Assembly: GCA_009692005.1 (NCBI GenBank)
Contig: SHZZ01000034.1
Span: 1-39,754 of the forward strand
Length of the DNA stretch: 39,754 nucleotides
From: Gemmataceae bacterium
Lineage (GTDB): Bacteria; Planctomycetota; Planctomycetia; Gemmatales; Gemmataceae
Direction: 5' to 3'
Within the stretch, counting starts at the first letter, position 1. Each line of letters opens with the position of its first letter. Made by a program: the position numbers and the translations under genes. This document shows positions 1-39,754 of the stretch, one piece after another. The notes beneath the pieces were generated by a model. That model was given only the letters and a program-made list of their open reading frames with translations, had not been told where the DNA came from and did not search any database.

Positions 1-191
1 ATTCCAGCGAAATGACCTCCGAGCGAATCGCCTCCCTGGTGCAAATGGACGCAACCTCCGACCACACTGTCACCATTAACGGCGAGGAGTGGAGCACTAA
101 TAAACACGGAAAACTAGTCCCCACCGGAGAATTGGAGGAAGGGGAGGAGGAGGAAGTTGATGAAGAAGAAGAGGAGAAACGAGAAGTTTAA
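1..191 (+). CDS. 3' end of an unknown gene with a strongly acidic C-terminal tail
   Basis: An open frame enters from the left edge (first full codon at base 3) and ends at the TAA at 189-191, giving 62 residues. The last 20 or so residues are almost all Glu and Asp, ending EEKREV. The part before it (HTVTINGEEWSTNKHGK) looks like ordinary globular protein. I do not recognise the family. The acidic tail could be a flexible or binding tail, but its function cannot be told from this fragment. A repeat-like region (189-373) follows at once. Confidence 0.5.
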   Translation, partial: SSEMTSERIASLVQMDATSDHTVTINGEEWSTNKHGKLVPTGELEEGEEEEVDEEEEEKREV

Positions 192-373
192 TTGGGGTCA
201 GTTCATTTTTCCGTTGCCAATTACCTCGTCCTCAGTTGGGTGCCTGTATGGGCCGACCCTTACGACCAAGTACTGACGGCTTGATCTACTACGCCATCAA
301 TCGCGATGCCGTGTTTGCGCATCCAGCCGCGGAAGGCGGAGCAGTAATAAATGCTGACACCATTTATTCTGGA
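189..373. repeat. Degenerate inverted-repeat element, left of the efflux island
   Basis: The word GGGGTCAGTTCAT near 194-206 faces an inverted counterpart near 349-367 (CTGACACCATTTA), enclosing about 180 bases. The stretch 328-373 (CGCGGAAGGCGGAGCAG, then ACACCATTTATTCTGG after a short variable part) recurs at 8450-8497 beyond the other end of the efflux island. No transposase is encoded here. The 63-codon ORF at 236-427 has no recognisable features and is not called. The element resembles small non-autonomous or REP-like repeats; that identity is inference. Confidence 0.45.
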
Positions 374-417
374 GTATTATTTTCAAATATTTCTCTAACC
401 CACCTACGGAGTTCAAA

Positions 418-573
418 ATGTCGCTAACTATAGCTCAGATTAATGAAATATTTGCCAAAACCCAAATCACACCAGAAGACATGGTGAAATGTTTCAACGG
501 TACTGGCGACCGGCCCTATGCTGTAGCCATTACTTCTTTTCATGTTTGTGGTCGTCGTTCTCTTCTTCCTTGA
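418..573 (+). CDS. Short ORF, possibly the 5' remnant of a gene cut by the efflux island
   Basis: The ATG at 418 is preceded by GGAG (408-411) at a 6-base spacing, a good ribosome-binding site. It opens a 51-codon frame beginning MSLTIAQINEIFAK and reaching MVKCFNGTGDRPYA before running antisense into the lipoprotein gene that ends at 530, where it stops by chance. The first 38 residues read like a plausible protein N-terminus and the last dozen do not. I infer a native gene truncated by insertion of the metal-efflux cluster, but it may be an unused ORF. The segment 485-507 is repeated at 8397-8419 with 22 of 23 bases identical. Confidence 0.35.
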   Translation: MSLTIAQINEIFAKTQITPEDMVKCFNGTGDRPYAVAITSFHVCGRRSLLP

Positions 574-1045
574 ACTCGCCCTGCGATGGTTTGCCGTCGA
601 TTTCGCCGAGGACGGTACCTGCAAAATCGGCGAGGTTGCCCAAACCGGGATCGGTGCCGACGAACTTCATCGCCTTCCCCTCCTTCTCGTCCTTCGGGAG
701 CATCTTGATCGCCATCGGCGCGACGACCTTTCCTTCCTTGGTCTTCGTCTCCTTGGTGGTGAGCGTCAGTTCCTTGGCAGCGACCGGCGTCGGCGTCTTC
801 TCGTCGGCACCGAAGATGTTGATGGTGCATTCCTTCTTGTCGTGATCGACGGTGAACTCGGCGTGGTACTTGCCGAGGTCGAATGTGACCCCGCCGTTCG
901 GTCCCTTGCCGTGGGCGTGCTCGGATTCCTTCTTGCCGCCATCCTTCTTCGTTTCGGCCTTCGGGGTGCCGCCCTTGTCCGAGCAGCCCGTTACCGCCAG
1001 GGCCGCGACCAGCAGCCCGAGTCCCAGCGTCTTGGCGTATTTCAT
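530..1045 (-). CDS. His-containing lipoprotein, last gene of the metal-efflux operon
   Basis: This 171-residue protein starts at the ATG at 1045. GGA-type ribosome-binding bases (AAAGGACG) lie just upstream, and the longer frame to 1093 adds an unlikely N-terminus ahead of the signal peptide. The signal peptide MKYAKTLGLGLLVAALAVTGC ends in a lipobox with the lipidated Cys at about residue 21. A Lys-rich linker follows, then HAHGKGPNGG, a compact domain with TFDLGKYHAEFTVDH, and a charged tail DDHKHEKK. It is therefore probably a periplasm-facing lipoprotein with His-based metal contacts. It lies 48 bases after the RND pump gene on the same strand, so a role as periplasmic metal binder or accessory of the pump is likely but inferred. 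The fold is not recognised. Confidence 0.8.
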   Translation of the reverse strand: MKYAKTLGLGLLVAALAVTGCSDKGGTPKAETKKDGGKKESEHAHGKGPNGGVTFDLGKYHAEFTVDHDKKECTINIFGADEKTPTPVAAKELTLTTKETKTKEGKVVAPMAIKMLPKDEKEGKAMKFVGTDPGLGNLADFAGTVLGEIDGKPSQGEFKEEENDDHKHEKK

Positions 1046-1093
1046 TTTGTTCGTCCTTTCGCATGAGAGAGACAGGTTTAGCATCCTGCACAC

Positions 1094-4000
1094 TTACGCC
1101 CCAGACCGCAACAGTTCATCTTCGGAACCTTCGCTGCGGACCAGCCGCTCGGCATCCTTGCCTGAGAACTTCCAGAACAATCCGGGGTGGAGCAGGAACT
1201 CGCAGAATGTCGAGGTCACCAGCCCCCCCACGATCACCGTCGCAACCGGATAGAGAATCTCCAGCCCCGGCTTCTTGCCGCCTACGACCAGCGGGATCAG
1301 CCCGATCCCCGCCGTCAAAGCCGTCATCAACACGGGCGCGAGCCGCTCCAGGCTGCCGCGCAGCACCATCTTCTCGGTGAAGCCCTCACCCTCTTCCTTC
1401 ATCAGGTGGAAATAGTGGGTCACCAGCAGGATGCCGTTTCGCACCGCGATCCCGCCCAGCGAAACGAACCCGACGAGGCTCGCCACCGTCAGCGTCTGTC
1501 CGGTCAACACCAGGGCCAGCACCCCACCGACGAACGCGGTCGGGATGGCGTTCAGGATTTGAAATGAGATCCGGGCCGACGGGTACAGCATCATCAGGAC
1601 AACGAAGATACCCGCGAGGGAAACGCCAGCCAGTAGCGTGATCCGCAGCGTGGCCGATCGCTGGGCCTCGAACTGTCCACCGAACTCGATGAAGTAGCCC
1701 TCGGACAGTTTGACTCGTTCCTTCACTTTCCGCTCGATTTCCGTTACGGCCCCTTCCAGGTCGCGGCCCGAGACATTGCAGCGAACGACTTGTCTGCGCC
1801 GAACGTTGTCGCGATTGACGAGGTTCGGGCCGCTCGCCGTGGCGGGGAAGTCGGCAACTTCCCGGAGCCGAATCTGGCCGCGACCGTTCGGGAGGTCGAG
1901 CCGCAGTTCCCCCAACCGATAGGCATCAGAGCGGTATGGCTCCCGAAGTTTCACAACGAGGTCGAATCGCCGCTGCCCCTCCAGCACCTGGGAGACGGCC
2001 TCGCCCTGCAAAGCGGTCTGCACAAATTCGGCCACGTATTCCCGGCTGATCCCATAGAAGGCGAGGTCGTCGGGCCGCAGGACCACATGCAACTCGTCCA
2101 CCCGCTCCTGCGGGTCGATGATGGGCGGCGTGACGCCTTCCACCTGATTCAGCGCTGTCTGAACTTCGCCGGCTATCTGTCGGAGCTTGTCGAGGTCGTC
2201 CCCGTAAATCTTGATGGCGACTTGGGAGTTGACGCCGGAGAGCATGTGGCTGATGAGGTGCGCGAGCGGTTGCTCGGCCTCGAAGTCCACGCCCGGCACC
2301 TCGGCGCGCAAGTCCGCCAGCAGTGTCTTCAGGAACTCGTCCCGGTGGGTGCCGGCGTCCGGGTTCATGGTCAGGATGTACTCGCCGACATTTACCGGCT
2401 GGGCATGTTCGTCCCGTTCGGCCCGCCCGGTGCGGCGGATGTAATGCAGGATCGGGCCATCCGAGTTTTCCGGCGACTTCTGCATGGTCTTGAGCTTCGC
2501 GTCGATCAGGGCCGACACCTCATTCGACGCCTTCAGCGACGAGGCGCCGGGCAAAGTGGCGTTGATCTGGACGCTGCCCTCATCGAACTTCGGCAGGAAG
2601 TCGGCCCCCAGCCGCGTCAGTTGCAAGGCGCTGAAGCCGACAAGGACCCAGGCCAGGAGCAGCAGGACGCCCGCCCGCCGCATGCTGAAGCGGATCAGGT
2701 AGCTCGCTGCCCATTTCAACACCCGAAGGAGCAGGCTGTCCTTGTGGCCGTGCGTGGCCTTCGACTGCGGCAACAGGTAGTAGGACAGCACCGGGGTGAC
2801 GGTGAGGGACACCAAGAGCGAGGCGAGAATCGAGACGATGTAGGCGATTCCCAGAGGGACGAACAGCCGGCCCTCGACCCCGGACAGGGCGAAGAGCGGC
2901 ATGAAAGCAAGGATGACTACCGCCGTGCCGAACACGATGGCTGAGCGAATTTCGCGGCTCGCGTGGTAGACGACGAGCAGGGCGGGTTTCGGCGTCGGGG
3001 AGGCGTTGTTCTCGGAGAGCCGCCGAAAGATGTTCTCCACATCCACGATGGCGTCATCGACCAGTTCGCCCATCGCAACTGCGATCCCGCCCAGCGTCAT
3101 CACATTGATCGACAGTTCCGTCCCGGTGATCGCCCCGATCAGCCGGAACACCAAGGTGGTGATGACTAGCGACAGCGGGATGGCCGTGAGCGTGATGAAC
3201 GTGGTACGGATGTTGAGCAGGAACAGGAAGAGGACGATGACGACCAGCACTGCCCCGATGACGAGTGCTTCCCCGACATAGTAGATGCCGCGGTCAATGA
3301 AGCTCCTCAGTTGAAACAACTCGGTGCTGATGGCGAGGTCAGCCGGCAAGCCGGCTTCAGTGCCGCGTAGTGCCGCCTGAACATCGTCGGTGAGCTTGCG
3401 GGTGTCGGAGTGCGGTTGCTTTACCAAGGTCATGACGACACCGGGGTGGCCGTCGATGCTCGCATCCCCCCGCTTGGGAGCCGGACCTTCCTCAACGCGG
3501 GCGACATGACCGAGCAGCACTGCCCGATCGGAGTTCACCTTGACGGGCACCTTGAGGAGGTCGCCCACGACCTTCTGCGGCAACGGCCCAAGCCGCCCTA
3601 TGACCCGCACCGGTCGTTCGCCTTGCCCCTCCTCCAGAAAGCCGCCGCTTGAGTTCAGGTTGTTGGCCTTGATCGCCGCCTCGACCTCTTGCAGCGACAC
3701 GTTGTACTCTTGCAGCTTGTTGGGATCGACCAGCACCTGATACTGCTTCTTGTCGCCGCCCATGACGATCACTTCGGCGATGCCGGGGAGTTGCAGCAGC
3801 CGGGGGCGGATGACCCAATCGGCGGTAGTCCGCAAGTCCATGCGCTCTTCCAACGGGGTACGGAAGGTGACGGCGTGAGTCCGCCCGCCCCAGACGAATG
3901 TGGCAGCTCGGCCCGGCGCGATAGTGTCCCAGGCCGGGTTCTTCACGGCCATTCGCTCCCACTGCTCGGGCCGGTTGCGGTCGCTGGGACGCCACACGGC

Positions 4001-4522
4001 GAGTTCGGGCTTGCCGCTCACCTCAATGCGCTCGGCCATCAACCCGGTATTGCCTACCGTCGCGAGGTCACCACCCCGTGGTCCCTTCCGGCGGTGCAGG
4101 CCGACGTGCATGAACTGCCCCATGATCGAGCCCGGGGGAGTCATTTGCGGGCGAATGCCCGGTGGCACGACCACGGTTGCCAGCCGTTCCGAGACAACCT
4201 GACGGGCGTAGCGAATTTCGGTGCGCCAGTTGAACTCGACATAAATGACCGACAACTCCGTGCTCGACTGACTGCGGACGGCCTGCACCCCAGACGCCCC
4301 GAGAAGTGCCGTTTCGATGGGCTGCGTAACCAGAGTTTCAACCTCTTCCGGGGACAGGCCGGGGCATTCGGTGAGTAGAACCACACGAGGCCGGTCAAGG
4401 TCGGGGAACACATCAATGGGCAGCGTGGTCGTCAGGTAGCCGCCATACACCAGCACGACAAGGCAGGCGGCGATGACCAGCATCCGGTAGCGGAGGGCGA
4501 GACGGATAATGGCGTTGAGCAT
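1094..4522 (-). CDS. Heavy-metal efflux RND pump (CzcA/CusA family)
   Basis: This 1142-residue inner-membrane proton/metal antiporter is the pump of a tripartite Czc/Cus-type system. The N-terminus has the first membrane segment followed by TLPIDVFPDLDRPRV, which is typical of the family. The TM4 region has the acidic motif GELVDDAIVDVEN (about residues 485-497), with the acidic residues expected for proton relay. The second half repeats the domain plan (LTRLGADFLPKFDEGSVQI). Family members are usually about 1040-1060 residues. The extra length is largely an insertion at about residues 143-226 in the first periplasmic porter domain. Metal specificity cannot be told. It starts 11 bases after the adaptor gene stops, within one leftward operon. 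Confidence 0.93.
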   Translation of the reverse strand: MLNAIIRLALRYRMLVIAACLVVLVYGGYLTTTLPIDVFPDLDRPRVVLLTECPGLSPEEVETLVTQPIETALLGASGVQAVRSQSSTELSVIYVEFNWRTEIRYARQVVSERLATVVVPPGIRPQMTPPGSIMGQFMHVGLHRRKGPRGGDLATVGNTGLMAERIEVSGKPELAVWRPSDRNRPEQWERMAVKNPAWDTIAPGRAATFVWGGRTHAVTFRTPLEERMDLRTTADWVIRPRLLQLPGIAEVIVMGGDKKQYQVLVDPNKLQEYNVSLQEVEAAIKANNLNSSGGFLEEGQGERPVRVIGRLGPLPQKVVGDLLKVPVKVNSDRAVLLGHVARVEEGPAPKRGDASIDGHPGVVMTLVKQPHSDTRKLTDDVQAALRGTEAGLPADLAISTELFQLRSFIDRGIYYVGEALVIGAVLVVIVLFLFLLNIRTTFITLTAIPLSLVITTLVFRLIGAITGTELSINVMTLGGIAVAMGELVDDAIVDVENIFRRLSENNASPTPKPALLVVYHASREIRSAIVFGTAVVILAFMPLFALSGVEGRLFVPLGIAYIVSILASLLVSLTVTPVLSYYLLPQSKATHGHKDSLLLRVLKWAASYLIRFSMRRAGVLLLLAWVLVGFSALQLTRLGADFLPKFDEGSVQINATLPGASSLKASNEVSALIDAKLKTMQKSPENSDGPILHYIRRTGRAERDEHAQPVNVGEYILTMNPDAGTHRDEFLKTLLADLRAEVPGVDFEAEQPLAHLISHMLSGVNSQVAIKIYGDDLDKLRQIAGEVQTALNQVEGVTPPIIDPQERVDELHVVLRPDDLAFYGISREYVAEFVQTALQGEAVSQVLEGQRRFDLVVKLREPYRSDAYRLGELRLDLPNGRGQIRLREVADFPATASGPNLVNRDNVRRRQVVRCNVSGRDLEGAVTEIERKVKERVKLSEGYFIEFGGQFEAQRSATLRITLLAGVSLAGIFVVLMMLYPSARISFQILNAIPTAFVGGVLALVLTGQTLTVASLVGFVSLGGIAVRNGILLVTHYFHLMKEEGEGFTEKMVLRGSLERLAPVLMTALTAGIGLIPLVVGGKKPGLEILYPVATVIVGGLVTSTFCEFLLHPGLFWKFSGKDAERLVRSEGSEDELLRSGA

Positions 4523-4533
4523 GGTCGTCCCCT

Positions 4534-5937
4534 TTACTTGCCTTCGCCTTCGTTCTTGTGGAGGCTCCCGTCCGCGTGGATGTGGTAGCCCTTCGTCACA
4601 CCGCTCGACCCGGCCTTCACCATGCGGTTCAACTGGGCGGCAGCCGTCTGGACCACAAACATGCCGGGCACCAGTGAGCCGTCGTTGGCAACGACGGCGT
4701 GCTGCCGGTCTTGCAGCACTACCCGGACAGGCTTGCGCTCGAAGGTGTTCACATTCTGCGTGAAGACAAACGCCTCCGGGCCTTCGCGGGCAACAGCGTC
4801 AGCCGGAAGGACGAAGACGCTATCAAACTTCTGGACCCGTACCAGCACCCGGACCTTCTGGCCGGGCCTGAAGCGCCAGAGCATTTGCGTACGGCCGTCC
4901 TCCTCGACCACCCGCGACTGATTTTCCATCGGCATCAGAAACGCGAATGTCCGGTTGATGGGGTCGATATTGTTTGCCATGTGACTGATGCGGAATGATT
5001 GGTCGAGGGCCGGCCAACCCGCCAAGACATCCTCCTGAAAATCAACTTCGACCGGCCACTTTTCCTTGACGCTCCGCTCCAGGAGCGGCGTTTCGTCGCG
5101 GAACGCCCGACCCTCGACGGCCAGCATTTGGTGATTGGCCAGGACGCACAGCGTCTGCCCAGCCTGGACCTGCTGACCAAGATCGACCCTGAGTTCCTGC
5201 ACCTCGAACATCGAGGCAGTCGGCCCGTCGGCGGTTCGCTTGGCGAGAGCGGTGTTCAACGGCTTGGCTTCAACGGGTCGCAGCGGGACGACGATGGGAA
5301 CCTCGCTGACGAACTTCCCCTCGGCAATCCGGTCGATCAGGTCTGAGCCGAAGCCCCGATTGAGCAACTCCTGGCGGTAGGCTTTGACCGCGACTTCCAG
5401 CCGGGTGACTTGGTTGTCCACCTCGATCATCCGGACTTCGGGAATTGCACCGGCTGAATCCGCGAGGCGCTTTCGCTGGGCCTGGGCCAGCGTGATGTCC
5501 TGAGTCGCCTTGAATAGGTCGGTCTGCGTCTGGTGGAGGGACTCGCTGAGCAGCTTGAGCGTGAACAGCACATCGCCGGGCCACACAGTGTCTCCGGGTA
5601 CATGGGAGATTTTCGAGACCACCCCGGTCGCCGGGGCGACGATGCCCCGGTCGCTGTGGCCGGGCCGGTCAACCACCATGCCCGGCACCTGAATGGATTT
5701 CCAGAAGGTCTCGGCCTTCACTGGCTTGACGGTCAGCCCCAGGTTTTTCTGAGCCTGATCGCTGACGATGACCTTTTCCGATGGGGCACCGGATTCGCCG
5801 GGTGCGGCAGTCGTCTCGGCCGGCTTGCCGTGCTGGAGAAACGGCAGCCATGTCTCGCGGATCAGATAACTGCCCATCGCTAGCGCGGCGACGACGGCGA
5901 CGGTCAGAACTGGCTTCACGAATCGGAGTAGTTTCAT
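4534..5937 (-). CDS. Metal-efflux membrane fusion protein (CzcB/CusB family)
   Basis: This 467-residue periplasmic adaptor joins the RND pump to the outer-membrane channel. I place the start at the ATG at 5937, which overlaps the stop of the upstream channel gene as ATGA and has GGAAAC upstream; the longer frame to 6021 would run into that gene. An N-terminal membrane anchor (about residues 8-26) is followed by a barrel-sandwich region (GIVAPATGVVSKISHVPGDT), an alpha-hairpin (residues about 145-210), a second lipoyl half (VDLGQQVQAGQTLCVL) and a beta-barrel (FRPGQKVRVLVRVQ). The C-terminus KGYHIHADGSLHKNE carries three His residues that may bind metal. The ATGA overlap implies translational coupling. 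Confidence 0.92.
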   Translation of the reverse strand: MKLLRFVKPVLTVAVVAALAMGSYLIRETWLPFLQHGKPAETTAAPGESGAPSEKVIVSDQAQKNLGLTVKPVKAETFWKSIQVPGMVVDRPGHSDRGIVAPATGVVSKISHVPGDTVWPGDVLFTLKLLSESLHQTQTDLFKATQDITLAQAQRKRLADSAGAIPEVRMIEVDNQVTRLEVAVKAYRQELLNRGFGSDLIDRIAEGKFVSEVPIVVPLRPVEAKPLNTALAKRTADGPTASMFEVQELRVDLGQQVQAGQTLCVLANHQMLAVEGRAFRDETPLLERSVKEKWPVEVDFQEDVLAGWPALDQSFRISHMANNIDPINRTFAFLMPMENQSRVVEEDGRTQMLWRFRPGQKVRVLVRVQKFDSVFVLPADAVAREGPEAFVFTQNVNTFERKPVRVVLQDRQHAVVANDGSLVPGMFVVQTAAAQLNRMVKAGSSGVTKGYHIHADGSLHKNEGEGK

Positions 5938-7361
5938 GGTTGTTTCCTTTCGGGGGCCGAAGGGGCAAGCGGCCACTGGTCTTCGAGCATCAGACCAGCG
6001 ATCTCGCTGGCCGCCCGCCACATCTCTCCCAGCGAGCGGACCAATTCCAGGTTGGCTTCGGCTACCGTCCGCTGTGCAGCGAGGACGCGAAGGTACTCGA
6101 ACTGCCCGCCCTGGTACGCTTTCAGCGACAGTTGGTAGGTTTGCTGGGCCTTCGGCAGGATGGCGGTCTTGTATCGTTCGGCCCGCTTGCGGGCGGCGGC
6201 ATAGGTGCCGAACGCGGTGGCCAGCCGGTTGACGAGGTCGTTCTGGACCCGCCCGACTTGGCTGACCGTCTCTTCGACCTGGGCCCTCGCCGCGAGTATG
6301 TTGCCCTGGTTTTTATTCCACAAAGGGATCGGCACGCTGACGCCGATGTCCCAATCGTTGGAGCGGTTCTGGCCCTGGCGGGTGTAGCCCGCCCCGACGG
6401 TGGCGTTCGGGACTGGCTCGACCTCGGCCCGCCGGACGAGCAATTGAGCGCGTTCAACCCCGACCTGTGCCGAGCGTAGTTCCGGGTGGACTCCGAGGAC
6501 ATATACGCGAACCCGGTCGAGGTCATAGTCAGGCAACGGAGTGTCAAGGTTGCCGGCGAGGCTGACGATGGGCATGTCTTGCACCCCGACGCTAGCGGCC
6601 AGATTCCGGTACGCCGCTGGCACCGCGCGCTGAGTGGCCTCCAGTTCGGCCCGGTAACGCTCCAGATCGACTTCCAGTTGCACCACATCAAGTTGGCTGC
6701 CCTCTTTCGCCTTGAGCAGCTTGTTGGCGTTCTCAACCGACTTGTCAGCCAACTTGATGAGTTCGCCGAGGATCTCCGCCCGCCGTTGGAGAGTCACCGC
6801 CTCGAAGAACGCCTGCCGCACTTCGGTGTAGACCATATAACGTTCGGCCATGAGGTTCAGGGTCGCCTGATCGACTTCCTTGAACGCTGCGGCTTGGCTC
6901 AGGCCGAGCTTGTTAGCGGTGACGATTTCCTGCGAGGTGTAGGCCGACCAGATGCCGCTCGGCCCGGTGCGATCGCCCAACTCGTTGCCGATGACATTGA
7001 CGGTCGGGTTGGGGTACAGACCGGCCTGAATACCCCGGCCACGGGCCGTTTCGACGGCCCAGCCCACTCTGGCAAGACGAGGGTTGCGTTTGAGCGTGAG
7101 GTCGATCAGGTCCGCCAGCCCCACGACCTCGCCCTGGCCGATGCCGGCATTCGGTTCATTGTCGAGCTTCTTCGGGGGTGGCAACTCTTCGTCGTTATTC
7201 TCCTTCTTGTCGTCGGCGCAATACCCAGCCTGGACGACGGTCGGTGCCAAGATAGCCGCGAGGGGGGGAATCACCGGGCCGGGTGAACGCGGTGGTGTCG
7301 AGCATCCAGCCAGAGCAAAGCTGGTCAGCCCGAAGACGATGGAAGCCGGGAATGCACGCAT
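5934..7361 (-). CDS. Metal-efflux outer-membrane factor (CzcC/CusC, TolC family)
   Basis: This 475-residue TolC-family channel is the exit duct of the efflux complex. I chose the ATG at 7361 because GGAGG (7371-7375 in plus coordinates) lies 8 bases upstream; a GTG at 7367 would leave only 2 bases. The signal peptide ends in a lipobox (FALAGC), so it is probably a lipoprotein, as many OMF proteins are. A low-complexity linker precedes two OEP repeats. The first starts GLADLIDLTLKRNPRL and the second has ELRSAQVGVERAQLLVRRAE, each with long helical stretches. WDIGVSVPIPLWNKNQGNI is the usual family signature for CzcC-like members. Its stop overlaps the adaptor start. Confidence 0.92.
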   Translation of the reverse strand: MRAFPASIVFGLTSFALAGCSTPPRSPGPVIPPLAAILAPTVVQAGYCADDKKENNDEELPPPKKLDNEPNAGIGQGEVVGLADLIDLTLKRNPRLARVGWAVETARGRGIQAGLYPNPTVNVIGNELGDRTGPSGIWSAYTSQEIVTANKLGLSQAAAFKEVDQATLNLMAERYMVYTEVRQAFFEAVTLQRRAEILGELIKLADKSVENANKLLKAKEGSQLDVVQLEVDLERYRAELEATQRAVPAAYRNLAASVGVQDMPIVSLAGNLDTPLPDYDLDRVRVYVLGVHPELRSAQVGVERAQLLVRRAEVEPVPNATVGAGYTRQGQNRSNDWDIGVSVPIPLWNKNQGNILAARAQVEETVSQVGRVQNDLVNRLATAFGTYAAARKRAERYKTAILPKAQQTYQLSLKAYQGGQFEYLRVLAAQRTVAEANLELVRSLGEMWRAASEIAGLMLEDQWPLAPSAPERKQP

Positions 7362-7578
7362 GGTCACCGCCTCCGCGTCATGCAGAGCGCTAATATGTCG
7401 AAGTCCGTGAGTCTTTCAGCCGAGCGTGCCGCCCGGTCGAAACCATGGAGTTGTTCCGGGGTTGTGGCCACAACCGCCACCGCAACGGTTGCGGCGACAA
7501 TGGGCAACCCCACGCGAAAAGAGACGGGAAACGGATACGCAAAGGCTGCGTCCGCCCGTTAGACGCGGCGAGGGGCGC
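7362..7578 (-). other. Spacer with two palindromes between the His-rich gene and the czcC-like gene
   Basis: This 217-base spacer separates the first two genes of the efflux operon. It contains a perfect 14-base palindrome GTTGTGGCCACAAC (7461-7474) and an adjacent hairpin CCGCAAC-G-GTTGCGG (7480-7494). Neither is followed by a T-run on the minus strand, so they do not look like a terminator. They could be an operator for an internal promoter or an mRNA processing site. No gene is supported here. Confidence 0.35.
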
Positions 7579-8058
7579 TCAAATGAGAATCGCGAGGTGT
7601 CGGATATAGAGAGGGAAGAGAGAGCTGGGAAGCGGTGGGTAGCCGCACTTCACCGCTTGACTCCGCGGACCATCCCAAGAGGCGGCGAGCAGGGCTGACG
7701 CGGCGGGGATCCACAGAGTCGAATGCGTAACTTCGTCACGAACCTTGAAACGCTCGACTACGACAGCATCGGCGGTACCGAGATAGACGGCGTCGGAGTC
7801 GTGGTCGGAAAGCGGTTCGCGTTGCGGCGTCGGCTGAGTGTCCGGCTCGGGAAGGTCGTCCCCGTCATCGTGATTGTGGTGACCACCGGGGCTGCTGTTA
7901 TGGTGGCCGTGCTGGGTAGGGATCTGGCTAAAAATTGCACAGGTGTGGTTATGAGGAGCGCGAGCGCGTCCCGAAACATCGTGACAGTGACCAAGGGCTG
8001 CTGACTGGAACAGTAGCACGCATGGTAAAAGAAACAGCGACACGACGCAACGGTACAT
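7579..8058 (-). CDS. Secreted His-rich protein, first gene of the metal-efflux operon
   Basis: This 159-residue protein starts at the ATG at 8058, with GAGGA a few bases upstream; the frame to 8085 lacks such a site. The N-terminus MYRCVVSLFLLPCVLLFQSA is a signal peptide. The mature start is very rich in His: GHCHD, HNHTC, HGHHN and GGHHNHDDGDD within about 50 residues, mixed with Asp and Cys. This is typical of periplasmic metal-binding segments. The second half is not recognised, but contains a hydrophobic stretch (LWIPAASALLAA). It is the promoter-proximal gene of the efflux cluster and I infer a metal-capture or buffering role. No enzymatic motif is visible. Confidence 0.7.
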   Translation of the reverse strand: MYRCVVSLFLLPCVLLFQSAALGHCHDVSGRARAPHNHTCAIFSQIPTQHGHHNSSPGGHHNHDDGDDLPEPDTQPTPQREPLSDHDSDAVYLGTADAVVVERFKVRDEVTHSTLWIPAASALLAASWDGPRSQAVKCGYPPLPSSLFPLYIRHLAILI

Positions 8059-8273
8059 ACAATCCTCTTCGGCATAAAACCCCATTTCAGTTTAACGCTT
8101 CCGACCGAATAAAACCAGACCGACCGCTCCTGACGAGCTATCCAGCCCAGATTCTCGGTCGGACTGCGTTCACCGCCTACTGAGACGGGTTGTCTCCCGC
8201 GAACGGCCACGGTGCATGGCGCTTGATGCCCTCCAGAAGGGCACCGGGCAGGTGAACCAGATTCGCGGGTGGA
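8059..8273 (-). promoter_or_regulatory. Upstream region of the efflux operon with repeated CCGACCG words
   Basis: The heptamer CCGACCG occurs at 8101-8107 and 8120-8126 in direct orientation, 19 bases apart or about two helical turns. It occurs a third time, inverted, at 8156-8162. All lie within about 105 bases upstream of the first gene of the leftward operon. A small hairpin GAGAC-GGGTT-GTCTC sits near 8182-8196. I see no convincing sigma-70 promoter. The spacing fits an operator for a metal-responsive regulator, but no regulator gene is in the window and this is inference. Confidence 0.3.
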
Positions 8274-8491
8274 TAAATGGTGTCAGTTCATATTTTCAGT
8301 GTCTTCCACATTTAGAAATGTCCCCATCCTTCCCTGAATAGAAATGGCCCCTTTTCCGGGGTGGTGTAGGGGCGAAGCGGAGGCTGGGCGTAGCGATGAA
8401 ATGTTTCAACGGTAGTGGCAAAAACGGGGAGAAAGTTAAGCGACACATTCGCGGAAGGCGGAGCAGAAAGAAATGAACCAACACCATTTAT
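8274..8491. mobile_element. MITE-like element with 18-base imperfect terminal inverted repeats
   Basis: TAAATGGTGTCAGTTCAT at 8274-8291 is the reverse complement of 8473-8490 with 2 mismatches in 18, enclosing 217 bases without a supported gene. Inside, the complementary strand carries two similar words, GGGGCCATTTCTATT and GGGGACATTTCTAAAT. The segments 8397-8419 and 8450-8497 recur at 485-507 and 328-373 on the other side of the efflux cluster. No transposase or clear target-site duplication is seen. It may be a non-autonomous element related to REP or IS200-type repeats; that link is inference. From 8498 to 8557 I see nothing further. Confidence 0.5.
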
Positions 8492-8557
8492 TCTGGGACT
8501 CTCACCGCCCTTTTGGTACGATCAGCGGGGTAATAACCTCCCGGTTGGTCCTTAGCC

Positions 8558-9919
8558 ATGGGAACATTTGATCTCAATCTAATTTCCAGGCGAGATTGCT
8601 TCTCCCGGGGGCTTATCCCAGTCTTGGCATTTGCCGGTTCTAAACCTTCCCAATCCCAGGGTTGGCCCCTGCCCGCGCAAACCAAACGCTGCATCTTTAT
8701 CTTCCTATTTGGCGGACCCAGCCATATCGACCTCTTCGATATGAAGCCGCGGGCGGTGCGTGAAATTCGCGGCGATTTCAACCCCAGCGCCACCGCAGTG
8801 CCGGGCATTCAAATCTGCGAGCACCTGCCGCGGCTGGCCAAGGAAATGAAATCGATATGCCTGGTGCGCTCGATGTGCCACCGGATGAATGTGCATGGCC
8901 CCGCTTGCAGCGAGATTTATTCGGGCAGGGAATATTTTGGCCCGCCAGTCACCGACCAGGCGCGCCGAGAGGACTGGCCCTCGCTGGCCTCGCTGGTGGC
9001 GCGGTTCAAATCTCCCCCAAATCGCATGCCGGTTTCCGTCGTTCTCCCCTGGTATTCCCAGTTCGTTGGACAAGACAAAAGAATCGCGGGGCAGACCGGC
9101 GGGCGGATGGGAGAGAAATTCAACCCGCTGCTCATTCAGGCTGAGCCGGAACTTCCCGGTTTTGACCTGCCGGATTTCCGCTTGAATCCGGACATTGGCC
9201 CGGGTCGCATGGCGGGAAGGAAAACTCTATTATTGGAATTGCAAAAGGGCCAGGCCCGTGGAAGGAACGCGCAGTTTACTGACATGGCCTGGGACCTGAT
9301 GGAGAACCCCGGTTTCAGCAAAGCAATTGATTTGCGTTCCATCCCGGCCAAGCTGCGGGAAAAATATGGCATGACCCGCTTTGGCCAAAGCCTGCTGATG
9401 GCGGCTCAACTGGTGCAGGCGGGCGTTTCCCTGGTCACGGTGAATTGGGATGATGAAAGCCGCAAGGAAAAGGTCTCTCCACATTGGGACACGCACAACC
9501 AAAACTTTCAACGCCTGAAAAATCCCCTCTGTCCGCTCTTTGATCAAAGCTTTCCAACCTTGATTGAAGATTTAAGAGAACGGGGTTTGCTCGACTCGAC
9601 CCTGGTGGTGGCGGTTGGGGAGTTCGGTCGCACGCCGAAGATCGGCCAGTTCACGCAAAACAGCATGACGGAAAATTCCGGCCGCGACCATTGGCCGCAC
9701 GCCTTCACTGCCCTCTTGGCTGGGGGGCCGGCTCCCCGTGGCGCGGTATACGGCGCCACCAATGACCAGGGGGCTTATGTGAAAGACCTGCCCGTCTCGC
9801 CAGCCGATCTTTCGGCCACGGTGATGAAACACCTGGGGGTCAATCCGCACTGGGAATATCACGATCAGTTTCAAAACATGAGCCAGTTTCTTTGCGAGGG
9901 AAACGCAATTCAGTTTTAA
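8558..9919 (+). CDS. DUF1501 family secreted protein
   Basis: This 453-residue protein is of the DUF1501 family, abundant in planctomycetes and related to the alkaline-phosphatase/sulfatase fold; its function is not established. The N-terminus has a weak SRRDxxxxG export-type motif followed by a hydrophobic stretch. Family signatures are GGPSHIDLFDMKP (about residues 52-64), PHWDTHNQNF, VAVGEFGRTPK, GRDHWP and YGATNDQGAYV, so the putative metal ligands are retained. No sulfatase CxPxR motif is present. I see no strong ribosome-binding site at 8558, though the motif spacing supports the start. Unlike the copy at 27576, it has no DUF1549 partner upstream. The next gene, SUMF1-like, starts 32 bases on, and the two probably form one transcript. 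Confidence 0.9.
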   Translation: MGTFDLNLISRRDCFSRGLIPVLAFAGSKPSQSQGWPLPAQTKRCIFIFLFGGPSHIDLFDMKPRAVREIRGDFNPSATAVPGIQICEHLPRLAKEMKSICLVRSMCHRMNVHGPACSEIYSGREYFGPPVTDQARREDWPSLASLVARFKSPPNRMPVSVVLPWYSQFVGQDKRIAGQTGGRMGEKFNPLLIQAEPELPGFDLPDFRLNPDIGPGRMAGRKTLLLELQKGQARGRNAQFTDMAWDLMENPGFSKAIDLRSIPAKLREKYGMTRFGQSLLMAAQLVQAGVSLVTVNWDDESRKEKVSPHWDTHNQNFQRLKNPLCPLFDQSFPTLIEDLRERGLLDSTLVVAVGEFGRTPKIGQFTQNSMTENSGRDHWPHAFTALLAGGPAPRGAVYGATNDQGAYVKDLPVSPADLSATVMKHLGVNPHWEYHDQFQNMSQFLCEGNAIQF

Positions 9920-9950
9920 ACTTCCCGTTGCTTAACCCAAGGATCAGGCC

Positions 9951-10802
9951 ATGCGACCACTATTTATTTTTCTCATCGTCCTCTATCCTCCTTGGTTGGG
10001 GGCGCAATCTCCCCTGCTGACCGCCCCATTTGAACTGCAAGCCGGATTGAACACCCGGGCTGCCTGGGCCAAGGCCCTTTCGCAACCGGAGAAATTTACT
10101 AACTCCATCGGCATGGAGTTGATCTTGATTCCCCCGGGGAGGTTCACCGCTGGGCCCAATATCAGCACTTACCGGGTCACCCTCAGCCAACCGTTTTTTG
10201 CCGGGGTCACTGAAGTCACTCTCGGGCAGTACCGCCAATTCAAAAAGGGCCACCAAGTGGAGGGAGCAGAAGAACCCTTCAACGCGGACGCCATGCCTGC
10301 CGCCATGGTTTCCTGGACCGAAGCAAAGGAGTTTAGCGCCTGGCTAACAAACCTGCCTGAGGAAAAGAAAAACAATCGTGCCTATTCCTTGCCCAGCGAG
10401 GCGCAGTGGGAATGGCTGGCGCGAGGAGGCAGCGCCGGCCCCAGGTACTTTCCACAAGACCCCAAGAACCAAGACAAAAACCTGGCCGATCACGCCTGGT
10501 TTAACAAGACCTACACACCCAACCCGAAAAAGGAATCGCAGGGTCGAGGACGGCAACCGGTGGCAAAACTGCAAGCCAACCCCTGGGGACTTTACGATGT
10601 TTTGGGGAATGTTTGGGAATGGTGCGGCGACCGCAGGGGAGAGGATTCCCTGGGGGAGCATTACGACCCAGTGATGCGCGGCGGTTCCTGGCGCTCGGGC
10701 GGCGCTCACTGCACCGTCACCGCCATGGACCCCGGCGCACCAGGTTTTCGAGGAGACAACATCGGTTTCCGCGTGGTTTGCAAGATTGGGAAAAGTCCCT
10801 GA
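9951..10802 (+). CDS. SUMF1/FGE-fold protein lacking one canonical active-site Cys
   Basis: This 283-residue protein has the formylglycine-generating-enzyme (SUMF1, PF03781) fold. AAGGA lies 8 bases before the ATG, and a signal peptide covers about residues 1-18. Family marks are NSIGMELILIPPGRF (start of domain), LPSEAQWEWLARGG, NPWGLYDVLGNVWEWCGD, MRGGSW and NIGFRVVC. In true FGEs the segment after GGS[YW] has two Cys five residues apart. Here it reads GGSWRSGGAHC, so the first Cys position is Ser and only the second is Cys. The protein is therefore probably not a standard sulfatase activator and may be a SUMF1-fold binding protein. It is paired with a DUF1501 gene. Confidence 0.88.
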   Translation: MRPLFIFLIVLYPPWLGAQSPLLTAPFELQAGLNTRAAWAKALSQPEKFTNSIGMELILIPPGRFTAGPNISTYRVTLSQPFFAGVTEVTLGQYRQFKKGHQVEGAEEPFNADAMPAAMVSWTEAKEFSAWLTNLPEEKKNNRAYSLPSEAQWEWLARGGSAGPRYFPQDPKNQDKNLADHAWFNKTYTPNPKKESQGRGRQPVAKLQANPWGLYDVLGNVWEWCGDRRGEDSLGEHYDPVMRGGSWRSGGAHCTVTAMDPGAPGFRGDNIGFRVVCKIGKSP

Positions 10803-10850
10803 CACAATTTCAATAATCCGCAGACGCGGCCTGGGGCAGGTTCACTTCCC

Positions 10851-11176
10851 TTAACCCTTCCTTTTTCCCGCCCTTGGCGCTGGAATCACACCCAGAAGGG
10901 AAACCGCCGCCTGTTCAGTCAGCCTTGCCGCCTCTTTGGCCAAGCCTTTTGGAATCCAGTCTGGGAAACTTGTTCGGCTGACCTTGTGCCTGCCCATGGA
11001 AGTATGAACCTCCTGAATTGCGGCTAGTTGATCCGGGGTGAAATGCCCTGCCAGGCGCAACAGGGCAGGCCAAAGGCGCCAGCAATTGCCTCCGCCAAGT
11101 TAGGAACCTGGGCGCGCCCTGATTCGAGCACAACCCCATGAAACTTCACGAAGGCAAGGGCCTCCTTGGAAGTCAT
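10851..11176 (-). pseudogene. Pseudogene of a conserved hypothetical protein with an out-of-frame internal deletion
   Basis: From the ATG at 11176 the minus strand reads MTSKEALAFVKFHGVVLES and then VPNLAEAIAGA. The coherent sequence then moves to another frame as RLWPALLRLAGHFTPDQL, IQEVHTSMGRH and FPDWIP, ending at 10851. From memory, proteins of this uncharacterised family have roughly 40 more residues (a GSWWGHP...DGKVTYVHRRLWPAL type segment) between the two halves. The break lies near 11075-11090. The deletion is not a multiple of three, so the product would end soon after the junction. I read this as a decayed gene. The family has no function I can name. Confidence 0.65.
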
Positions 11177-11386
11177 CCGCTGTCTCTCCAATGCCGGAAA
11201 ACGCAATGGTTCGTCCTTTTAATCTATGACTGAACTCCAATCTAAAAATAATGCTACATGATTGCAATTCTCCCTGAGTGGACCTAACTGTGGCGATTGG
11301 GACCATGAAAAATACTACTCGAGGCAACAATCCAGGAAAACCGTGGTATCTAGGAAGGAACATAACTTTCCAGGCGCCAGAACCGC

Positions 11387-11415
11387 TTGACCCATTTGCC
11401 CCTTTTCGCTATTCA
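11387..11415 (+). promoter_or_regulatory. Possible sigma-70 promoter of the cyclophilin-like lipoprotein gene
   Basis: TTGACC (11387-11392) is separated by 17 bases from TATTCA (11410-11415), about 48 bases ahead of the start codon at 11463. The -35 hexamer is good (5 of 6) and the -10 weak. Between 11177 and 11386 I see no other gene or site. Confidence 0.3.
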
Positions 11416-11462
11416 CTTCCCCCTCTGGGTAAGCGCTTCATTTTGCTTGGAAAGGAATGGCG

Positions 11463-12344
11463 ATGAGAAAAGCTGTATTGCTAACCGGGGTAATGGCCGG
11501 AGTGCTGTCTGGTTGCGGGAAAAAAGACCCACCCGCGGTTCCCACCGCGCAAGTAAAGCCAGAGGCCCAGGTCTCCAGTGGAGAAGGATCCAAGGAAAAA
11601 ACCGCCCCGGCCGAAGAGGACCTGCTGCACATCCCCTTTGCCAAGGCCGTAAGAACCGCGGAGGATCCGCCAGCGGGGGCCCACCGTCCGCCAGATACCA
11701 CCCTCCCCGGGAAGCCCGTTTTCCAAATCTACGAAGCGGTGCAAAAAGAATGGGATAACATTCGCTTCAAGGATTCCCAGGGAAACTTGATTTCCTACAC
11801 CGCACTTATCGAAACCAGCCTGGGGGAGATCGAAATTGAATTGAACCCGGCCTGGGCGCCGTCCCATTGCCGCAGTTTCATCGCTCTCTGCCGCGCTGAC
11901 TACTACACTGGCTTGCGTTTCGACCGGGCGCATCACGAGGAATCGGAAGACAAACCGCCCGTGAAACTGGATCAACTTCAGGCCGGTTGCCCGCTGGGAT
12001 TGGGTGAGGCGGGCCATGGCAGCGTCGGCTACTGGTTGTTGCCAGAGCTTCACCCTGATGCCACGCATGAAGAAGGAACCGTGGGCGCTTACTACGACGA
12101 GGATCCCGACACCGCTGCTTGCAGATTTTACCTCAACCTGACCAAGGCGCCATTCATGGATGGCGGCTACACGGCTTTTGGGAAAGTGGCCAAGGGGATG
12201 GATGTGGCGAGAAAAATCTATTCGCAGCCGGCGCTGGCGGAAGATGAGGGTGAGCAGGGGAGCAGGCGGCCGGCCAAGCCGGTGGTGATTAAGAAGGTAA
12301 CAATTCAAGTGAAGGGGAGTGTCAATACGGTTTCGGAACGCTAA
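11463..12344 (+). CDS. Cyclophilin-type peptidyl-prolyl isomerase-like lipoprotein
   Basis: This 293-residue protein starts at the ATG at 11463, 6 bases after GGAAAGGA; an ATG at 11457 sits directly on that site. The signal peptide ends in lipobox VLSGC. A linker rich in Pro, Lys and Glu (to about residue 105) precedes a cyclophilin-like domain starting YTALIETSLGEIEIELN. That domain has LRFDR (the position of the catalytic Arg region), CRFYLNLTKAPFMDGGYTAF and GKVAKGMDVARKI. In active cyclophilins the core motif is usually SQFFI, here CRFYL. The GxxxGGD-type segment reads QAGCPLGLGEAGHG. The fold is fairly sure; isomerase activity is doubtful. It probably acts in the periplasm on folding of exported proteins. 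Confidence 0.85.
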   Translation: MRKAVLLTGVMAGVLSGCGKKDPPAVPTAQVKPEAQVSSGEGSKEKTAPAEEDLLHIPFAKAVRTAEDPPAGAHRPPDTTLPGKPVFQIYEAVQKEWDNIRFKDSQGNLISYTALIETSLGEIEIELNPAWAPSHCRSFIALCRADYYTGLRFDRAHHEESEDKPPVKLDQLQAGCPLGLGEAGHGSVGYWLLPELHPDATHEEGTVGAYYDEDPDTAACRFYLNLTKAPFMDGGYTAFGKVAKGMDVARKIYSQPALAEDEGEQGSRRPAKPVVIKKVTIQVKGSVNTVSER

Positions 12345-12377
12345 AATAAAAACGGGCGCTCATGGGCCAAGCTGTGA

Positions 12378-12515
12378 AACCGCGGCAAGGCGCTGGGAGG
12401 GGACCCACGCAAAGGGTAGTTGTGAACCTGGTCAGGCCGGAAGGAGCAGCCATAAGCAGCAAACCCTTGTGCAGTGGATTATCCTCTCCCGGCGCCCAGC
12501 CGCGGTTCTCTTTTT
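12378..12515 (+). ncRNA. ffs: Signal recognition particle RNA (4.5S-type) with terminator
   Basis: The SRP RNA domain IV signature GGTCAGGCCGGAAGGAGCAG lies at 12430-12449. The arms close on each other: 12378-12403 (AACCGCGGC...GGGAGGGGA) pairs with 12482-12507 (TCCTCTCCC...GCCGCGGTT), allowing G-U pairs and a two-base mismatch. The result is one long hairpin of about 130 nt with the conserved apical part. A T-run (12511-12515) directly after the closing stem acts as a terminator. The RNA binds Ffh and FtsY for co-translational membrane targeting. Its position just ahead of dnaX is common in bacteria. The 5' end is not exactly fixed, and a TAAAAT about 35 bases upstream may be its -10 box. 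Confidence 0.88.
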
Positions 12516-12536
12516 CGACTTTCTGAACCCGCTATC

Positions 12537-14288
12537 ATGGCCAAAGCTGGCAAAAATCCCGATCCCCCGACAGCACGCGAAGGCTATACCGTCCTCGCCA
12601 GGCGCTACCGCCCCGAAAATTTCCAGGACCTGATCGGCCAGGAACACATTGCCCAGGCCCTGGTCAACGCCATTGAGCATAACCGGGTCGCCCACGCCTA
12701 CATCTTCACCGGGCACCGCGGAGTGGGCAAGACTTCCACCGCCCGCATCCTGGCCAAAGCCTTGAATTGCGACCACGGGCCAACGACCAAACCGTGCGGG
12801 AAATGCTCCAACTGCGTTGCCATTGCCCTGGGCGAGGATATCGATGTCCTGGAGATTGACGGCGCCAGCAACAACAAAGTCGAAGAAGCCCGCGACCTAC
12901 GCAACAATGTGCAATACAAACCGACCCGCGGCCGCTTCAAAATCTACATCATCGATGAAGTCCACATGCTGACCCCCCAGGCGTTCAATGCCTTGTTGAA
13001 AACGCTGGAAGAACCGCCCCCCCATGTGAAATTCATTTTCGCCACCACGGAAATCGGCCGTATTCCCGTCACCATCCTGTCGCGCTGCCAGCGTTTTGAT
13101 TTCGCCGGAATTGGCGTCCAGCAAATCGCCAGCCACCTGGCGGAAATTGCCCGGCTGGAAAAGCGGGAGGTGGAGCCCGAGGCCATCGACCTCATCGCTC
13201 GAAGGGCCTCTGGGTCCATGCGCGACGGACAATCGCTCTTCGACCAGGCGCTGGCGTTTTCCACCGGTGTTCTCACCAAGGACTTGGTTCACAAACTGGT
13301 TGGCACGGTGGATGAGGAAAGAGTCTTCGACATGGCCGAGGCCGTCCTCAAAGGCCACACCTTGAAAATTCTGGAAATCCTGGAGGATGCTACCCGCCGC
13401 GGCCTGCTCATGGGCGAATTGGTTGATCAGTTGATTGGCTTCTGGCGCGACCTGATGATTACTTCGGTTTCCTCCACCGTTCCAGCCGACGCGGGGGTTC
13501 CTTCCTCCCACCTGGGCCGCTTCCAGGAGCTGGCCAAGTCGGCATCGCTGGACACCATCCTTGCCGGTTTGGATATTCTGGCCCTGGCGAAAACGCGCCT
13601 GAAGGGAACCCACCACCCGCGGGCCATGGTAGAACTTTGCTTGATGCGGCTGTCTCGCCTGGGCGACTTGATTCCCTTGGGGCAAATATTAGAGCAATTG
13701 CAAAGCGGTGGGGTGCGGGCGCAAACAGCGCCTCCGGGGCGGGAAACCTTGCCTCCCGAGGGGTTAAAAAAAAAATATCTGAGTGAAAGTCCAGGAAACA
13801 ACGGGCCAGAGCCTGAGGTTTCGGCAGTGGCCCTTTCGGCAGACACCTTGCCAGGGATTTGGACGCAAGTGCTTGCTAATATTGGACCTATGCTCGGTGC
13901 GGAAGTCAAAAAGTGCGGGTTGCCAGCAATTTCCGGGCCAAATTCTCTGGTTTTATGCTTCCCACGCGCATACAATCATGCATTGGAGCTTTGTCAGGAT
14001 CCCAACCGGTTGAGCCGAATTCAAGAATCTCTCAACCGAATTTCCGGGCAGGCCTGGGTTTTGCGGGTCCAAAGCGTACCCGACCCGATAGGGATGGAAG
14101 CGGCGAAAGCGGAGCCGGCGCCCGAGCCAGCTCGACCAAAGGAAAACCCCAAGGACGCCGCGGAAAAAGATCCACTGGTTCGCAAGGCTCTTGAAGTTTT
14201 TGGCGGCCAGATTGTGCGCGCCGACGCGGGCTTCGGGGTTTATCCCCCCGCCAACGAGGATGGCCAGCAAATTGAGGATGACAACTGA
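12537..14288 (+). CDS. dnaX: DNA polymerase III subunit tau/gamma
   Basis: This 583-residue clamp-loader ATPase starts at the ATG at 12537; the longer frame to 12474 would lie inside the SRP RNA. The Walker A motif is GHRGVGKT (59-66). Zinc Cys are C78, C87, C90 and C93. Walker B is IYIIDEVH (136-143), and the SRC sensor motif is at 182-184. Domain III runs to about residue 385. A run of ten A's (13766-13775) follows GAGGGG at codons 410-413. With one extra A the frame stops at 13784-13786, and with one fewer at 13780-13782, giving products of 416 or 414 residues. These match the gamma form in other bacteria (431 in E. coli). The tail beyond is the tau-specific part. ybaB follows 3 bases after the stop. 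Confidence 0.97.
   Translation: MAKAGKNPDPPTAREGYTVLARRYRPENFQDLIGQEHIAQALVNAIEHNRVAHAYIFTGHRGVGKTSTARILAKALNCDHGPTTKPCGKCSNCVAIALGEDIDVLEIDGASNNKVEEARDLRNNVQYKPTRGRFKIYIIDEVHMLTPQAFNALLKTLEEPPPHVKFIFATTEIGRIPVTILSRCQRFDFAGIGVQQIASHLAEIARLEKREVEPEAIDLIARRASGSMRDGQSLFDQALAFSTGVLTKDLVHKLVGTVDEERVFDMAEAVLKGHTLKILEILEDATRRGLLMGELVDQLIGFWRDLMITSVSSTVPADAGVPSSHLGRFQELAKSASLDTILAGLDILALAKTRLKGTHHPRAMVELCLMRLSRLGDLIPLGQILEQLQSGGVRAQTAPPGRETLPPEGLKKKYLSESPGNNGPEPEVSAVALSADTLPGIWTQVLANIGPMLGAEVKKCGLPAISGPNSLVLCFPRAYNHALELCQDPNRLSRIQESLNRISGQAWVLRVQSVPDPIGMEAAKAEPAPEPARPKENPKDAAEKDPLVRKALEVFGGQIVRADAGFGVYPPANEDGQQIEDDN
13758..13786 (+). promoter_or_regulatory. Putative programmed slippage site in dnaX (A10 run)
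   Basis: Ten consecutive A's (13766-13775) lie in-frame as TTA AAA AAA AAA, immediately after the SD-like GAGGGG (13758-13763). TGA stops follow in both alternative frames within four codons. Downstream, GGGCCA near 13803 can pair with TGGCCC near 13828. Thermus dnaX uses transcriptional slippage at a similar A run and E. coli uses ribosomal -1 frameshifting at A AAA AAG. Which mechanism applies here cannot be decided from sequence. Confidence 0.65.
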
Positions 14289-14291
14289 ATT

Positions 14292-14633
14292 ATGTTCAAA
14301 GAATTGGGTGCTCTAGCTGGCTTGATGCGCAACCTGCCGAAAATGCAGGAACAAATGCGCGACATGCAGGCTCGCATGGAAAAAATATCCGTCGAAGGAG
14401 ATGCCGGCGCCGGAATGGTCAAAATACGGGTGAATGGCAAAATGGAAATCACCTCGTGTGCCATTTCCGATGATGCCTGGAAACTGCAGGACCGCGAATG
14501 CCTGGAAGAATTGATCCGGTCGGCGGCCAACCAGGCCCTGAGTAAAGCCAAAGCGGAAATGTCCGGAGAAACGGGAAAAATTGCGGAATCGCTCGGCCTT
14601 CCGGGCGGGATGCAATTCCCGGGGTTGGCCTAG
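14292..14633 (+). CDS. ybaB: YbaB/EbfC family nucleoid-associated protein
   Basis: This 113-residue DNA-binding protein follows the dnaX stop by 3 bases, in the widely conserved order dnaX-ybaB-recR. The N-terminal helix carries LMRNLPKMQEQMRDMQARME, typical of the dimerising coiled helix. The middle strand region GAGMVKIRVNGKMEITSCAI matches the family core, and a C-terminal helix follows. EbfC-type proteins bind DNA as dimers and help organise the nucleoid. The length fits the usual 100-115 residues. Confidence 0.95.
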   Translation: MFKELGALAGLMRNLPKMQEQMRDMQARMEKISVEGDAGAGMVKIRVNGKMEITSCAISDDAWKLQDRECLEELIRSAANQALSKAKAEMSGETGKIAESLGLPGGMQFPGLA

Positions 14634-14652
14634 GCGCTTCAGGAGGAGTACC

Positions 14653-15261
14653 TTGCGCGATTTTCCCACTGCCAACGGCGCCATTCCCCGCCTCATGGAA
14701 GAACTGGGAAGACTCCCGGGTATCGGCCCCAAGTCGGCCGAGCGAATTGCCCACTATCTCATTGCAGCCGGTAAAGCTCAGGTCCTCACCCTGGCGGAAC
14801 TGCTGAAATCGGTCAAGGAAAACATTCACCGTTGCCAGAACTGCTGCAACCTGACAGAAAACAAAACCTGCGATATTTGCCGCGACCCACGCAGGGACTC
14901 TTCCCTTTTGTGTATTGTCGAGCAGGCGCGAGACCTCGGCGCCATGGAACGGTCTGGAAGGTTTCAGGGTCATTACCATGTTTTGCATGGCCGGCTAGCT
15001 CCGCTGGATAACATGGGCCCCGACAACCTGACCATCCATCATTTGATGAAACGGGTGGAGTTGGGAAATATTCGGGAAGTGATCATGGCCACCAACCCCA
15101 ATTTGGAAGGGGACGGGACGGCTCTTTACTTGTCGAGTTTGCTGGCGCCCACGGGAGTGAAAATCACGCGGCTGGCCCGGGGATTGTCCTCCGGCGCCGG
15201 TTTGGAATTCGCCAACACTCAAAGCCTGGCAGACGCCCTGGAAGGACGGCGCGCCCTGTAA
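14653..15261 (+). CDS. recR: Recombination mediator RecR
   Basis: This 202-residue protein acts with RecO in loading RecA at gaps. I place the start at the TTG at 14653, preceded by AGGAGGA with 5-6 bases spacing; this gives the family length (201 in E. coli). The upstream ATG at 14581 would overlap ybaB in another frame and add a nonsense leader. It has a helix-hairpin-helix LPGIGPKSAERIA (21-33), zinc Cys C61, C64, C73 and C76, and a Toprim domain from LLCIVEQARDLGAMER. HGRLAPLDNMGPDNL matches the family signature. It shares a transcript with dnaX and ybaB. Confidence 0.96.
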   Translation: MRDFPTANGAIPRLMEELGRLPGIGPKSAERIAHYLIAAGKAQVLTLAELLKSVKENIHRCQNCCNLTENKTCDICRDPRRDSSLLCIVEQARDLGAMERSGRFQGHYHVLHGRLAPLDNMGPDNLTIHHLMKRVELGNIREVIMATNPNLEGDGTALYLSSLLAPTGVKITRLARGLSSGAGLEFANTQSLADALEGRRAL

Positions 15262-15285
15262 TCGCGCCGGAGTAAGATTGCCATC

Positions 15286-16779
15286 ATGCGCCTGGAAACT
15301 TCCCTAAATCTGAAAATCTCCCAGGAGATGGTCCTCTCCCCGAGGATGATCCAGTCGATGGAAATCCTCCAGTTGCCGGTCATGGCCTTGGAAGAAAAAC
15401 TGCAACAAGCGTTGGAAGAAAACCCGGTATTGGAACTCAAGCAGGACGAGGAAAATCCGAATCAGGAAAATGAAGCAAGTGAACCTGGCCCCCTCGCCGA
15501 GGAATCTATGGCGGAGGGCCCGGAAAGAGAATTAGTCATCGATTCCAAGGGCCAGGGGGAGGAAGATTTCGAGCGCCTCGAAGCCATCCCCGAAGACTGG
15601 CGCGATTCCCTTTACGACGACCACCGGCCCTCGCGCTCGGCCATCGAGTCGCTCGGGGATAGCAAGCATGACGCCGAACAAAATATCGCCTCCCGGCCCG
15701 AATCCCTGGAGGATTACCTGATTGCCCAACTGGCTTTTTTCGATCTAAAAGCCGAGGAACGAAGCATCGTGCAGCAGGTCATTGCTTCCCTGGACGAAGG
15801 GGGGTATCTGAAATCGACCGCGGAGGAGATCGCCAGCCAGCTAGACCCGCGGCCGGAAATCGATCAGGTGGAAGACGGCATCGACTTGGTGCAGCAGTTG
15901 GAACCCCGCGGCGTGGGCGCTCACACCCTGGAGGAATGCCTTTTATTGCAACTCGACCGGGACACCCCGGATTTTCCCGCTGTGCGAGTCCTTATCCAAA
16001 ATCATCTCGAGGACATCCGCCACAACCGAGTCCCGCTCATCCAGAAAGCCACCAGCTTTACTATCCCCAGGATTAACGAGGCTGTGTTGTTCATCCGCAA
16101 GTTAAATCCCAAGCCCGGCACGGGCTTCTCCGAACAGAAAATCCCCTATGTCGTTCCCGACATTGAAATTCAAAAAACACCAGACGGCGAATATTCCATT
16201 CGCCTTACCGACGACTGGCTGCCAGATGTCCAGGTCAACAAAAACTACATTCAGGACTGCAAGAATCGCGCCACCGACCCAAAGGTCAAGGAGTTTCTTC
16301 GGCCGAAAATTCAGTCGGCACAGTGGCTGCTTGAAGCCATTGAGCAAAGGCGCAACACACTTCGGCGCGTTACCCAGGCCATTGTGCAAAAGCAAAAGGC
16401 TTTTCTCGATCAGGGCATGGAATTTATTGAGCCCTTGAAAATGCAACAGATCGCCGACGAGGTTGGCGTCGATGTCTCAACCATCAGCCGGGCGGTGGAT
16501 GAAAAGTGGATTCAGACTCCGCGCGGGATTTTCACTTTGAAGAGATTTTTCGGCGGCGGCACGCAGACGGCCACCGGCGAAGAGATCGCCTATGAAAGAA
16601 TTCGCGGGAAACTCAACGAGTTGATTGCCGGTGAGGACAAGGCCAATCCTCTTTCCGACGCGGAACTGGTGCATAAACTCCAGGCAGAAGGCTACCCCGT
16701 CGCCCGCAGAACCATCACCAAGTATCGCAAAATTATGAACATTCCCTCGTCGAGGGAAAGAAAAGTCTGGGGCCCCTAG
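15286..16779 (+). CDS. rpoN: RNA polymerase sigma-54 factor
   Basis: This 497-residue protein has the three parts of RpoN. Region I (SLNLKISQEMVLSPRMIQSM) binds activators and is Gln/Leu-rich. An acidic region II spans about residues 50-110. Region III contains the core-binding domain, the helix-turn-helix (MQQIADEVGVDVSTISRAV) and the RpoN box ARRTITKYRK (473-482; consensus ARRTVAKYRE). It directs transcription from -24/-12 promoters with enhancer-binding ATPases, none of which is encoded in this window. It starts 25 bases after recR. Its TAG stop shares the CTAG at 16776-16779 with the convergent cupin gene. Confidence 0.96.
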   Translation: MRLETSLNLKISQEMVLSPRMIQSMEILQLPVMALEEKLQQALEENPVLELKQDEENPNQENEASEPGPLAEESMAEGPERELVIDSKGQGEEDFERLEAIPEDWRDSLYDDHRPSRSAIESLGDSKHDAEQNIASRPESLEDYLIAQLAFFDLKAEERSIVQQVIASLDEGGYLKSTAEEIASQLDPRPEIDQVEDGIDLVQQLEPRGVGAHTLEECLLLQLDRDTPDFPAVRVLIQNHLEDIRHNRVPLIQKATSFTIPRINEAVLFIRKLNPKPGTGFSEQKIPYVVPDIEIQKTPDGEYSIRLTDDWLPDVQVNKNYIQDCKNRATDPKVKEFLRPKIQSAQWLLEAIEQRRNTLRRVTQAIVQKQKAFLDQGMEFIEPLKMQQIADEVGVDVSTISRAVDEKWIQTPRGIFTLKRFFGGGTQTATGEEIAYERIRGKLNELIAGEDKANPLSDAELVHKLQAEGYPVARRTITKYRKIMNIPSSRERKVWGP

Positions 16780-17204
16780 GCGAATCCCCCCGGCGGCGGA
16801 CCACCCTCGAAGTGAACATCCCTATTGGGCCTGCAGCCAGGCGTGTGGATGTTCAGCAATTCCAATCCTTCTTCCCATGCTTCAAAAGCATGACGGGTGC
16901 CCGGGGGAAGCCGCAAAAACACTCCGGTTTTCAAGACCTCTTCCTTCCCATCCAGCCACGCGCGCCCGGAACCCGACACCACGAAATAAAGTTCCTCCGC
17001 CAACTGGTGGTAACTCGTGCCGGTTTTCTTCCCCGCGGCAATACTCACCCGGTACGCCGTCGCGCGGTCCTCTTCCTCCGTGCTTATCAACGACTCGATC
17101 CCATACGGGCCCAATTGCTTGACCTGGCCAGGCGAGTCCGGCTGCCGCACCAGAATCTTCCCTTTTTCACCCCTTTGCGGGTCGCGATTGGCGCTTACGG
17201 TCAT
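16776..17204 (-). CDS. Small cupin-domain protein
   Basis: This 142-residue single-domain cupin begins MTVSANRDPQRGEKGKILVR. Cupin motif 1 is SYHQLAEELYFVVSGSG and motif 2 is LRLPPGTRHAFEAWEEG. One His, the Glu and the second-motif His are present, while the first motif has only one of its usual two His. A sugar-isomerase-like or sensor role is possible but cannot be assigned. Its stop overlaps the rpoN stop by three bases in convergent orientation. A palindromic repeat (17225-17252) separates it from the next upstream gene on the same strand. Confidence 0.8.
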   Translation of the reverse strand: MTVSANRDPQRGEKGKILVRQPDSPGQVKQLGPYGIESLISTEEEDRATAYRVSIAAGKKTGTSYHQLAEELYFVVSGSGRAWLDGKEEVLKTGVFLRLPPGTRHAFEAWEEGLELLNIHTPGCRPNRDVHFEGGPPPGGFA

Positions 17205-17224
17205 TGGAGTCCTTGCAGGTTATT

Positions 17225-17252
17225 CCCTGGGAACGCCGCGCTCCAGCGCGGC
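17225..17252. repeat. Intergenic palindromic repeat, copy 1
   Basis: CCCTGGGAAC (17225-17234) is followed by a near-perfect hairpin GCCGCGCT-CC-AGCGCGGC (17235-17252). The same 10-base flank next to a palindrome occurs inverted at 20623-20650. It lies between two leftward genes and lacks a T-run, so I read it as a dispersed REP-like repeat and not a terminator. Confidence 0.5.
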
Positions 17253-17314
17253 CAATTTTTCTGCCATCCTGGCGCCCTGTTTCAGCATAAAACCTTGCCA
17301 GGGTTGCACCGGCC

Positions 17315-18526
17315 TTATTTTTCCGGCGAGATATCAACCACAGGTTTTCTTTTTCCCTGGATGGCGGCGATCCTTTCCTTGGCGGATTGAACTTCATCGG
17401 CCTGGGTCAGAAAGAAGAAATCCAATTCAAAGTTGCGGGTCTCTCCCCCCTTCAATTTGGGCACTCGTCCATGTTCGCGCTCCACATTCCTTGGCCTGGG
17501 AAAATTCGTGCCCGGTTCCAATCCCGTGACATACCCTTCCTCCACCGCCGAGGTGTTCTTCCACAAAGTGAAATACGGCAATTCCTTCACTCGGTAACGA
17601 ATGCCAGCGGCCAGGGCGCCCTTGGAATTAACCAAAAGTGCCTCGGTAAACCCATCATTCCCGGCGTTGAGCCTCAGGCAGTAAACCTGTTCGGTAAATC
17701 CGGCGGTAGGACCTTGATAGGAAGGATAGGATTCATTGGCCTTGGCAGCGTTTTCGTTAATAGGAGTGACCTGAGCCACTGGAGCTAAAAACCTGGCGCC
17801 TTCCTCGAGCAAGGGCGCCCCATAATTGGAGTGGTAGAGCAATTCAAATTCCTGTTCCAGCGCCCCGCGGTTAGTCACCGTTTCCGACAATTTAATTGTG
17901 TGCGACCCCGGAGTAGTGGAAATATCCACCTGCAGTTCCAGCTTGGGGCCATAGAACATCCGTTCGTGAACGACCCCCTTCACATGAATATCGAAAGGCG
18001 GATTGGGATTGGCAAACACCTCCACTTTGGACGCGGGAATGTTGGCGATTTTCCCGTGCAAGGTGAGATCCATGGTGGCTTCGTCACCGACATTGTTGAT
18101 GAACCGGTCCTTACCCGGCCCGCCGTTATTTTCCAAACCGCAACGGCACATCATTTCGTTGAAGCCATCGAGCCAGCCAAGGCCGCCGCGCGCCTGCAGG
18201 TTCACATACTTGGGATGCACCACTTCCTTTACGGGAGAATTCCAGCCAAAGCGCGTACTATCCCGCTGCACCGCCAGAATCCCCATCCCACGGGTGGGAA
18301 TAACCTGGAAGCAGAGAGAGCCGTTGTCCACCTCGATCAACTCCACGCCATCTTGCTTGCCTCCATGAAGGACGGCCTTGCGCACTTTCCAGGGAATCCC
18401 TTTTTTCGAGGAAAGAAGCTCGGTCCATTGCGGCGAGCGCGAGGAATCGGTGTGAATACTTTTTGCCGGTTCCTGGGAAAAGGCGCACAGGGGGACAAGA
18501 AACAGCCAAACGATTGATTTTTTCAT
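17315..18526 (-). CDS. Secreted DUF4432 family (aldose-epimerase-like) protein
   Basis: This 403-residue protein has a signal peptide (MKKSIVWLFLVPLCAFSQ) and then a galactose-mutarotase-like DUF4432 domain. Supporting segments are GVELIEVDNGSLCFQVIPTRGM, which gives the characteristic TRGMG motif (split here: VIPTRGMGI), GLGWLDGFNEMMCRCGLENNG, LHGKIANIPASKVEV and LLYHSNYGAPLLEEGA. Such proteins are thought to bind or epimerise sugars, though DUF4432 members lack an assigned reaction. Its ATG overlaps the stop of the dehydrogenase gene (ATGA), so translation is probably coupled. With the sugar-binding protein upstream, it suggests a carbohydrate or polyol pathway. Confidence 0.85.
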   Translation of the reverse strand: MKKSIVWLFLVPLCAFSQEPAKSIHTDSSRSPQWTELLSSKKGIPWKVRKAVLHGGKQDGVELIEVDNGSLCFQVIPTRGMGILAVQRDSTRFGWNSPVKEVVHPKYVNLQARGGLGWLDGFNEMMCRCGLENNGGPGKDRFINNVGDEATMDLTLHGKIANIPASKVEVFANPNPPFDIHVKGVVHERMFYGPKLELQVDISTTPGSHTIKLSETVTNRGALEQEFELLYHSNYGAPLLEEGARFLAPVAQVTPINENAAKANESYPSYQGPTAGFTEQVYCLRLNAGNDGFTEALLVNSKGALAAGIRYRVKELPYFTLWKNTSAVEEGYVTGLEPGTNFPRPRNVEREHGRVPKLKGGETRNFELDFFFLTQADEVQSAKERIAAIQGKRKPVVDISPEK

Positions 18527-19380
18527 GACGAAAAGACCTCTTCCAAAGCCCGGCGCATTACGCCCGGATCGGGATCAATACCAGTCCAGTGCCTTATGCC
18601 AATCACGCCCTGGTTGACCAGCATTCCCAGGCCATCGATAACCTTGCAGCCGCGCTCGCGGGCCTCGCGCACCAGGCGGGTTTGCGGCGGGTTGGGAATA
18701 ACATCGGCCACCACCATGCCCTGTTTCAAGGTGGAAACATCCAGCGCCAGCCGGGCATCCACATCCGGGAAAAGTCCTATCGAGGTGGCGTTAATAACGG
18801 CGTCCGTGCCATCGGGGATTTTGAAATCGCCAATCCATTCAACGAACTGCACTTGGGTTTTTACTTTGTCGTGCAGGAGGGCTGTCAGTTCCCGCCCTCG
18901 GGCCGCGCCGCGATTGACAAGGGTAAACCCAGCAGCGCCTGCCAACGCCAGCTCCACCGTGATGGCCCGCGCCGCGCCACCAGCGCCAAACACCACCACC
19001 CTTTTTCCCTTCGGATCCATCAGGGTGCGAAAGGACTCAAGAAAGCCCTTCCCATCCGTGTTTTCCCCAATCAGCTTGTCTCCCCTTCTCACCACGCAAT
19101 TGACGGCGCCCATGACCGACGCCGATTCTCCCAGCCCGTCCAGGTGCTGGATCACCGCCACCTTGTGAGGAATCGTGCAGTTGAAGCCTTTGAATCCCAT
19201 GGCGCGCACGCCCTTGACGGCGTCGGCCAGGCCAGCCGGCGACACTTCAATTGTCAAATAGCGCCAGTCGAGCCGGTGATGCTTGTAAGCAGCTTCGATC
19301 ATCGCCTGAGTTGGATTTTCACTTACCGGCTGGCCGAAGCAACCTGTCAATTCCTGTTTGAAATTTAACACTTTCGCCAT
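18523..19380 (-). CDS. Shikimate dehydrogenase-like (AroE family) oxidoreductase
   Basis: This 285-residue protein of the AroE/YdiB fold catalyses an NAD(P)-linked polyol/ketone reaction. Catalytic features are kept: Lys in CTIPHKVAV, Asn in GAVNCVV, Asp in GENTDGKGF and the late Gln in GMLVNQGVIG. The nucleotide-binding loop is VFGAGGAARAI, followed by VNRG. The usual substrate motif HSxSP, which holds shikimate through two Ser, is here SENPTQ, so the substrate may not be shikimate. It sits 9 bases after an ABC sugar-binding gene and overlaps a DUF4432 gene. That suggests a catabolic role and not the shikimate pathway, though a biosynthetic role is not excluded. Confidence 0.88.
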   Translation of the reverse strand: MAKVLNFKQELTGCFGQPVSENPTQAMIEAAYKHHRLDWRYLTIEVSPAGLADAVKGVRAMGFKGFNCTIPHKVAVIQHLDGLGESASVMGAVNCVVRRGDKLIGENTDGKGFLESFRTLMDPKGKRVVVFGAGGAARAITVELALAGAAGFTLVNRGAARGRELTALLHDKVKTQVQFVEWIGDFKIPDGTDAVINATSIGLFPDVDARLALDVSTLKQGMVVADVIPNPPQTRLVREARERGCKVIDGLGMLVNQGVIGIRHWTGIDPDPGVMRRALEEVFSS

Positions 19381-19389
19381 GGAAACCCT

Positions 19390-20340
19390 TTACTGAATCT
19401 CGGGGTCCTTTAAGGCATCGGCCTTGCGGTACAGCCCGGTGGGAATGAGAAGCTCTTTCTTGGTTGGTTTCCCCTGGAAATAATCGGTGATGGCCTTGAA
19501 GGTTTCCTTGCCAATCCTGTCCGGGTATTGCACCGGGTCAGCGTAAATCTTCCCTTCCTTGATGGCGCGCTTGCCATCGGGTTGGCCATCAAAGCCGATG
19601 ATCTTCACGCTGTCGGCCTTGCCGGCCCGCTCCAGCGCCGCTCGCGCCCCCAGGGCCGAAGGATCATTGATGGCGAAGATCGCCACTAAATCGGCATGGG
19701 CCTGCAGAGCATCCTCGGTGGCGCGCTGGCTTTTATCTTTTTGCCCATCGCCCGGAAGTTCCGCCCCGATGACAATCTTGCCACCCTTGGTTTTGGCGTT
19801 ATGCTCGTCGATCACTTCCTTAAAACCCTTCACGCGCAAGAGGCAAGATTCGGCCTGTTTGAAATCGAGAACGACAATTTTCCCCCCGGCTTCACCCATG
19901 GCCTCGATCGCCGCTATTCCCGCCTGCTTCCCGCCGGAGTAATTGTCGGTCGCCACATGGGTGACCACCTTGGCTTCCGGCGCCAGGCAAGCAATGTCGG
20001 CGGTGAAAACGGGAATTCCCGCCTTGTTGGCCTCTTGAATAACGGCGCCAATGGCGCGGGAATCGCACGGGCATAGCACAATCGCCGACACTTTCTTCAC
20101 GATAAAGTCTTTCACCTGGCTTTGCTGCTTGGCCACATCGAACTCACCGCTGACTACTTCAACGGTGTAGCCTTCCTTTTCCCCATCAGCCTTGATGGTG
20201 TCGCCGATCACTTTGAAAAACGGATTGGTCAAAGTCAGGACGGAAACTCCAATAATGCCCCGGCTTTTGGGAGCGCCTCCACAACCGGGAAGCGCCAAAG
20301 CCGCAAGCAGGAAAGCCAAGAGGTTTTTTCGCATCGCCAT
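19390..20340 (-). CDS. ABC sugar-binding lipoprotein (type 1 periplasmic binding protein, RbsB-like)
   Basis: This 316-residue protein has a lipoprotein signal (LAALALPGC). I chose the ATG at 20340 because GAGG lies 5 bases upstream; the frame to 20457 adds an N-terminus without features, and an ATG at 20334 is also possible. The Peripla_BP_4 fold shows GVSVLTLTNPFFKVIGDTI, IVLCPCDSRAIGAVIQ, ATDNYSGGKQAGIAAIEAM, VAIFAINDPSALGARAAL and KIIGFDGQPDGKRAI, all typical of ribose/xylose-type binding proteins. No permease or ATPase gene is nearby, so it is an orphan here. It is the first gene of a leftward unit with the AroE-like and DUF4432 genes. Confidence 0.9.
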   Translation of the reverse strand: MAMRKNLLAFLLAALALPGCGGAPKSRGIIGVSVLTLTNPFFKVIGDTIKADGEKEGYTVEVVSGEFDVAKQQSQVKDFIVKKVSAIVLCPCDSRAIGAVIQEANKAGIPVFTADIACLAPEAKVVTHVATDNYSGGKQAGIAAIEAMGEAGGKIVVLDFKQAESCLLRVKGFKEVIDEHNAKTKGGKIVIGAELPGDGQKDKSQRATEDALQAHADLVAIFAINDPSALGARAALERAGKADSVKIIGFDGQPDGKRAIKEGKIYADPVQYPDRIGKETFKAITDYFQGKPTKKELLIPTGLYRKADALKDPEIQ

Positions 20341-20593
20341 GGGAACCTCGCGAAAGGAATTTCTTGAGAAAACCATTTTGACGAGTCTGAAGCGGTTTGC
20401 AAGAAAGATAGTTGGTTTTCCCAGGAGATTGGGGGGATAAACACCTGGGCCTGGCAAGGCGCCAAATAATTAAGATTATTTTGCAACCTGTCAAAGGTGG
20501 ATCCGAATTATCGATCCGGGCCTGCTGCACCCTCCGAGCCAAAGAGCCCTTGGCCCCAAGGGGTGCAAGCGTGATTTGTTCTTCACTGGGATT

Positions 20594-20650
20594 GCCGCGC
20601 AAAGAGCGCGGCCAATCAATCTGCCAGGCTAGAGCCTGGCGTTCCCAGGG
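20594..20650. repeat. Intergenic palindromic repeat, copy 2 (double hairpin)
   Basis: Two hairpins lie in tandem: GCCGCGC-AAAGA-GCGCGGC (20594-20612) and GCCAGGCT-AG-AGCCTGGC (20623-20640). They are followed by GTTCCCAGGG (20641-20650), the exact reverse complement of the flank of copy 1 at 17225-17234. The rest of the 20341-20697 spacer (357 bases) holds no gene I can support. It separates the cupin gene from the start of the sugar-binding gene and must contain that gene's promoter, which I could not identify. Confidence 0.5.
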
Positions 20651-20697
20651 AGGGGGAAAAGACGGGGCCGTCTAAATCCGCCCACTTTTCGCCGGGT

Positions 20698-21048
20698 TTA
20701 TTCCAATTCGTGAATGTCGTGAAGAACGCCGCGGGGAATGCAGACCGTCAACACGGTCAGGGCGCCGATGGCCTTGTGTGGGGTGCCGCGAGGAACATAA
20801 ACGACCATCCCCTGTTTTACGGCAATCTCCTCATCATTGAGCACCATCGTGCCGCGGCCTTCGATGATGTAATAAATTTCATCGGTGTTCTTGTGCAAGT
20901 GAAGTTTGGCGTTGTCGATTTTGACATGGTGAACCTCTGCGGCGGCGCCATCGGCCTCCTCGATCAGCGGACGAATTTGCCCGCAGGTTTCAGCCCAAGG
21001 TTGCACCTCGGCGGGGTCGCGAAGAAGATAACTGGCAGCAGTTTTCAT
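20698..21048 (-). CDS. Small cupin protein with a full metal-binding motif
   Basis: This 116-residue single cupin domain has AAAAGGA about 6 bases before the ATG at 21048. Motif 1 is LHLHKNTDEIYYIIEGRG, with the two His and Glu expected to hold a metal. Motif 2 is VYVPRGTPHKAIG with the fourth ligand His. The N-terminus includes a Gln/Trp-rich strand (EVQPWAETCGQIRPL). Many such small cupins are sugar-binding or isomerase-like, or guard other enzymes; no substrate can be named. It is separated from both neighbours by 70 or more bases and probably stands alone. Confidence 0.82.
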   Translation of the reverse strand: MKTAASYLLRDPAEVQPWAETCGQIRPLIEEADGAAAEVHHVKIDNAKLHLHKNTDEIYYIIEGRGTMVLNDEEIAVKQGMVVYVPRGTPHKAIGALTVLTVCIPRGVLHDIHELE

Positions 21049-21118
21049 GAGAATCCTTTTGTTGACAACGATTCCCGTCCCCCGCTAGCCTGGCAGGGGG
21101 ATGCCGCCGCTTCAATTG

Positions 21119-22108
21119 TTACTGAGAAAGCGAAGTCGGTTCGCCTCCGCGGGCAGTACCCGCTGCGCGCCAGATGGCGGCGTTAATGCTGTTGGCCACG
21201 AAACTAATGCTGCCATCGCACATGGCCACCATGACACCCCCGGAGTGCAAACTGCGGGCGCCTTGGCGGCGGCCCATGGGATTGGGCGGCGCGGCCGAGG
21301 CCGTGATGCAGGGGGGATTTTTCGGGTCGGCAGTATTGCACCAGGCCCCGGTCATAATGTCGGGGTCAGAGGCATTGGGAGGAATGAAGGTAATAAAGCC
21401 ACTGCCCCCGCCATACCAGCTAAAACCCCGTGCGTCCAGGCCCTTCCCTTGAATGACTTCGGAAAGCATCAGGGTTTGACTCAGGCCGTCCTTGATATCT
21501 TCGAAGCGCACCGGAATGCCGTACGCCCGTGGAAAGCCCGCCACCCCAGCAGCATTCACAGGTCCATCGTCGGAAGAGGAACCGGTGTAGCAATTGAAGG
21601 GGGCACCCTCAAATTTGTAAGTAACTCCAGCGGCAATTACATCCTGCTGAAAGAAATTTGTGTTGCCGTAGTTTACCACATAATTTTGGTTGGTAATCTG
21701 GTTGGTGGGAGAGCTCGGCATATCGGATGGGCAAGTATAAACTTTCAAACGAGTGCGACTAACCGTGAGGTTTCCGGCTTGGCCATACCGAGGTCCGGTG
21801 GCATCATTGCCACTGAAATTGACATAAAGCCTGGACAAGCTTTCCTGTTCAATGTAAGGCAGGACAGGAACCAGCCAAGTTCCCCAGCAGCAGCCAAAGG
21901 TTCCCACGCCTTGGGGCAAGGTTTTGTGGGTGCCTTGGTAATTGTGCATGCCCAAGGCAATCTGTTTGAGATTATTTTGGCACTGGGCGCGATTGGCCGC
22001 TTCGCGAACCTTTTGCACCGCCGGCAATAGCAACCCAATTAATATGGCAATAATGGCGATCACCACCAGCAATTCAATCAGGGTAAAGGCCTTGTTTCTG
22101 AGTCTCAT
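21119..22108 (-). CDS. DUF1559 protein with prepilin-type N-terminus
   Basis: This 329-residue member of the planctomycete DUF1559 (SBP_bac_10-like) family has a type IV prepilin cleavage/methylation signal, KAFTLIELLVVIAIIAIL, and then QKVREAANRAQCQNNLKQI. The body has QNYVVNYGNTNFF and IKDGLSQTLMLSEVI, and ends with the family signature HSGGVMVAMCDGSISFV. Such proteins are thought to be surface pseudopilin-like components; their exact role is unknown. It lies 32 bases after a small lipoprotein gene, a common pairing in this phylum. A second DUF1559 gene (35962-36918) is in the window. Confidence 0.92.
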   Translation of the reverse strand: MRLRNKAFTLIELLVVIAIIAILIGLLLPAVQKVREAANRAQCQNNLKQIALGMHNYQGTHKTLPQGVGTFGCCWGTWLVPVLPYIEQESLSRLYVNFSGNDATGPRYGQAGNLTVSRTRLKVYTCPSDMPSSPTNQITNQNYVVNYGNTNFFQQDVIAAGVTYKFEGAPFNCYTGSSSDDGPVNAAGVAGFPRAYGIPVRFEDIKDGLSQTLMLSEVIQGKGLDARGFSWYGGGSGFITFIPPNASDPDIMTGAWCNTADPKNPPCITASAAPPNPMGRRQGARSLHSGGVMVAMCDGSISFVANSINAAIWRAAGTARGGEPTSLSQ

Positions 22109-22140
22109 GGGAAAGCCTCCAAAAAAGGAATGAATAGGAA

Positions 22141-22557
22141 TCAGGGAATATCAAAGCTAAAAGTGTTGGGAGCGCCTTTTTGCACGGAGACCTCCGTTTT
22201 GCTTTCAGTGTTAAAGGCGGCTGGAACGCGGTCGACCGAGGTAAAATTACCGCTCGGCCCGGGAAGGGCGTCCTTGACGGCTTCAGGCGTTTTTCCATCG
22301 GGGCTGGAAATAAATACTTTGTATTTTCCGGGGGACAACCCTTTGTCACGGAGAATGGCATATTTCCCCTGAGCGATGGTGGTTCCCGACTGTGTGCCGG
22401 TGCTCACGGGAAAAAAAGTAATGGTGCCGTTTTCCAGTGGCTTGCCCTTGAGAGTGATATTACCCGATACGCCCTCGCGGTCATCCAAAGGGCCTTCGCA
22501 GCCGCCCGCAAGAAAAAGGGCAGCCAATAAAAAGGGATAGGCAATCACTTTGTTCAT
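22141..22557 (-). CDS. Small lipoprotein with carboxypeptidase-regulatory-like beta domain
   Basis: This 138-residue protein has signal peptide MNKVIAYPFLLAALFLAGGC with lipobox AGGC. The mature part, VSGNITLKGKPLENGTITFF then GKYAILRDKGLSPGKYKVFI, is typical of the small Ig-like or carboxypeptidase-regulatory fold lipoproteins often found beside DUF1559 genes in planctomycetes. The C-terminus (TEVSVQKGAPNTFSFDIP) is a closing beta strand. It is probably cotranscribed with the DUF1559 gene 32 bases downstream. In its 189-base upstream spacer a TTGACA (22643-22648, minus) is present, but I see no matching -10 box. Confidence 0.8.
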   Translation of the reverse strand: MNKVIAYPFLLAALFLAGGCEGPLDDREGVSGNITLKGKPLENGTITFFPVSTGTQSGTTIAQGKYAILRDKGLSPGKYKVFISSPDGKTPEAVKDALPGPSGNFTSVDRVPAAFNTESKTEVSVQKGAPNTFSFDIP

Positions 22558-22746
22558 GAATATCTCCCACGAAAGTGCCAGGAGAACAGAACCCCTGATC
22601 GGCCTAGATTAGTCGTTAATGAGCTTTTTTCAATTATTTAATTGTCAAGAAAAAGAATTTTACCCTGAAAACACCCAGAGTATCCGACAGAGTTTAAAGT
22701 TTTCCTTGAATTATTTGGGTTCGAATATTCCGTGCGACCTCTTCTC

Positions 22747-23970
22747 TTAAGGACGCATGGCCTGCAGGGGTTCCAGGGTAATTTCAATTTCCTCATCCCG
22801 GCCGTCCCGGCGCACAAGCGCTTTGATCTTGTCACCCACCTTGCATTGATCAAGATGATTATACAGATCCTTTAAGGTTTTCATTTCCTTTCCATCGATG
22901 GTTTGAATGACATCGCCTTGTGACACTTGACCAAGTGAACTGCGCCTCATCCCGCGCAATCCAGATTTGGCCCCCGGCCCATCCAGGAGAACTTCCAGGA
23001 CTAAAAGCCCCTTGGCCCCCATTTGCTTCCCGAGATGTTCCGGCGCCAGGGTAATCCCCAGGCCCGGCCTGGTCACCTTGCCATGGCGGATCAGTTCCGG
23101 CACCACGCGGTTGACTTCGTCAACCGGGATGGCGAAGCCTATGCCAGCAGAGGAACCCGAGGGGGAAAAAATCGCCGTGTTTACCCCAATCAACAAACCA
23201 GAACTGTCGAGCAGGGGCCCGCCGGAGTTTCCCGGGTTGATGGCCGCGTCGGTTTGAATCACATTCTTTATGGGCCTGCGGGTCACCGATTCGATCTCGC
23301 GGCCCAAGGCGCTGATGATTCCCGTGGTCAAGGTCTGATCGAGGCCAAACGGGTTGCCGATGGCAAAAACTTTCTGCCCGACTTTCAGGTCGTCGGATTT
23401 TCCAAGGGGAATGGGTTTCAGTTTGGAAACCGGGGCATCAATCTTGAGAACCGCCAAATCCTTGTCGGGAAAAGCGCCCACCAACCTGGCGGGGAAAATC
23501 GATTGATCCGCCAGAGCCACCTCGACGGCGTCGGCATTCTGGATCACATGAAAATTGGTGACGATGTGGCCGCCCTCGTCCCAGATAAACCCAGAACCGG
23601 CGCCTTCCGCCACTTGTTGCACATTGAGGTTAAAGGCGCCCCGGCGGTTGGCCAGGGTCGTGATATTGACCACTCCCTGGCGGCTGCGGTTATAAAGTTC
23701 GATGGTGGATTTTTCGTCGTCGGCGAGATTTCCCCTCGCGGTGACCGGGCGCTCGTGGCCGAATTTTTCACGGTCTGCCGAGTCATTTCTCTTGCCCAGC
23801 AGACGGTCGCCATAGAAAAAACCCAACAAAAGCAGCAGTGGTAAAAACAAAGCCAGGATGGACAGGACCAGGACCGCCGCCTGGATTCCCGCCGGCCGCG
23901 GGAGTGGAGGTTGGTTGGGGAATTGCGCCCCGAAACCCGGAGGGAACTCGTGGTAACCGCCGTTGCTCAT
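22747..23970 (-). CDS. HtrA/DegP-type serine protease with one PDZ domain
   Basis: This 407-residue membrane-anchored protease has a Pro-rich cytoplasmic start and one membrane segment (about 29-53). The trypsin-like domain has catalytic H141 (TNFHV), D171 (PDKDLAVLK) and S249 (NPGNSGGPLL). A single C-terminal PDZ domain (about 300-395) shows KGLLVLEVLLDGPGAKSGLR and GDVIQTIDGKEMKTLKDL. One PDZ and an N-terminal anchor make it DegS-like in layout, suggesting a periplasmic quality-control or stress-signalling role. It lies 15 bases after a DUF1501 gene on the same strand and is probably cotranscribed with it. Confidence 0.93.
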   Translation of the reverse strand: MSNGGYHEFPPGFGAQFPNQPPLPRPAGIQAAVLVLSILALFLPLLLLLGFFYGDRLLGKRNDSADREKFGHERPVTARGNLADDEKSTIELYNRSRQGVVNITTLANRRGAFNLNVQQVAEGAGSGFIWDEGGHIVTNFHVIQNADAVEVALADQSIFPARLVGAFPDKDLAVLKIDAPVSKLKPIPLGKSDDLKVGQKVFAIGNPFGLDQTLTTGIISALGREIESVTRRPIKNVIQTDAAINPGNSGGPLLDSSGLLIGVNTAIFSPSGSSAGIGFAIPVDEVNRVVPELIRHGKVTRPGLGITLAPEHLGKQMGAKGLLVLEVLLDGPGAKSGLRGMRRSSLGQVSQGDVIQTIDGKEMKTLKDLYNHLDQCKVGDKIKALVRRDGRDEEIEITLEPLQAMRP

Positions 23971-23985
23971 CTGAATTTTAATCCT

Positions 23986-25371
23986 TCAAGAAAACAATCC
24001 GTGAATCACCTTGCCCGTGGTCAGGGCCTGGGGCTTGTTCAATAAGTCGTAAAAGTGGGCATCCGGGGCTATGCCAAGAGAATCGAAAAGTGTGGCGGCA
24101 AGGTCCGGGGGCGTGACGGGGTATTCCACCGGCGAGCCGGCCCGGCGATCCGTGGCACCCACCACCGCCCCGCGTTTCACCCCCGCGCCAGCAAACACAA
24201 CTGAATAGGCTTGCGCCCAGTGCTTTCTACCCGGCGTGGCGCCTTTGAAACGCGGTTCCAACGCCACCAGCGGCGCGCGGCCAAATTCCCCCAGGCAAAG
24301 GACCAGCGTCGTGGCCAGCAAGCCCCGTTCATCCAGATCTTCCAACAAGGCGGAAAAACTCTGGTCGAAGCGCGGCAACAAATGGACCTTCATGGCCTCG
24401 AAGATGTCGTTGTGGGTGTCCCAACCGTATTCATCGGTCTCATCGGGAAAATTATCCTGCCCGCGGATGTTGGGATTCCAGAAAACCGTCACCCAGGGCA
24501 TTTCCCGCTCCACCAATCGACGCGCCAGCAGGCAAGCCTGGCCATTACGGTGTTTGCCATAACGCTCGCGGACTTTCACCGGCTCTTTAGAAAGATCAAA
24601 AGCATCGCGCACGCCTGGTTTTCCCAGCAATTCAAAGGCTTGTTCCGTCTGCCCATTGAAATCGCGAACGGCGGCCCGGGAATCCCAGAGCTGCCTTGGT
24701 TTATCCAAAGTATGCAAAAGCTGCCTGCGGCTCTGAAAGCGGAGGAAAGGCAAGTCTTGGTTAAAAGTCAGGGCTGGCAGCGACAACTCGGGGTTCACCG
24801 GATCGACCTGCAAGGGATCGAAGACGCGGCCCAAAGTTCCCCCATTCTGCCCGGGGCCAGGTTCGTCGGGAACAAAAAGCGGCCCGTTGATGTGGGTGGA
24901 GGAAAATCCAAAAGGCCCGCCGGGGCGGATTCGGCGGTAAAGCGAGGCCAAGGTGGGAGGATCGTCAGGCCGGGGCGGTGGATTGGATGATTTTCTCGGA
25001 TGAAAGTGGCCTGTCAAACTGAGATAGCAAGCGGAACCGTGGTCGAGATCGTCGTGGGTGACGGATCTTAAAACCGAGAAACGGTGAGATTGCGCTGCGA
25101 CCATTGGAAGGTGTTCGCCAAAGCGTACCCCGGGAGTTCTCGTAAGTATGGAGGAGAAGGCGCCGCGAATTTCCTCCGGGGCGTTGGGTTTGGGGTCCCA
25201 CATTTCCAATTGGCTTTGCCCGCCGCCACAAAACACGACCAGCACCGACTTGGCCCGGCCCTTGCCCGATGGGGACGCACCCAGGGCATTGGCCCACGCT
25301 GCCAATCCAGGGATTCCCAACCCCAGGAATCCCCTGCGAGAAGTTCGTTTTTCACGGATCAATGGCAGCAT
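23986..25371 (-). CDS. Divergent DUF1501 family protein with Tat-type signal
   Basis: This 461-residue protein begins MLPLIREKRTSRRGFLGLG, with a twin-arginine motif followed by a hydrophobic stretch. DUF1501 positions are recognisable but altered. GGPSxxDxWDxKP reads GGGQSQLEMWDPKP, GEFGRTP reads GEFGRAP, and GRDHW reads GRKHWAQAY. Thus residues likely to hold metal or substrate in other family members are changed (D to E and D to K). WDTHND and VVGATDRRAGSP are kept. The activity may be lost or different. It is cotranscribed with the HtrA-type protease 15 bases downstream, a less usual partner than DUF1549/DUF1553. Confidence 0.88.
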   Translation of the reverse strand: MLPLIREKRTSRRGFLGLGIPGLAAWANALGASPSGKGRAKSVLVVFCGGGQSQLEMWDPKPNAPEEIRGAFSSILTRTPGVRFGEHLPMVAAQSHRFSVLRSVTHDDLDHGSACYLSLTGHFHPRKSSNPPPRPDDPPTLASLYRRIRPGGPFGFSSTHINGPLFVPDEPGPGQNGGTLGRVFDPLQVDPVNPELSLPALTFNQDLPFLRFQSRRQLLHTLDKPRQLWDSRAAVRDFNGQTEQAFELLGKPGVRDAFDLSKEPVKVRERYGKHRNGQACLLARRLVEREMPWVTVFWNPNIRGQDNFPDETDEYGWDTHNDIFEAMKVHLLPRFDQSFSALLEDLDERGLLATTLVLCLGEFGRAPLVALEPRFKGATPGRKHWAQAYSVVFAGAGVKRGAVVGATDRRAGSPVEYPVTPPDLAATLFDSLGIAPDAHFYDLLNKPQALTTGKVIHGLFS

Positions 25372-25615
25372 AATTAACCCCGGTCCCAGTCTACCCTGGA
25401 AATGGGGGAACTAAAAGGGGAGGAATACCAACGAGGATTATTGGGGAAACGCCGACGCTGGCCCGCTGTTTTTGAAAACACAGAAAACCGTTTCCTTCAG
25501 CGCAGAGCAACTGTTATAGTACATTAAGGAGACTTAAAACAGGTATTATTTAGGATAAGGAAATTCAATCCCCGTTCCGCCACATTCATAAGGAAAAGAA
25601 AACTGGGTTAGCCAC
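25372..25615. other. Spacer before the DUF1501/protease unit
   Basis: This stretch between two leftward genes is AT-richer than its surroundings near 25500-25590. It should hold the promoter of the DUF1501-protease pair, but I cannot point to convincing -35 and -10 boxes. The weak terminator of the upstream gene lies at its right end. No gene is supported. Confidence 0.3.
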
Positions 25616-25627
25616 CTATTTTCCCAG
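25592..25627 (-). terminator. Weak rho-independent terminator after the 608-residue secreted protein gene
   Basis: On the minus strand CTGGG (25627-25623, in the last codons) can pair with CCCAG (25607-25603), followed by TTTTCTTTTCC. The stem is only 5 bp with a 15-base loop, so this is a tentative call. Confidence 0.35.
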
Positions 25628-27442
25628 GGGAATATCCTTCAAAGCGAAGGGCGCTTCCACAGTGTGGCTTTTCCTTCCCTTGAACACCAGCGAGGCAGGG
25701 GGATTGGTTCCCTTGGGAAAAACCAAGGTCAGCTCGCGAATGATTCCCCCGGGCCCTTGTTGAAACCTGGAGGAAGAGGTAGTGGACCTCAATGCATTCC
25801 CCGCTGTATCAAGGACCTGGAATCCTTGAATATGGGAAGAACCAGCCAAGTTACCCGTGGCAAATTCAACATTACCTAACTGAACCTGGACTTGCAGAGG
25901 CAGGGGGGCTGGCACAGGCGCTGGTTGAAAAGCCAATCCTTGTTTCGGCTTGGGCGCAGGGGCTGGCTTGGGTTGAACCGGAAGGGGAACCGGGAATGGC
26001 CCCGGCACACCCTGAAAGATCCTTTGCACCTTGGCGCCAGCGGCTTCCCCGTTGACCGGCGTTACACCCGGAGGAATTTCCCATTCGAACCTTACCTTGT
26101 GCGAGCCATTGGCTTCCTTTTTAAATTCGTTGAGCTTGATCCAGCCGCCCAATTTCCCTTCCACTTTTCCCTGGCCCGCTTTTTCCAGATTGACAATCTC
26201 CAGGCAAGTTTGCTCCTCGCTAAGCACCTCCAATACCAGGGCGCCTTCCAATGAGGCGATTTTCTTTGACTCTTTTTCAGCCTTGGAAAAAAAGATTGGG
26301 ACGCGAGGCTGCCCATCGGCGAGTTCCATCGCGATGGCTGGAAGCGGGCGGATAATAATCCGGCCTGGGCCATTCAAGGGAGGGGGAACTGGGTCGCCGG
26401 CATTGGTCAGGCTGGCTTCGTGCACCAGGATTTGCCCTTGATCATCCACGGCCTTGGAAATCAAAACTCGAGAAATGTTCCGCAATTTCAACCGAGGTTC
26501 CGGGGTCACTTCCAGCCCCAGAAGAATTTTACCACTGGCGCTTTTCCCAAAGATTTTTTCCGGACTCTTCAAGGCGCGAATGCGGTACGCCGACCGGGTG
26601 TCCACAGGCAACGGTTCCACGATACCCGGCCGCAGGACAATCACTTCGGCCCGCAAGGGCATTCCCCCAGGCCGGGATTCGGGCAAACCGCGGATGCCCC
26701 CCGCCACGGGTGGGAGGGGCAGAATGGCTTGGGGGAGCGCGGGAACTTTTTCTTCCTTAACAGGTTGGACCACCGCTCCTTGAATCAAGGCCACGCGCAC
26801 CGCGGCGCCAGCCTGCACGCCACGCCGATTTCCTTGTTCTTCTTTTTGCGGAGGCGGCACAATTCGCCGGGGCTGGACGGGTGCAATTCGAGGCTGGACG
26901 GGCAACGGCCCTATTTCGAATTCAATCAATTCCGGCATGACCTCGATGCCATTCAAAGGCACCGCGATTTCCACCAACCCGCCAGCCAGGCAGACCTGCT
27001 CCAGGGCTTCCCAAAAAGGAATCCGCGAGGTTTGAACCGTCACTTTTTTCTTGGCCGCGGTACCCGCCCGATCCTGCAAAATAACACGAAATCCCGATTG
27101 TTTAAACAAATCCGCCAGGACATTCTCCAGCGGAGCTTCCTTGTGATTCAACTGAACCAGGGTCGGCCGAGTAAGCCTCTGATTCTCCAACTGCGATTCG
27201 ATTTTCCGCACCAGATCTTCAGCCCTGCGGCGAACCTCGGCATCTTCGCTTGCCGACGCCTTTTTCAATTCCACCAAGGCCTTCTCCCCCTGCGCCTCCA
27301 AATCCCGAGTGGCCTTTTCCCTTTCCTCGAACGAGGAGCTTCCCAGATCGCGCACCAACTTGGCCACGCCACTTTCCGTTTGCAATCCGAGAGAGACTCC
27401 AGCAAATAAAACCAAGCCCAACAGACTTTTCCAGATTTTCAT
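25616..27442 (-). CDS. Large secreted protein with HEAT-like and STN/secretin-like N-terminal parts
   Basis: This 608-residue protein starts at the ATG at 27442, where the signal peptide MKIWKSLLGLVLFAGVSLGL begins; the frame to 27478 adds a short leader. Residues about 25-80 (LVRDLGSSSFEEREKATRDL) resemble the HEAT-like repeats common in planctomycete proteins. Residues about 95-160 (APLENVLADLFKQSGFRVIL, then IPFWEALEQVC) resemble the STN/N0 fold of secretins and TonB receptors. The rest is beta-rich with a long Pro/Lys/Gln linker (PVQPKPAPAPKPK) and lacks a secretin pore domain. The function is unknown. It is flanked by spacers on both sides and is probably transcribed alone. Confidence 0.75.
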   Translation of the reverse strand: MKIWKSLLGLVLFAGVSLGLQTESGVAKLVRDLGSSSFEEREKATRDLEAQGEKALVELKKASASEDAEVRRRAEDLVRKIESQLENQRLTRPTLVQLNHKEAPLENVLADLFKQSGFRVILQDRAGTAAKKKVTVQTSRIPFWEALEQVCLAGGLVEIAVPLNGIEVMPELIEFEIGPLPVQPRIAPVQPRRIVPPPQKEEQGNRRGVQAGAAVRVALIQGAVVQPVKEEKVPALPQAILPLPPVAGGIRGLPESRPGGMPLRAEVIVLRPGIVEPLPVDTRSAYRIRALKSPEKIFGKSASGKILLGLEVTPEPRLKLRNISRVLISKAVDDQGQILVHEASLTNAGDPVPPPLNGPGRIIIRPLPAIAMELADGQPRVPIFFSKAEKESKKIASLEGALVLEVLSEEQTCLEIVNLEKAGQGKVEGKLGGWIKLNEFKKEANGSHKVRFEWEIPPGVTPVNGEAAGAKVQRIFQGVPGPFPVPLPVQPKPAPAPKPKQGLAFQPAPVPAPLPLQVQVQLGNVEFATGNLAGSSHIQGFQVLDTAGNALRSTTSSSRFQQGPGGIIRELTLVFPKGTNPPASLVFKGRKSHTVEAPFALKDIPLGK

Positions 27443-27528
27443 GACAGGACCCTTGAGTGGAATATTAGCACCCTGCATATCCTAGAATTCTGACAAACCA
27501 GGGAAAGGATGTCCATGGGTAAAGTGAA

Positions 27529-27560
27529 TAAAAAAAACCCCGGATTTGGCCGGGGGTTTC
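27529..27560 (-). terminator. Rho-independent terminator of the DUF1549-DUF1501 operon
   Basis: The hairpin AAACCCCGG-ATTTGG-CCGGGGGTTT (27535-27559, one bulged G) lies just past the stop at 27576. On the minus strand it is followed by a run of seven T's. Position and direction fit termination of the leftward operon. Confidence 0.8.
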
Positions 27561-27575
27561 TTAGCTTAACCGGCA

Positions 27576-28910
27576 TTATGCCAGCAGTTTGTCGATAACC
27601 GCCCCTTCGCGGAAGAGCGTGATCGGCCTTCCCGTGGAGGTTTGCAGTTCGGTCTTGGGATCGATGCCAAGATTATGGAAGATGGTGCTGGAGACATCGT
27701 CGGGCAGGCAGGCTTCCGTGGCCGGCGCCATGCCCTGGCCGTCGGTCGTGCCGTGCGCGTAACCGCGCTTGAACCCGCCGCCAGCGGCAACCACCGACAT
27801 GGACCGAGCCCAGTGATCGCGACCATCGTTCTTGTTAATCTTGGGAGTACGGCCGAACTCGCCAGCGCAGTAAACCATGGTCCGGTCGAGCATGCCGCGG
27901 TCGCTAAGGTCCGCGATCAAGGCCGACAGGGTATTATCCAAGGTCGGCTGCAGCCGTTTGGAATGCGCTTCAAAGGTTTTGCCGTGGGTGTCCCAGCCAC
28001 CAATGCTAATGGTGACAAAGCGCACACCAGCTTCGACCAGCCTGCGAGCAGCCAAGGCGCTTTGGCCAAAGGCCTCCATGCCGTAACGAGCCCGGGTTTC
28101 CTGCTTTTCCTGAGTCAGGTCGAAAGCATTCCGGGTCTTGTCGGAACGCAGAATTTCCAGAGCCTGCTTGTGGAAAGCGTCGAAGCCCTGGACCAAGTCG
28201 GCGTTCTTATCGGTTTCGCGGAAGGTGGAATCGAAGCCGGCCAATAAATCGTCGCGGTTGGCCAGTGAATCCAGGGTGAAATTCGTGGGCAGTTGAATCC
28301 CGCGAACTCGCAGGGTGGTTTTGCCACCATTGGGGTTGCCTTCGACCATGAAGGGACTGTAGGCGGTCCCGAGGTAGCCGGAGTTCCCCGCCAGCCCGCC
28401 GCGGATGTCACTGAAGGAAACATACTGGGGCACGCCAGGCCGGGGAGCCAAAACTTTGCTGACCACTGAACCCATGGCAGGGTACTGCAGCGCCGCGGTT
28501 GGCTTGTTGCCAGTCGTCATGAAAACCGTAGCCGGCCCATGCGAGGGGATGGAATGGTAAATCGACCTGATGATGGAGATCTTGTCGGCGACCTTGGCCA
28601 TCTTGGGCATGTGTTCGGAAATGCGAATGCCCGGGACATTGGTATCGGCGGGTTTGAAAGCCCCGCGGATGCCTTCCGGCGCTTCCGGCTTCAGGTCCCA
28701 CATATCGATGGTAGCAGGGCCACCCGCCAGCCAAACCATGATCACTGAGTCGGCTTTCTTGGCCGGCTGGTTGGCGCCTTTCTTGGCGGCCATGGCTTCC
28801 AAACGAAGCAATTCCGGCAAGCTCAACCCGAGCAAGCCCGCGCCCGCGCCTATGCGCAGGAAATCCCGGCGGAAAAACCCTTCGCAATCATTCTGCATAC
28901 GAGAAGCCAT
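27576..28910 (-). CDS. DUF1501 family secreted protein, partner of DUF1549/1553
   Basis: This 444-residue protein has a Tat-like signal (FFRRDFLRIGAGAGLLGLS). GGGGAG lies about 9 bases before the ATG at 28910. Family motifs are intact: LAGGPATIDMWDLKP, GGWDTHGKTF, YCAGEFGRTPKINKNDGRDH and GTTDGQGMAP, with the C-terminus GRPITLF found in many members. It follows the DUF1549/DUF1553 gene by 92 bases, the classic planctomycete pair. The pair's role is unknown; a link between a haem-containing protein and a phosphatase-fold protein in the periplasm is inferred from domain content. Confidence 0.92.
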   Translation of the reverse strand: MASRMQNDCEGFFRRDFLRIGAGAGLLGLSLPELLRLEAMAAKKGANQPAKKADSVIMVWLAGGPATIDMWDLKPEAPEGIRGAFKPADTNVPGIRISEHMPKMAKVADKISIIRSIYHSIPSHGPATVFMTTGNKPTAALQYPAMGSVVSKVLAPRPGVPQYVSFSDIRGGLAGNSGYLGTAYSPFMVEGNPNGGKTTLRVRGIQLPTNFTLDSLANRDDLLAGFDSTFRETDKNADLVQGFDAFHKQALEILRSDKTRNAFDLTQEKQETRARYGMEAFGQSALAARRLVEAGVRFVTISIGGWDTHGKTFEAHSKRLQPTLDNTLSALIADLSDRGMLDRTMVYCAGEFGRTPKINKNDGRDHWARSMSVVAAGGGFKRGYAHGTTDGQGMAPATEACLPDDVSSTIFHNLGIDPKTELQTSTGRPITLFREGAVIDKLLA

Positions 28911-29002
28911 GATCCATTCTCCCCAGGCCTGTTTGGATGCCGGTTTTCCACTTTCCGGGCCCGACCGAAAAGAAAGGCGGGAATTCCCGCCCCACCAGCA
29001 GG

Positions 29003-31390
29003 TTAGTGGTTAAAAATAAACTCCTTCGTATTCACCAGCGCCCACAAGGTGTCGGTGAATAAAGTCTTTCGGTCCAAGTTCTTCTCTTTGTACTTGGCAA
29101 AGTGCTGCTTTTCCGTTTCCGAGGGAAAACGCGACAGGGTGGCCAAGAAAAGTTCATCCAAGGCCTGGCTATCGTCCTTGAATTCGGAAAGTAGCGTTTT
29201 GATCCGGTTCGATTGCGACTCGATCTTGGCCTGCAAGGCGGTATCCGCCATGAGGTAAAGTTTTTGCGGAAGCGCCGGCTCCATCGACCGTTCGCAATCG
29301 CAGGCAGCAGTTCGCGGCGGACGGCCAAAAATTCGTAAAGCATAGTTGACGGTGGAATTCACCCGGCTGGAACCGACTTCAATTGCACGGGAATTCTTCG
29401 GCGCATCGACGCCAAAATTCTCTTCCACACCGGTCGCTTGCGACAGCACATCGATCACGACTTCCGCCATCATGGGGCGAATAGCGCTGTGGGAGAAATT
29501 ACTTTCGTCAAACTGGTTGGATTCATTCGGTTTGTAGGTGAGTTGATAGACCCGGCTGAGGAGGATGCGCTTCTCCATCTCGCGGATGTTGAAGCCGCTT
29601 TGAATAAAGTCCTTGCCCAGGGTTTGCAAAAGTTGCGGGTTGGAAGGCGGGTTGGCCTGGGAAAAATCATCCACGGGGTCCACAATCCCGGAGCCAAAAT
29701 AGTGGCCCCATATCCGATTGACAAAACTCTGAGCAAAGTAAGGGTTATTCTTGTCTATCATCCAATTGAAAAGGGTCTTACGGTTGTCAACGCCACGCTC
29801 GATCGGCATTTCCTGGCCACCCAGGGCCCGCGGAATTAAGGGGCCATTGGTTTCCGGATGCGTCATGGCGCGGGGGTTGGTCGCAGTCACATAGATTTCG
29901 CGAACCTGATTAAGCTGGTTGTTCTGCGGCGCTTTAGTCTTCCGTTCAGCATTCTCGGCATCAACCAATTTTTTCATTTCAGGAGAAACGCCAAAAGCCA
30001 CCTGAGAGAAGACATTTGCATACGAGCGGTAATCCACTTGCGTCCAGCGGTCAAAGGGGTGCTTGTGGCACTGGGCGCATTCCAGGCGGATACCCAGGAA
30101 GGCGGCTGCCGTGCGTTCACCCCATTGGTCCACAGTCACCTGTTGCTGGCGCCGCCAGTACAGATCCAGAGAAGGCTTGTTGGCATAATCCGATTCAAAG
30201 CCCTTGGCCAGGAGTTCATCCTGTTTCTTGGTTCGGGCTATGAATGCTTCGGGTTCTTCGCCATCGCGGCTGGTTGAGCAAAGGATCCCATCGACTAGCT
30301 TGTCGTAGGGCATATTTTCAACAATGCGCTTTTTCAGCCAGTCGTGCCACATCTGGCTGCGGCGAGACTTCAAATTCTGCGGCTGTTCCAGAGCATCGGT
30401 ATTGTTCCCGGTGATGTCGCTCAGCTTGGTGGCCCAAAGCGCGGCATGCATGGGGTGTTTCAGCAACTCATCAATCTTCTTTTCCCGCTTGTTGGCGGAT
30501 TTGTCTTCCAGGAACTTGCGAATCTCCTCCGGGGTGGGAAGCAGGCCCACGGTATCGAGGGTGACTCGACGCAAAAACTCGGTGTCGGAAGAGAGGCCGG
30601 AAGGGACCATGTTCAGCTTTTTCAGCTTTTGAAACACAATCTTGTCGATGAAATTTACTTCGGGGACCGCGGGGTATTTGAAACCCGTGGCGGTTTTTAA
30701 AGGAACCATGGCCCGCACAGCCACCACTTGCCCACGGTGCGAAACGATGATGGCGGCATCCCCGCCACGAACACCTTTCACCACGCCGTTTGAATTAACT
30801 TCCGCCACGCCTTCGTCGCCAGAGCGGTACTCGCACAAGGAGGTTATGGTTTCCGAGGTGCCATCAGCGAAATTGGCAACTACCTTCAAAGGAAGGCTCT
30901 CGCCGGGGCTCTTAAAGGGGATTTCCGTTGGGGTAACATGAAACCCGGTAATGATGCCGCTGCCCTTGCTCAAAGGCGCTCCCTTGGCAATCCATTCTCT
31001 AATGAGTTGATATTGCCATGAGTCCACGGAAAACCGGCGGCCGCCCGCGTGTTCTCCCTGACCGGTTGCTTTTAACAGCAACAGCGACTGATCCGGTTGA
31101 TTGAGGTTGATACGGCGGCTGTTAAATTCACGCCCTACCGATAGGCCATCTTTTTCCGCCTCATAGCCAAACAGGGATAATCGAAAACCATTTTTCCCCT
31201 GAAAGGCCCCATGGCAGGAACCGAGGTTGCAGCCGGAACGGCCAAGCACCCCGACGATGTGTTTTTCAAAATCGACATTGCGAACGACCTGGCCATCGGG
31301 AAGAGTGACCTCGGCGCGGGCAGGCGCCTGGGCAAAAAAAACAATCCCCAAGGCTATTACAAAAACTTTGCAGTGGTTTTCAGAAAACAT
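29003..31390 (-). CDS. DUF1549/DUF1553 protein with CxxCH motifs and a BIG2-like domain
   Basis: This 795-residue secreted protein starts at the ATG at 31390; a TTG at 31411 has no ribosome-binding site. A signal peptide (VFVIALGIVFFAQAPARA) leads to an N-terminal part with CNLGSCHGAFQGKNGFRL. An Ig-like BIG2 segment (about 150-230: ANFADGTSETITSLCEYRSG) follows, then DUF1549 (PSCyt2, about 245-455) with the haem-type motif CAQCHKHPFDRW, and DUF1553 (about 530-790) with NRIWGHYFGSGIVDPVDDFS. It is probably periplasmic and may bind c-type haem at CxxCH. The first motif is CX4CH, not the usual CxxCH. It forms an operon with the DUF1501 gene downstream. Confidence 0.93.
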   Translation of the reverse strand: MFSENHCKVFVIALGIVFFAQAPARAEVTLPDGQVVRNVDFEKHIVGVLGRSGCNLGSCHGAFQGKNGFRLSLFGYEAEKDGLSVGREFNSRRINLNQPDQSLLLLKATGQGEHAGGRRFSVDSWQYQLIREWIAKGAPLSKGSGIITGFHVTPTEIPFKSPGESLPLKVVANFADGTSETITSLCEYRSGDEGVAEVNSNGVVKGVRGGDAAIIVSHRGQVVAVRAMVPLKTATGFKYPAVPEVNFIDKIVFQKLKKLNMVPSGLSSDTEFLRRVTLDTVGLLPTPEEIRKFLEDKSANKREKKIDELLKHPMHAALWATKLSDITGNNTDALEQPQNLKSRRSQMWHDWLKKRIVENMPYDKLVDGILCSTSRDGEEPEAFIARTKKQDELLAKGFESDYANKPSLDLYWRRQQQVTVDQWGERTAAAFLGIRLECAQCHKHPFDRWTQVDYRSYANVFSQVAFGVSPEMKKLVDAENAERKTKAPQNNQLNQVREIYVTATNPRAMTHPETNGPLIPRALGGQEMPIERGVDNRKTLFNWMIDKNNPYFAQSFVNRIWGHYFGSGIVDPVDDFSQANPPSNPQLLQTLGKDFIQSGFNIREMEKRILLSRVYQLTYKPNESNQFDESNFSHSAIRPMMAEVVIDVLSQATGVEENFGVDAPKNSRAIEVGSSRVNSTVNYALRIFGRPPRTAACDCERSMEPALPQKLYLMADTALQAKIESQSNRIKTLLSEFKDDSQALDELFLATLSRFPSETEKQHFAKYKEKNLDRKTLFTDTLWALVNTKEFIFNH

Positions 31391-31608
31391 GGAATGCGCT
31401 CCGAGGAGCAATCAGGAGGGACAAAAGCCAGCCCAAGGAAAACAGGGCACCCTAAGGCCCAAGGGTTTCCCCTAGGCAATTTAACACACTAAGAACAAAA
31501 AGGTATCGGCAAAGCATTGGGATAGCAATAAAAAAGGTGAGAAAGACTAAATTCTCATAATTCAAGGAGCATTTTATTATTTGGATGGAAACACTTTAGC
31601 CTTGCTCC
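31391..31608. other. Upstream spacer of the DUF1549-DUF1501 operon
   Basis: This stretch is AT-rich in its right half and should contain the promoter for the leftward operon. No pair of hexamers at good spacing stood out. No gene, tRNA or repeat was seen. Confidence 0.3.
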
Positions 31609-31644
31609 GAAAAGGAAAAAGCCGCCGGGAAAGCCCAGGCGGCT
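31609..31644 (-). terminator. Rho-independent terminator after the Bax-inhibitor-1 family gene
   Basis: AGCCGCC (31620-31626) pairs with GGCGGCT (31638-31644) around an 11-base loop that can extend the stem (GGG/CCC). On the minus strand it is followed by TTTTTCCTTTTC. It lies about 20 bases past the stop at 31664. Confidence 0.75.
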
Positions 31645-31663
31645 GCACAGTTTGCCTATCTTG

Positions 31664-32395
31664 CTATTCCCGGCTGTTTAATGCCATCAGGATCCTAAGG
31701 ATGTAGTAAAACAGAGTCGCCGCCGAAGAAAACAACCAGAGCGATGCCGCCACATGCTTGTCCGTTGGGAAATGCAACATAATCGTGGAGGTTTCATACA
31801 AAATGTAACCGCTCATGAGCGCCACCATGGCGAAGGAGAACACCAACCCCAGACTGAAACCAAACAGGATAGAACAAAGGACCAATCCAAGGGCAATCAT
31901 TCCCCCTACGCTAAGAATCGGCCCAAGGAATGAATAATCTTTGCCCGAGACAAAGACTGAAATGGTCAACCCGCCGAAAACAAAAAGCGTCATCAACCCA
32001 GCCGATTTGATAATCTCTTGGCCAGGAAAATAATTGCTGGCAATGAGCAGGATTGGGAGGAAGATGACCGCTTCAGCTGCAATGAATAGCCCTAGCCCCA
32101 TGTACTGTAACAGGCTAGAGGTATCCGATTGAGCCCACTTGTTCGCCAAAAAACTCGCCCCCATAAAGGCCAGAATTAACACCAACCCGGACCAGGGGGA
32201 TCGGCCAATTAAATTAAAAACCTCCGCCGGGGGGACCACCTGCATTAGAACGGATTCTAAGCCGACGAAGGCCAAAACAGCGCCGGCCAAATGCGTGTAG
32301 GTTTTTCGGATGAACGAAAGGCGGGCCGCCCCGCTTTCCGCGTAGGACAGTTCTTGATCTTGATACTGTTCCTTGTATTGCGAACCGTAACTCAT
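31664..32395 (-). CDS. Bax inhibitor-1 (YccA/YbhL) family membrane protein
   Basis: This 243-residue protein has seven likely membrane segments after a Gln/Tyr-rich cytoplasmic start (MSYGSQYKEQYQDQELSYAE). RLSFIRKTYTHLAGAVLAF is typical of bacterial BI-1 proteins, as are the later SGYILYETSTIMLHFP and LFYYILRILMALNSRE. Family members are implicated in calcium leak and membrane stress; the function in bacteria is not settled. GGGAGA lies 6 bases before the ATG. It has its own terminator and an 91-base spacer upstream, so it is probably monocistronic. Confidence 0.94.
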   Translation of the reverse strand: MSYGSQYKEQYQDQELSYAESGAARLSFIRKTYTHLAGAVLAFVGLESVLMQVVPPAEVFNLIGRSPWSGLVLILAFMGASFLANKWAQSDTSSLLQYMGLGLFIAAEAVIFLPILLIASNYFPGQEIIKSAGLMTLFVFGGLTISVFVSGKDYSFLGPILSVGGMIALGLVLCSILFGFSLGLVFSFAMVALMSGYILYETSTIMLHFPTDKHVAASLWLFSSAATLFYYILRILMALNSRE

Positions 32396-32486
32396 GGAAA
32401 TCTCCCGGCTTGATTAAACTGGGTTCAACCTCAGGCACCTATAGTAGCATATTCGCCTGACAGGGGAAAATATCACAAAATCCCAA

Positions 32487-33755
32487 TTAACTGCCGGGAT
32501 TTTCCCCGGCAGCCCCGCCAGCCTCGTGGGGTTTGGGCCTCCATACCACGGCTAGGCCAAAACCCGCAGACAACAAACCGATCGCCCCAAAATTCAATAG
32601 TAAACTAATCCCATGGCTGATGCCAAATGCCCTGCGAGCGGCGCGGACTTTTTCCTCCAACCCGGGTGTTGGGGGTTTTTCGCGCAGGAGTTCATCCACC
32701 AAGACCGTCCGGGCGCGGTAGGCCTGACGCACTTTGATTTCCATCGCCCAACCCATCAGCGCCAGCAGCCAGGCCGAGGCCACCAGGCGAAGAATCCAGC
32801 CAGGGCAACGGCAACCTGGATGCCTTTTCGCCTGGCCCATTAATACCAGCAAGACCAAAAACCCCAGGAAAACTTGGCCGAAATAGTAGAGGGGGAAAAT
32901 TTTATTGACCACCACTCCGGCCAGGCGGGAAGCCTGCTCCCGGGCCAAAGGGCCAGGCAAAGCTGCTGGCGCCGGCTGAGTAAACTCCCCAGGCAAGGGG
33001 AGCCAATAGGGCCGGTCGGGGGAAAGACTCAGAGCTTCAAACCAGGAAAACACCCCGGGGCCAATTACGAAAGTAAAGAACAAGCCACCTCCTATCCAGA
33101 GCGCCAATGGGGTGATTACCATCAAGCGTTCCATTGTTTCCCATAAGCAGGATTCTTTAACTTTACTTTCTGTTCCCGCCAGAATCCTTTTCAAGTTCCC
33201 AATATGCTTGATCCACACCAAGGCCGTGGCCAGAATGGCGAAACCGGCTAAAGCCAGGGAGCCCTCGCTACCGCTTTTCCAATACAAACCTGACTGAACC
33301 AGCGAAAGAATCATGGTGGCAGCCAGGGAACCAAGGGACACCATGCGCCAGCCAGCCACCAGCGACAGCCAGGTGAAAATGGCCAGGGTGAACGGGATGG
33401 GCATGAGGACGGCGACGGCGCCGGCGCCGGTAGCAACCCCTTTGCCTCCTTTGAAACCCAGAAACAGGGGGAACAAGTGACCAGTAAAAGCGGCCAGCCC
33501 GTAGAGGATGCCTGTAATGTCGCGGGTCTGTTCTGATGGATTGGTTAACCCGGCCCAGGCGGGAACCGCCCCTTTGAGAAAATCCAACAGAAAAACCACC
33601 AGGCCCCACTTGGCGCCCAAGACTCGGCCCACATTGGTGGCGCCTATGTTGCCGCTGCCTTCCTTCCTCAGGTCGACGCCCTTGGCTCGGCCCACGATCA
33701 ACCCAAAGGGGATCGACCCAATCAAGTACGATGCCAACAATCCCGGCCAGAACAT
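32487..33755 (-). CDS. plsY: PlsY glycerol-3-phosphate acyltransferase fused to a DUF4149-like domain
   Basis: This 422-residue protein has an N-terminal PlsY domain (about 1-196) carrying its three motifs: SGNIGATN (34-41), GHLFPLFLGFKGGKGVAT (92-109) and HIGNLKRILAGTE (184-196). PlsY moves an acyl group from acyl-phosphate to glycerol-3-phosphate as the first step of phospholipid synthesis. The second half (about 205-420) has four likely membrane segments and the DUF4149/TMEM205-like pattern ALWIGGGLFFTFVIGP, then NKIFPLYYFGQVFLG and a charged helix EKVRAARRAFGISHG. Normal PlsY is about 200 residues. The two parts share one uninterrupted frame, so this is a real fusion unless a sequencing error joins two genes. 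Confidence 0.92.
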   Translation of the reverse strand: MFWPGLLASYLIGSIPFGLIVGRAKGVDLRKEGSGNIGATNVGRVLGAKWGLVVFLLDFLKGAVPAWAGLTNPSEQTRDITGILYGLAAFTGHLFPLFLGFKGGKGVATGAGAVAVLMPIPFTLAIFTWLSLVAGWRMVSLGSLAATMILSLVQSGLYWKSGSEGSLALAGFAILATALVWIKHIGNLKRILAGTESKVKESCLWETMERLMVITPLALWIGGGLFFTFVIGPGVFSWFEALSLSPDRPYWLPLPGEFTQPAPAALPGPLAREQASRLAGVVVNKIFPLYYFGQVFLGFLVLLVLMGQAKRHPGCRCPGWILRLVASAWLLALMGWAMEIKVRQAYRARTVLVDELLREKPPTPGLEEKVRAARRAFGISHGISLLLNFGAIGLLSAGFGLAVVWRPKPHEAGGAAGENPGS

Positions 33756-34153
33756 AGCGCCTCCTAATTCACAGAAATCTTAGTGAGATTAATCCTTAAA
33801 AGGGGGATCCGATCTGGCTATTACTACTGTGGAACAGGCAAGCGGTGTGGACAAGTCTCCCAGGCAATCTGGCGAGCAGCCGGCTGTTTCTTGGCCATTG
33901 TAAAGGCCATAATTCCCCCAATGCGGTTGCTAAACAACCCTGCTGGGGCAGGTATTTGACTTCTTGGGCGGGGGCGGAAGCACCCGTTTGAAGATCAGGG
34001 TTTAAACCCGGCAGGCAAGGCCCCATTACCCAACTGCGAAATTAAACGAATAATTTCCATGGAAAAACCGATGAATTATGTTATCCTTCAGTCAGAAAGT
34101 TAAAGTTTGGCCGCCTTTTGACACCCACCGTTTGCTTGCCGAGGACCCTTCGA
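33756..34153. other. Divergent intergenic region between plsY-DUF4149 and a DUF1501 gene
   Basis: These 398 bases separate leftward plsY from a rightward DUF1501 gene and must hold both promoters. The part near 34030-34100 is AT-rich. I found no tRNA, no convincing promoter hexamers and no repeat. A 76-codon minus-strand ORF (33796-34026) has no recognisable features and is not called. GAGGA (34141-34145) is the ribosome-binding site of the next gene. Confidence 0.3.
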
Positions 34154-35533
34154 ATGTCCTTACCCATCGGTCGAACTTGCCAGGAATTTCAGCAATTGGC
34201 CATGTCCCGCAGGGGATTTATACACGCTGGTTCGCTCGGCATGGCCGGGTTAACTTTACCGGCGCTGCTTCAGCACGAAGCTCGCGCCACCTCCCTGGGC
34301 AAAAAGGTTAACCGGGAAACCTCGGTGATCATTTTGTGGATGCGCGGCGGACCCAGCCAGCACGATATGTGGGATCCCAAGCCCGACGCACCGGTGGAAG
34401 TGCGTGGTGAATTTAAAACTATTTCCACCAGCGTCCCGGGAATTCAAGTCACCGAACTTCTTCCCCTCACCGCCAAGATGATGCACAAGTGGTCGATCGT
34501 GCGCAGTTTGTCGCACCGGAAGGAAGATGGCGATGTTGGCCATTCCGCCGGCGACCAGATCTGCTTCACCGGGTACCCAAGCGGGCCCAGCCCCGATATG
34601 AATGTCATGCCAAGTTGCGGCGCCTATGCCGCCAAACAACTGCAACATCTGAACCCGGCCATGCCGGCTTATGTCATGGTGCCAAGAAATGTGCCCGGCA
34701 CCGGCAGCGCCTGGCTGGGAAAGACTTGCTCCGCCTTTGAAACCCAGGCCGACCCGGCGCAATCAGGGCCCTTCAAGATTCCCAATTTTTCTTTCGCCGA
34801 TGGCGTCACGCCTCAAAGGCTGGGGGAACGAACGGAATTGCTCACCCGCTTCAACAACCCCAAGTTGTCCGAAGGCCAGGAGAGTTTTAAGGAATTTCAA
34901 AATCAAGCTTTGGGAATCTTGTCGAGTGGCAAGGCCCGAGCAGCCTTCGATCTGGATGCCGAGCCACAATCTTTGCGCGAACGCTATGGTTTCATGCCGG
35001 CTTTCGACCCCATGGATCCGGAACGGTGCGGTTCACCCAATTGGGCCCAGCGGATGCTGCTTTCCCGTCGATTGGTGGAAGCGGGCGTGCGGCTGGTAAC
35101 GGTGGATTTGCGCTGGTGGGATTTTCACAAGCAAGGGTTCGATTCTCAACGGCGGGGCTTCTTGCCTCGTTGGGACCGCGCTTATTCCGCCTTTATTGAA
35201 GACCTGGAAGCTCGCGGGCTGCTCGAATCCACCCTGGTGGTGGCCTGGGGCGAGTTCGGCCGCACCCCAGTGGTCAATAAAAATGCTGGGCGCGATCATT
35301 GGCCGAGTGTCATGTCCGCGGCGCTGGCAGGCGGCGGAGTGGTGGGCGGACGCGTGGTGGGAAGTTCCGACGCCAAGGGAGCCTACCCCAAAGACAACCG
35401 CAAAATCCCCCATGATGTTTTGGCCACTATTTACCGCCATCTGGGCATGGACACCAAGGCGCATTACACCGACCCGACCGGTCGGCCTTTCCCTGTTCTG
35501 TCCTTGGGCGACCCCATTGACGAATTGTTTTAA
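34154..35533 (+). CDS. DUF1501 family secreted protein
   Basis: This 459-residue protein starts at the ATG at 34154, with GAGGA about 8 bases upstream; the frame to 34118 adds a poor leader. The N-terminus RTCQEFQQLAMSRRGFIHAG is typical of DUF1501 proteins with a Tat-like motif. Motifs are intact: MRGGPSQHDMWDPKP, WWDFHKQGF, VAWGEFGRTPVVNKNAGRDH, VGSSDAKGAYP and DPTGRPFP. It stands alone, without a DUF1549 partner nearby. Its stop overlaps the end of a decayed WD40 gene in convergent orientation. It is the fourth DUF1501 copy in the window. Confidence 0.92.
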   Translation: MSLPIGRTCQEFQQLAMSRRGFIHAGSLGMAGLTLPALLQHEARATSLGKKVNRETSVIILWMRGGPSQHDMWDPKPDAPVEVRGEFKTISTSVPGIQVTELLPLTAKMMHKWSIVRSLSHRKEDGDVGHSAGDQICFTGYPSGPSPDMNVMPSCGAYAAKQLQHLNPAMPAYVMVPRNVPGTGSAWLGKTCSAFETQADPAQSGPFKIPNFSFADGVTPQRLGERTELLTRFNNPKLSEGQESFKEFQNQALGILSSGKARAAFDLDAEPQSLRERYGFMPAFDPMDPERCGSPNWAQRMLLSRRLVEAGVRLVTVDLRWWDFHKQGFDSQRRGFLPRWDRAYSAFIEDLEARGLLESTLVVAWGEFGRTPVVNKNAGRDHWPSVMSAALAGGGVVGGRVVGSSDAKGAYPKDNRKIPHDVLATIYRHLGMDTKAHYTDPTGRPFPVLSLGDPIDELF

Positions 35534-35920
35534 TCTGCAGCGCCCGCACGCAAGATCGAAACGATTTGAATATCCTGCAAGTTCCACAGGATGACATTTC
35601 CTAAACAGGCCCCAACGGCCCGGAATTTTCCATCCGGGCTGGCTTTTATCTGGCTGATATTCTCCCGCAATCCCCACAGGCGCGAAAGCAACTCTGCCTT
35701 GGCGGCGTTCCACACCAGCGCCGTGTCGCAACCCATGTCCGGTTTAGAAGCGGGCGCCATCGGGTGCGACCTCGGCCAGGCGCATAGGTTTCTGTGGCGA
35801 CTGCGCTGGCCAGACTTTTTTCCCGCTTTTCCCATCCAGGCAAATGATCATTCCGTGCGTCTGGGCGCAGAGGGCTGATTGGCCGCACCAGTTTTGCCGG
35901 GCAAGGCGCCTCAGCCGACC
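35530..35920 (-). pseudogene. Decayed C-terminal fragment of a WD40-repeat protein
   Basis: The minus strand first reads HGMIICLDGKSGKKVW and then LAEVAPDGARF before a stop near 35747. WD40-like sequence resumes in another frame as GCDTALVWNAAKAE, IKASPDGKFRAVGACLG and NVILWNLQDIQIVS, ending at the TAA at 35530-35532. The SPDG and LVWN/ILWNL patterns mark two repeat units joined by a frameshift, and no start or N-terminal part is present. Upstream the frame is closed by a TAG near 35925. I read it as the 3' remnant of a WD40 gene. The stop overlaps the end of the convergent DUF1501 gene. From 35921 to 35961 I see nothing. Confidence 0.6.
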
Positions 35921-35961
35921 GCTCTACAATTTTAGAATCCGTTCCTAATCCTGAGTGGCCT

Positions 35962-36918
35962 TTAGAAGTCCGAAATCACCTCGCCACCAGCGCGAGTGCC
36001 CATCCTTTCCCAGGTGATGGGGCTCATGTTTTCTGAAATGAAGCGAACCGAGCCATCGCCCATAAGGAAATTCACACCACCCATGTGGCGGCTGGTGTAG
36101 TCGTCCGGGTGAAACTCGCCGGTGGGGGATGGCCGGTTGGGCAAGTGGGCTTTTTCGCCCGTGGCAGGGTTGTTGACTCCGGTGTGGCCGAGGATCAGCA
36201 CGGCGGAGCTTTCCTCATCGCCATCGTGGGGAACCGTGATTCCGGGAATGGCGCCCACCCAGGTGCAAACCCCGGGAACGCCCTCGGCGGGATTGGCGGA
36301 GCGGGAACTTCTTTCACCAACGAACAGAGTGTTGCTCAAGCCATCAGAAACTTCGGCGATGCGGATGCCGCGGTTGCGAATGAACATGCCATCGCCCTTG
36401 CCCGCGTCGATAATGGAGATTTCTTCCCGGCCGAACATCCCGACATAGTTGGCCTTGGCGACATCAATACCGCCATAGCGAAAGGTGGAAGTTCCTTCGT
36501 AATCCAAGGGGCACAGATAAGCTTTGACTTGGGTAGTGCGAAAGGCGCGGACAGCAGCAGAGTTGGAATTCACCGCAAGGTTGGGTGAGTTGAAATCGAC
36601 TGTTTTGGCCAGAGCATCTTGTTCAAGGTAAGGGAGTAGCATGGCGGCCCAACCCCAGCCAGGGGCCGTGGGAGGATCACCGGGAAGGGACAATTGTGGG
36701 GATTCCCAGTACCCGGCGGGAAAAGCTTTGTGCGTGCTTTCGAAGTTCATTAATGCCAGGCCGATCTGTTTGAGGTTGTTGGTGCATTGAAGCTTGGCGG
36801 CAGCTTCGCGCACTTTTTGAACTGCAGGTAGAAGCAGTCCAATGAGAATGGCAATGATGGCAATCACGACGAGTAACTCGATAAGGGTAAAACCCTTAGC
36901 TCGTTGGGTGGAATCCAT
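35962..36918 (-). CDS. DUF1559 protein with prepilin-type N-terminus
   Basis: This 318-residue protein starts MDSTQRAKGFTLIELLVVIA, a type IV prepilin-like processing signal. QKVREAAAKLQCTNNLKQIG follows, then the family pattern IAEVSDGLSNTLFVGERSSR and the C-terminal signature HMGGVNFLMGDGSVRFI. GGAG precedes the ATG by about 8 bases. It is a paralogue of the gene at 21119-22108 but has no small lipoprotein partner. It is probably a surface pseudopilin-like protein of unknown role, transcribed from the promoter at 36973-37000. Confidence 0.93.
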   Translation of the reverse strand: MDSTQRAKGFTLIELLVVIAIIAILIGLLLPAVQKVREAAAKLQCTNNLKQIGLALMNFESTHKAFPAGYWESPQLSLPGDPPTAPGWGWAAMLLPYLEQDALAKTVDFNSPNLAVNSNSAAVRAFRTTQVKAYLCPLDYEGTSTFRYGGIDVAKANYVGMFGREEISIIDAGKGDGMFIRNRGIRIAEVSDGLSNTLFVGERSSRSANPAEGVPGVCTWVGAIPGITVPHDGDEESSAVLILGHTGVNNPATGEKAHLPNRPSPTGEFHPDDYTSRHMGGVNFLMGDGSVRFISENMSPITWERMGTRAGGEVISDF

Positions 36919-36972
36919 GGAAAGACTCCTGCAAGAAGAAAGAAAAAGACAGGTAAAACCTTGTTATACAGT

Positions 36973-37000
36973 ATTGTACTACTTTGTATTACCATGTCAA
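36973..37000 (-). promoter_or_regulatory. Sigma-70-type promoter of the DUF1559 gene
   Basis: On the minus strand TTGACA (37000-36995) is followed after 16 bases by TACAAT (36978-36973). This matches consensus at 6 of 6 and 5 of 6 positions, about 55 bases ahead of the ATG at 36918. It is the best promoter match I found in the window. Confidence 0.65.
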
Positions 37001-37027
37001 TTACTTTTTCCCGGGTGTAACTGTTTT

Positions 37028-37113
37028 TTTGCCCCCGGCGGGCTCAATCGGTTTTGAAGGGTAAGCTCCACTCTTAAGGTTTTCTTTTCGTTGGAGCCTC
37101 AGCCGGGGGCAAA
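37028..37113. repeat. Long inverted repeat between the DUF1559 gene and lpxK
   Basis: TTTGCCCCCGGC (37028-37039) is exactly inverted at 37102-37113 (GCCGGGGGCAAA). An inner GGCTC (37041-37045) pairs with GAGCC (37094-37098), leaving about 50 bases inside. No T-run follows on either strand, so it does not look like a simple terminator. It may be a small RNA, a leader structure or a mobile-repeat remnant. The rest of 36919-37298 has the DUF1559 promoter and no supported gene; a 71-codon minus ORF (37074-37289) is not called. Confidence 0.4.
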
Positions 37114-37298
37114 TTCCCCGGCAATTTCCCTGCAGCCACCCAGGTTGCAAAACACCATGCCAGGTTATGAATGGTCATTAACTTTCTCCCGCAAGGAGCG
37201 ACCGGAATTGACACCACCTTTCGCTTCAGAATATAAATTCCCATCCGGCAAACTTTAAGCCGCCAATCCCGGCGAACAAGCACCGGCATGGAAGCCTC

Positions 37299-38429
37299 TT
37301 GATCCCGAAAGGGGGATGGATCCCCTTGGTTTGCGTTCTTCTATCGACCGTCGTCAAAAGCGGACAAGGCCACAGCGGCTGGGCGCCCAGGCACCGGGAA
37401 ATTGCCTCGGGGAAAGCGCACGGCCTTGGCCCGGCTTCCTGCCGCTTTTTCCTCTGGACCGCCAGCCTGATCTATGGCCTGGGGGTCCGGCTTCGCAACT
37501 TCTTCTACCATTGCGGTCTCAAAAAATCTGTTTCTGTTGAACTGCCTGTCGTCTGTGTCGGCAACCTGACCACGGGCGGCACGGGGAAAACTCCTTGCGT
37601 GGAGTGGGTGGCGCGGCAGCTTCGCTCCCGCGGTTTGCGGGTGGCGCTCATCAGCCGGGGCTACGGCGGCACGGGCGGCGTCAATGATGAAGCCCTCGTT
37701 TTGGAAAACCACCTGGACGATGTTCCCCACTTGCAGGGAAGCAACCGCGCGGCCTTGTGCAAAACCGCCTTGGAGGAACTTGAATCGGAAGCGATTGTTC
37801 TTGACGATGGGTTTCAACATCGCCAACTGGCGCGGGACCTCGACCTGGTCTTGATCGACGCCAGCAACCCCTGGGGTTACGGGCACTTGCTGCCTCGGGG
37901 CTTGCTCAGGGAACCTGTATCGGGTTTGCGTCGGGCTCATGCAGTCATCATCACTCGCGCCGACCACCTGAATTCCAATGACCTGGCTTCTCTTAAATCG
38001 AGGATTCAAAAGCTGGCGCCAAAGGCCCTTATCGCCGAGGCTGTTCACCAGCCGGTGGAGTTGATCCGCTTCAACCAGCCGGCGCTTGCCTTGAAGGAAC
38101 TCGAGGGAAAGAGCGTTCTGGCGTTTTGCGGGCTCGGCAATCCAGAGGCGTTCTTCAAGAGTTTGCAACACCTCGGAGCGAATGTCGCACACACGCTGGA
38201 ATTTCCGGATCACCACCCTTACACACGCGAGGATATGGATGCCATTTCCCATAAGGCAAGGGAAAGCAATTCCCCCATCGACTGGATTGTCACCACGGAA
38301 AAGGATTTGGTGAAAATCCGCAGTGAAGCGCTGGAGGGTTGTCCCTTGCTGGCGCTAGGGATCTCGTTTGAGTTGCGTTCAGGCAAGGAAAGTCTGGAAA
38401 ACCTGCTGGCGAGAATCTGCCAGCGCTGA
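37299..38429 (+). CDS. lpxK: Tetraacyldisaccharide 4'-kinase
   Basis: This protein of up to 376 residues phosphorylates the lipid A precursor at the inner membrane. An N-terminal membrane-associated helix (FFLWTASLIYGLGVRLRNFF) precedes Walker A GNLTTGGTGKTPCVEW (88-103), SRGYGG (119-124) and DDGFQHRQLARDLDLVLID (169-187). The C-terminal half has the usual FCGLGNPEAFFKSL, FPDHHPYTREDMD and VTTEKDLVKI. The start is uncertain. The TTG at 37299 lacks a clear ribosome-binding site, while an in-frame TTG at 37326 follows AAAGGGGGA by about 10 bases. Homology with LpxK begins near residue 29. It heads an envelope cluster with the next two genes. Confidence 0.94.
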   Translation: MIPKGGWIPLVCVLLSTVVKSGQGHSGWAPRHREIASGKAHGLGPASCRFFLWTASLIYGLGVRLRNFFYHCGLKKSVSVELPVVCVGNLTTGGTGKTPCVEWVARQLRSRGLRVALISRGYGGTGGVNDEALVLENHLDDVPHLQGSNRAALCKTALEELESEAIVLDDGFQHRQLARDLDLVLIDASNPWGYGHLLPRGLLREPVSGLRRAHAVIITRADHLNSNDLASLKSRIQKLAPKALIAEAVHQPVELIRFNQPALALKELEGKSVLAFCGLGNPEAFFKSLQHLGANVAHTLEFPDHHPYTREDMDAISHKARESNSPIDWIVTTEKDLVKIRSEALEGCPLLALGISFELRSGKESLENLLARICQR

Positions 38430-38452
38430 CCCAAGGAAGGGAGTAGTTGATA

Positions 38453-39436
38453 ATGGAAGTGAAACCACGCCCCATGGCGCCATTTGATTTGCAAGGGCTG
38501 AAGACCTATGACCTGGCCTCGCGGCCGTCAAAGGTGTTTGCCGAGGATTTGGGGAAGCCGTTAAGCGCTGGCGCCAGCGTGAATGACTTGCTGGATTCCT
38601 TGCCAAAGCAATTGGCGGGCAAGAACCTCCGGCGTCTTCGCGACCACCTGGCCCGGGCCGCTGCAGAAGGCAACCCGGTTGCCATCGCTCTGGGCGGGCA
38701 TGTGATCAAAACCGGCTGCGCGCCCTATCTCATCGATTGGATTCACAAGGGCCTGGCCAGGTCGGTGTCGATGAATGGCTCGGCCGCCATTCATGATGTT
38801 GAACTCGCCCTGGAAGGAAAGACCAGCGAGGATGTCGGCGCGACTCTGCACGCGGGGCAGTTTGGCATGGCGCGGGAGACCGCGGATGTGTTCGCCCTGG
38901 CTGGGCGCATCGGCGCGGACGAGGGCATTGGCCTGGGCGCAGCCCTTGGCCGCGTGCTGCAAGACCTTTCTTGCAAACATCCGAAAGCCAGCCTGTTGCT
39001 CGCCGCGGCACAGGCGGAAATTCCCTGCACCGTGCATGTGGCGCTGGGAACCGACATTGTTCACATGCATCCGCATGTAAGCGGGGCGGCGCTGGGCGAA
39101 GCCAGCCACATCGATTTCCGCATCCTTTGCACAGTGGTAAGCGGCATGGCCAAGGGCATCTGGATGAACATCGGCAGCGCGGTCATTATGCCGGAAGTTT
39201 TTCTCAAAGCGGTCAGCGTCGTGAGGAATTTCGGCTACGACCTCGATGGCATGGTCACGGTCAATCTGGACAAGGAATCGCGCTACCGCAGCACGGTGAA
39301 TGTCTTGAACCGGCCTTCCTCGGAAGGGATCGAGTTGACCGGGCATCATGAAATCATGCTGCCTCTGTTGCATGCCTCCCTGGCGGGAGCGCTGGAAAAA
39401 TGCCAGCCGACACTGGTTGAAAGCCAGGCGGCCTAA
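38453..39436 (+). CDS. Conserved protein of unknown function in a lipid A/heptose cluster
   Basis: This 327-residue soluble protein starts at the ATG at 38453, 9 bases after GGGAG; a TTG at 38447 is less likely. Well-ordered motifs suggest an enzyme: ALGGHVIKTGCAPYLIDWI, SMNGSAAIHDVELALEGKTS, ATLHAGQFGMARETADVF, HVALGTDIVHMHPHVSGAAL, GEASHIDFRI and WMNIGSAVIMPEVFLKAV. The His-rich HMHPHVSG segment could bind metal. No signal peptide or membrane segment is seen. I recall similar uncharacterised proteins near heptose genes in other bacteria, and a distant likeness to the deoxyhypusine-synthase fold is possible but unproven. It lies between lpxK (23 bases) and the heptose kinase gene (15 bases), implying a role in LPS core or a linked sugar pathway. 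Confidence 0.8.
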   Translation: MEVKPRPMAPFDLQGLKTYDLASRPSKVFAEDLGKPLSAGASVNDLLDSLPKQLAGKNLRRLRDHLARAAAEGNPVAIALGGHVIKTGCAPYLIDWIHKGLARSVSMNGSAAIHDVELALEGKTSEDVGATLHAGQFGMARETADVFALAGRIGADEGIGLGAALGRVLQDLSCKHPKASLLLAAAQAEIPCTVHVALGTDIVHMHPHVSGAALGEASHIDFRILCTVVSGMAKGIWMNIGSAVIMPEVFLKAVSVVRNFGYDLDGMVTVNLDKESRYRSTVNVLNRPSSEGIELTGHHEIMLPLLHASLAGALEKCQPTLVESQAA

Positions 39437-39451
39437 AACCGGGAGGGAACC

Positions 39452-39754
39452 ATGTCAACGAAGAATCCGCATGAAATAGCCGACATGGCCCAGGCCGATA
39501 CGGGCGAACGCCTGGCGGCGCTGGTTCGCAATCTGGGCAGCCCGAGGATCCTGGTGCTTGGGGACCTCATGCTCGACCGCTATATCTGGGGCGATGCCGA
39601 GCGCATCAGCCAGGAAGCGCCGGTCATTTTGCTGCGAGCGGAAAAGAAGGAAGAGCGGCTGGGCGGGGCGGCAAGCGTGGCGAATATGCTGCGCACCCTG
39701 GGGGCGAGAGTGCGAGTGGCTGGCGTGGCCGGCAGCGACGCCGACGGCGCCCGC
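39452..39754 (+). CDS. hldE: Heptose-7-phosphate kinase (HldE/RfaE N-terminal domain), 5' part
   Basis: The first 101 residues of the gene are seen before the window ends. GGGAGGGA lies just upstream of the ATG at 39452. The ribokinase-like (PfkB) start is clear: ILVLGDLMLDRYIWGDAERI, then EAPVILLRAEKKEERLGGAA and VANMLRTLGARV. In this family the kinase phosphorylates D-glycero-D-manno-heptose 7-phosphate for the LPS inner core. Whether an adenylyltransferase domain follows (HldE) or it is a stand-alone kinase (HldA/RfaE1) cannot be seen. It is probably cotranscribed with lpxK and the unknown gene. Confidence 0.88.
   Translation, partial: MSTKNPHEIADMAQADTGERLAALVRNLGSPRILVLGDLMLDRYIWGDAERISQEAPVILLRAEKKEERLGGAASVANMLRTLGARVRVAGVAGSDADGAR

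Follow-up and report, generated by a model that had tools for sequence, protein, structure and literature searches.

The window analysed here (the whole stretch of 39,754 nucleotides) carries on its minus strand, at positions 32487-33755, a single gene that reads from ATG to TAA, encodes 422 amino acids plus the stop and has an AGGAGG upstream of its ATG. Profile searches and the presence of the same single frame in relatives identify it as a plsY::DUF4149 fusion. Its first part (33153-33755, minus strand, residues 1-201) is the glycerol-3-phosphate acyltransferase PlsY and its second part (32517-33146, minus strand, around residues 204-413) is a DUF4149-like membrane domain of four predicted helices, hereafter the C-domain. 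The two meet at a short junction without a long linker (33147-33176, minus strand, residues 194-203), where PlsY ends with GTE and the first DUF4149 helix begins at residue 203; the spacing at this junction is similar among relatives. Directly downstream on the same strand, positions 31664-32395 hold a gene for a Bax-inhibitor-1 family membrane protein (PF01027, 96.4 bits).

The PlsY half scored over the cut-off with both family profiles, PF02660 (163.7 bits for a cut-off of 24.1, residues 9-191) and TIGR00023 (148.6 bits for a cut-off of 137.2), the Pfam and NCBIfam assignments together spanning residues 6-201. The three PlsY motifs were all found, confirming the complete PlsY that the initial annotation had described, and the residues of the glycerol-3-phosphate (G3P) pocket, S34, R44, K105, S143, H184, and N187, did not vary among the 27 rows of the fusion alignment. 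By visual comparison, they correspond to S35, R45, K104, S142, H177, and N180 of aaPlsY, whose roles are given in PMC5700162. An AlphaFold2 model of the fusion obtained with an alignment of 24 sequences (pLDDT 90.4, pTM 0.84) consists of a PlsY fold followed by four long helices. The top matches of the PlsY half in a structure search were the A. aeolicus PlsY structures 5XJ5-5XJ8 (E ~1e-9), on which it superposes with 38-39% identity and a TM-score on the target of 0.83-0.86, and the seven-TM PlsY fold was recovered. The window protein thus has the family profile, the three motifs, the pocket residues, and the predicted fold in common with PlsY (PF02660/TIGR00023; A. aeolicus 5XJ5-5XJ9), but the solved PlsY, of about 200 amino acids, ends where the added four-helix membrane domain starts. 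Since all the G3P-pocket residues are kept and the window's genome encodes PlsX, which supplies acyl-phosphate, we infer that the PlsY half is active and should form lysophosphatidate at the cytoplasmic face.

The assignment of the C-domain depended on how it was scanned, PF13664 (DUF4149) giving 21.7 bits in the full-length protein, below its cut-off of 24.6, and 30.9 bits, above it, when the C-terminal 220 amino acids were scanned separately. The window's C-domain scored 240 bits against the C-domain model, and DUF4149 was matched by all 25 aligned C-domains of the family (E 0.1 or better), any other family being matched by two at most. The in-frame continuation into a second, DUF4149-like multi-helix domain, also proposed initially, is therefore upheld by the separate scan and by the four predicted helices, which occupy residues 203-244, 270-311, 316-358, and 366-404 of the model. 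In addition to this profile match, the C-domain shares with DUF4149 the conserved WxG, F, V, and HxxS positions; it differs from the canonical domain by a longer loop between helices 1 and 2 (a family-specific insert) and by its fusion to PlsY. Human TMEM205, a protein linked to cisplatin resistance, belongs to DUF4149, and its function and substrates are described as unknown in PMC9333335. Modelled separately with 3 sequences only, the C-domain reached a pLDDT of 74, and Foldseek searches with it against solved structures returned nothing at E 0.001 or better. Weak sequence-profile matches to ribosomal protein L13 (best E 0.0041) were taken as chance. Helix bundles matched by VIA-align 2 (Z <=14.2) were designed or unrelated proteins, and helical models may just share an arrangement; among solved structures, no counterpart of the C-domain other than such generic bundles was found.

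We recovered the fusion throughout the window's family (f1, 95 genomes). PlsY was found in 74 of these genomes and the C-domain in 82, including all 74 that bear PlsY. Both halves lie in a single open frame in 70 of the 74, across most genera of this divergent family (55 cases read from the sequence and 15 deduced from agreeing coordinates and open-frame lengths), a positive outcome of the search for the same fusion in other planctomycetes that the initial annotation had proposed. The four exceptions were a genome (G028) in which a TAA and an overlapping AAGGA, forming a new ribosome-binding site, precede the ATG of a separate DUF4149 gene, one with a broken frame (G126), one whose halves lie on two contigs (G058), and one in which PlsY itself is split over two contigs, the available part being still joined (G047). 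The fusion occurs in named records, a Fimbriiglobus MAG and a 'Planctomycetaceae' MAG; as Fimbriiglobus is a member of Gemmataceae (Gemmatales), the window's family is probably Gemmataceae. A possible frameshift near 33130-33200 had been flagged for checking; none was seen, relatives at ~48-50% identity aligning across the junction without a change of frame.

In the sister family (f2), the C-domain was present in 7/7 genomes. In four of them (G064-G067), plsY is immediately followed by a separate DUF4149 gene of the same strand, an adjacent, ancestor-like arrangement of the kind that the initial annotation had proposed to look for. The two genes were on different contigs in a fifth genome (G063), and the remaining two (G061 and G062, forming genus g40) have DUF4149 without PlsY. 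Outside the window's order, PlsY was solitary in those genomes of the class where it was found. We also considered 26 DUF4149 loci of other planctomycete families, drawn from the 72 genomes with a DUF4149 match among 392, plus G072; neither PlsY nor LPS-core genes were found within the few kilobases fetched around them. DUF4149 in general is thus not tied to PlsY or to the LPS-core pathway. The adjacent plsY-DUF4149 pair was seen only in the window's order and, as the two genes are separate but adjacent in the sister family, the fusion derives from such a pair.

Within this order, the fusion or its separate counterparts recurrently follow an LPS-core cluster with the order hldE, heptosyltransferase, two WaaP-type kinases, and GT4, as determined by tblastn and profile searches. 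The NCBIfam cut-offs were exceeded for heptosyltransferase II and for domain II of hldE, and the kinases and transferases were supported by Pfam. Five of the 21 fused regions have the cluster beside the fusion (G001, G007, G010, G050, and G032, the last with a gap of ~3 kb), and two of the four adjacent loci of the sister family have it beside the plsY-DUF4149 pair (G066 and G067). The cluster also adjoins DUF4149 alone in both g40 genomes and in four of the six genomes of genus g32, the two others (G048 and G130) being on short contigs. It is non-contiguous with the fusion in the other 16 fused regions, among them the window, where lpxK, a GSU2086-family gene, and hldE lie ~3.5-5.8 kb from the fusion (hldE at ~5.8 kb). 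These three genes lie on the plus strand: lpxK, encoding the lipid A 4'-kinase, at 37299-38429 (TIGR00682, 198.1 bits for a cut-off of 91.95), the GSU2086-family gene between lpxK and hldE at 38447-39436 (NF052581, 358.6 bits for a cut-off of 250), and the first part of hldE, truncated where the contig ends, at 39452-39754 (TIGR02198, E 7e-25). The stretch 37299-39754 is the beginning of an LPS locus whose remainder lies beyond the contig. In several genomes, a peptidyl-arginine-deiminase-type gene (PF04371) was also observed in opposite orientation beside the DUF4149 end, at L169 (6454-7575) and in the g32 loci.

Two genera keep DUF4149 without PlsY. In g32 (G031, G048, G060, and G130-G132, one of them a single-contig assembly), the C-domain was found in all six genomes and PlsY in none; PlsX was likewise found in none of them, versus 8/8 other genomes of the family in the same search. 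In g40, DUF4149 was present at the locus in both genomes and PlsY in neither. Weak PlsX-like matches were observed at G061:C13 and G062:C214 (83 and 105 bits over 246 of 324 positions). The retention of DUF4149 at its locus in both genera argues that this module has a role that does not need PlsY.

In the C-domain tree, the window's family formed one clade versus the sister family (100/99), g32 branched within a group of fused proteins (100/98 at an enclosing node), and the split protein of G028 was also nested among fused rows. None of the 200 bootstrap trees (0%) had a branch that separated the fused rows from all others. Constraining the fused rows together gave p-AU values of 0.022 versus g32 plus the sister family and 0.032 versus G028 plus the sister family, values that are somewhat generous given that the constraints were picked after the quick tree had been seen. 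The careful tree comprised 61 of 77 rows, leaving out G072, G126, G058, G066, five rows of f77/f80, and seven rows that were near-duplicates or came from the same genus; g32 and G028 had the same placement in the quick tree, which comprised all 77. The fusion has a single origin in this tree. The nesting of g32 among fused proteins suggests that this genus shed its PlsY half, and the simplest history is a single fusion at the root of the family, after which g32 lost PlsY and the gene was split again in G028. In the quick tree, the stand-alone C-domain of G072 (family f7; L145, 6416-6979) branched inside the Gemmataceae-type fused proteins with a very long branch, a placement that may reflect either a transfer or a long-branch effect.

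We also looked for enzymes that could replace PlsY. The TIGR03703 profile for PlsB matched 0/17 genomes of PlsY-less lineages and just 2/14 in the control, so that these lineages may have a divergent replacement enzyme. None of PlsX, PlsY, and TIGR03703 PlsB was found in the g32 genomes or in G071, G080, and G076. Acyltransferases of PF01553 were rejected as a mark of PlsY-less genomes, being present in 21/21 genomes, PlsY-less and PlsY-bearing alike.

Several positions of the C-domain (W220, G222, F226, F287, V342, H381, and S384) are kept, with few exceptions, across the fused, split, and stand-alone forms, including those of g32 and the sister family. Arginines 346 and 349 are each present in 54 of 55 fused rows; the window protein itself departs from the common residue at two positions, with V for H at 213 and Y for R at 346. 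Over the 27 rows, the net charges of the loops were +2.5 between helices 2 and 3, -0.7 between helices 1 and 2, and +0.7 between helices 3 and 4, which is consistent with a cytoplasmic start of the C-domain after PlsY. The side on which PlsY ends, which we take from its published topology, was used to orient the C-domain. With these loop charges and this cytoplasmic start, H381, R349, and the beginning of helix 2 would lie toward the membrane's outer half.

The interpretation that we favour, with moderate confidence, is that of a bifunctional membrane protein in which PlsY is covalently tied to a C-terminal module serving the assembly of envelope lipids. The N-terminal seven-helix PlsY would convert acyl-phosphate and glycerol-3-phosphate into lysophosphatidate in the cytoplasmic leaflet of the inner membrane, and the four-helix DUF4149 module would have its own function in the assembly of envelope lipids (LPS and/or phospholipids). 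In the ancestor, plsY and DUF4149 would have been neighbours closing an LPS-core cluster; a single fusion event at the root of the window's family would then have held the two modules at 1:1, before the PlsY half was dropped in one genus and the gene re-split in one lineage. Conserved C-domain residues facing the outer half of the membrane would suit the moving or handing on of a lipid rather than cytoplasmic acylation. A transport or handover step carried out by the C-domain is thus conceivable. Against the favoured interpretation speak the 16 fused regions in which the LPS-core cluster is non-contiguous, the 26 loci of other planctomycete families in which DUF4149 has neither PlsY nor LPS-core neighbours, the lack of specificity of the structural matches of the C-domain, and the two departures of the window protein from common C-domain residues. 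The more specific proposal that the DUF4149/TMEM205 module is a lipid flipping or handover unit, linking the synthesis of phospholipid precursors to LPS/lipid A assembly, with PlsY producing lysophosphatidate on one side and the module acting in the membrane's outer half, seems rather improbable as it stands, and we put it forward tentatively.

The main alternative is that DUF4149 is a dedicated accessory of PlsY, acting as a stabiliser, an acyl-phosphate channel, or a remover of lysophosphatidate, and that the fusion fixes a two-subunit complex. We consider this possible, albeit clearly less probable than a separate role. It would agree with the family-wide conservation of the fused frame (70/74) and with plsY and DUF4149 being direct neighbours in the sister family, and there is a precedent: according to PMC5700162, two PlsY proteins, from Bellilinea and Thermanaerothrix, are fused C-terminally to a DegV partner resembling the fatty-acid-binding protein FakB, an association read as substrate channelling. 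That partner, known from two entries, is proposed to deliver acyl-phosphate, whereas the partner described here is a multi-helix membrane domain found family-wide. The accessory role fits poorly with the presence of DUF4149 without PlsY in g32 (6/6), where PlsX is absent as well, and in g40 (2/2), and with the 26 DUF4149 genes that have no neighbouring PlsY elsewhere in the phylum. The initial annotation had deduced a role in membrane lipid metabolism from the fusion to the enzyme of the first step of phospholipid synthesis. The connection with membrane lipids is supported and extends to the LPS/lipid A locus, but the domain is not a simple helper of that first step, because lineages devoid of PlsX and/or PlsY keep it at the locus. 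The predicted placement of conserved residues toward the membrane's outer half, the LPS neighbourhood, and this independence from PlsY together lead us to favour a separate envelope-lipid role over help in acylation.

The fusion could also be incidental, the stop between two co-transcribed genes having been lost once and the halves working as before, so that their joining has no functional meaning. The former adjacency of the two genes, the re-splitting with a new ribosome-binding site in G028, and the clean loss of PlsY in g32 would all fit, but the persistence of the fused frame and of its short junction in 70/74 genomes and most genera suggests that it is well tolerated or selected, and we regard an incidental fusion as quite unlikely. 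Finally, a sequencing or assembly artefact, a frameshift merging two genes, has nothing for it beyond the 99 contigs of the window's assembly, and we reject it as practically negligible because the fused frame is conserved in 70 of the 74 PlsY-bearing genomes, single-contig assemblies among them.

The protein family thus represents a new domain architecture built from known families. We found no description of a PlsY-DUF4149 fusion in the literature within our reach on DUF4149/PF13664, PlsY fusions, and planctomycete PlsY, most subscription journals lying outside that reach; the accessible part of PMC6431249 contains nothing on it. The architecture is made informative by its natural splits and losses: the PlsY fusion, its ancestor of adjacent genes, and the lineages with DUF4149 only amount to a natural experiment on DUF4149, a family without known function. 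The comparison also exposes members of the window's family without PlsX and PlsY, which raises the question of their lysophosphatidate-making enzyme. If true, the lipid-handling reading would offer a first clue to the function of a family that extends from bacterial members to human TMEM205.
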